Assembly: GCA_016786465.1 (NCBI GenBank)
Contig: JAEUWC010000029.1
Span: 146,363 to 185,865 of the forward strand
DNA: 39,503 nt
Reading direction: 5' to 3'
From: Bdellovibrionales bacterium
GTDB lineage: Bacteria > Bdellovibrionota > UBA1018
The notes under the pieces: generated by a model
Told to the model about the DNA's origin: nothing
The model's database searches: none
What the model saw: only the letters and a program-made list of their open reading frames with translations
Made by a program: the position numbers and the translations under genes
Shown here: piece by piece, positions 1 to 39,503 of the stretch
Layout: every line of letters starts with the position of its first letter
How positions within the stretch are numbered: the first letter of the stretch is position 1

Positions 1-2304
1 TTCCAGAAAGGAATCCCGAAGATCGGCGGCGTAATCCGCTTCGGCGTGAAAATCGAAAATCGATTCCTTGAGCAACGCGATCAGACGATCGGTTTCTTGA
101 AGGAAGGCCGTGTTTTCAGAATGTTTTTCACTGACGCGTTTGAGCCAAACTTGAACACAGTCATAACGGTCTTCTTGAGAAAGCTGCGTAAAGAAGTGAA
201 GCAGGCTTGCTAAGGGCATTCCGGATTGGTCGAATTCCCGAATCATTTCATAGAAAATTTCAAAACCGCGCGTTTCGCCCATCGAAGCATAGGCCCAAGC
301 CAGCATTCGGCGTGTGGGGATGGATCTTTCTTTCGGCAATTTTTCGACGCCTTTTTCCAACTGCTTTAAACGATCCAAAAATCCAAAATCCTTCAGCTTG
401 CCCACAACATAGATGATCGAAAGAATCATGGGATCGTTCGCTAAATCGCGCATTCCCGTTTCCAAGGCGCGGTTCATTTCGATTTCAAAGAACTTTCGTT
501 CGCTTTTGATGCGCCCCAATCCCATCAACGCGTTCGCTCGCACCCGGGGTACCGGGCTTTCTAAAAACCCAGTAAAAACCGACGCCAGCTTCGGATCGTT
601 GAACTGAGCCAGGGCTTCTAGCGCATTCGCCACGACCCTTGGATCTTCGTCATTCAGACCCACCATCAGCACCGGAATCGCTTTGCGCCCAAAAAAAGCA
701 GAAACCCAACTGGCGGCGTTCAGTCGGACGTTCAAACTTTTGACGCTTTTTCCGCTTAAGCAGACATCCAAAACAAAGCGAAGCCCGTAAAAGGACTGGG
801 ACGATCCCAACGCATCAATTACCGCGACTTGGATTTCTTCTTTGTCCGACTGAAATTCCTTCATCAGGACATGAGGGGCTTCTTTTTCATCCGAGTAACC
901 CAGCCCTAGAATAATGGTTTTTCGTAAAAGCTTTTTTGGGTTCGAAGCCAGCGCTTCGCTCATCCAGGTCGAAAAACCCTTGGGGCGCAGGTAAGAAAGT
1001 CCGGTGGCGCTAAGAATCGCGGCGACTTTCTGCCCTTTGATGTTTTGGCGAAAGAAAGAAACCAATTCCGCGCGCGAAGCATAGACCAACGCACCCAGAA
1101 TAATCGCGGAAAGAATCGCGATTTCGGGCGCGATCGACAAAACAAAGTTGCGCCCCACGATCCACTCGACACCGGAAAGCCCCATGAACAAAAGACCCGA
1201 TACTGAAAGCACCATGACGTGGTGGCGGAAGCGAAGCCTGGCTCGCTGTGGACCGACGAAGAAACTTAAAAGCAAAACGACACTTGGAAAATAAAATCCC
1301 CTTTCGATCATCCGATAGGCCGAACCAAACGCCAGGTACGAAGTCAGACTCGAAATCGGCGCCGCTACCAGCGCCAGCTGTGCCAGAAGAAGAAGAACCG
1401 CTGAAATCACGATCATTCGAAGCGGCGAAACCCGAAAGCGAAGGGAAAAGACGCTGATCAACCAGGCGACGATGACCGTGATGAATCCGCCTACCAGGTA
1501 AAGCTGTAAAATAGCGTCAAAGATCGGGTCGGTGCTTCCGGGCCCCGAGGGAATTCCCGATAGTCCTGCGCCAGCCAAGGTCTTGATTGCCGAACGAACT
1601 TGGAAATCCTGAAACTGGCGAAAAATTCCAATAGCCAGCCCCATCCCCAGAAGGACTTGCATCAGCCGCTTTGGGATCGCGATCAATTGGCTTTGATCAA
1701 TCCCGCGCTTGGAAAACCGAACCTCGATGACTTTTCTTGGGCCAAAACGAAACCGGGTCAGTGCGACCGCTACGACCACGAAACTAGTCGCAATCAAAGC
1801 CACGTGAAACGGCGGCTTATGTTCAATGTCGGTTAGAAAAATCCAGCCCACTGCGCCGATCGAACCCAGTTCGTGGGCGATGATCAGGCTGTAGTAAAAC
1901 GCGCCGACGGATGCCGGGTTTACGTGACGATTCGCCAGTTCGATCAGCGAAAGACGGCTGGTTTCAGACATCAAAACGGAAAGAAAGAACCAGATTCCCA
2001 TGACCGCCACCTGGGGCAATCCGATCTGAATTCCCAGGAAAAATAGCGCCAAGCTGTATCCGGCAAGCCAGCCCACCGAAAGATAGGTGGAATACTTCAC
2101 CTTTTGGGACGGAGGATTCAAGATCCGCGGCATGAAATAGCAAAACAGAAAAGACGCTAGGATCGAAACTGTTGTTGAAATTCGCGGAGACGCGACTTCC
2201 AGAAACCTGACCTGTGAAACGATCGAAGCCAGATTCAGCGCCAGGCCATTCAAAATTGCGATCAAGAAAATTCCTGTGCGGGGATCCCTAAAGAAGCTAT
2301 TCAT
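1..2304 (-). CDS. Membrane transporter-like protein with C-terminal HEAT-like repeats (3' end outside window)
   Basis: An open frame of 768 codons runs without a stop from an ATG at 2304 to the left edge, so the C-terminus is missing. The first ~430 residues are hydrophobic, with roughly 10-12 predicted membrane segments in an MFS-like or nucleotide-exchanger-like layout. The remainder is soluble and helical, with repeated paired helices of HEAT type (for example VANALEALAQFNDP and RANALMGLGRI). The start overlaps the stop of the upstream AlkD-like gene by 4 bp (ATGA), so translation is probably coupled. Proteins joining an Npt/MFS-like membrane half to HEAT repeats, sometimes with a cyclic-nucleotide domain further on, are known in several phyla; I cannot see whether such a domain follows here. 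Substrate unknown. The reading frame is certain, the function weak. Confidence 0.8.
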   Translation of the reverse strand, partial: MNSFFRDPRTGIFLIAILNGLALNLASIVSQVRFLEVASPRISTTVSILASFLFCYFMPRILNPPSQKVKYSTYLSVGWLAGYSLALFFLGIQIGLPQVAVMGIWFFLSVLMSETSRLSLIELANRHVNPASVGAFYYSLIIAHELGSIGAVGWIFLTDIEHKPPFHVALIATSFVVVAVALTRFRFGPRKVIEVRFSKRGIDQSQLIAIPKRLMQVLLGMGLAIGIFRQFQDFQVRSAIKTLAGAGLSGIPSGPGSTDPIFDAILQLYLVGGFITVIVAWLISVFSLRFRVSPLRMIVISAVLLLLAQLALVAAPISSLTSYLAFGSAYRMIERGFYFPSVVLLLSFFVGPQRARLRFRHHVMVLSVSGLLFMGLSGVEWIVGRNFVLSIAPEIAILSAIILGALVYASRAELVSFFRQNIKGQKVAAILSATGLSYLRPKGFSTWMSEALASNPKKLLRKTIILGLGYSDEKEAPHVLMKEFQSDKEEIQVAVIDALGSSQSFYGLRFVLDVCLSGKSVKSLNVRLNAASWVSAFFGRKAIPVLMVGLNDEDPRVVANALEALAQFNDPKLASVFTGFLESPVPRVRANALMGLGRIKSERKFFEIEMNRALETGMRDLANDPMILSIIYVVGKLKDFGFLDRLKQLEKGVEKLPKERSIPTRRMLAWAYASMGETRGFEIFYEMIREFDQSGMPLASLLHFFTQLSQEDRYDCVQVWLKRVSEKHSENTAFLQETDRLIALLKESIFDFHAEADYAADLRDSFLE

Positions 2305-3035
2305 GGCGAACCCTTCTGGTTCATCCACTTCTTTCTTTCGGCGGCCGACATTTTTTCGATGGAATACCGAAGCATGGTCCGCGGCATGACCGCCGCGTGG
2401 GCCTTCAAGAATCGGCGAAGTCCCAAAAGATCTTTTTTCCCCGCTTCGCGAAGCATCCAGCCCGAAGCCTTGTGGATCAAATCTTGTTCATCTTTCAAAA
2501 GATCAGCGGCAATCACCCAAACCGGTTCTGTTTTCCCACGGCGAATCCAAGCAAAAGTCGAAAGCATCGCCACACGTCTGATCCAAAGATTGGAAGACTT
2601 CGCCCAAAGGCGAAGCGACTTCAGCGGATCCGCGACATGATCCAACAGGTACGGCCCGACCACTAAAGGCGTCGACACATCCACAAGATCCCAATTGTTG
2701 ATCTGCCCCTTTCGGGTCGCCGCAAGATAAGCCGTGTAGATTCGTTTCTTTTGGGCCAAGTCCGCCTTCGGGTACTGAAAAGTCCAAATCACCAGCCCCA
2801 AAAAGCGGTCTTCATGAATCGGGGATTTTAAAAGTTTCAAGACTTCGGCGTGTGGAAGCCCCCTGAATTCGCGAGCCACGCGGCGGGAATTCGGAACCTT
2901 CACGCCGATGAACTGATCGCCATAGCCGTACTGGCCCGGCCCCGTCTTGAAGAACCGAAGAAGAATCGGAACATTGCTGGGTTCTGCGTATTTCCGTAGT
3001 GTGGCTTTTGCTTCAATCGCGGTCATAGATGACAA
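2301..3035 (-). CDS. AlkD-like DNA alkylation repair protein (HEAT-like glycosylase)
   Basis: The 244-aa product matches the AlkD family, which excises N3- and N7-alkylated purines with a superhelix of HEAT-like repeats. Family hallmarks are visible: YGYGDQFIGVKVPNSRR near residue 37, HEDRFLGL near 94, NNWDLVD near 133 (W and D correspond to the DNA-contacting Trp and catalytic Asp), SSNLWIRRVAMLSTF (catalytic-pocket Arg) and DLIHKASGWMLREAGK towards the end. Length is normal for the family. The start is a TTG at 3035 with an AGAGAAGAG stretch about 8 nt upstream; an ATG three codons later (3026) is the alternative but lies too far from that ribosome site. It is coupled by a 4-bp overlap to the membrane/HEAT gene downstream. 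Other AlkD-fold proteins lack glycosylase activity, but the key residues are present here. Confidence 0.9.
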   Translation of the reverse strand: MSSMTAIEAKATLRKYAEPSNVPILLRFFKTGPGQYGYGDQFIGVKVPNSRRVAREFRGLPHAEVLKLLKSPIHEDRFLGLVIWTFQYPKADLAQKKRIYTAYLAATRKGQINNWDLVDVSTPLVVGPYLLDHVADPLKSLRLWAKSSNLWIRRVAMLSTFAWIRRGKTEPVWVIAADLLKDEQDLIHKASGWMLREAGKKDLLGLRRFLKAHAAVMPRTMLRYSIEKMSAAERKKWMNQKGSP

Positions 3036-3113
3036 GAATGATTCTCTTCTCTAACGATAAGCTGAAAAGAACCGTAACGGCTAGCAGGGTTTTCAACCGA
3101 GCGATTCCGCCAC

Positions 3114-3530
3114 ATGATGAATTCCATGAAGAAATGGGTTCATCGAGTTCCGTTCTTGACGCTGCTTTTCATAGTCTTCGCTGGGGCAAAGCCTTCGTCA
3201 AAAGGAAAGTCTTACGATTTGGAACCGGAGGATGCTGGCCATGCTGAACTTTTTCTCAGACCTTTGAAACTGATCCCTTCAGGTTCCGGAACTTTGGGCT
3301 GTCGAAACGGTTTCTGCGGATTCAATTTCGATTTTGTACGCCCGGTCAATCGCCCTTACCACCTGATGAACTTAAAAAAGATCCCCAAGCAGATCTACAC
3401 CGACTTCAGTCTAGATCCAGACTCCAAAGAAATGATGACGGGCCAGATTTCCTGCTCACCCCCAGCCGAAAAGAAACCGGCGAGCTGTACTTTGACTGTC
3501 TACGAAAAATACACTCCGCCAGAAGAATAA
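3114..3530 (+). CDS. Small secreted protein of unknown function
   Basis: The frame encodes 138 aa. The N-terminus has a basic start (MKKWVHR) followed by a hydrophobic stretch ending at VFAGAKP, a typical Sec signal peptide, so the mature protein of about 110 residues should be periplasmic or outer-membrane associated. The mature part has four cysteines (two in GCRNGFCGF, one in ISCSPP, one in ASCTL), consistent with two disulfides. I recognise no family. Three in-frame ATGs occur at 3114, 3117 and 3126; the last begins the signal peptide cleanly, and none has a convincing Shine-Dalgarno site. It is transcribed divergently from the AlkD-like gene and convergently with rpsA, and ends at a strong hairpin. 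Confidence 0.65.
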   Translation: MMNSMKKWVHRVPFLTLLFIVFAGAKPSSKGKSYDLEPEDAGHAELFLRPLKLIPSGSGTLGCRNGFCGFNFDFVRPVNRPYHLMNLKKIPKQIYTDFSLDPDSKEMMTGQISCSPPAEKKPASCTLTVYEKYTPPEE

Positions 3531-3571
3531 AAAAAAGGGCCGCATCCCATCGGGGTGCAGCCCTTTTTAAT
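3531..3571. terminator. Bidirectional rho-independent terminator
   Basis: A GC-rich hairpin (arms GGGCCGCATCCC and GGGGTGCAGCCC, loop ATC) is flanked by an A-run on the left and a T-run on the right. It therefore works as a terminator in both directions, between the plus-strand secreted protein gene ending at 3530 and rpsA ending at 3588 on the minus strand. Confidence 0.9.
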
Positions 3572-3587
3572 TTTCAGCCCTTAAAGA

Positions 3588-5402
3588 CTATTCGTCTTTA
3601 TTATCCGAACCTGGCTTCAAAGCGGCCTTAAGCTTGTCGCCCAAGATGTCGCCCATCGAAGTTTTCTTCGATTTTTCGCCGACGTAGGTTTGGTAATTGG
3701 CGCGTTCTTCCGAACGGCCCAATTGCTTGATCGACAATCCGATGCGGCGTTCCTTCGGTTCAATCGAAAGAACTTCAGCGCGGACTTTGTCGCCTACTTT
3801 TAGGATGTCCGAAGGCTTCTCGATCCGATGATCAGCGATTTCGCTGACGTAAATCAGACCTTCCACGCCTTCTTCGATTTCCACGAAAGCGCCGAAGTCG
3901 GTCAATTTCGTCACAGTGCCGTCGACGCCTTGGCCGACTTTGTAACGGGTCTTGATCGATTCCCAAGGATCGCGCTCGAGCTGCTTGATGCCCAAGCTGA
4001 ATTTTTCAGCTTGTTTATCGATGCCCAAGACGATGGCCTTGATCTTGTCGCCTTTGTTGAATTTTTCGGATGGGTGAGCAAACTTCTTCGTCCAAGCCAA
4101 GTCGCTGACGTGAACCAAGCCGTCGATGCCCATTCCGATGTCGATGAACAAGCCGAAATCGGTAACCGATTTGACTTCGCCTTCGACGTGGGTGCCAACC
4201 GGGAATTTGACTTCCAGATCGTCCCAAGGATTGTTTTGAAGTTGCTTGATGCCCAAGCTGATCCGCTTTTGCTTGGTATCGACTTCTAGGACTTTACATT
4301 CGACTTCGTCGCCGACGTTCAAGACCTTCGAAGGATGCTTCACGCGCTCGGTCCACGACATTTCGCTGACGTGGATCAAGCCTTCGATTCCATCTTGAAG
4401 CTCGACGAAAGCGCCGTAGTCTTTCAAGCTGACGACTTTGCCTTTCACAACCATTCCCAATGGGAATTTGTATTCGGCTTCGTCCCATGGGTTTGCAGTG
4501 ACTTGCTTTAGACCCAAGCTGACGCGTTCTTTTTCGCGGTCGTACTTCAAGATCTTCACTTTGATCTCGTCGCCTACAGCGAACAATTCGCTTGGGTGCT
4601 TGATGCGGCCCCAGCTCATGTCGGTGATGTGAAGCAGTCCGTCCATTCCGCCTAGGTCAATGAACGCGCCGTATTCCGTGATGTTCTTCACGGTACCGGC
4701 TACGATTGAACCTTCTTGGATGTTCGCCAAGGTTTCTGCGCGCTGAATTTCGCGTTCTTGCGAAACGACAGCACGGCGGGAAAGAACGATGTTTCCACGC
4801 TTCTTGTTGAACTTGATGATTTTGAATTTCAGGCGCTTGCCCAAAAACTTGTCCAAGTTCTTGACTGGCTTGGTGTCGATCTGGCTGCCAGGCAAGAATG
4901 CCTTGACGCCGATGTCGACCGACAATCCGCCTTTGACTTTCGCAATGACGGTGCCTTCGACCAATTGGTCTTTTTCACACGCGACGGAAATTTCGTCCCA
5001 AGCGCGGATGATTTCAGCTTTGTCTTTGGAAAGCAGCATGAAGCCGTTTTCCATTTCCATGCGCTCTAGGTAAACGCTGACCACGTCGCCAACGGCCACG
5101 TGTGCAACGCCTTGAGCGTCTTTGAATTCTTGAGTCGGAACCAAGCCTTCACACTTGTATCCGATGTCAATGGTGACGTACTCGGCGCCTACGCCGACGA
5201 CCGTACCGTCGATGACTTCGCCTTCTTTGATGGCCTGTTGGGCCTGCGAAGCTTCGAAAAGTTCTTCAAACGACTCGTCGTCGCCTGCGCCCTTTTTCTT
5301 CGATGTTTCTTCTTCCCCCATGTACGAGGAAAACTCGTCCATCCAAGATTGATTCTTGAGGACCTTCTTCGAGCTTTCGCTCGTGGATTCACTTCTAACC
5401 AT
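3588..5402 (-). CDS. rpsA: 30S ribosomal protein S1
   Basis: The 604-aa product has six S1 RNA-binding domains, at roughly residues 60-130, 145-210, 230-300, 315-385, 400-475 and 490-560. Each of the last four contains the GAF(V/I)-like strand and a GL(L/I)(H/Y)VS-type motif. S1 binds mRNA leader sequences on the 30S subunit and helps initiate translation. Length is slightly above the E. coli protein (557 aa) because of an acidic, lysine-containing N-terminal extension of about 55 residues (GEEETSKKKGAGDDESFEEL) and a charged C-terminal tail. The ATG at 5402 is preceded by AAGGAAA at about 10 nt. It stands alone, with its own promoter and leader of about 95 nt and a terminator downstream. Confidence 0.97.
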   Translation of the reverse strand: MVRSESTSESSKKVLKNQSWMDEFSSYMGEEETSKKKGAGDDESFEELFEASQAQQAIKEGEVIDGTVVGVGAEYVTIDIGYKCEGLVPTQEFKDAQGVAHVAVGDVVSVYLERMEMENGFMLLSKDKAEIIRAWDEISVACEKDQLVEGTVIAKVKGGLSVDIGVKAFLPGSQIDTKPVKNLDKFLGKRLKFKIIKFNKKRGNIVLSRRAVVSQEREIQRAETLANIQEGSIVAGTVKNITEYGAFIDLGGMDGLLHITDMSWGRIKHPSELFAVGDEIKVKILKYDREKERVSLGLKQVTANPWDEAEYKFPLGMVVKGKVVSLKDYGAFVELQDGIEGLIHVSEMSWTERVKHPSKVLNVGDEVECKVLEVDTKQKRISLGIKQLQNNPWDDLEVKFPVGTHVEGEVKSVTDFGLFIDIGMGIDGLVHVSDLAWTKKFAHPSEKFNKGDKIKAIVLGIDKQAEKFSLGIKQLERDPWESIKTRYKVGQGVDGTVTKLTDFGAFVEIEEGVEGLIYVSEIADHRIEKPSDILKVGDKVRAEVLSIEPKERRIGLSIKQLGRSEERANYQTYVGEKSKKTSMGDILGDKLKAALKPGSDNKDE

Positions 5403-5478
5403 TTGTTTTCATTTCCTTTTTCACACACCCCGTTTGACCGAAAGACCGCAAGGCAGTCCTAGATCGCTCAATCCGGGG

Positions 5479-5498
5479 TTCCTTAATATATAAAGGAA
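5479..5498. repeat. AT-rich inverted repeat at the predicted rpsA transcript start
   Basis: The arms TTCCTT and AAGGAA are separated by an 8-nt AT-only loop. The repeat sits where the rpsA mRNA is predicted to begin, so it could form a 5'-terminal hairpin or act as an operator. Function is inferred from position only. Confidence 0.5.
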
Positions 5499-5503
5499 AG
5501 AAG

Positions 5504-5532
5504 GGTATAGGCGGCCACCTGCCCCTTGTCAA
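5504..5532 (-). promoter_or_regulatory. Sigma-70 type promoter of rpsA
   Basis: Read on the minus strand, TTGACA (5532-5527) is followed after exactly 17 nt by TATACC (5509-5504). The -35 is perfect and the -10 matches four of six consensus positions. The expected transcript start is near 5497, giving a leader of about 95 nt before the rpsA ATG. The -35 box overlaps that of the divergent promoter for the gene starting at 5561. Confidence 0.8.
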
Positions 5533-5554
5533 ACAACTAAGTCGGCGATAGGTG
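5526..5554 (+). promoter_or_regulatory. Candidate near-leaderless promoter for the gene at 5561
   Basis: TTGTCA (5526-5531), 17 nt, then TAGGTG (5549-5554) and only 6 nt to the ATG at 5561. The -35 is good and the -10 weak. The AGGTG could equally be read as a Shine-Dalgarno site 6 nt from the ATG, so this call depends on the same layout recurring upstream of other genes in the window. Confidence 0.4.
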
Positions 5555-5560
5555 CCCTCT

Positions 5561-6064
5561 ATGATTCAAATTTTGCTGACCACCGTCATGGGGATTTCCC
5601 TGTCCAATTTAGCGTTTGCGCAAACCACTGCTACTTGCCTAGATCTGTCGGGAACCTACCTGATTGATCGCGGACTTTTGGGAATGTCGGGAATCCCCGA
5701 AGGCCAAACGGCGCTGGAAATTGCCCAGACCGGCTGTGATCAGGTTCTGATTGCCGGCCATCATCTGGACTTGGATTTATGGACCGATGGATTCGAAAAG
5801 ACCACCTGGAAAAAAGGCGCCAAAGGAAGTTCGGTCGAAGAATCCACCCGCGCTTGGAGCACCGCCAAGGGCCTTTTGATTACCCAGCGTGAAGAAAACA
5901 CCCCAAAAGGCGCATGGCTTCCGACGACAATAACGAACACCACACTGCGCATCGAACTGGACCCTTCTGACGCGCTGGTCGTGTCCAAAGAAGTCGTTTG
6001 GAAGAATTCGTCAGGCGCTACCGGCCGTTTTTTCCGATTCGCACGCGGAACGCGGATTCGTTAA
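5561..6064 (+). CDS. Secreted protein of unknown function
   Basis: The frame gives 167 aa from the ATG at 5561; a GTG three codons upstream (5552) is less likely because AGGTG lies 6 nt before the ATG. The first 21 residues form a signal peptide with a clear AFA-Q cleavage site. The mature protein begins with a cysteine-containing segment (CLDLSGTYLI) typical of small periplasmic beta proteins. It has a second cysteine near TGCDQVLIAGHHLD, so a disulfide is likely, and a predominantly beta, lipocalin-like or copper-resistance-like hydropathy. I do not recognise a named family. It is divergent from rpsA and followed 21 bp later by the YdeI-like gene, so the two may be cotranscribed. Confidence 0.7.
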   Translation: MIQILLTTVMGISLSNLAFAQTTATCLDLSGTYLIDRGLLGMSGIPEGQTALEIAQTGCDQVLIAGHHLDLDLWTDGFEKTTWKKGAKGSSVEESTRAWSTAKGLLITQREENTPKGAWLPTTITNTTLRIELDPSDALVVSKEVVWKNSSGATGRFFRFARGTRIR

Positions 6065-6085
6065 AGCTTTCCGCAGACCCGTTCT

Positions 6086-6649
6086 ATGCCGACGCGAAAA
6101 AAGCCTGCGGCCACTCATGCCCCTAAAGATTGGATCGAAGTTCGGTCCAAGATCGGGATGTCTGATTACCTTCCGGGGATGCATTACCTGGAAGTTCCCG
6201 CTTCGGTGGTGAAGAAGTTCGCCGCGCCCTTTAAGACCCGGTTGGATTGCGAATCCGAAAACAAGAAGGGCAGCGTTCGCTTTTCATGCGGGATGATGCC
6301 GCTGGGAAAAGGTACGGCCTACATCATGATGTCCAAAGCCCGAATGAAGGTCCTGGGTCTTCGGCTAGGTGACCCCATCCACTTTCGAATCAAGCCTAAC
6401 AAAAGCCGCTTCGGAATGGATATGCCGCCCGAATTGAAAGAAGTTCTGAAACAGGATCCCGAAGCGAATCGGCGCTTCTTGGCGCTGACCCCTGGAAAAC
6501 AACGAAACATCATCTTTTACGTGTCGACGACCAAGAACCCGGATCTTCGAATCGACCGCTCGATCCGGCTATTGGAAAACTTAAAGGCCCTTCCCGAAGG
6601 AAAAGAGCCCATGCACGACATTATGAAGGGCCCAGCTCCAGAACTTTGA
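6086..6649 (+). CDS. YdeI/OmpD-associated family protein with DUF1905-like domain
   Basis: The 187-aa protein has a DUF1905-type beta domain (about residues 30-105: FKTRLDCE, RFSCGMMPLGKGTAYIMMSK, LRLGDPIHFRIKPN). The C-terminal YdeI-like segment (PPELKEVLKQDPEANRRFLA, LTPGKQRNIIFYV, then IDRSIRLLENL) resembles the bacteriocin-protection family. The YdeI name comes from E. coli, where the protein is linked to stress and peptide resistance; the biochemical role is not established. No signal peptide, so cytoplasmic. No good Shine-Dalgarno site precedes the ATG at 6086, and coupling from the secreted-protein gene 21 bp upstream is plausible. Family confidence is good; function is open. Confidence 0.8.
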   Translation: MPTRKKPAATHAPKDWIEVRSKIGMSDYLPGMHYLEVPASVVKKFAAPFKTRLDCESENKKGSVRFSCGMMPLGKGTAYIMMSKARMKVLGLRLGDPIHFRIKPNKSRFGMDMPPELKEVLKQDPEANRRFLALTPGKQRNIIFYVSTTKNPDLRIDRSIRLLENLKALPEGKEPMHDIMKGPAPEL

Positions 6650-6667
6650 CGCATTGCGTTTATTTCG

Positions 6668-6696
6668 TTGACAGCCGCCCCCAGTGCCGTTAGGCC
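6668..6696 (+). promoter_or_regulatory. Candidate near-leaderless promoter for the gene at 6703
   Basis: A perfect TTGACA (6668-6673) is followed by a 17-nt spacer and TAGGCC (6691-6696), then 6 nt (TGGGGA) to the ATG at 6703. Transcription would start at or within a base or two of the ATG. The -10 is poor against the sigma-70 consensus. Confidence 0.5.
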
Positions 6697-6702
6697 TGGG
6701 GA

Positions 6703-7674
6703 ATGCAAAACCGCATTTTCGTGACTGTCGCGTTGACTGCAACCCTGGCCGTGGGCTTCCAAAGCTGCAATCCGGCCGATCCGCGGCTTAAAGACCTTTC
6801 CCGCTTCACCCAAGAAAATTTTCGGGAAATTCGTCAGGAAATCTCGACCGCAAAAATTCTGACTTTTCGAAAGGACCGCCGCGGTCAATTGAAACTTCTT
6901 TTGGCGTTGATCCAAGGTGGCGTGAAACCCACTGCGAAAAACCTGAAAGACGGCGGAACGGATTCAGCTCAGAAAAGTCGCCTGCAAGCTCTTCGTACCC
7001 AATTTGAAATTTTTAAGAATGAACTTTCCTACAGTTCAATGGGCGATGGGTCCTTGGCTCGAATTCAAGAACTGTTGGGACAAACGGAACTGGCCATCGA
7101 AGCCGCAGAAACGCAGTACGCAAAGGTTCCTTACGATAGCGTACCCAAATCTGCAGCCTATCGTGATTTCTTGGATCGCTTGATTCAAGCTGAACAAATG
7201 CAAGTCACCCAACTGGGCGTCGCTCAGAAGGACTTGAATCGCAGCCGCTCGAAGCTAAACCGAAAAGAAGAAATCCGACTTGAAACTTTGAATCGAACTC
7301 TGGAACTGCGGAATCGCTACTACGACACTTTGGTTTCGGAAAAAAATGCTCCGACAAGAACGATTTCAGATGAAGTTTGGGGAACGCTTCGTTCTTACGC
7401 AAAACTTTCTGGATACATGAACGACCTAGTCGTGGAAACGCTTGCGACAGACCTTGGTCCTAGCGCAGGTCTTCCACAACCGGTAATCGATGCGGTTGAA
7501 AATGAAGGCGACGAAAAATGTAAGTTTAAAATGATCGTGGGTGACGAACCCGGAACTCAAAGCGGAACGGCGACTTCGCCCAACCCAAAGCCATCCAATC
7601 TTCCTGCCGCATCGGTCAAGTGCAAGGTGGGATCCGAACCGATCATTCCTCTCCCGTCCACGACCGTGAAATAG
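6703..7674 (+). CDS. Secreted, mostly helical protein (possible lipoprotein), unknown function
   Basis: The 323-aa protein starts with a signal sequence ending VGFQSCNPAD. A cysteine at residue 22 after Ser looks like a lipoprotein cysteine, but the residues before it (FQS) are not a canonical lipobox, so lipidation is uncertain. Residues 25-240 are charged and helical with coiled-coil character (for example NFREIRQEISTAK and RSRSKLNRKEEIRLETLNR). A low-complexity Pro/Ser/Thr tail carries two more cysteines (DEKCKFK, SVKCKVG). I recognise no family. The stop codon lies inside a perfect 15-bp palindrome, and the gene converges with pbpC, 21 bp away. Confidence 0.7.
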   Translation: MQNRIFVTVALTATLAVGFQSCNPADPRLKDLSRFTQENFREIRQEISTAKILTFRKDRRGQLKLLLALIQGGVKPTAKNLKDGGTDSAQKSRLQALRTQFEIFKNELSYSSMGDGSLARIQELLGQTELAIEAAETQYAKVPYDSVPKSAAYRDFLDRLIQAEQMQVTQLGVAQKDLNRSRSKLNRKEEIRLETLNRTLELRNRYYDTLVSEKNAPTRTISDEVWGTLRSYAKLSGYMNDLVVETLATDLGPSAGLPQPVIDAVENEGDEKCKFKMIVGDEPGTQSGTATSPNPKPSNLPAASVKCKVGSEPIIPLPSTTVK

Positions 7675-7687
7675 GGGTCTGACCCCT
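7673..7687. repeat. Short perfect palindrome AGGGGTCTGACCCCT
   Basis: Seven-base arms surround a single central T. The palindrome begins within the TAG stop of the gene on its left and ends in a T-run (TTTT), between two convergent genes. It could terminate plus-strand transcription, though the stem is short. A degenerate copy lies at 13665-13678 inside the macroglobulin gene, and an 11-bp core (GGGTCAGACCC) lies near 8526 inside pbpC. Confidence 0.7.
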
Positions 7688-7695
7688 TTTGATCC

Positions 7696-10020
7696 TTACT
7701 GCGTCACGGTGACTTCGAATTCGCGACGGCTGCTTCGTCCCTGATCGTCCACGGCTTGAACCACGTGCGTGCCCGGTCGGATCGGCCAGAAAAGTGCGCG
7801 GTCCGGTCGTGATTCTCCTAGATAAGCGTGATCAACGAACCAGTGAATTTTTTTGGCGTCGCCATCGGTGATTGCTGTCAACGGAAGGGTCTGTCCTTCT
7901 TGAATCGATTTTTCTTCTATCCGCAAAAGGTAAGAAAGCTGTTCGCGCGGAGAAGTGATCTGGGGATTTCGTCCGCTAGCGGACACGATTTCTTCACCGC
8001 AAGAAGAATCTAGAACCGGAACTTTCCTTCGGGGAAGGCCGGCGGCTGAAAAGATCTGAAGAATGTCGCTGGGCCAGACTTCGAAAATCTGCGGTTTCAT
8101 CCCCGGCCCAGGCCCGCAACCCCGCTTACCCGTGCGATCTGAAATCCAGTACTGTCGATGAACCGAACAAGGCTGAATCGGCGACTTGCCCGGGATGAAA
8201 AGGGATTCCACATGGTCTTTGCAATGCGGCCCTGGAAGGTGACCGGATTGACTGCAGACCTTCACTTTTGAAACCGCGGTGGAAAGTGTCGGAGAAATCC
8301 AGTTCTCTAAGCTTCGGTCCTGACTGCGAATTGCATCCACAATTCGAAAGAAAAGGGGTGCCGCTGCGTCGCGACCGTTGAAATTCGGATTCCCGGTCCC
8401 GTCAAAATTTCCAACCCACACGCCCAAGACATAGGGACCAAAAACACCCAGGCTCCAAGCGTCCCGAAACCCATGCGAAGTTCCCGTCTTCCAAGCCACC
8501 GGAAGCTGATCGCGCGACCATCCTTGGGTCAGACCCGTTCCCGGCGCGGCATTTTCCGTCAGCATCTGAAACAGTATCGCCGCGGCTTCTGGGCTGTACA
8601 ACTGGATCGGATCAGCCGGCTTTTCCTGATGGGTTTTTTCCAAACGAATCGGCAGGAAGTTTCCTTGATGCAGAATTGTCGCGTAAAGGCCGACCAATTC
8701 CTGAAGTGTCAGTTCAGATCCCCCAAGCGGAAGCGCGTAGCCGTAAAATTTTTCGGACTTCATTCGCGTGACTCCAGCCTTTTCTAAAAGCTGGTAAAGC
8801 CCCGCACCTGGCTTCAATTGCGAAAACAGACTGACCGCCGGAATGTTTCGGCTGCGGATCAATGCATCTTTTGCGGTCACCGGTCCATCAAACCCGCGAT
8901 CCGAATTTTCAGGATCAAAAGCACCAAAGCTAGTGGGCGAATCCTTTAAAACTGAATTTTCGTGGATCAATCCTTGATCCATGGCTAATGCGAAAACGAA
9001 GGGCTTTAAAGTCGACCCAGGCGACCGCTTCGAAGCCGCCCCGTTCACCTGGCCAAAGATTTCTTTTTGAAAGTACCCGGCCGATCCTACATAGGCTTGA
9101 ACTTCCATGCTTCGTGAATCCAAAAGAATCACGGAAGCATTTTGGATTCCGATCCCTTTTCGTCGATTCACTTCGGCTTGAACCAGTTTTTCGATCAGAT
9201 TCTGGGTCGGCAGATCGATCGTCAGTTGAACCCGGTCCCCTTCCCTTTTTGAAGCGACCCAGTCCACCAGATGAGGCGCTTCGAATGGAAGCGCTTCAGA
9301 AGTGAACGACTGAAAGTCCCAGGCCGAATTCAGGATTTTTTGGTCTTCGGGGTGCGCCTGTAACCAACGTGAAATCGCCTGCCTACGAACAGATCCGTCG
9401 GTGGCACGATGCAGGCCTCGGGAATTCGGATTCTGAGGAACTTCGACCAAAGCCAGACTTTGAAGAAGACCGATCTGACCCGGATCCCGATGAAAGTAAA
9501 TCAGGCTTGCGGCCCCGATTCCTTCGATGTTCGAACCAAATGGAAGAAGGTTCAAATACGCTTCCAGAATTTCATTCTTTGAATGGAAAACTTCCAAAGA
9601 AGTAGCATGAAAAATCTGCCGAATTTTTGCCCAAACCGATCGACCCCGAATTCCGTAAAGAAGCCTGGCCAGCTGCATGGTCAGCGTCGATCCCCCCTGG
9701 CGGGGACCTTTTGCAACAAACGTTCGAAACGCAGCGCGAATCAGCGATACCGGATTCACCCCAGGGTGAAAGCGAAAGTTCCGATCTTCCTTCAAAAGAA
9801 CCGCTTCAACAAACTGAGGCGCGATTTTTTCTAAGGGAAACCAGACCCGAAACTTATCGTCCTGGCTTAAGCTCAGCCGAAGAAGCTTTCCGTTTCGATC
9901 ATAGAAAGCCTGCGATGACGGGATTTGTGAACGAAGCGACGGCCTTGCGGCCCGAATGGCCACCAATGCAGTAACGCCTACAATTACAGCGATCAGTGTG
10001 TTCCGAAGCTTCGATCTCAT
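7696..10020 (-). CDS. pbpC: Penicillin-binding protein 1C (bifunctional transglycosylase/transpeptidase)
   Basis: The 774-aa protein has an N-terminal membrane anchor (residues 7-24), a GT51 transglycosylase domain, a transpeptidase domain and a C-terminal PBP1C-specific domain. In the GT51 domain the catalytic Glu is at 78 in EDRNF, with RQGGSTLTMQLARLL at 107-121. In the transpeptidase the SxxK Ser is at 336 in SPGSTLKP, SRN at 390-392 and KTGTSHGFRDAW from 511. The C-terminal domain (~690-774) ends with the beta-rich WFVDHAYLGES region. The enzyme polymerises and may cross-link peptidoglycan in the periplasm. The ATG at 10020 overlaps the stop of the upstream alpha-2-macroglobulin gene by 4 bp, the same pairing as E. 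coli yfhM-pbpC, where macroglobulin and PBP1C are thought to act together at cell-wall breaches. Confidence 0.96.
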   Translation of the reverse strand: MRSKLRNTLIAVIVGVTALVAIRAARPSLRSQIPSSQAFYDRNGKLLRLSLSQDDKFRVWFPLEKIAPQFVEAVLLKEDRNFRFHPGVNPVSLIRAAFRTFVAKGPRQGGSTLTMQLARLLYGIRGRSVWAKIRQIFHATSLEVFHSKNEILEAYLNLLPFGSNIEGIGAASLIYFHRDPGQIGLLQSLALVEVPQNPNSRGLHRATDGSVRRQAISRWLQAHPEDQKILNSAWDFQSFTSEALPFEAPHLVDWVASKREGDRVQLTIDLPTQNLIEKLVQAEVNRRKGIGIQNASVILLDSRSMEVQAYVGSAGYFQKEIFGQVNGAASKRSPGSTLKPFVFALAMDQGLIHENSVLKDSPTSFGAFDPENSDRGFDGPVTAKDALIRSRNIPAVSLFSQLKPGAGLYQLLEKAGVTRMKSEKFYGYALPLGGSELTLQELVGLYATILHQGNFLPIRLEKTHQEKPADPIQLYSPEAAAILFQMLTENAAPGTGLTQGWSRDQLPVAWKTGTSHGFRDAWSLGVFGPYVLGVWVGNFDGTGNPNFNGRDAAAPLFFRIVDAIRSQDRSLENWISPTLSTAVSKVKVCSQSGHLPGPHCKDHVESLFIPGKSPIQPCSVHRQYWISDRTGKRGCGPGPGMKPQIFEVWPSDILQIFSAAGLPRRKVPVLDSSCGEEIVSASGRNPQITSPREQLSYLLRIEEKSIQEGQTLPLTAITDGDAKKIHWFVDHAYLGESRPDRALFWPIRPGTHVVQAVDDQGRSSRREFEVTVTQ

Positions 10021-13000
10021 TTCGCCGGTAGGACCTCTATCTTCGTCGCTTCCGTCCTACCGTAAACTTCCCGTCGGTACATGTGCTCGACCGTACTGGC
10101 AGGAAACTGGAACGATCCCGAACTGACGGCCTTCAACTGATAGGTGAATTCTTCGATCACCCGTCCCACGGATCCGTAAAGAATCAGGCGGTCTTCTCGA
10201 GAATCCGTATAAACCGGAGAAAAGGACTGAAACTGGGGTTCATCTGCGTAAGCCGAAGCGATCCCAAAAATCCCCAGGCCCCCAGGCATCCGGTAAGACG
10301 CGCCTTCTTCGTAGCGCCCTTCTCCCTCGCCTTCGACTGCGGGAGAATACTCTGGCTCGGATCCGGATTCGGATCCGCCCACGGCTGGTGCGTTTGCACC
10401 TGTTCCGGAAAGAACGACCTGAAACCCAGCAGGGAAGCGAGCCACGGCAACCAAATCCGAAAGGTCTTGATCGATTCCGCGAAGACGAAGGTGGGCGGTG
10501 TAAGTCTCGCCCATTTTCGCCTTAGAAACTCGAGATCCGTCAGCATCCGTTAAGAAGTGATCGATCTCGATTCCTTTTTTGACCAAAGTCGTTGAAGGTG
10601 CCGAATCGTAACCGGATTCGACCCACTGGTAAAAAACTGGAAGATCTGAACTTCTCTTTACCTTTCCAGCGATTGCGGCCAAATCTACGGTTCCGCTTCG
10701 AACTTGATCGCCCTTCAGCGTCACGGGTTCCCACTTCGTACCCAGCTTCTGCTGAACTTCTGCGGAAGCCAAGGATCCTTCTTTCACCACACGCCTAGAA
10801 ACTTCGTCCAGGCCCAAGACCATATAGGCCGACCCAAAAGTCGTATAGGTCTGCTTTTCAATTCCCTTGGCCAAAGCCAGCATCCACTTCGGATCCAGAT
10901 CCGAAAGCTTCGACGGAAAAACCTGTGCGACCATTTCAAGCGTCACCCCCTGTGCCGCCGTCAGATCCCAATAGTCACCGGTTTCGAAGGCTTCGAGCTT
11001 TTCTTTCTTGAAAGGATTGTACCGACCAAAAAGTTCGGCGGCCTTCGCGTCCTGTTTGTAAAGTTGGTAAGTCGCTGCCATGAACAAAGATGTCAGATCC
11101 TTCTTCCAATTCTTCATTTCGGATTCCGACCCTGCCTTTTCCAAGACATCATTTAGGTCGACTAGTTCTGCATTCAAAACATGTCCGCTTCTGGCCAACA
11201 CATAAAGTTCGTAAGCCATCAAACGGGCTTGCTTCATCGAAGTCGGGGCGCGCTCAAAGAAACGATTCTTCAGATAATTGACCAATCGCCCCTGAAGATC
11301 CGTTCCGAAATTCTGACCCTTTTCCTTTGCAACCTGAAGGAAATGCAAAGCATAGGCCGTATAGAATTCGTTCACGCTTCCTGAACGTGCAAAGGGTTGC
11401 ATTCCCCCGCCAGAAGACTCGCGGCTACGCACTTCTGCTTTGATCTTTTCAAAGGTCTTGGTGTTTTCGTCCGACCAAGTCTTGAAGTCCGGGTGATTTT
11501 TCAAAAGCATTGCCGACATCGCGCGACTGATCAACTGTTCGGTGCAATCAAAAGCATAACCCGCTAGATAGCGTGCCATTCCGTGAACCAGGCCAATGGG
11601 CTGCCCAGAAACTGCGACTGACTTGGATGCGAATTCCACATAAAGCTTTCGCGAAAGCGAAACTTCCTTTTCTTGTCCATCCACAAAGCCCACCTGAACC
11701 TGCGTTTCAAAGGGGGCAGAAGGCAAAAGGCTTAGTTCCTGAGTCACCTTGGCCCCTTTGTTTCCGTGCGAAGCCTTGAATTCGATCTTTCCAATTCCCA
11801 GTCGATTCAATGCCTTCATCCGAAAATGCGCTACACCCTGACGTTCTTCTTCGACTTCGATTTCCTTTTCCGACGGACCTACGACTTCAAGACCATTTGT
11901 TCCGTGAACCGAAACCTTGATCTTTGTCGCCTTTCCAGATCCCTTGATCTGATTGCCCACGGGAACGGAAACGTCGAATTCATCGCCCGGCATCGCAAAA
12001 AGCGGCGCGACTGGCGACAGAATCAGGTCCCCACGAACCCAGGTCGACGCTTCGCCAACCCCAACTGCGGCAGCGCTTGCTGCAACCGCATAGATTCGAA
12101 TCTGTCCGTTGAAGTATTCTGGAACCGTGTATGAAAAGCTCTTGGCTTCTGGTCCTGCAGACACAACTCCGGACCAGAAAACCACCGGAAGATCCGTCTT
12201 ACGACGAAAGGGGTTCATCCCTTTTCCAGCCCCCATGCCTTCGCCACCCCCGGCGGCGGATGCGGCCTTCAGTACGGAATATTCAGGCAGAATCAGATCC
12301 AGAATCTGGGTCGTCGTCACTCCTAGCTGCTTTTTCACAAAGAAGTACGACAAAGGATCCGGCTTTTTATACGCAGCAACCTGTAAGATCCCTTCGTCCA
12401 CACCAAACAAAATCAGCTGGGAAGCCTGCGAAGCCTTGTACTTCACCGTGACTTTTTCTCCGGGTTTCACCAGTTCCGGTGACTTCAGATCTACCGAAAT
12501 CATGCGACGTTTCTTACTGACTGAAAAAGGCACCACGCCGTAACTTAGGGGACTTGTAAAAATTTCGTGCGACGAAGCGTCCCGGATAAAATTGACGTGA
12601 ACGTATGCGTTTCCGTCTAGGTCATTGGGAACGCGGATCCGTTGAACGGTGCTGGTCGCAGAAGTTTTGAACCACTTTGTGGCGTGTGTTTTTTCTCTTT
12701 CAATCGTGATCAGCCCCGCACCGACGTAAGGTGCGGTGATCTGCATTTCAATTTCTTCACCGGGCTCGAAGTCACTTTTCGCAAGCTTGATCTGAAGTTC
12801 CGAATTTTTCTCTAATCGGGCAAGAACGTTGTTCTCTCCAATCACTGTGTACTCGATTTTCAAATCTTCGCGGTTATCCGATTTCTGAAGAACCACTTGA
12901 AAGGTTCCAGCTTGATCGGTCTTCAAATCGATTTTCAGACCCGAACCCAGAATCTTCGCCTTGGATTTCGAAACGGGAATGATCTTCTTGGACGACTGAT

Positions 13001-16000
13001 ATCGGTAAACTCCGTCGGTGTCTTTGGACAGAACGGAAACCATACGCACTTCTTCCACTTTTACCGTCATCCCATCTAGGTCCGTGGGTGTCAGATCCGG
13101 CCCAAGCGCCAGAATATGAACCGACGCGTCCGCTTTCAGTTTTAGGTAGTCCAAGTGGGAACTGGATTTGTAACCTAGAATGTAAGCCAGCGGCGAAACC
13201 AGGGTGGTCGAACGGGTCATCACGCTTCGCCCCCCTTCGGTTGAAAAACCTTCAGCGGTAAAAGCCAGACGATAGGTTCCTTCGTCAAACTTTGACAGAT
13301 CGATCGGGAACTCAACTTCACCTTTTGAATCCGTGCTCAGGTCGCCCAGTTTTTCGACGTAAGACTTTTCGTTCTTTCCTGGATTAAAGAATACATAGTC
13401 GCGAAACGCAGGTACCGTCGGGAAAGCAGGCGTCAACGTGAAGCTTCCTGCGATCCGATTTCCTACGGCCGCAATTCCGTACAGATTTCGTAACCCCACC
13501 CAACCCTTCAAGCCGGATGGCTGAACCCAGCCTTCATGCTTCTTGCCGGTCTGACTTAAGGACGACTGAATCTTCAGGGTGTCCGGAAGAAATTCTTCGA
13601 CGCGAACCGAAGTACTGCCCAAAAGGGTCTTCGATTCTTTCTTCTTTTTCTTTTTCTTGCCGCTAGGGTCCGACCCCTTCTCTTCCTCGATCAGACTCAT
13701 TTCGACTTCGTAACGACCTGTGGGGGAAGATTCCTGGGTCTTGAAAGAAAAGGCCGAAAACCCGCTAGCGGCCAGTTTGATTCTTTCTTTGAAAACCGCC
13801 ACTCCCCGCGGATCCCGAATCAGCGTTTCAACAGGAACGCCGCCGTGAAGAGCCGACCAGGATTCGGATTTGACGATGTAAGCCAGTTTCATTTCTTCAC
13901 CGGGGCGATAGATCCCACGGTCTGAAAACAGATAGGCCCGAAGCGCGTTCTTGGACGTCGCATTTGTTTCGCCACCCGTATCAAAGCGATGAAGATTGAT
14001 GCGGCGATCCCTTGGATCGGTCGTTAAAAAAGACATGTCCTCGCCCTGATGAACGACGAATCCAACTGGGAATTTTTCGTTCTTCAGGCCCTGAAACCCA
14101 GGAAAGCTGGCGCGCCCACTTTCGCTAGTCGTCATCGAAAACACGCTTAGACCGTTCTTACCGATCACATCCACGCGCGCACCGACGACGGGATTACCGG
14201 TACGAATGGATTGAACAAAGACATCACGGCTACCGTCAGAATTGGCTTTCGCGACAATCCCTAAATCACTGATCTGAAGCAGTCTTGCGTCCATTCTTTG
14301 TGGATTTCGACTGTCATCATCCAACTTTAAAAGTTCGACGTGAAAAATTCCGCGTGTCCCGTGTTTGGAATGAATGTACTTCGAAAGATCCAAAGCCCGG
14401 TACTGAAGTCGTCCGCCTTCAGTCGGATCCCCTGGTGGAATATCGACGGTGAAATCTTCTTGAAAGGTTTCCGAAATGTTTTCGTAATTAAAGTTGTAGC
14501 TGGCTTGAAAGTACGGCTTCGTGAAGTCGCCGTACGTCTGAGTGATCAAATGAACCACGTCATCCGACTTCACGCGCGAAAGTTTGACCCGGTACTTGCT
14601 GACCCCGCGAACTGCGATTCCAAGCTTCTTTTCGCCACCCATCGAAAGCAGGCCACCATTCTGTTGAATTTGCAGCAAAGGCGGAAATTCGGGAACCGTA
14701 CGAACGTCCGAAAATCCCAAGGCCATTTCGTACTCGCCCGCTGACCGCAGCCCTTTCTGAATCTGAATCAAAAGCGTTTTCTTCACGGGTTCTTGAAATT
14801 TGAAACTGAAGATCTTGGATGCGTCCCGTTCATTTGGAATCAGTTCTAGTTCGACTTCTTTCGCCTGCTTCATCTGTTCAGGCGTGATGCTGGACGGGTG
14901 GGTGTATTCTTCGATTTCTCCGTCTTCATTTTTCTTAAAGGGCAGCGCCAGGACTTTCAGTGACTTTCGAAATTCAGGTTCTGAAACTTCGTCGGTCAAA
15001 ACGATCGAAAGAACCTGATCGGTGTCTAACTTTTCGTTAGGAATCAAAGTGATTTCTGCCGAATCGACTTTGAAGAATGTTTTGCGACCGGGAACCAGAA
15101 TCTTCGCTTCGCTTGATTTATTTGGGCTGCTGCTGCTGCCCGCCGCTTGAAAATCGCGATCGATCTTCACTTCGATTTCGGTGTCTTTTTCCGGCATCGG
15201 AATGATTTCTGACTTTAAATAGGCTTCGAAATTATTCTTCCCAAAGCTCACGTCGACAGGAATCTTGCGCAAAGAACCTGACATTTTCATTGAAACTTCG
15301 TCTTTGAAAGATTCGGGATCCACGGGATGGCTAAACCCAACATGGACAATGGCCCGCTTTTCTTTTCGGTTTTCTGGATTTTGGTAGAACTCGCTTTTCA
15401 CGATATCGAACTTGAATTCCTGGGTCTTGAATTCGACTTCGTAATCCTTGAACTTTGAATCGGGTGAAAAAAGCTTGGGCTGAAAGTAAACTTCGTACTG
15501 TTCTGCAACCTTCCAAGCTTCGGTCGGCGTGAATTCAATCGACCCGTTGTTGACCCATTTCCAATAACCCGCGATTTTTGGGCTAATTGAAATCAGATTG
15601 GGGTCGATTTCCTTTTTGGATTTGATGTTGGCAACACTTGAAGAAAACCGAAACTGGACTGCGGGATGTTTTTCCGGAAAATCCTTAGACGGGCTAGAAG
15701 GTCCCGAAACTTCGATGCGAACGTAGTCCGGCTGCGGAAGATTTGAATACCATTCATAGCCGTAGTAACCCCCGGTTCCGACGCCTGCAGTTCCAAGCAA
15801 GATTCCAACCGTTAGCCATCGATGGGCCAAAACCCAGCTTTTCGATTTCGTCCACGCGCGGGTCAACCAGCCCGGCGCAACCCATCCAAACGAAAAACTT
15901 CCGAAAATCTTTCCGGGCCACGGCGCAAGAAACTGAACCGTTTTGCGAAATGCAGGGGCAATGATGGAAAGAATTTTTTTAAGCTTTTCCAGCTGATTTT

Positions 16001-16007
16001 TTAGCAT
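10017..16007 (-). CDS. Bacterial alpha-2-macroglobulin, thioester type (YfhM-like)
   Basis: The 1996-aa protein is a large multi-domain macroglobulin. It has an N-terminal membrane segment (about residues 62-85) with no lipobox, so it is probably a signal-anchored periplasmic protein rather than the lipoprotein of E. coli. Then come several MG-type beta domains (including a YLFSDRGIYRPGEEMKLAYI motif, a family hallmark), a TED domain with the thioester motif CTEQ (Cys at residue 1488), and C-terminal receptor-like domains. The intact thioester implies covalent trapping of attacking proteases. It exceeds the E. coli protein (1653 aa), through the N-terminal extension, a poly-Lys linker near 790 and a Gly/Glu-rich insert near 1870-1905. 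It has its own promoter and is coupled to pbpC by a 4-bp overlap. Confidence 0.95.
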   Translation of the reverse strand: MLKNQLEKLKKILSIIAPAFRKTVQFLAPWPGKIFGSFSFGWVAPGWLTRAWTKSKSWVLAHRWLTVGILLGTAGVGTGGYYGYEWYSNLPQPDYVRIEVSGPSSPSKDFPEKHPAVQFRFSSSVANIKSKKEIDPNLISISPKIAGYWKWVNNGSIEFTPTEAWKVAEQYEVYFQPKLFSPDSKFKDYEVEFKTQEFKFDIVKSEFYQNPENRKEKRAIVHVGFSHPVDPESFKDEVSMKMSGSLRKIPVDVSFGKNNFEAYLKSEIIPMPEKDTEIEVKIDRDFQAAGSSSSPNKSSEAKILVPGRKTFFKVDSAEITLIPNEKLDTDQVLSIVLTDEVSEPEFRKSLKVLALPFKKNEDGEIEEYTHPSSITPEQMKQAKEVELELIPNERDASKIFSFKFQEPVKKTLLIQIQKGLRSAGEYEMALGFSDVRTVPEFPPLLQIQQNGGLLSMGGEKKLGIAVRGVSKYRVKLSRVKSDDVVHLITQTYGDFTKPYFQASYNFNYENISETFQEDFTVDIPPGDPTEGGRLQYRALDLSKYIHSKHGTRGIFHVELLKLDDDSRNPQRMDARLLQISDLGIVAKANSDGSRDVFVQSIRTGNPVVGARVDVIGKNGLSVFSMTTSESGRASFPGFQGLKNEKFPVGFVVHQGEDMSFLTTDPRDRRINLHRFDTGGETNATSKNALRAYLFSDRGIYRPGEEMKLAYIVKSESWSALHGGVPVETLIRDPRGVAVFKERIKLAASGFSAFSFKTQESSPTGRYEVEMSLIEEEKGSDPSGKKKKKKKESKTLLGSTSVRVEEFLPDTLKIQSSLSQTGKKHEGWVQPSGLKGWVGLRNLYGIAAVGNRIAGSFTLTPAFPTVPAFRDYVFFNPGKNEKSYVEKLGDLSTDSKGEVEFPIDLSKFDEGTYRLAFTAEGFSTEGGRSVMTRSTTLVSPLAYILGYKSSSHLDYLKLKADASVHILALGPDLTPTDLDGMTVKVEEVRMVSVLSKDTDGVYRYQSSKKIIPVSKSKAKILGSGLKIDLKTDQAGTFQVVLQKSDNREDLKIEYTVIGENNVLARLEKNSELQIKLAKSDFEPGEEIEMQITAPYVGAGLITIEREKTHATKWFKTSATSTVQRIRVPNDLDGNAYVHVNFIRDASSHEIFTSPLSYGVVPFSVSKKRRMISVDLKSPELVKPGEKVTVKYKASQASQLILFGVDEGILQVAAYKKPDPLSYFFVKKQLGVTTTQILDLILPEYSVLKAASAAGGGEGMGAGKGMNPFRRKTDLPVVFWSGVVSAGPEAKSFSYTVPEYFNGQIRIYAVAASAAAVGVGEASTWVRGDLILSPVAPLFAMPGDEFDVSVPVGNQIKGSGKATKIKVSVHGTNGLEVVGPSEKEIEVEEERQGVAHFRMKALNRLGIGKIEFKASHGNKGAKVTQELSLLPSAPFETQVQVGFVDGQEKEVSLSRKLYVEFASKSVAVSGQPIGLVHGMARYLAGYAFDCTEQLISRAMSAMLLKNHPDFKTWSDENTKTFEKIKAEVRSRESSGGGMQPFARSGSVNEFYTAYALHFLQVAKEKGQNFGTDLQGRLVNYLKNRFFERAPTSMKQARLMAYELYVLARSGHVLNAELVDLNDVLEKAGSESEMKNWKKDLTSLFMAATYQLYKQDAKAAELFGRYNPFKKEKLEAFETGDYWDLTAAQGVTLEMVAQVFPSKLSDLDPKWMLALAKGIEKQTYTTFGSAYMVLGLDEVSRRVVKEGSLASAEVQQKLGTKWEPVTLKGDQVRSGTVDLAAIAGKVKRSSDLPVFYQWVESGYDSAPSTTLVKKGIEIDHFLTDADGSRVSKAKMGETYTAHLRLRGIDQDLSDLVAVARFPAGFQVVLSGTGANAPAVGGSESGSEPEYSPAVEGEGEGRYEEGASYRMPGGLGIFGIASAYADEPQFQSFSPVYTDSREDRLILYGSVGRVIEEFTYQLKAVSSGSFQFPASTVEHMYRREVYGRTEATKIEVLPAK
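13665..13678. repeat. Degenerate copy of the AGGGGTC palindrome inside the macroglobulin gene
   Basis: On the minus strand the sequence reads AGGGGTCGGACCCT, differing only slightly from the 7673-7687 palindrome. It encodes KGSDP, next to the poly-lysine linker, a probable surface loop tolerant of insertion. Confidence 0.5.
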
Positions 16008-16013
16008 TCCCAG

Positions 16014-16042
16014 ATCTAATCACTGGTTTTTGCAGGGTTCAA
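16014..16042 (-). promoter_or_regulatory. Near-leaderless promoter of the macroglobulin-pbpC operon
   Basis: Read on the minus strand: TTGAAC (16042-16037), 17-nt spacer, TTAGAT (16019-16014), then CTGGGA and the ATG at 16007. The predicted transcript start lies at or next to the initiation codon. There is no room for a standard Shine-Dalgarno site in a normal leader. Confidence 0.6.
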
Positions 16043-16105
16043 TCTCGCCGAAAAGCCACCATCCTTTTTGATCCGACGGAATCGTGAGAAGAATCGAGTA
16101 GAAAC

Positions 16106-17689
16106 TTAACTCGACGGGCCAAAAACTCGAAAAGCTGGGATCCAACCTTTCGAAGCGCCCACAGCTAAAACCCCGCCCATCAGTGCGCCCGCGATCCCAT
16201 GTCCCGCCGCATCGGTTCCGCAAAGGTAAAGGCCGGGGACATCGGTCTGTGGCCGAAACAGACCGGATTCATAGCGCGAACGAATCGGCGCCCCACCATA
16301 AATCGCTCCGCGGCGGTGCGAACTGTAATGTTCAATCGTCAACGGCGTGGCCAGTTCCTGAAAATCGACCAAAGCTCGAAAACCCGGGATGTGCTTTTCC
16401 GCAAGGATCAGCAATCCTTCCGTCATTCGGGCCTTCAAAGCCACGTAGTCTTCCCCGCGCTTGGACTTCGACGTTCCGTTCCAGTTCTTGAAAGCATCGC
16501 GACTGACCACGGCCATGATTTCAGCCGTCACAAGCCCTGGCTTCGCCCCGGGGTCCTTTAAAGAAGGAAACGACAAATAGGCCGCCCACGCCTTTCCGTC
16601 TAAAAGTTCATCGCGTCGGACCCACGCTTCTTCAGAATCCAAGGACTCAACATCGCAAAGCCAATAGTTTTCGCCTTCGACCTTCTGAACGCTGCCAGGG
16701 CGCGTAGGCGATTCTCGAAGCCCCAAGTACAAAGTCACGACCGTGAATTCCGGGGTTTTAAAAACGTCCTTCGCGCCTTCTGGCATCGGCTTTTGCAGAA
16801 GATCCTCGTAAGTGCGTTGAAGCCCGATATTCGAATAAATCCAGGGTGCGCGATAAGTTTTTCCGTCTGCCGTTTCAACGCCCACTGCGCGTCCGCCTTC
16901 GGTCAGGATCTTCTTCACTTCGGTTTTCAGCTGGATCACTCCGCCCGCTTTTTCAATAATCCCGCGAACAGCCGTGCCGATCGTCGAAGACCCACCCTTG
17001 GGGTAATAAGCACCTTCCCAGTAATGTTCTGCGATGATGGCTTGGGTGACAAAGGGGCATTCGGATGGAGCAACCCCATGGTCCCACCAGAAATACGAAA
17101 GCGCCAATCGAAGGCCGGGATCCTGAAAATGTGTTTTTAGATAGTCACCGTAGTTTCCTAGCGCCAGTCGACGTCCAGGTGCGCGAAGAAGCGTCGACCA
17201 GGGTCCTTTGGGGAAATTCTGCGCCATCTGGTTACGCATCATCCAGCCTTGGGCGCTTTGGACGTCTTTAAAGTAACGGCGAATGGCTTTTTCTTCGGCG
17301 GGAAAGCGCTGAATCAGTTCGGCCAGGAAACGATCGCGTCCCTTGGGGACCGAAAGTTGAAATCCCGGAAAGGAAACCCGGTCAAAACAATCTGGCATGG
17401 GCGACCATTCGACGGCACCGCCTGTGACGGCGTCCATGGCGTTTCGGACCGGGGCACCTTTGTGCATCTGGCCGACGTAGTGAAGCCCGACATCGAATTC
17501 GTATTTTTGGTCGGGGTCGGTGGCACCGGGCTTGGGCCGTTTGAAAATGTGGGTGAATCCGCCCAGTTTTCCGTGCTTTTCTAAAAGCAAAACACGCGCG
17601 CCAAACCGACTGGAAAGAAGTGAAGCAACGGTCATGCCCCCCATTCCCGACCCAACGATGATGGCGTCAAAATTCGAAGTTGCTTCCAT
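16106..17689 (-). CDS. FAD-dependent oxidoreductase, RetSat/CrtI-like (NAD(P)/FAD-dependent)
   Basis: The 527-aa protein has an N-terminal Rossmann motif (GSGMGG at 13-18) with a Glu-ending second strand (RVLLLEKHGKLGGFTH), as in phytoene desaturases, carotenoid isomerases and all-trans-retinol 13,14-reductases. A C-terminal FAD motif reads PGLYLCGTDAAGHGIAGALM. The YEFDVGLHYVGQMH segment and the overall length fit the RetSat/CrtO side of the family better than amine oxidases. The likely substrate is a polyene or other hydrophobic isoprenoid, but no other carotenoid genes are nearby, so this is open. Start: ATG at 17689 with AAGGAA just upstream. It is divergent from the YkgJ-like gene 28 bp away and separated from the macroglobulin gene by a 98-bp gap containing that gene's promoter. 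Confidence 0.85.
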   Translation of the reverse strand: MEATSNFDAIIVGSGMGGMTVASLLSSRFGARVLLLEKHGKLGGFTHIFKRPKPGATDPDQKYEFDVGLHYVGQMHKGAPVRNAMDAVTGGAVEWSPMPDCFDRVSFPGFQLSVPKGRDRFLAELIQRFPAEEKAIRRYFKDVQSAQGWMMRNQMAQNFPKGPWSTLLRAPGRRLALGNYGDYLKTHFQDPGLRLALSYFWWDHGVAPSECPFVTQAIIAEHYWEGAYYPKGGSSTIGTAVRGIIEKAGGVIQLKTEVKKILTEGGRAVGVETADGKTYRAPWIYSNIGLQRTYEDLLQKPMPEGAKDVFKTPEFTVVTLYLGLRESPTRPGSVQKVEGENYWLCDVESLDSEEAWVRRDELLDGKAWAAYLSFPSLKDPGAKPGLVTAEIMAVVSRDAFKNWNGTSKSKRGEDYVALKARMTEGLLILAEKHIPGFRALVDFQELATPLTIEHYSSHRRGAIYGGAPIRSRYESGLFRPQTDVPGLYLCGTDAAGHGIAGALMGGVLAVGASKGWIPAFRVFGPSS

Positions 17690-17708
17690 TTCCTTTCATC
17701 CATACCCT
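17680..17708 (+). promoter_or_regulatory. Candidate promoter for the YkgJ-like gene
   Basis: TTGCTT (17680-17685), 17 nt, TACCCT (17703-17708), then 9 nt to the ATG at 17718. The -35 lies inside the first codons of the divergent oxidoreductase gene. Match to consensus is moderate; supported mainly by the same layout elsewhere in the window. Confidence 0.35.
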
Positions 17709-17717
17709 TTTTTAGAA

Positions 17718-18152
17718 ATGAAGAACAGCGGGCGCGCGGCGCCGATCCGTTTATCCGATCGTTTTGATGGACCCAAGGGCGTGGACGGAATTGCCATCGA
17801 TCGTCCCAGTACTTGGCAAAAGTACCATTCAGGCGACTGCAAGGGCTGTTGGGGAGGCTGTTGCACGCTGCCCGTCGAGGTCAGTGCTTTTGATCTGATG
17901 CGGCTGGGTGTGGCGACCGAAGACGAAGCCGCTTCTTCACAGAAAAAATTAGCCAAGCGCCTGATCAAGGAAGGCGTGCTGCAACGCTACCATCCCACCA
18001 CCGGACTTTTTGTCCTAGAACAGCGCGGGCGCGACTGCATTTATTTAGGTAAAGACCGACTGTGCACAGTTTACGAAAAGCGACCCGAAGTCTGCCGTCA
18101 GTTTCCTAAAATTGGCCCACGCCCGGGATTTTGCCCCAAGCAAAGAAAGTAA
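17718..18152 (+). CDS. YkgJ-family cysteine-cluster protein
   Basis: The frame gives 144 aa from the ATG at 17718. The cysteine pattern CxxCxxxCC (CKGCWGGCC, about residues 40-48) followed by RDCIYLGKDRLCTVYEKRP, EVCRQFP and a final FCPK defines the YkgJ/CxxCxxCC family, presumed zinc- or iron-binding; its biochemical role is not settled. The frame remains open upstream to 17520, but that part runs antisense to the oxidoreductase, so the shorter start is chosen. It lies 28 bp from the divergent oxidoreductase start and 42 bp before the barrel protein gene, with which it may be cotranscribed. Confidence 0.85.
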   Translation: MKNSGRAAPIRLSDRFDGPKGVDGIAIDRPSTWQKYHSGDCKGCWGGCCTLPVEVSAFDLMRLGVATEDEAASSQKKLAKRLIKEGVLQRYHPTTGLFVLEQRGRDCIYLGKDRLCTVYEKRPEVCRQFPKIGPRPGFCPKQRK

Positions 18153-18194
18153 TTTGAAGTTTACAAGGTCGGGTCGTGTCGCCAACCTAGTAGC

Positions 18195-18767
18195 ATGACG
18201 AAACTTTTGTTGACTGTGGTAGCGACTTTCGCACTTTCAACCCCGGCCCAAGCCAAGCCGGAAAGCTGGTATTGGGGGTTTCACCTGGGCGGGGGAAGCG
18301 CGGCTTTCAACGGCACCCTGGGCAGCAAGGTTTCCACTTACAATAGCAACCCATCTCTTTATCCAACGACGATGGCCTCTAAACTTTTCTTTCTGTGGCC
18401 AATCTCTGAAGAAGGCCTGCTTGGCGTTAGCTCTGGCGGAGCGATCAAGTTCTACTCCAACGACGCCAACGTCAGTCAGTCCGCTACAGCGGGACAATCC
18501 ATGCTCACGCTCAGCTACATGCATCGTTTCGGGCCCGAACATGGACGCGGATGGTACTTCAAGGGCGACGCGGGAATGGGGGTAGCTTCGGCTCAGGACA
18601 ATATCCTGACGCCGAACACAAACTTAACCCGAATCGGTTTGGGATTCTGCTTCGAAGCGGGCTACGGAATCGGGCTCAGCGATGAAACTGCGCTTTTGAT
18701 CGGCGCCGAAGTCGGCGGAGCGTCTGGCAATTCCTACTACGCCTTCAGCGTCGGGCCTTTGTTCTAG
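18195..18767 (+). CDS. Small outer-membrane beta-barrel candidate
   Basis: The 190-aa protein has a clear signal peptide (MTKLLLTVVATFAL through AQA-K). The mature chain has alternating Gly/aromatic-rich strands (WYWGFHLGGGSAAF, LTLSYMHRFG, GWYFKGDAGMGVA, RIGLGFCFEAGYGIG, AFSVGPLF) and a C-terminal Phe. This is the pattern of an eight-stranded barrel such as OmpA/OmpX or outer-membrane beta-barrel families, with a BamA-type C-terminal signal. No specific family is recognised. Its 3' end overlaps the convergent glycosyltransferase by 23 bp, so both proteins' last residues are encoded on opposite strands of the same DNA. Confidence 0.75.
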   Translation: MTKLLLTVVATFALSTPAQAKPESWYWGFHLGGGSAAFNGTLGSKVSTYNSNPSLYPTTMASKLFFLWPISEEGLLGVSSGGAIKFYSNDANVSQSATAGQSMLTLSYMHRFGPEHGRGWYFKGDAGMGVASAQDNILTPNTNLTRIGLGFCFEAGYGIGLSDETALLIGAEVGGASGNSYYAFSVGPLF

Positions 18768-19956
18768 AATTCAAGATCCGCTCGTAAAGTTCCAGGCTTT
18801 CAATCTGACGAAGCTCGCGGTCGTAATTCATCCGTACGTGTTCGCGCGCCTTCTTGCCCATCTGCTTACGAACGGTTGGAAAATCCAAAAGCCGTTTCAT
18901 CTGCTGTTGAAGATCAAAGGCGTCTTCGGCGCGCATCAATAATCCGAATTCCTGACGACCTACGATTTCCGAAGCACTTCCACCGCTAGAAATAATGATC
19001 GGGCATTCCATGGCCATGGCTTCGATCGCAACTAGTCCAAAGGCTTCCTGGCGCGAAGGCATCACGAAAATATCCATCGCGCGCATCACTTCGGGGATGT
19101 TTTCTTGATAACCCGCGAAGATCACGTGGTCTTCCAGGTGAAACTGCTTCACCAGCGCCTGAAGTTCCGAAAGATATCCGCCCGAACTTCCCAGCGTTTC
19201 TTCGCCGACAATGACGAACTTCACTTTTTGGCCCGACTTCAAGTGCTTCACGGTTCCGGCACCCGCCAAAATAAAGGTCGATTGCCCTTTGGCCGGATCG
19301 ATTCGTCCCACTAAGCCAATCACCACTGTATCCGGTTCCGCGCCCCATTTCTTTCTTTGTTCGGTCGGATCGACGCGATCGGGACTGAACTTTTCAAAAT
19401 CCAACCCCAGCTTGATCAAGACTACCTTTTCGGCCGAAACCGGGTGCGTGGCCAAGACGTTTTCCCGCAGCGCTTGGCTCATCACCACCAATGCGTCAAC
19501 CCGGCGATAAACCAAAAGATGAAAGGGGTTTTTCTTACTGTGATTGTTCAGGATGTGCCTAGACGCGACCAATCCCACGTGTGGAAACTTCGAAAGCCAC
19601 GGGCTTAGACTTCCCAACAAAGTCGTTTGATGGGTGTGAACCAGGTTCACTCCATCCAAGACCTGGTCCTCCAAAATTCTTTTCAATCCAAAATCCAAAG
19701 TGTTTCTGGGCGACTTCGCCAAAGGCACAGGTCGGATCAGTCCCGCTTTGACGATGTGTTCGTAAACAGGGCTGCCCTTTAGGCAAAGCATCCGAACTTC
19801 GATTCCCGATTGGGTCACGTCGGTTGCATCGTTCACAGCAACCTGTTCTAGGCCGCCCCATGAATTCGAAATGCAGACGACTAAAAGCTTGGGCTTTTCG
19901 TCTCGGGCCAAAAGGCGTGCTGCAACGTCCTTTAAACGATTAGGCCTCGAGTCCAC
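18745..19956 (-). CDS. GT4-family glycosyltransferase (lipopolysaccharide-type)
   Basis: From the GTG at 19956 (AGGAG 7 nt upstream) the product is 403 aa; the frame extends further upstream but that overlaps the heptosyltransferase gene too far. It is a GT-B enzyme with an N-terminal acceptor domain (VVCISNSWGGLEQVAV, then HTHQTTLLGSL) and a C-terminal GT4 nucleotide-sugar domain (IGLVGRIDPAKGQ, VIFAGYQENIPEVM, and the EX7E motif EAFGLVAIE). It should move a sugar from a nucleotide or isoprenoid donor at the cytoplasmic face. Position at the end of the lpx-waaF run (17-bp overlap with waaF) suggests it adds a sugar to lipid A or inner core; the sugar cannot be told from sequence. Confidence 0.88.
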   Translation of the reverse strand: MDSRPNRLKDVAARLLARDEKPKLLVVCISNSWGGLEQVAVNDATDVTQSGIEVRMLCLKGSPVYEHIVKAGLIRPVPLAKSPRNTLDFGLKRILEDQVLDGVNLVHTHQTTLLGSLSPWLSKFPHVGLVASRHILNNHSKKNPFHLLVYRRVDALVVMSQALRENVLATHPVSAEKVVLIKLGLDFEKFSPDRVDPTEQRKKWGAEPDTVVIGLVGRIDPAKGQSTFILAGAGTVKHLKSGQKVKFVIVGEETLGSSGGYLSELQALVKQFHLEDHVIFAGYQENIPEVMRAMDIFVMPSRQEAFGLVAIEAMAMECPIIISSGGSASEIVGRQEFGLLMRAEDAFDLQQQMKRLLDFPTVRKQMGKKAREHVRMNYDRELRQIESLELYERILNSRTKARR

Positions 19957-21028
19957 GCTGAATCTCCTGAAAAACGCCTTCGGGCGAAATCCCGCGAAGG
20001 CATTGAATCTTTTTGTCTCCCTGCTGAAGGCAGACGTTCTTTTCGCACGGCCAGCATTCAACGGGATTAAACGAAACCTGAACTTTTCCCGGACCGATGG
20101 GTTGAGTGCGCCTTGGATCTGCCGCCCCACAAACAATCTGGGTCATCGCCCCCGAAAGAGCGGAAACATGGGCAAGCCCGGATTCGTTACAGACTGTGAA
20201 TCGAGCCTGATTGAAAACGGAATACAGATCCGAAACACCACCGCGGTCCGTCCAATCGATGATGCGACCTTCACCGGCGCGCGCAACCATCTGCTGGGCT
20301 AAAGGTTTTTCAGCCTTTCCGCCAACGACGACGACGGCGTACTTCCATTTTTCCTGAATCAATCCTGCAAGCGCTGAAAAAGATTCCGTTGACCATCGGC
20401 GCGATTCAGCAGTCGCTCCTGGCGCAAAGACTACGTAAGGTTCCCCGGGTTTCAGTCCTTCCGGTAGTCCCCCTTTGGGCATCCATTCTTTTTTTCCTTC
20501 AAAAATTTCCAAAACCCCCGGCGTCTTCTGATCCAAGGGGTTTTCCGGAAGTGCTCCAAAAAAACGCGTGGCCGGCAGATTCTTCACCGCTTCTGCCCCG
20601 GCATCGCCCAGCAAATTCAGATAAGCCTGGGATCGGTGCAATTCGCGACGATCATCCCACGGAAGACGGGTCGTCAAAAGAAATGACCTACCGTCAAAGG
20701 CGTAGCCGATTCGCGTTTTCGCACCGGTTAGAAAAAGATGAAGGGCTGCCGAAAAAGAATTGGGTAATGAAATTGCCAGATCCCAAGGACCTGCCGCGCG
20801 AATTTCACGGGCGTTTCGGTACAGTTCCACCAGTCCACCTGAACGGGGCAATTCAAAAACTTGATCCACTTGTCCTTGAAACTGAATGGAACGAACCCAA
20901 GGGCGACAAACCGCCGCGATGGTCGCATGCGGGTAAATTTTTCTTAGGGCGAAGAAAAAAGGATAGGCCAGGACTTGGTCCCCAATCCAGTTCGGACACC
21001 TGACTAAAATTTTCGTCGCATTCCTCAT
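19940..21028 (-). CDS. waaF: GT9 lipopolysaccharide heptosyltransferase (WaaF-like)
   Basis: The 362-aa protein is a GT9 GT-B enzyme. The N-terminal ILVRCPNWIGDQVLAYP is the classic heptosyltransferase II signature. The C-terminal half has YVVFAPGATAESRRW (ADP-heptose-binding region), the FTVCNESGLAHVSALSG segment and a Cys-rich stretch (VECWPCEKNVC) common in WaaF. It transfers L-glycero-D-manno-heptose from ADP-heptose to the growing inner core at the inner membrane. The ATG at 21028 overlaps the lpxK stop by 4 bp. WaaF versus WaaC or WaaQ cannot be fixed with certainty, but the start motif favours WaaF. Confidence 0.88.
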   Translation of the reverse strand: MRNATKILVRCPNWIGDQVLAYPFFFALRKIYPHATIAAVCRPWVRSIQFQGQVDQVFELPRSGGLVELYRNAREIRAAGPWDLAISLPNSFSAALHLFLTGAKTRIGYAFDGRSFLLTTRLPWDDRRELHRSQAYLNLLGDAGAEAVKNLPATRFFGALPENPLDQKTPGVLEIFEGKKEWMPKGGLPEGLKPGEPYVVFAPGATAESRRWSTESFSALAGLIQEKWKYAVVVVGGKAEKPLAQQMVARAGEGRIIDWTDRGGVSDLYSVFNQARFTVCNESGLAHVSALSGAMTQIVCGAADPRRTQPIGPGKVQVSFNPVECWPCEKNVCLQQGDKKIQCLRGISPEGVFQEIQRGLEA

Positions 21029-22059
21029 GATTCGAAGAATCCTTTGACCAGTTCGTCCAAGATATCTGATTTTTCGCCCTGAACCAGGCTTAGGGAAAGT
21101 TCAAGAACGCTAAAATCTAAGCCCGACTGAAATCCCAGATCCTTCCACTTGATCGCGTCCTTGGCAGTCGTGATCAAATGCGCGCGATGCGACTTCGCCC
21201 ACTGAATCCAGGATTCGATTTCGGCACCTGTGTAGCGGTGGTGATCGGGATAAGTCTTTTCTCGAACCGAACGAAATCCAAGCTTTTGCAAAGATACGAA
21301 AAACCGTTCGGGCCGAGCAATCCCGCACACAGCAACGATCGGGGTACTATGCCCGACCGAAATCCCGCTGAAATGGGGAACCATTTCGACGGATCGAACT
21401 CCATAGGTTAAGATTTCTTTTTTAGCGCCTTCAGGAAGTTCAGTGCCTTGGGTGTAAAAAACGACGTTTGCGTACTTCAGCTGATCAAAGTGGTCGCGAA
21501 ACCAACCCTGGCCTTCACGCCTAGCGGAAAGAAGGATCCAGTCCGAATCACGATGGATCCGGTGCGACTGAAACCCATCGTCCAAAATTACCAGGTCAAC
21601 AGTTCCCAGGTGCTTCATTAAGGCGTCGAAAGATCGCTTTCGGTTCTTTCCAACCGCGACGTGAACGCCCGGTGCGCGATCAAAGATCAAAGCAGCTTCA
21701 TCACCGCAAACAAAAGACGAAGGCCTTTTTTCTCCGGCAATTAGAAGTCCGCCACGACTTTCCCATGAAGAACGGTATCCCCGCGACAATACCGCCACGG
21801 TCTTGCCCTGTCGAATGGCTTCCCGCGCAAGAGCAATAGTCAGCGGCGTCTTACCTAATCCGCCTGCTTCCAAATTTCCGATGCTGATCACTTTCTTCGA
21901 AGGCGGCTTCCAAAGGGTTAGCTTCCCCGACCGCGCCTGCCCCCTTCGCAATGCTGAAGCTCGTGACCAAATCCCCGAAAGAAACTTGCGAACCCATTCC
22001 ATCGGATGAAGAAAATCCATGGTTTCGTGCCGAACTTGAGGTGGCTCATGCAAGCTCAT
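21025..22059 (-). CDS. lpxK: Tetraacyldisaccharide 4'-kinase
   Basis: From the ATG at 22059 the protein is 344 aa, close to E. coli LpxK (328). It has the LpxK P-loop variant VISIGNLEAGGLGKTPLTIA and the following SRGY motif (AVLSRGYRSS), a DDGFQSHRIHRD metal-proximal motif and a C-terminal TAKDAIKWKD segment. It phosphorylates the 4'-position of the lipid A disaccharide precursor at the inner membrane, using ATP. A TTG at 22077 is a longer option, but the ATG gives a 4-bp overlap with lpxB like its neighbours. Confidence 0.94.
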   Translation of the reverse strand: MSLHEPPQVRHETMDFLHPMEWVRKFLSGIWSRASALRRGQARSGKLTLWKPPSKKVISIGNLEAGGLGKTPLTIALAREAIRQGKTVAVLSRGYRSSWESRGGLLIAGEKRPSSFVCGDEAALIFDRAPGVHVAVGKNRKRSFDALMKHLGTVDLVILDDGFQSHRIHRDSDWILLSARREGQGWFRDHFDQLKYANVVFYTQGTELPEGAKKEILTYGVRSVEMVPHFSGISVGHSTPIVAVCGIARPERFFVSLQKLGFRSVREKTYPDHHRYTGAEIESWIQWAKSHRAHLITTAKDAIKWKDLGFQSGLDFSVLELSLSLVQGEKSDILDELVKGFFES

Positions 22060-23312
22060 GCCGATCCCCCCGTCCAATCCAGCACCAAGGCGTCTGCGAT
22101 TCTTTGCGATGGGCTTTTTTCTACACCTAAGTCGCGTGCAACTTTCTTCATCGCTTCCGCTTGTTTTGAAACTTGTTCGGGATTCACCAAAATTTCTGAC
22201 ACGGCATCCGAAATGGTTTCCACAGTCGCATCATCCAAAAGAAGTTCAGGAAAAACGCGGGGAGCATCTTTGCTTCGAAACGAATCCGGATGACTTGGAT
22301 CCCAAGCGGCAACCAGATTCGCTAGTGCAACCGGCCCCCGGTATCCTGCCAAAAACTGGATCATGATCCGATAGGCCAGCTGGGTTAAACGGTTCACACG
22401 GTAAACCACGACATGCGGACATCCCATTAGGGCGGCCTCGAGGGTCGAAGTCCCTGACTTGATGATCCCAACGTCAGCAGCACGAAGTGCCGCCGCCGAA
22501 CGATCCAAAAATCGAATTCGAATTCCAGACGATTCCAGACTTTCAATTTCTGTGGTCCACTTTTTTTGCCAATCCTGGCTTCCGGGCAGAAGAACCACCA
22601 AGATTTCTGCACCCTTTTTTTCATACCCCTTGGTCATGAAGAAACGATGGGCGGCCTGAAAGAAAAGTTCGCCATGTCTTTGGATTTCTGAATTTCGGCT
22701 TCCCGGCATCAGGCAAATCACAAACGCCCCCGGCGCGATTCCGATCTGTTGGCGCGCTTCCGCTTTGGAAAGTGACATCGGTAATTCGTCGATTAAGGGA
22801 TTTCCCAAGTATTCGGCCTGCATTCCTCGATCGCTGTAAAAACGGGATTCAAAAGGAAAGATCACAAAAAGCTTTCGAAAGATCTTGCGAAGGAAGCCCA
22901 ACCGACCTTCGCGCCAAACCCAAATTTTAGGTGGAATCAGGTAGTAGGCCTTGGCGCTGGGCTGAATTTTTTTAGCTAAGCGCAAATTAAAGTCCGGCCC
23001 ATCAATCAAGATCACGGCATCGGGATTCCAATGAAGCAGACGTTCTTCTGTTTCTTTTAAAATACGGCGAATCTTAAAGACTTTAGCCAGAACTTCGCCC
23101 AACCCCATAACCGCTAGTTCGGTGGACCGTCGCCAAAGCGACATGCCTTCGGCTTCCAAAAGACTTCCGCCGATTCCGGCCGCTTGTAGGTCCAAACCCG
23201 CAGACTTCGCTTTTTTCTTCACTTCTTTCAGAAGCTGGGCGCCATGAAGGTCCGCCGACGCTTCCGTCGCCGAAATAAAAAGCCGGATCTTCTGAATCGA
23301 ATCCGGCGCCAC
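22056..23312 (-). CDS. lpxB: Lipid-A-disaccharide synthase
   Basis: The 418-aa GT19 enzyme condenses UDP-2,3-diacylglucosamine with lipid X. Family signatures visible are ATEASADLHGAQLL (residues ~14-27), AVILIDGPDFNLRLAKK, YLIPPKIWVWREGR, a LPGSRNSEIQRH motif and GTSTLEAALMG. The start is a GTG at 23312, two nucleotides after the lpxA stop. It follows lpxA and precedes lpxK in the order of the pathway. Length is a little above the E. coli enzyme (382 aa), with the extra residues mainly at the C-terminal end. Confidence 0.95.
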   Translation of the reverse strand: MAPDSIQKIRLFISATEASADLHGAQLLKEVKKKAKSAGLDLQAAGIGGSLLEAEGMSLWRRSTELAVMGLGEVLAKVFKIRRILKETEERLLHWNPDAVILIDGPDFNLRLAKKIQPSAKAYYLIPPKIWVWREGRLGFLRKIFRKLFVIFPFESRFYSDRGMQAEYLGNPLIDELPMSLSKAEARQQIGIAPGAFVICLMPGSRNSEIQRHGELFFQAAHRFFMTKGYEKKGAEILVVLLPGSQDWQKKWTTEIESLESSGIRIRFLDRSAAALRAADVGIIKSGTSTLEAALMGCPHVVVYRVNRLTQLAYRIMIQFLAGYRGPVALANLVAAWDPSHPDSFRSKDAPRVFPELLLDDATVETISDAVSEILVNPEQVSKQAEAMKKVARDLGVEKSPSQRIADALVLDWTGGSA

Positions 23313-23314
23313 TG

Positions 23315-24088
23315 CTAGCGCACCACTCCGCTTTCACTTTGCCGGACGAAACCAATCCACTGCTGAATTTCAGGAACTTCACCGTACTGAGATTCAATTT
23401 CCAAAAGGCATTGTTCTTTCTGAACGTCCGTTCGCGCCCAAAGTTTAATGGTTTCGTTGATCTTGGTAATGGTTTCTGCAGTGAATCCGCGTCGGCGAAG
23501 TCCAACGATGTTGGCACCCTTTAAGTTGCAAGGACGCGAACCGACCGCAATTGAAAAAGGCGGAACATCCTTTTCTACACCGGACTGCCCACCCACATAC
23601 GCGTGCGCTCCGACGCGAACAAATTGACTGACACCGGTTTGACCCCCGATGGTTGCCCAGTCGTGTACCAGCACGTGGCCCGCCAGACCCACGGAATTGG
23701 CTAAAATCACGTGATTGCCTACAATACAGTCGTGGCCCAAGTGAACATAAGCCATCAAAAGGCAGTCATCACCGACTTGGGTTAGCCCGCCGCCTTGAAC
23801 CGTTCCCAGGTTTAAGGTCACTGATTCCCGAATGCTGTTTCGTTTTCCAATGACCAAACGGGTCGGTTCACCCTTGTATTTTAAGTCCTGGGGAACCGCG
23901 CCCAAAACTGCGAATGGAAAAATCACGTTGTCTTCGCCAATTTCAGTGTGGCCTTCGACCACGACGTGGCTCATCAGCTTGGTGCCTTTTTTGATCCGAA
24001 CATAGGGCCCAACAGTGCAGTAAGGTCCGATGTGAATATCGGAATCCAGTTCAGCTTTTTTATCGACAATCGCTGTAGGGTGAATCAT
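23315..24088 (-). CDS. lpxA: UDP-N-acetylglucosamine acyltransferase
   Basis: The 257-aa protein starts with [20 protein letters not shown] and is built from left-handed beta-helix hexapeptide repeats for about 190 residues, followed by a helical C-terminal domain. The catalytic His lies in AYVHLGHDCIVGN. LpxA transfers a 3-hydroxyacyl chain from acyl-ACP to UDP-GlcNAc, the first step of lipid A synthesis. Four-base overlap with fabZ upstream; two nucleotides from lpxB downstream. The usual size is 262 aa. Confidence 0.96.
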   Translation of the reverse strand: MIHPTAIVDKKAELDSDIHIGPYCTVGPYVRIKKGTKLMSHVVVEGHTEIGEDNVIFPFAVLGAVPQDLKYKGEPTRLVIGKRNSIRESVTLNLGTVQGGGLTQVGDDCLLMAYVHLGHDCIVGNHVILANSVGLAGHVLVHDWATIGGQTGVSQFVRVGAHAYVGGQSGVEKDVPPFSIAVGSRPCNLKGANIVGLRRRGFTAETITKINETIKLWARTDVQKEQCLLEIESQYGEVPEIQQWIGFVRQSESGVVR

Positions 24089-24597
24089 GACACGGACTCC
24101 TTTAGGTAAAGATTAGCTAAGATATCGGCTTCAGCTGCTAGTTGGTCACCGACCCAAGCCTTGGCCTTGAAACTCCAAAGCGGGCTTCGAACGCGAATGA
24201 CTTCCACATCCAGGCGAAGTTTTTCTCCGGGAACAACGGGCCTGCGAAACCTTGCGGAATCCACCCCGCAAAGTATCACCCGAAAATCGCGTTCGGCCAG
24301 ACGATCGATGTCCGCTTCTAAAAAAGGATAGACCGACATGGCAGCGGCCTGCGCCATCGTTTCAATGATCAGCACGCCCGGCAGAATCGGGTTTCCCGGA
24401 AAGTGCCCTTTTACCCAATGTTCGGTGGCTTGAACATTTTTCCAAGCGACGACTTTAATGCCGGCTTTACTTCGATCATTTCTGAAATCTTTGAATCCAT
24501 CGGGCGACGTGATTTCCGTGACTTCGTCGATCATCAGAAACGGATCGCGATGGGGCAAGTACTTCATGATTCCTGCGCGATCCAGCCGGTAGCTCAA
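24085..24597 (-). CDS. fabZ: 3-hydroxyacyl-[acyl-carrier-protein] dehydratase
   Basis: The 170-aa hotdog-fold enzyme has the [13 protein letters not shown] motif and the active-site His in [18 protein letters not shown], with the helix Glu in the same segment. It dehydrates 3-hydroxyacyl-ACP; its location between lpxD and lpxA reflects competition for the same 3-hydroxyacyl-ACP pool. The start is a TTG at 24597 that forms a TTGA overlap with the lpxD stop and has a G-rich AGGGGG site 6 nt upstream. A segment of about 15 residues ([17 protein letters not shown]) near residue 30 is longer than in most FabZ proteins. Confidence 0.94.
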
Positions 24598-25712
24598 TTG
24601 CTACCCCCTGAACCCGATGCCCCTTTTTTTCTATCCGAAAGCATCTTGTTTAAAAGTGCGTGCACCTTGAAATGATCCCTTTGATCGCGTTGCGGGTTCC
24701 CGACTGCCGTTGCACCGGGTTCTACGTCTTTTGAAATTAAACTTTGCGCACCGATCATCGCGCCTTCGCCCACCACGACGCGATTGGTGATCCCCACCAA
24801 ACCGCCGACGTACGCAAATTTTCGAACAACCGCACCACCCGCTAGGCAGGTTCCGCCACAAATGATCGCGCCTTCTTCGACCACCGCGTTGTGGCCGATG
24901 TGAACCTGATTGTCTAACTTGGCCTGGTTACCGATTCGGGTTTCGCCAAAGGTTGCGCGATCAATGGTCACGCAAGCCCCCAGTTCCACGTCGTCACCGA
25001 TCACCACCGTTCCTAGGTGATGAATTTTTTGATGACCTACGGGCTTCGGCTTGCCGCCGTCGGCGCCAGGAGCCCCAAAAATCGGCGCATATCCAAAACC
25101 ATCTGAACCCACGGTCGTGTTCGAATGAATTCGAACGCGCTTTCCAATCACAACCCCGTCGTAAATCGAAACATTTGAAAATAAATGGGCGTCTTCGCCT
25201 ATGATTGCGCCTTCGCCAATAAAGCACCCCGGAAGGATCACGGATCTTTCGCCGATCACCGCACCGGCTGAAATCACAACATGGGCGCCGATCGATGCGC
25301 TGGATGCGACTTGCGCCGTCGGGTCCGCCACTGCTGATGGGTGAATCCCAGGCTTTGCCAGCCCGTGCCGTCCAAAAAGTCCGCTGACTTTGGCCATGGC
25401 CAAATAAGGATCTGCGCAAACCACCACAGCCGTGGTCTTGGCCATCGGCAGACCATGCGCTTGAATCCCAGCCCAAAACGGAGCGGCGGTAATCAAAATC
25501 CCGCAGCGGGCTGTCACGACTTCGTTCTGGTATTCCTTAGAAAAAAAGAAGGCGACGCAGGTTGGGCTTGAAGTACCCAGCGGCGCCGCCTTTTCAACTT
25601 GGATCTGATCCGACTTCTTGCCCAGCAAGTCCGAATTAACCCACTTCCCTTGAGTCACCTCAAGAATCTGAGTCAACGTCACGGGTGCGGCACGAGAAGT
25701 CGAATTCGCCAT
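24594..25712 (-). CDS. lpxD: UDP-3-O-(3-hydroxyacyl)glucosamine N-acyltransferase
   Basis: The 372-aa protein has an N-terminal uridine-binding domain (~1-120), a long hexapeptide-repeat helix beginning at [14 protein letters not shown], and a C-terminal helix. The catalytic His is in [15 protein letters not shown]. The glycine-rich [11 protein letters not shown] motif is typical of LpxD. It adds the second acyl chain to the UDP-glucosamine precursor. Its ATG overlaps the skp stop by one base (TAATG) and its stop overlaps fabZ by four. The loop after GYAPIFG carries an insertion of about 10 residues relative to E. coli. Confidence 0.96.
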
Positions 25713-26227
25713 TACTTATAGGCCTTGATCACTTCCTGGGTCAGATCTTCTTTTTCGTTGAAGTAAAGAACGTTGTTTTCGTTCTTTTCCAGAATGATCG
25801 TGTAGTTCTTCTTCTTCGCGGTTTCTGCGATCGCCGCGCGAATGCCCTTCAGGATCGGTGCGGTCAATTCTTGTTCTTTTTGCTGAATTTCAAGCTGGCT
25901 TTTCTGAGTCTTTTCTTGAAAGCGGAAAATCTTTTCTTGGATTTCGCCTTGTTTCTTAGCGCGTGCTTCGTCGTTCAGAACCAGCGACTGTTTCTTGAAT
26001 TCTTCGCCCATCTTTTTGATGGCGGATTCTTCCGATTCCAATTCCTTCTTCTTGGCGTTGAATTCTTTTTCCAGCTGTGACTTTGCTTTCTTGCCGGCAT
26101 CGACCGTCTGAAGTGCTTTTTGCATATCGACGACGCCGATTTTTTCGCCCTCGGCCGAAGCCCTGGATGCCATTAACGAGACCGAAAGAACCAAACCCAG
26201 TACACCAACTAGACCGCGCTGCATCAT
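25712..26227 (-). CDS. skp: OmpH/Skp-family periplasmic chaperone
   Basis: The 171-aa protein has a signal peptide ending SRASA-E and then the OmpH pattern: a short beta start ([13 protein letters not shown]), a long charged coiled-coil (about residues 45-135) that forms the tentacles of the Skp trimer, and a closing beta segment ([15 protein letters not shown]). Skp holds unfolded outer-membrane proteins in the periplasm on the way to BamA. The ATG at 26227 has AGGAG 7 nt upstream; a second ATG follows directly. It sits 67 bp after bamA and overlaps lpxD by one base, the same bamA-skp-lpxD-fabZ-lpxA-lpxB order as in E. coli. Confidence 0.94.
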
Positions 26228-26294
26228 GAATTTTCTCCTGAATCAAAAAACCTAAGCCTGAAACGAACCATAATCCGTAGCCCCCTGCAAGCCA

Positions 26295-28667
26295 TCAGAA
26301 AGGCGGACCGATAAAGAACTGAAATTGCTGCGAATCATCCCCGGGGCGTCGGCGCATCGGGAAACCCCATTCAAACCGCAAAGGTCCAATTGGGCTGAAC
26401 CAGCGGAACCCCAAGCCCCAGTTGCTCAAAAGAGAAATTTCGTTCGCCTTGGGGAACCCATAAAAGGTGTTGCCGATATCCACAAAGGTCACAGCTTTTA
26501 GACCCGCTTCCTTGATCAGCGGCATTTCAAGTTCAGAAATCACGTAGAACTGAGTGGTACCGCCGATGGGTTCGTTGACTGGGTTGCCCAAAGAACTGGT
26601 CCGAAACCTTCGTGGTCCCACCGAAAACAGACTGTAGCCCCGCATGTTGTTCGGACCACCCAAGTAGAATCGTTCCGACGGAGGCACGACATTATTGTCG
26701 TCTAGGTTGTAGACTTGGCCGTATTCAATGTTGTTTCGGAAAACCAAGTCACCGATCACTTTGCGGTAGAAGCGATTGTTCAAAACCCACTTCAAGAAAT
26801 ATTTTTCGCCACCCAACCCAGCCCATTCAAACGACAAACTACGATAATCCCCTTGGGTCGTTTCAAAGCGGTTATTGCGCTTGTCATGAACGACGCTAAA
26901 GACTGCCGAAGACAAAATCCCCTGGTCAGCCGCAACATCGGCCGGGTTAATTGAAGCATCCGGATCCAAAACGTTAATGCCTTCATACTTATAGGTGAAG
27001 AAGACGTTCGTGTAGTCGGCGATCAAATACCCCAGACGCAGATTCATACCGGTCTTGCGAGTGTCGTACTTCTGCGGAATCGGGAAAAAGACATAAAAGA
27101 TATCGCCACCCACGACCCAGTTCGTGTCGTTGAAGAACGGCTGGGTGACACCCAAGTTCAAACTTTTTGCGTTGTTTTGCTTGGCAAACTGGCCGGAAAG
27201 ACTGGTGTTCAGACCTAGACCAAAGGTGTTGATTTCGGCCACTTGGGTCGTCAGGAAAAACCCCTGAACGCTTCCGTAACCCGCACCCAAAGTGATCGTT
27301 CCCGTCGAGCGTTCCTTGATCGTGATCTCGATATCAACGACGTCCGGCTTACCTTTGGGCGTAACCGTATTGAAAACGACTTCACCCGGCTGGAAGAAAC
27401 CCAGTCGTTCTACGTTTTCGCGCGATACGCGAAGATTCGTTCCGCTGTACAGTTCTCCTTCACGAATCTTCAATTCGCGGCGAATGACTTTGTCGTGCGT
27501 TTTGGTGTTTCCGTAAATATTGATTTCGCCAAAGTAAACCAGGTTCCCTTTTTCGAAAGAATAGTCCATGTCGACGGTCTTGGTTTCGTCATGGATCGCC
27601 ATCTTGGGAATCACGTTCACAAACGCATATCCCAGGTCCTGATATTTTTCGGTCAGGCGCTGGATGTCGGCCTGGCGCTTAGAAATCGCGAAGATCTGCC
27701 CTTCAGTCAAAGTCAGTTCTGTCTTTAATTCTTCTTTTGGAAACAAAAGATCGCCGCTGAAATCAAACGAACCCATCGAATACTGTTCGCCTTCGTCGAC
27801 GTATACCGTGATGTACAGCCACTTTTTATCGTCGCTGACCGTAACGATCGGATTGTCATAGCGGAACTTTACAAATCCGTTTTCAAGATACCAAATCGTC
27901 AGACGCTGCAGGTCTTGCTTGAAAGCAGACTCCTTGAAATTTCCAGATCCGCTCATGAAGGAAAAAAGGCTTCCTTCCTTGGTTTCCGCAAAAAGGGACT
28001 TCAGCTTTTCGTCGCTGTATCGCTTGTTATTCAAGAAGGTGATCTTCTTGATCGAAACCTTGTCGTAATCGTTGATCTTATAGACCAGTTCGACTTGCTC
28101 TTCCGCCTTGCCCGCGATGGGACGGACTTCGAAATCGACCTTCGTCAGATAGTAGCCTTTGTCTTCGTAAAGCTTTTGAATCAGCTTCAAATCTTCGCGC
28201 ACCTTCGCGAAATCCAAGATCGACCAGACCTTGACCTTGATGACTTCTTGAATGTCCGAATCACCCAATCGTTCGTTTCCGTCGAACTCGATCTTCGCGA
28301 TCGCTTGGCGTTCACGAACACGGAAAGTCAATTGAACGCCGCCATCGACCGAAGTTCCTTCAACTGCGATGTCTTCGAAATACCCCATCGCAAATAGCGA
28401 CTTCACATCCGATTGCAAAAGGGCGCGCGAAACGGTTTCCCCTTTTTTGGATTTGATCTTGGCCAAGACGGCGTCTTTTTCGATTCGCTTCACGCCCGCG
28501 ACTTCGATGTTTTGAATCTTTTTTCCGACGAAAGAATCCAATTCGATTTTTGGATCGCGAACTTCTTCCTGCGACCAAGCGGTTGATGCGACCGTAAGGC
28601 AAAGTGAAGCGGCGCAAAGAATGCGCAAGAAAGCTTGAAGATGCAGCCGCTTAGGTTGAAATGACAC
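26295..28667 (-). CDS. bamA: Outer-membrane protein assembly factor BamA
   Basis: The 790-aa protein has a signal peptide (to about AWSQ), five POTRA domains (about residues 48-430) and a 16-strand barrel with the lid motif MRGY in loop 6 (GPNNMRGYSLF) and a terminal Phe (FFIGPPF). It inserts beta-barrel proteins into the outer membrane. The start is uncertain: the GTG at 28667 lacks a Shine-Dalgarno site. A promoter-like TTGACT-N17-TAGACC lies just upstream, which would give a leader of only a few bases. It is 77 bp downstream of lolD. Confidence 0.96.
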   Translation of the reverse strand: MSFQPKRLHLQAFLRILCAASLCLTVASTAWSQEEVRDPKIELDSFVGKKIQNIEVAGVKRIEKDAVLAKIKSKKGETVSRALLQSDVKSLFAMGYFEDIAVEGTSVDGGVQLTFRVRERQAIAKIEFDGNERLGDSDIQEVIKVKVWSILDFAKVREDLKLIQKLYEDKGYYLTKVDFEVRPIAGKAEEQVELVYKINDYDKVSIKKITFLNNKRYSDEKLKSLFAETKEGSLFSFMSGSGNFKESAFKQDLQRLTIWYLENGFVKFRYDNPIVTVSDDKKWLYITVYVDEGEQYSMGSFDFSGDLLFPKEELKTELTLTEGQIFAISKRQADIQRLTEKYQDLGYAFVNVIPKMAIHDETKTVDMDYSFEKGNLVYFGEINIYGNTKTHDKVIRRELKIREGELYSGTNLRVSRENVERLGFFQPGEVVFNTVTPKGKPDVVDIEITIKERSTGTITLGAGYGSVQGFFLTTQVAEINTFGLGLNTSLSGQFAKQNNAKSLNLGVTQPFFNDTNWVVGGDIFYVFFPIPQKYDTRKTGMNLRLGYLIADYTNVFFTYKYEGINVLDPDASINPADVAADQGILSSAVFSVVHDKRNNRFETTQGDYRSLSFEWAGLGGEKYFLKWVLNNRFYRKVIGDLVFRNNIEYGQVYNLDDNNVVPPSERFYLGGPNNMRGYSLFSVGPRRFRTSSLGNPVNEPIGGTTQFYVISELEMPLIKEAGLKAVTFVDIGNTFYGFPKANEISLLSNWGLGFRWFSPIGPLRFEWGFPMRRRPGDDSQQFQFFIGPPF

Positions 28668-28676
28668 GATGGTAAT

Positions 28677-28705
28677 GGTCTAGGTTGACGGGGCAGGAGA
28701 GTCAA
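28677..28705 (-). promoter_or_regulatory. Candidate promoter immediately upstream of bamA
   Basis: Minus-strand TTGACT (28705-28700), 17 nt, TAGACC (28682-28677), then 9 nt to the GTG at 28667. A second possibility, TTTACC-N16-TAAAGT, lies slightly further upstream within an imperfect inverted repeat. Either would let bamA and the lpx genes be transcribed apart from the upstream lysS-lol genes. Confidence 0.4.
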
Positions 28706-28744
28706 TCACTTTACCCGATTGACGCAGTCGGTAAATTTACGGAT

Positions 28745-29428
28745 TCAACTCACGAAAACGCCGTCGCGCATGGGTAGAACGCGGTGCATCTTTTTCGCCA
28801 ATTCCGAATCATGCGTGACCATCAAAACAGAAACTCCGGTCGCCTGGTTCAGACGGGTCAGAAGATCCACGACCATCGCGGTATTTGCAGAATCTAGATT
28901 CCCAGTCAGCTCATCCGCCAAGAGCAGCTTTGGGCGCAGGATTACGGACCTAGCGATTGCAACTCTTTGCTGTTCCCCACCCGAAAGTTCGGCTGGGCGG
29001 TGGGTCAGACGGTGCTCCAGACCCACGAATTTCAATAGCTCGCGTGCCTGTTGCATGGCCACGTCACTGCCGTACCCCGCGATCAGCGCGGGCATCATCA
29101 CGTTTTCCAGGGCGTTGAATTCCGGCAAAAGATAATGAAACTGGAACACAAAACCCAACATTCGATTTCGGAAGTTCGCCAAACCCTTTTCATTCAATGA
29201 AAGAATGTCCTGGGCCTGCGGTCCAAAAAAGATCCGTCCCTGACTGGGGGCTTCAAGCGTTCCCAACACGTGCAGCAAGGTACTTTTACCTGCCCCACTA
29301 GCGCCGGTGATTGCGACCATTTCTCCGGCCTGAATTTGAAAATTCACGCCGCGGATGACTTCGATCTGTTCTTTGCCTTTCTTAAAGGCCTTCCGAATTC
29401 CTTCGGCTCTAAGAAGAATATTACTCAT
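28745..29428 (-). CDS. lolD: Lipoprotein-releasing system ATP-binding protein
   Basis: From the ATG at 29428 the product is 227 aa; its start MSNILL resembles E. coli LolD. An in-frame ATG four codons upstream (29440) is a less likely alternative. ABC ATPase motifs are complete: Walker A GASGAGKST, signature LSGGEQQRVAIARS, Walker B LLLADELTGNLDS, and the switch His in MVTHDSE. LolD powers LolCE, which extracts mature lipoproteins from the inner membrane for LolA. It overlaps the permease stop by 8 bp. Confidence 0.93.
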   Translation of the reverse strand: MSNILLRAEGIRKAFKKGKEQIEVIRGVNFQIQAGEMVAITGASGAGKSTLLHVLGTLEAPSQGRIFFGPQAQDILSLNEKGLANFRNRMLGFVFQFHYLLPEFNALENVMMPALIAGYGSDVAMQQARELLKFVGLEHRLTHRPAELSGGEQQRVAIARSVILRPKLLLADELTGNLDSANTAMVVDLLTRLNQATGVSVLMVTHDSELAKKMHRVLPMRDGVFVS

Positions 29429-30683
29429 AGCGAATCCCATCTAGCGGTGAACGCTTTGAAACTGAAAACGAAGGATACAAGGTTGCAAGAAAGGTAATCA
29501 AAAGCGCAACTGCGCAGATCATTCCCACTTCCTGCCAGCGAATCACCACGGGCAAGTAACCAATGTGGTAGATGTCCGGAGGAAGGTCAATCCAATGCGT
29601 TTTCTGCAAAATAAATGACCCCGCGATCCCCATCCAAACGCCGATCAAGATTCCCACCGAACCAATTCCCAAACCGATGGCACAGAAAAGTCGAAAACTT
29701 TTTGAAGGTGGAAATCCCATGGCCTTCAAAATCGCTATTTCCTTGGTCTTGTCGTGAATCATCATCATCAGTGTGCTGACGACGTTAAAGGCAGCAACAA
29801 TCACGATGACCGTCAAGATGATCGAAATCACCGTCTTTTCCAACTGAACGGCCGATAAAAGATTTGAATTCAGCTGACCCCAGTCTTTTGCGCGAAAGGG
29901 ATAGCCAAAAGATTCAGTCAGCCGATTTGAAATCTCGCGCGACTGCGACGGGTCTTTAATTCGAATCTTGAAAGACGTCACCTTGCCCGGCTGTTCCAGG
30001 TACTTTTGCACCGTCGACAAAGTCGTGAAGATGAACTTGGAATCGTAATCATTCATCCCCATTCGAATGATTCCAACAACCTTGACGTTGAAACTTTTCG
30101 CCGATCCCTGCGGCCCTACAAACGGAGCAATCAAGCGAAGCTCGGTCGTTGCCGGCTGAACTTCCGCCGAACCTTCCAGTTTCTTTTCCGTCAACGATGC
30201 CCCGATGCGTTCGGCCAAAGCATAGCCAATCGCGATTTCGCCATCTTTTTCAGGAAATCGACCTTCAACGACCCGCGAAGGAATCAGGGTCACCTTCGAA
30301 ATCTGTTCTGGATCCACCCCTTCGATCACGGCGCCGGCTTCGCCGTCTGGACCTGAAACCATCAATTCGCCGACAAAGCCCGGGGAAATATCAGTCGCTT
30401 CGGGCGCGACCTTTCGGATTTGGTTGATGATTTTTCCAGGATCCGAAAGCGCTTCGGTTCGGGAATACAGGATCACGTCGCCATTCATTCCCGTAATCAC
30501 GCGAATCAGTTCGCCTTCAAACCCGTTGATCACGCTCATGACCACGGTCAAGGCCAAAACACCCAAGGCAACGCCTGCAACCGAAACACCTGAAATCAAG
30601 GACACAAACCCGTCCGTCGTCTTAGACAAAAGGAATTTCTTCCCCAGGGTCAGAATCAGGCGGTTGGATTCAGCTTTGGCCAT
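29421..30683 (-). CDS. lolC: Lipoprotein-releasing system transmembrane protein (LolC/LolE type)
   Basis: The 420-aa permease has the LolC/E layout: one N-terminal membrane segment (ISGVSVAGVALGVLALTVV), a large periplasmic MacB-like domain (~50-270) and three C-terminal segments of the FtsX domain, with the MMIHDKTKEIAILKAMG coupling helix. It starts with an N-terminal RFLLSKT-like sequence typical of the family. Only one permease is present next to lolD, so a homodimer (LolF-type) is plausible. Its ATG directly follows the lysS stop without a gap. Confidence 0.92.
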   Translation of the reverse strand: MAKAESNRLILTLGKKFLLSKTTDGFVSLISGVSVAGVALGVLALTVVMSVINGFEGELIRVITGMNGDVILYSRTEALSDPGKIINQIRKVAPEATDISPGFVGELMVSGPDGEAGAVIEGVDPEQISKVTLIPSRVVEGRFPEKDGEIAIGYALAERIGASLTEKKLEGSAEVQPATTELRLIAPFVGPQGSAKSFNVKVVGIIRMGMNDYDSKFIFTTLSTVQKYLEQPGKVTSFKIRIKDPSQSREISNRLTESFGYPFRAKDWGQLNSNLLSAVQLEKTVISIILTVIVIVAAFNVVSTLMMMIHDKTKEIAILKAMGFPPSKSFRLFCAIGLGIGSVGILIGVWMGIAGSFILQKTHWIDLPPDIYHIGYLPVVIRWQEVGMICAVALLITFLATLYPSFSVSKRSPLDGIRYE

Positions 30684-32204
30684 TTATGCTTCGTTCTTTT
30701 CTGATCCATGTTTCTGCGGACGCATCTGCGGAAACAGGATCACATCGCGAATACTTGGAGAATCCGTAAACAACATCACCAGACGATCGATTCCGATGCC
30801 CTGCCCGGCCGTCGGCGGCAAGCCGTATTCCAAAGCCGTGACGTAATCTTCGTCCATGTCGTTGGCTTCCGGGTTACCGGCGTTCTTGGCTTCCACTTGT
30901 TTCAGGAAGCGTTCTTTCTGATCGATTGGATCATTCAATTCAGAAAACGCGTTCGCCATTTCACGACCGTAAATAAACAGCTCGAAGCGGTCGACCAAGA
31001 AAGGATCCTTTTCATTCTTCCGCGACAATGGGGAAACATCCAACGGGTACTGGGTCACAAAGGTTGGTTGAATCAGCTGGGCTTCGACTTCATTATCAAA
31101 AATCACCATCATCAAGCCGCCCACCGAATCTTTCGGATCCATGTGGAAGCCCTTCATTTTTCCGTATTCCATCAAGGCGCCACGATCGCGGACTTTATCC
31201 CGGCCGAACTTTTTTCCAAATTCCGTGCGATTCACAATCGCGTCTTCAATCGACAAACGCTCCCACTTGCCATCCAGGTTGATTTCTGCACCTTGGTAAG
31301 TCAGCTGGCGCTTGCCGTGAATCTTGTCGGCAAGCCGCTGGAAAAGCTTTTCGGTGAAAGTCATCAGATCTTCGTAAGTCGCGTAGGTCTGGTAGAATTC
31401 CAACATCGTGAATTCGGGATTGTGCTTGATCGAAATCCCTTCGTTGCGAAAGTTGCGATTGATTTCGTAAACACGTTCAAAGCCGCCGACCACCAAGCGC
31501 TTCAGGTAAAGTTCCGGCGCAATTCGCAGGAACAGATCCAAATCCAAGGTATTGTGATGGGTCTTAAAGGGTCGCGCTGCCGCGCCGCCGGCAATCTGGT
31601 GCATCATCGGCGTTTCGACTTCCATGAAGTCGTGTTCGTCAAAGTACTTTCTGATTTCAGAAACGATCATCGAACGCTTGCGAAAGGTGTCGCGCGTTTC
31701 TTCGTTCACCATCAAATCCAAATAGCGCTGACGGTACTTCACTTCGACGTCGGTGACGCCGTGGAATTTTTCCGGAAGCGGATGCAAGGATTTGGTCAGC
31801 AAGACGACTTTTTCAGAAAAAATGGAAAGTTCGCCCGTCTTGGTCTTGAAGACTGCGCCTTCGCTGAAAACGATGTCGCCAATATCCAGTTCTTTGAATG
31901 CCGCGTAGCCTTCGCCCAACTTGTCGGCTTGCACGAAAAGCTGAATCGTGGATTTTTCATCCTTCAAAGTGACGAACGATGCTTTCCCCATCAAGCGCAT
32001 CGCCATGATTCGGCCCGCGACTGACGCGCGCGGCTTTTCACCTTCAAGCGCTTCCTTGGTTTTTGAATCATGAAGCTCGCGAAGCTTCGATGCGGTGTGC
32101 GTGGGATAGAAACCGTTCTTGTAAGGATTTTCTCCGTGCGACTTTAATTTCGAAAGTTTTTCAAAACGAACGGTGACCTGATCAGACTGCGTTGCGGATT
32201 CCAT
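30684..32204 (-). CDS. lysS: Lysyl-tRNA synthetase, class II
   Basis: The 506-aa enzyme has an OB-fold anticodon domain (about residues 60-170) and a class II catalytic core: motif 1 EVETPMMHQIAGGAAARPF, motif 2 FERVYEINRNFRNEGI, motif 3 GLPPTAGQGIGIDRLVML. It charges tRNA-Lys in the cytoplasm. Length is standard. It lies 23 bp after trxB and abuts lolC, a combination that suggests one transcript covering housekeeping and envelope genes. Confidence 0.97.
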   Translation of the reverse strand: MESATQSDQVTVRFEKLSKLKSHGENPYKNGFYPTHTASKLRELHDSKTKEALEGEKPRASVAGRIMAMRLMGKASFVTLKDEKSTIQLFVQADKLGEGYAAFKELDIGDIVFSEGAVFKTKTGELSIFSEKVVLLTKSLHPLPEKFHGVTDVEVKYRQRYLDLMVNEETRDTFRKRSMIVSEIRKYFDEHDFMEVETPMMHQIAGGAAARPFKTHHNTLDLDLFLRIAPELYLKRLVVGGFERVYEINRNFRNEGISIKHNPEFTMLEFYQTYATYEDLMTFTEKLFQRLADKIHGKRQLTYQGAEINLDGKWERLSIEDAIVNRTEFGKKFGRDKVRDRGALMEYGKMKGFHMDPKDSVGGLMMVIFDNEVEAQLIQPTFVTQYPLDVSPLSRKNEKDPFLVDRFELFIYGREMANAFSELNDPIDQKERFLKQVEAKNAGNPEANDMDEDYVTALEYGLPPTAGQGIGIDRLVMLFTDSPSIRDVILFPQMRPQKHGSEKNEA

Positions 32205-32227
32205 AGTGCAACGATCTTGGCCGAAAA

Positions 32228-33157
32228 TCAGCTATGAGACAAGTAGCGTTCCGCATCCAGCGCGGCCATGCAACCCGTACCGGCCGCGGTGACCGCTTGG
32301 CGATAAGTAGGATCGGCGACGTCGCCTGCGGCAAAAACACCGGGAAGACTGGTTTTCGTGGTGCCAGGTTCAACCCAAAGATAACCGACATCATCGGCCT
32401 TCAGCTTGCCCTGGAAAAGCTTGGTATTGGGTTCATGACCGATTGCGATAAACAGGCCCTTCACGGCCATTTCCTTCGTCGCACCCGTTTTCAAATTCTT
32501 CACGCGAATGCCCGAAACGTCGTTGTCGCCCAAGACGTCTTCAACGGCTGAATCCAATTCAAAACGAATCTTTGGATTATTCTTCGCCTTGTCCTGCATG
32601 ATCTTCGAAGCTTTGAAAGTATCGCGACGATGGATCAAAGTGACCGATTTCGCAAATCGGGTCAGAAAAGTCGCTTCTTCCATGGCGGTGTCGCCACCAC
32701 CGACGACAGCGATATCCATGTTGCGGAAGAAAAACCCGTCGCAAGTCGCGCAAGCTGAAACGCCCTTGCCCATCATCTTCTTTTCTGACGGCAGCCCCAA
32801 CCATTTCGCTGAAGCGCCGGTGGCGATGATCAAAGTTTTTGTTTTGACTGTACGCCCGTCAGCAAACTGAAGTTCGTAAGGTTGTTTGTCGAAATTGACC
32901 GCTTTCACATTGCCGGTCACAAAGCGCGTTCCAAAACGTTCCGCTTGTTTTCTAAACGCCGTCATCAATTCAGGACCCATCACGGGTTCTGCAAAGCCGG
33001 GATAATTTTCGACGTCGCTAGTGATCGTGAGCTGTCCGCCCGGCTGTTCACCTTCGACGATCACAGGCTTCAAAGTCGCCCGAGCCGCATAAATAGCAGC
33101 CGTTAATCCGGCGGGGCCAGAACCAAGAATGACTAGGTTTTCTACTGAATCGCTCAT
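32228..33157 (-). CDS. trxB: Thioredoxin reductase
   Basis: The 309-aa flavoenzyme has the FAD motif GSGPAGLTAAIYAARA, the redox-active pair CATC (SACATCDGFF, about residues 135-140), the NADPH motif GGGDTAMEEA and the terminal FAD motif FAAGDVADPTYRQ. It reduces thioredoxin with NADPH. The active-site spacing and length are typical of the bacterial low-molecular-weight type. The upstream 62-aa gene ends 12 bp before its ATG, so they are probably cotranscribed. Confidence 0.96.
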   Translation of the reverse strand: MSDSVENLVILGSGPAGLTAAIYAARATLKPVIVEGEQPGGQLTITSDVENYPGFAEPVMGPELMTAFRKQAERFGTRFVTGNVKAVNFDKQPYELQFADGRTVKTKTLIIATGASAKWLGLPSEKKMMGKGVSACATCDGFFFRNMDIAVVGGGDTAMEEATFLTRFAKSVTLIHRRDTFKASKIMQDKAKNNPKIRFELDSAVEDVLGDNDVSGIRVKNLKTGATKEMAVKGLFIAIGHEPNTKLFQGKLKADDVGYLWVEPGTTKTSLPGVFAAGDVADPTYRQAVTAAGTGCMAALDAERYLSHS

Positions 33158-33169
33158 CCGAAGATTAGA

Positions 33170-33358
33170 TTACTCTTCGTCTTGTGCTTCATCCATAAAA
33201 GACTGGATGGCCACGAAATCGGCGTTTGCCGAATCATCAGGAAGCGAGGCCACGAACTTTTCAAGTTCTTCGGCCTTCAATTTGCCGCGCTCGACCGAGC
33301 GCTGCGCAACACGAACATCGAACTTTTTCTGTTCCACGGATTCCGAAAGAAGTGTCAT
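33170..33358 (-). CDS. Small acidic helical protein, unknown function
   Basis: The 62-aa product is highly charged and predicted all-helical (KFDVRVAQRSVERGKL, EELEKFVASLPDDS), ending in an acidic tail (MDEAQDEE). No signal peptide or membrane segment, so cytoplasmic. An AAGAG site lies about 9 nt before the ATG at 33358. It fills the space between the rhomboid gene (29 bp away) and trxB (12 bp), in the same direction. I recognise no family, but the operon position and ribosome site support a real gene. Confidence 0.7.
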   Translation of the reverse strand: MTLLSESVEQKKFDVRVAQRSVERGKLKAEELEKFVASLPDDSANADFVAIQSFMDEAQDEE

Positions 33359-33387
33359 AGAATTCGACTCTTAACACCGATTCAGGC

Positions 33388-34185
33388 TCAATGCCAAGTC
33401 TTCGGGTCGGAATCATCATCGTCGGCTTCGACTTTAACCGTGGGGTACCCCTCCTTTTTGGCCGAATCGTTATCGATGACCAGGCGAAGGTGTCCCTTGG
33501 CCTGGGAAGCCGACTTTTTCTTTCCAAATTTTGGCAGGTTCAGGCCCCCAAAGCCCTTTCCGGGGTTTTTCTTTTTCATGACTGCCAGGGCGGCACGAAC
33601 CCATAAAAACACAAAACCCGTAATCATTCCCGTCAGATGGGCTGCCCCGGATAGGCCATTGCGTCCCGAAAAAACGACCGTCATCAGCTGAACCCCAGCA
33701 AAGATCCAAGTGATGTACTTGGCCTTCATGGGGATCAACATCATCAAAAGCATGGTGCGTTCGCCAAAAATCAGCCCATACGCCATCAAAAGGCCAAAAA
33801 TCGCGCCGGAAGCCCCAACCATGGGCGTACCCAAGCCTTCTCCCCCCCAAACAAAAGCCTGAAGAAGAAGGTAAACCACGCCCGAAGTGACCGCGCAAAG
33901 GAAGTAGAACTTCAGAAAGAAGCTTCGACCCCAGACCGATTCCAGTTCGGATCCAAAGAATAGAAGCATGATCATGTTCATCAAAAGATGGGTCACATCT
34001 GCGTGCAAAAACGGGTACGTGAAAAGCTGCCAAAACCGCTGATGAATCATGAACTGGGAAGGTACCAATCCCAGCCAGGAAATCAGGTTTCCGCCCATGA
34101 ATTGATCCACGGTCTGCTGAACCAAAAATCCAGCCAGACACGCGATCATGATCCACTTGACGGTCGGGGTTAATCGAATCGCCAT
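33388..34185 (-). CDS. Rhomboid-family intramembrane serine protease
   Basis: The 265-aa protein has six predicted membrane segments. The active-site Ser lies in GASGAIFGLLMAYG and the catalytic His in AHLTGMITGFVF; the HLLMNMIMLLFFG motif supplies the oxyanion Asn. It cleaves membrane-spanning substrates within the lipid bilayer. After the last segment comes a tail of about 70 residues, first basic and Gly/Lys-rich (KKKNPGKGFGGLNL) then acidic (EADDDDSD), not part of the core fold. Its ATG overlaps the epimerase stop by one base (TAATG). Confidence 0.93.
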   Translation of the reverse strand: MAIRLTPTVKWIMIACLAGFLVQQTVDQFMGGNLISWLGLVPSQFMIHQRFWQLFTYPFLHADVTHLLMNMIMLLFFGSELESVWGRSFFLKFYFLCAVTSGVVYLLLQAFVWGGEGLGTPMVGASGAIFGLLMAYGLIFGERTMLLMMLIPMKAKYITWIFAGVQLMTVVFSGRNGLSGAAHLTGMITGFVFLWVRAALAVMKKKNPGKGFGGLNLPKFGKKKSASQAKGHLRLVIDNDSAKKEGYPTVKVEADDDDSDPKTWH

Positions 34186-34619
34186 TAGCCCTGGGCCTCC
34201 ATGACTTCGATCAAGATTCCCCCCGCCGTTGCAGGATGAATGAAATTCACACGCATCTGGTGGGCGCCTTTTTTAGGAGCATCATAGGTCAGCCGGTATC
34301 CGGCCTTTCGAAGGGTCGCGCAAAGCGGATCCAATTCTCCGGTCTTCACTTGAAACGAAAGGTGGTGAATTCCTGGTCCGCGTTTTTCAATGAATTTCGC
34401 GACGGTACCTTCGGGGTCGGTGACTTCTAAAAATTCCAACTGGGTTTGCACGACCGGCAAAGGAAGAAAGTGCGTGCGAACGCCTTGTTCGGGAACGTCT
34501 TCTTGGTTTTTGAATGAAAGCCCTAGGATTTGAAACAGCTGCGCAAGCTGAGGAAGCGCCGAAACTGCGATGCCGATATGATTCAGGAAAGCGGGTTGCG
34601 AGAGCCCGGAAGTTGCCAT
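34185..34619 (-). CDS. mce: Methylmalonyl-CoA epimerase (VOC fold)
   Basis: The 144-aa protein matches methylmalonyl-CoA epimerase along its length: LNHIGIAVSAL (first metal His), TQLEFLEV, KFIEKRGPGIHHLSFQV (second His) and NFIHPATAGGILIEV (metal Glu and a characteristic family ending). It would interconvert the (R) and (S) forms of methylmalonyl-CoA in propionate and branched-chain metabolism. The mutase is not in the window. Other VOC proteins share the fold, but the GIHHLSF and HPATAGG motifs favour the epimerase. Confidence 0.85.
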   Translation of the reverse strand: MATSGLSQPAFLNHIGIAVSALPQLAQLFQILGLSFKNQEDVPEQGVRTHFLPLPVVQTQLEFLEVTDPEGTVAKFIEKRGPGIHHLSFQVKTGELDPLCATLRKAGYRLTYDAPKKGAHQMRVNFIHPATAGGILIEVMEAQG

Positions 34620-34657
34620 TTCCGTGTGAACGTACCCCTAAAATGGGACGAGGACCA

Positions 34658-34795
34658 CTACCCTCTGTTGCTGTACCCCAATTCGGCCTCCTCAGCCTTC
34701 TTGAGCAAAAGATAGCGGTCCTCAGTCAAGGTGTCTAAACCATCGAGTACCCACCAAAGTCCCCGCGGCCAGACAATGGACCTATCGGTCTTCAC
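34658..34795 (-). CDS. Possible 45-aa protein in an operon gap
   Basis: A GTG at 34795 opens a 45-codon frame ending in TAG at 34658. The peptide (MKTDRSIVWPRGLWW, then LDGLDTLTEDRYLLLKKAEE and ELGYSNRG) has a protein-like mix of aromatic and charged residues. It fills most of a 225-bp gap between the HTTM and epimerase genes, leaving 49 and 38 bp. No good Shine-Dalgarno site is visible and the frame is open further upstream without an ATG, so it may be a remnant or noise. Confidence 0.35.
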   Translation of the reverse strand: MKTDRSIVWPRGLWWVLDGLDTLTEDRYLLLKKAEEAELGYSNRG

Positions 34796-34844
34796 GACCC
34801 AAACTTGAGCTTTTCGATGGGAATAGCTGATATTTTACAGTTTT

Positions 34845-35771
34845 TTAACTTACCGCGGCGCGCAACCGCTTTTTCAGCTCGAATTGCTTCGATTTTAGCC
34901 ATTCTAGAATCTTTGCGGCCTCGTCTTCCGTCAAAAACAGAACGTAAAGTGAAACCATGACGACGCCAAAGTGCGGCAAGCTCATGGTGACGGCGATCAA
35001 AGCATGGAAAAGGACCCCAAAACCCAGCACCCACTTTCGAATGGCTGGAATCCAGATGATGGCCGGAAAGTAAACTTCCCAAACCAAGGGAAGGTATGTC
35101 CCCAGGACAATCAGAAAAGGGAAATGGGATAGCCAGGTGACGTCGATTCGTCCCAATTGTGGATTTGAAATCGCAAGCCACATGGCTTCGCCTCGCCACC
35201 ACGAAATTCCCTTCAGCTTTTCAATTCCTGAATAGGCGTAAATCACGCAAAGCTGCAGCTGCGCAAAACGAAGGCCCAGTGATCGCAGTTCGGTTTTCCA
35301 ATTCGAAACCTTCACGTGGCCGACCCCGGCACCGAAGATCAGATAGAAAAGAAAGAAAATGGAAATCAGGTCCATCCCGAAGGCGATGGAAACGTTTCGG
35401 TGAATGAAAGAAACGTGAAGGGCCAATGCGATCGCGGCGGCGACCCGTTGGAACTTTCCAAAGATGATGCAAAGCAAGCTGCCCAAAAAAATCAGGTAGC
35501 AGGTCCAAACCCAAAGCATCGAAGAATTCAGCATCAAGATCGAAAAACGACCGCTCATTTCAATCATGTCGTCGATCTTGGCGGGGGTCACCAAACCTTG
35601 CGGGCCATAGAAAAAATCCAGGTCCTGCACCAAGGTAATGTAGTGACTGAAAAGCACGATCGGAAAAAAGATTTCAAAAAGACGGTAGCGATGAGCCGAT
35701 TCTGTTTGAAACGCGAACCCAACCCAACCTTTCCATAGATCTGCGGCGGTTTTTTTTAGCCAACGTTTCAT
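34845..35771 (-). CDS. HTTM-domain membrane protein (vitamin K carboxylase-like fold)
   Basis: The 308-aa protein has about seven to eight membrane segments. The segment QLCVIYAYSGIEKLKGISWW followed by GEAMWLAI is the most recognisable HTTM signature; the N-terminal YRLFEIFFPIVLFSHYI and DFFYGPQGLVTP also fit. HTTM proteins are related in fold to vitamin K-dependent gamma-carboxylases, but most bacterial members have no known reaction. It overlaps the upstream 184-aa gene by 4 bp. Together with that gene and the Met/Gly-rich protein it forms a compact three-gene unit. Confidence 0.8.
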   Translation of the reverse strand: MKRWLKKTAADLWKGWVGFAFQTESAHRYRLFEIFFPIVLFSHYITLVQDLDFFYGPQGLVTPAKIDDMIEMSGRFSILMLNSSMLWVWTCYLIFLGSLLCIIFGKFQRVAAAIALALHVSFIHRNVSIAFGMDLISIFFLFYLIFGAGVGHVKVSNWKTELRSLGLRFAQLQLCVIYAYSGIEKLKGISWWRGEAMWLAISNPQLGRIDVTWLSHFPFLIVLGTYLPLVWEVYFPAIIWIPAIRKWVLGFGVLFHALIAVTMSLPHFGVVMVSLYVLFLTEDEAAKILEWLKSKQFELKKRLRAAVS

Positions 35772-36322
35772 TTTTTCTGCCCCTGTTCATCTTGGGCTAA
35801 AGGACAGATGTGAACCGAAATTTCTCGTCGATCCAGATTTTCCAGGTCTTTCACTTTCTTTGATCCACTGGCTGCTTCTTCAATGGTGACCCATGGATAA
35901 ATCGACGCCCAGAACCTGATTGCGTGTGCCTGTTTTTCCTGGCGGCACAGGTAGGGTCCAAGGGTGGATGATGGGCGCTCTTTCGCCATCCCGATATAAC
36001 GGGCCGACGTCATTCGGCGGTTCTGCCGCTCGCGAAAAAGGAACGGCGATTCAAATTCCGGCATCATCCCGCGACCGACGCGTCCGCCGTTCTTATCCAA
36101 AAGTTCCCATTCGACGTACATGGCTTGGCCAGGATTTGGCGAAAAGAAGTTCCAGAACGAACCAAATTCAAAGGCGTTCAAATAGGGTTTCATGATGGGC
36201 TTAAGCCACCCACCCAATGGAGTTTCAGGATTCGGCGCGACCGCGATGACGATTCCGTGAAAGATCGCGAAAGCCGTGAAAAGCGTCCATCTTAGGGAAC
36301 TGCTTCTTGTCTTCGCGCTCAT
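35768..36322 (-). CDS. Single-membrane-segment protein paired with the HTTM protein
   Basis: The 184-aa protein has one N-terminal membrane segment (WTLFTAFAIFHGIVIAVA) and a soluble part with the motif FWNFFSPNPGQAMYVEWEL. A WxFFxPxP motif followed by a beta strand occurs in small proteins encoded beside HTTM genes. The soluble part is probably periplasmic. It starts 10 bp after the Met/Gly-rich gene and overlaps the HTTM start by 4 bp (ATGA), so the three should be cotranscribed and this protein may be the HTTM partner subunit. Function unknown. Confidence 0.75.
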   Translation of the reverse strand: MSAKTRSSSLRWTLFTAFAIFHGIVIAVAPNPETPLGGWLKPIMKPYLNAFEFGSFWNFFSPNPGQAMYVEWELLDKNGGRVGRGMMPEFESPFLFRERQNRRMTSARYIGMAKERPSSTLGPYLCRQEKQAHAIRFWASIYPWVTIEEAASGSKKVKDLENLDRREISVHICPLAQDEQGQKK

Positions 36323-36332
36323 CCTTGCATGC

Positions 36333-38285
36333 TTAGAACGAACGACCGTCCATCATTCCGCCGTTCATCATGCCACCGTTGTCCATCATGGCGCCGCCGC
36401 CTGCGACTCCAGCGCCGACTCCGATACCGAAGGTGCCAATCAGCTGTCCGCCGATTCCGCCACCGCCGCCAGCCCCGTAGACAGGGTAACCGTAGCCAGA
36501 CGAATAGTAACCGCCTTGAATAATCTGCTGATAGCGCATGGTCGCTTCCATGATTTGCTGTTGAGCGATCATCGCGTTCTGTTGCTGTTGAGCCGCGCGC
36601 TGAGCATTCAACATCTGCGAGTTCATCGAAGCCTGCATTGCGGCCCAATACTGGTACTGCATACCCATCATCCCGCCGTTCATCATGCCCATGCCGCCGG
36701 GGTAACCCATCATCATGCCCATGCCGCCGGGGTAACCCATCATCATGCCAACGCCGCCGTTCATCATGCCCATGCCGCCGGGGTAACCCATCATCATGCC
36801 GCCCGGATACATTCCGCCGTTCATCATGCCCATGGCGATGCCACCGGGCATTCCCATCATCATTCCGGGGTAACCGCCGTTGATTCCACCGTTGATGCCG
36901 CCGTTAATGATCCCTTGAATCAGGCCCATGCCGCCACCGGGGTAACCCATCATCATCCCCATGTTGTAGCCACCGGGATACATACCGCCTGGCATGCCCA
37001 TCATCATTCCCATGTTATAGCCGCCGGGATAACCGCCTGGGTAACCACCCGGATAACCACCGGGGTAGCCCATCATCATGCCGCCTGGCATGCCCATCAT
37101 CATTCCCATGTTGTATCCGCCCGGATACATCCCGCCAGGCATGCCCACCATCATGCCCATATTGTATCCGCCAGGCATCATTCCGCCGTTCATCACGCCG
37201 TTGAAGCCGCCAAAGTACATCGGAATGCCCCAGCCCATGCCCCAAGGCATGCCGCCGCCACCGATTCCGGATCCAATCAAAGTTCCGATCAAACCGCCGC
37301 CACCCATCAGGCCGCCGTTCATCATCATACCGCCCGACAGCCCCATCATGCCGCCGTATAAGCCCATCATTCCACCGGACATGCCCATCATGCCGCCTGG
37401 GTAGCCCCAGCCCCAACCGCCGCCAGCAGTTGCGCCGATATAACCGCCACCCCAACCGCCCATTCCGATGCCCATCATCCCCATTCCGTAAAGCGGCGGG
37501 GCCGAACAAGGAATGCCGATTTCTTTGCATTGCTCAAGGTAGCCTTGATAGTTGCCAGAAAAAGCCCTTAGGCTTTTGTTGTACGAAGAAAACTGCATCG
37601 CTCCCAACGCGAAGCCCGCGACGGTTGGCAGAGCAGACAATAGGTAGTCGCCGACTTTCGGTTCGCGCGGCTTCATCGCGTCTGCCAATGAACATTCTGG
37701 ACAAGCGCGCTGTGCTTCAAGCGCGTCTTTCGCCAACTGAAGGCGCTCTTCTTTTTTTGCTTTGATCTGCGACTCGACGTCTGCCAGTTCAACTTCGATT
37801 TCTCTTCTCTTGGACTTCTTGGCGATTGCACCGCAGGCGCCCGGAGCAATGGCAGTCAAACATGCGGTTTGTTCCGCTGGATCGCTGAACCAAGTGCTAG
37901 AAAAAGTCGTGGGATTCGTCGCCTGAGTTTCAGAAATAGTGACGCATTTATCGTCGTCGGATCGACCCGCGACAACAACAGGTGGCGTTCGCTTCGCTAG
38001 AACCATCAAGCAATGCGTGTGGCAGGTCGTGCATGGGGTGGTCAGACCTTCGCCCGGAAAAGTCTGTTCGATTTTCTGTGCGCTTGCCGAACCGACCGCA
38101 GTGAGCTTGGCTTTGACTTCGGTCTTTCGCTTTTCAAGCTCTTTGGTTTCTTTGTCCAAAGTTTCGATCTCGGATCGAATTGAACCGTAAACCCCCTGAG
38201 CAATGGCATGTGGAATCGGTGTTCCAACCGTAGCTATCGAGAAACACAGCATCCCTACCCACACAGCGTTGATCTTCTTGATCAT
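36333..38285 (-). CDS. Secreted Met/Gly-rich repeat protein with cysteine-rich coiled-coil head
   Basis: From the ATG at 38285 (GGGAG 7 nt upstream) the product is 650 aa; a GTG further upstream is ignored. A signal peptide ends HAIA-Q. Residues ~30-230 alternate charged coiled coils (ETKELEKRKTEVKAKL; EVELADVESQIKAKKEE) with about nine cysteines, including CTTCHTHC, which contains the CxxCH haem-c pattern. Residues ~260-545 are almost only Gly, Met, Pro, Tyr and Asn, in variants of YPGG, NGG, GMMMG and MPGGMYPGGYNMG. A Gln-rich helix (QRAAQQQQNAMIAQQQ) and a Gly/Met tail follow. I recognise no family. It could be a surface polymer or adhesive, or bind soft metals through methionines. It leads the run that includes the HTTM gene. 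Confidence 0.88.
   Translation of the reverse strand: MIKKINAVWVGMLCFSIATVGTPIPHAIAQGVYGSIRSEIETLDKETKELEKRKTEVKAKLTAVGSASAQKIEQTFPGEGLTTPCTTCHTHCLMVLAKRTPPVVVAGRSDDDKCVTISETQATNPTTFSSTWFSDPAEQTACLTAIAPGACGAIAKKSKRREIEVELADVESQIKAKKEERLQLAKDALEAQRACPECSLADAMKPREPKVGDYLLSALPTVAGFALGAMQFSSYNKSLRAFSGNYQGYLEQCKEIGIPCSAPPLYGMGMMGIGMGGWGGGYIGATAGGGWGWGYPGGMMGMSGGMMGLYGGMMGLSGGMMMNGGLMGGGGLIGTLIGSGIGGGGMPWGMGWGIPMYFGGFNGVMNGGMMPGGYNMGMMVGMPGGMYPGGYNMGMMMGMPGGMMMGYPGGYPGGYPGGYPGGYNMGMMMGMPGGMYPGGYNMGMMMGYPGGGMGLIQGIINGGINGGINGGYPGMMMGMPGGIAMGMMNGGMYPGGMMMGYPGGMGMMNGGVGMMMGYPGGMGMMMGYPGGMGMMNGGMMGMQYQYWAAMQASMNSQMLNAQRAAQQQQNAMIAQQQIMEATMRYQQIIQGGYYSSGYGYPVYGAGGGGGIGGQLIGTFGIGVGAGVAGGGAMMDNGGMMNGGMMDGRSF
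36655..37500 (-). repeat. Coding tandem repeats (Met/Gly-rich region)
   Basis: The DNA is built of imperfect units encoding MMMGYPGGMG, MPGGMYPGGYNMG and YPGG. A 30-bp unit is duplicated head to tail at 36687-36746, with a further copy starting near 36767. Four 12-bp YPGG units stand at 37021-37069. Units vary mainly at third codon positions, which implies selection on the protein sequence together with repeated unit gain and loss. Confidence 0.85.
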
Positions 38286-38414
38286 TTTATTTCTCCCAGT
38301 CACATCGCCACCCAATAAGTGGGACGATGAAGACACTTCCCCAGAGTCTCTTTTCTATTCTAGCCCTTAGAACTTCCAAGAAACCAGCTGAAATTTTTCC
38401 CTACTTAGAAGGTA

Positions 38415-38469
38415 TAAAAAAGGCCCTGTTTTCGTCAGAACCTTGACAGCTCGGACGCGAACAGGGCCT
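38415..38469 (-). terminator. Rho-independent terminator after the 31-aa basic protein gene
   Basis: The minus-strand hairpin has arms of about 13-14 nt (AGGCCCTGTT paired with AACAGGGCCT at the outer ends), with a loop of about 21 nt and a following T-run TTTTTAT. It ends the 31-aa gene 24 nt earlier and insulates the Met/Gly-rich gene. Confidence 0.85.
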
Positions 38470-38492
38470 AGAAATAGATCCGTTAGAAGCGA

Positions 38493-38588
38493 TTATTTCG
38501 AACGTTTCGCCTTGTCGCGGGCCTTCTTTTTGGCCTGGCGCTTACGGTTTTTCATCTTTTGCGTCTTATTCTTTCTGCCGCGTCCCAT
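38493..38588 (-). CDS. 31-aa very basic protein (possible ribosome-associated peptide)
   Basis: The ATG at 38588 has GGAG 8 nt upstream and opens a 31-codon frame of which 18 residues are Lys or Arg (MGRGRKNKTQKMKNRKRQ, then AKKKARDKAKRSK). It ends at TAA 38493, and a terminator hairpin follows within 24 nt, so it is a monocistronic gene. Such short, highly basic peptides occur as small ribosomal proteins (THX, bS22/COX24-like), but the sequence is not a clear match to any of these. Binding to rRNA or other nucleic acid is inference from charge and from its place near the rRNA operon. Confidence 0.75.
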   Translation of the reverse strand: MGRGRKNKTQKMKNRKRQAKKKARDKAKRSK

Positions 38589-38733
38589 TGAAATCACTCC
38601 TTAGTTCAGTATCTTTACACAGAATTCTTTGTTAGCCTGGATAAGGTACGATTTCTACGGATGAAATCGGCCAATGTCAACGCCCTGTCTGGGGCTATGG
38701 GAACTGCAGATTGCAGATTGCAAGGAGGCACCG

Positions 38734-39285
38734 ATGGAATCATCTTCTCATCCTACTTTCGAAACCGGCGCGACTGTCATTTACGCTCTACACGGCAAAT
38801 GCAAGGTCGTTGGAATTGAAGAGCGCACGGTTGCCGGCCAGACCATTCCCTTCTACAAACTTGAAATTCAAAAGTCGGCCCTGTCGCGCTCAGCGCGCCA
38901 AGAGCCGGCCATTTGGCTTCCCGTTAAGACCGCGCCTTCACGCGGGCTTCGTGCACCGATGGATGCCGCCGTCGCTGAAGCGGCTCTAGAAGTCCTTTCC
39001 AGCCGAGAGTTCTACTTTCCGCTGAACGAAACTTGGAACAAAATGCTTCCGCAGCTGGAAGCCTGCATGAACCGAGAGGGTTCGATCGGGATCGCTAAGG
39101 TCGCTAGCTACCTGCACGTCCTGAAGAAGAAGCAGGTCGTTTTCGCTCCTGAAGTTGCGCGTTTCAGTGAACAGGTCTGGAAGACGATTTCGCGCGAAGT
39201 CTCGGATGCATTGGGAATTTCTTTGAAGATGGTGGAAGAGCGCATCGAAAAAGGACTTCGCCACAAGCTTTTGCCGCATAATTAA
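38734..39285 (+). CDS. CarD/CdnL-family transcriptional regulator
   Basis: From the ATG at 38734 (AAGGAGG 5 nt upstream) the product is 183 aa. The N-terminal domain (TFETGATVIYALHGKCKVVGIE, RTVAGQTIPFYKLEI) is the Tudor-like RNA-polymerase-interaction domain shared with TRCF. The helical C-terminal domain (about 95-183) should contact promoter DNA. CarD/CdnL proteins bind the polymerase beta subunit and stabilise open complexes, notably at rRNA promoters. The conserved upstream-fork Trp is not obvious. The gene converges on the 5S rRNA gene, separated by a shared terminator. An upstream in-frame ATG (38674) is rejected because of the strong ribosome site. Confidence 0.88.
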   Translation: MESSSHPTFETGATVIYALHGKCKVVGIEERTVAGQTIPFYKLEIQKSALSRSARQEPAIWLPVKTAPSRGLRAPMDAAVAEAALEVLSSREFYFPLNETWNKMLPQLEACMNREGSIGIAKVASYLHVLKKKQVVFAPEVARFSEQVWKTISREVSDALGISLKMVEERIEKGLRHKLLPHN

Positions 39286-39324
39286 GCGCTACACAGAACC
39301 TGTGTAACGAGTGTCTCTGAAAAT

Positions 39325-39364
39325 AAAAAAGCCCGGTCACATTTCTGTGATCGGGCTTTTTAAA
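39325..39364. terminator. Bidirectional terminator between the CarD-like gene and the rRNA operon
   Basis: Hairpin with arms AGCCCGGTCACA and TGTGATCGGGCT (one G-T mismatch pair) and loop TTTC, A-run on the left and T-run on the right. It serves the plus-strand regulator gene and the minus-strand 5S rRNA transcript. Confidence 0.92.
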
Positions 39365-39370
39365 TTAAAT

Positions 39371-39487
39371 GGGGGCATCGTGCTTGTCTTGCGCCGAGCT
39401 TCCTCGGTACTAGCGTTGCCGCAGGCAGGCTTAACTTCTGAGTTCGAGATGGGATCAGGTGGAACCCTACCGCTATAGACACCCCCA
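39371..39487 (-). rRNA. rrf: 5S ribosomal RNA
   Basis: On the minus strand the sequence has the 5S hallmarks: terminal stem GGGGGTGTC pairing with GCATGCC-like 3' end (GGGGGCAT on the plus strand), the loop B/C region CCCATCTCGAACTCAGAAG with GTTAAGC, and a closing GGCAACGCTAGTACC stretch. About 117 nt. The remaining 16 bases to the right edge are spacer before the 23S gene, which lies outside the window. Ends are accurate to a few bases. Confidence 0.96.
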
Positions 39488-39503
39488 ACTTGTCGCGGCT
39501 CGC

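What the first reader, a model, noticed from the sequence alone, without database searches (positions are those of the whole stretch)
34845..38285. Three-gene unit: Met/Gly-rich secreted protein, one-TM partner and HTTM membrane protein
The genes are 10 bp apart and then overlap by 4 bp, in one direction. HTTM proteins share the fold of vitamin K-dependent carboxylases, so a membrane enzyme beside a secreted low-complexity substrate would be a sensible maturation pair. The unit is not a named system as far as I know. What is seen: gene order, overlaps, HTTM signature. What is inferred: that the HTTM protein modifies or handles the Met/Gly-rich protein.
Basis: partly seen in the sequence, partly recalled or inferred. 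Interest (0 to 1): 0.68.

Follow-up and report, generated by a model that had tools for sequence, protein, structure and literature searches.

The report
Split carboxylase-like membrane pair beside glycine-rich protein
Two adjacent bacterial genes encode a membrane protein with the fold and catalytic lysine of the human vitamin K-dependent carboxylase and a small partner, and the secreted glycine-rich protein next to them is a common neighbour but not a partner they always have.

Summary
The three genes are as described. C (308 aa) is a genuine HTTM/vitamin K-carboxylase-fold protein: Pfam's HTTM model misses it, but its predicted structure matches all 16 listed human carboxylase (GGCX) entries (Z up to 20.6), and invariant K185 aligns with GGCX's catalytic K218. 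B (184 aa, one TM) is its constant partner, distantly related to SdpA-like and DUF5819 proteins that sit beside other HTTM genes. A is a new family: secreted, cysteine-rich N-terminal half, fast-evolving glycine-rich tail; methionine richness is species-specific. In the window's own family A-B-C is linked in all nine assessable genomes with the pair. But A sits at the same site without B-C in at least six genomes (five gain/loss changes on a tree), and B-C is elsewhere linked to ScpAB (10 loci), a menaquinone operon (2) or a lipoprotein (2). A's tail has almost no Glu, so gamma-carboxylation there is excluded. Best reading: B and C are two subunits of one HTTM-type membrane enzyme acting on exported substrates, A being a possible, non-obligate client. 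New variant of a known kind; mechanism unproven.

The parts
36333..38285 (-). Gene A: secreted Gly/Met-rich protein, 650 aa (signal peptide, Cys-rich coiled-coil N-terminal half, Gly-rich tail, Gln-rich helix near the C-terminus)
37485..38195 (-). Conserved N-terminal half of A (after the signal peptide): invariant Cys88, 142, 151, 195, 198 and a GDYxxGGL-type hydrophobic segment
   Evidence: alignment A3; hydropathy
36336..37538 (-). Gly/Met-rich tail of A, 401 aa, 34% Gly, 20% Met, about 1% Asp+Glu; composition varies between relatives
36520..36660 (-). Gln-rich helix within the tail (QRAAQQQQNAMIAQQQIMEATMRYQQ), recognisable in most relatives; end points approximate
35768..36322 (-). Gene B: one-TM partner, 184 aa, alpha/beta extracytoplasmic domain
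36131..36154 (-). Invariant B motif W57-N-F59-F60-S-P62-N-P64, proposed counterpart of GGCX W399-D-M401-M402
   Evidence: invariant columns; weak structural support
34845..35771 (-). Gene C: HTTM/vitamin K-carboxylase-fold membrane protein, 308 aa
35208..35240 (-). C motif Y178-AYSGIEK185-LKG188; K185 aligns with GGCX catalytic K218
34185..34619 (-). VOC / methylmalonyl-CoA epimerase-like gene, constant downstream neighbour of the site
   Evidence: TIGR03081 E 2e-32, just below cut-off
33388..34185 (-). Rhomboid-family membrane protease, constant downstream neighbour
38674..39285 (+). Divergent conserved gene (read as CarD-like from its sequence; no NCBIfam hit) that marks the other border of the A site in relatives

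Best explanation
B and C are two subunits of one inner-membrane module of the HTTM/vitamin K-carboxylase superfamily, in effect a two-gene relative of the carboxylase core. C supplies the helical bundle with the quinol-type pocket and the catalytic base K185 (GGCX K218). B, anchored by one TM helix, places its invariant WxFFxPxP segment on C and offers an extracytoplasmic alpha/beta domain that holds an exported substrate. The module modifies or matures exported proteins, probably by base-initiated redox chemistry rather than classical Glu carboxylation, because the GGCX Glu-binding NNH160 appears as HRN in C. In this lineage the pair lies behind A, which holds the site with or without it, and is probably co-transcribed with it; A may be a client but does not need the pair. 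Shown: gene arrangement, pair conservation, C fold (predicted), conserved Lys, decoupling of A. Inferred: that B docks on C, the chemistry, the substrate.
For: C model pLDDT 88.8 matches GGCX over residues 6-300 at Z 20.6, with all 16 listed GGCX entries ranking first and the next unrelated chain at Z 6.7. The profile alignment of C with fused bacterial HTTM proteins and GGCX has probability 98.5%, E 1.6e-15, and brings the K185 motif onto the GGCX K217/K218 motif; K218 is the base that deprotonates vitamin K hydroquinone (PMC12589487). K185 is invariant in 17 sequences. B is next to C wherever it occurs in the 97 relatives, often with a 4-bp overlap (L104, L109, L110, L112, L115). B-like proteins pair with HTTM-type genes in Bacteroidota, Actinobacteria and Obscuribacterales, with B to Bacteroidota profile E 3e-11 and a DUF5819 link. 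SdpA and SdpB are both required to process exported SdpC (PMC6818787). The pair lies in a menaquinone gene cluster in two families.
Against: I found no published enzyme activity for any small HTTM pair. The window's genome has no MenA, no MqnA/D, and its only UbiA-type match is heme O synthase, so the quinol cofactor has no identified source. B against the GGCX propeptide-binding lobe has no profile support and only Z 3.2 by structure, which is noise level. Linkage to ScpAB (10 loci) does not suggest an exported substrate.
Confidence: 0.5

Rival explanations
1. One reading: A-B-C is a dedicated maturation unit, C (with B) modifying or processing the Met/Gly-rich protein A, as SdpAB does for SdpC.
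For: Linked, co-directional and closely spaced in all nine assessable genomes of the family that carry the pair. Other pairs also have a secreted protein directly upstream: a Cys-rich one at the second pair in the same genome (L061), a lipoprotein in L048/L049, a large Gly/Ser-rich lipoprotein in L060.
Against: A persists at the same site without B-C in six or more genomes, with five changes on the tree. 19 of 27 close pairs lack A. A homologues with and without the pair show no obvious difference in architecture, Cys count or composition.
Confidence: 0.2
2. B-C is an independent small operon of envelope or quinone metabolism that sits behind host operons (A, ScpAB, men, lipoprotein) for expression; linkage to A is transcriptional hitch-hiking only.
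For: Placed beside unrelated operons in at least four contexts. Placement at the men cluster in two families, last gene in L054 and first in L053, fits a menaquinone-linked role.
Against: Does not explain why the A linkage is kept in several genera of one family. Most genomes with the pair lack MenA.
Confidence: 0.2
3. True gamma-glutamyl carboxylase acting on Glu residues in the N-terminal coiled-coil half of A.
For: GGCX fold and catalytic Lys in C; A's N-terminal half holds 28-48 acidic residues.
Against: GGCX N158-N159-H160, which binds the substrate Glu, aligns with H124-R125-N126 in C (register approximate). No propeptide-binding domain in the C chain. No naphthoquinone pathway found in the genome.
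Confidence: 0.05

Closest known systems
Vitamin K-dependent gamma-carboxylase (GGCX) and the HTTM superfamily (PF05090)
   Same: Fold of C over residues 6-300 (Z 20.6), catalytic lysine in the motif YxxxGxxKL, downstream helix pattern
   Different: C is half the length and lacks the propeptide-binding and arch domains; PF05090 does not hit it; the NNH Glu-binding residues appear as HRN; a separate one-TM subunit B is encoded next to it
Bacillus SdpA-SdpB-SdpC (and YitPOM)
   Same: Three-gene logic: exported protein, small partner, HTTM-type membrane protein; C hits the SdpB model weakly (E 3e-7)
   Different: Well below the SdpB cut-off; B hits no SdpA model; A shows no match to SdpC and differs in length and composition; A occurs without the pair
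DUF5819 (PF19136) proteins
   Same: WxxFxPNP motif; an Ilumatobacter protein found by the B profile scores 27.0 bits against the DUF5819 cut-off of 27.1 and lies next to an HTTM-type gene
   Different: B itself gives no Pfam hit; function of DUF5819 unknown
Fused bacterial HTTM proteins such as that at L095:6590-7858 in the same genome
   Same: Same TM domain and lysine; the SWxMM linker resembles B's WxFF
   Different: TM domain and C-terminal domain in one chain; phmmer finds GGCX directly (E 1e-12)

Membership tests
HTTM / vitamin K-carboxylase superfamily | GGCX-type transmembrane fold | tested here: met
   Z 20.6 to 9wf3, 278 residues; all 16 GGCX entries first; Foldseek E 3e-5
HTTM / vitamin K-carboxylase superfamily | Catalytic lysine equivalent to GGCX K218 | tested here: met
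   K185 invariant and placed on the K217/K218 motif by profile alignment
HTTM / vitamin K-carboxylase superfamily | Match to Pfam PF05090 over cut-off by the window protein | tested here: not met
   No hit at E<=5; 7 of 17 aligned relatives hit, best 2.8e-19
Gamma-glutamyl carboxylase | Glu-binding residues N159/H160 | tested here: inconclusive
   Profile alignment puts R125/N126 there, but a gap lies nearby
Gamma-glutamyl carboxylase | Propeptide-binding domain in the same chain | tested here: not met
   C ends after the TM domain; B as a detached version is only weakly supported
Gamma-glutamyl carboxylase | Vitamin K (naphthoquinone) made by the organism | tested here: not met
   No MenA or MqnA/D in a 97% complete genome; uptake not excluded
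SdpABC | SdpB model over cut-off | tested here: not met
   30.1 bits against 178.4; no genome of 97 relatives over cut-off
SdpABC | SdpA homologue as partner | tested here: inconclusive
   No SdpA model hit for 16 B proteins; B related to small Bacteroidota partner proteins by profile, E 3e-11, themselves without a model hit
SdpABC | SdpC-type precursor in the operon | tested here: not met
   A has no NCBIfam or Pfam match beyond noise
SdpABC | Immunity/repressor genes (SdpI, SdpR) | not tested
   Neighbours in the window are VOC, rhomboid, TrxB and LysS on one side and a divergent gene on the other; no SdpI or SdpR search was run
DUF5819 (PF19136) | Pfam match of B | tested here: not met
   No hit; only via the intermediate L156 protein

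The most novel reading that the evidence does not exclude
B and C form a two-chain, quinol-dependent, carboxylase-like enzyme of bacteria: C is the GGCX transmembrane core, B is the detached last TM helix, linker and propeptide-binding lobe, with B's invariant WxFF inserted between the quinol and substrate pockets like GGCX W399-x-M401-M402. It would be a split form of the vitamin K carboxylase that performs a new post-translational modification on exported proteins, encoded in the menaquinone operon in some lineages.
Probability: 0.22. Interest if true: 0.8.

Novelty: new variant of a known kind. Interest (0 to 1): 0.5.

Why it matters
I found no open paper that assigns an activity to the small one-TM/HTTM pairs of bacteria. 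The compact pair, its invariant lysine, and its place in a menaquinone gene cluster in two families give a concrete hypothesis (quinol-dependent modification by a split carboxylase-like enzyme) that can be tested by mutating one residue. It also corrects the simple substrate-enzyme reading of the operon: the glycine-rich protein lives at this site with or without the pair.

Tried and rejected
Heme binding by A's CTTCHTHC: rejected, most relatives have CxxC without the following His. B as a homologue of the GGCX propeptide-binding domain by profile: no support in two attempts with 4 and 8 reference sequences; structure gives Z 3.2 with the expected register 58-173 to 398-490, kept as a hypothesis only. 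Direct sequence search of the C and B profiles against the PDB: nothing. Rule that the pair needs a menaquinone pathway: rejected, most genomes with the pair lack MenA. VKOR as a co-occurring partner: uninformative, present in 51 of 58 genomes. Ubiquinone as substitute: the only UbiA-like hit in the genome is heme O synthase. Literature searches for DUF5819, small HTTM pairs and bacterial homologues found no functional study.

Full report
Observation. On the minus strand, A (38285..36333, 650 aa), B (36322..35768, 184 aa) and C (35771..34845, 308 aa) follow each other with a 10-bp gap and a 4-bp overlap. A has a cleavable signal peptide by its sequence and is 23.8% Gly and 13.7% Met. B has one TM helix at its N-terminus and an alpha/beta domain.

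What C is. Pfam's HTTM model does not hit C at E<=5. The evidence for HTTM is a sub-threshold match to the SdpB model (E 3.4e-7), PF05090 hits in 7 of 17 aligned relatives, and above all the fold: the AlphaFold2 model (pLDDT 88.8) matches every GGCX entry listed, Z up to 20.6 over 278 residues (model 6-300 on GGCX 42-330), while the best unrelated chain has Z 6.7. The profile alignment of the C family with eight HTTM proteins including GGCX gives probability 98.5%, E 1.6e-15, and brings the motif YSGxEK185LKGxxWWxGEA onto GGCX YFIAGVKK218LDADWVEGYSM. K218 is the base that deprotonates vitamin K hydroquinone in GGCX, and N159, H160 and Y395 hold the substrate Glu (PMC12589487). K185 is invariant in all 17 C sequences, whereas the NNH160 triplet is replaced by HRN (H124-R125-N126) in the alignment, with a nearby gap that makes the register approximate. 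So the base appears kept and the Glu site appears changed (inference).

What B is. B is next to C in all 16 genomes where it was found. Its invariant residues include W57, F59, F60, P62, P64, C126 and C173. It has no family hit, but its profile finds small one-TM proteins beside HTTM-type genes in Chryseobacterium, Aquimarina, Ilumatobacter, Tateyamaria and Obscuribacterales. The Bacteroidota ones align to the B profile at E 3e-11, and the Ilumatobacter one reaches 27.0 bits on DUF5819 (cut-off 27.1). B is therefore a member of a wide, mostly nameless class of HTTM partners. I considered that B is the detached TM9-linker-propeptide-binding lobe of GGCX: the order WxFF, two strands, helices, strand matches GGCX W399-x-M401-M402 and its following elements, and the structural aligner put B 58-173 on GGCX 398-490, but only at Z 3.2, and profile alignments gave nothing. 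This stays a hypothesis.

What A is. A is a family without any Pfam or NCBIfam match, with a conserved N-terminal half (alignment A3: invariant Cys88, 142, 151, 195, 198 and a GDYxxGGL-type hydrophobic segment), a Gly-rich tail of changing flavour (Met 1-20%, Tyr 5-17%, Gln up to 20%), and in most members a Gln-rich helix near the C-terminus. In 16 of 17 homologues the tail has 0-1% Asp+Glu (4% in L046, where the computed tail start falls inside the N-terminal half), so Glu carboxylation of the tail is not possible. A structural or surface role is likely but untested.

Conservation test. In the window's own family (f1) the pair is found in nine genomes where the upstream side can be read, and all nine have A there: G000, G004, G007, G015, G017, G019, G024, G028, G032 (three of them as Gly-rich C-terminal pieces at contig ends). 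The order is A-B-C-VOC-rhomboid-TrxB-LysS-LolC-LolD. But A stands at the same site, between the divergent CarD-like gene and VOC/rhomboid, without B-C in G001 (two tandem copies), G020, G022, G036, G042 and G013 (in G013 the next gene is the rhomboid; the divergent gene was not seen there or in G042), with a similar but looser picture in G018. G036 and G042 carry a B-C pair elsewhere in the genome. On a tree of five flanking genes the presence of B-C at the site changes five times (several branches are weakly supported). Conversely B-C occurs without A: behind ScpA-ScpB in ten loci, in a menaquinone gene cluster in two families (L054: MenF-D-H-B-A-C-E-B-C, one strand; L053: B-C-thioesterase-MAP-MenF-D-H-A), behind a lipoprotein in two, and in Planctomycetes. 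Of 27 close pairs in named contigs, 8 have A or a Gly-rich stretch upstream (one of these, L106, taken from its longer record L045) and 19 do not.

Mechanism. I think B and C form one membrane module: C with pocket and catalytic lysine, B with an extracytoplasmic domain that holds the substrate, as SdpA and SdpB are both needed to process exported SdpC (PMC6818787). The linkage to menaquinone genes in two families points to a quinol cofactor, but the window's genome has no MenA, no MqnA/D and no UbiA other than heme O synthase, so the cofactor here is open: uptake, another electron donor, or a gene missed in a 97% complete assembly. That A is a client in this lineage is possible (secreted proteins also lie directly upstream of the pair in L048/L049, L060 and L061) but A plainly does not need the pair.

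Novelty. The parts belong to known superfamilies (HTTM, SdpB-like, DUF5819-like); the compact pair with A, ScpAB or men genes is not described in the papers I could search. I rate it a new variant of a known kind.

Noticed in passing
L053:2240-11936 and L054:2391-11987: B-C pair is the first (L053) or last (L054) member of a co-directional menaquinone gene cluster in two different families.
   Followed up: yes
L109, L116, L117, L120, L122, L123, L124, L128, L153, L154: In ten Bdellovibrionales-type contigs the B-C pair follows ScpB directly, as in L058; no reason known for a chromosome-condensation neighbour.
   Followed up: no
L061:7105-8950 (G000:C8): The window's genome has a second HTTM/one-TM pair, preceded by a secreted Cys-rich 164-aa protein on the same strand.
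   Followed up: partly
L095:6590-7858 (G000:C29): A full-length fused HTTM protein in the same genome that finds human GGCX directly at E 1e-12; it lies in a neighbourhood of type IV pilus-like genes.
   Followed up: partly
G000 whole genome: No MenA, MqnA/D or UbiA (other than heme O synthase) was found in a 97% complete genome, so its quinone source is unclear.
   Followed up: partly
L083:3173-6490, L084, L085: Tandem or multiple copies of A in genomes without B-C; A genes often break assemblies at their repeats.
   Followed up: partly
window:38493-38588: Small minus-strand ORF encoding a very Lys/Arg-rich peptide (MGRGRKNKTQKMKNRKRQAKKKARDKAKRSK) between A and the divergent CarD-like gene.
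   Followed up: no
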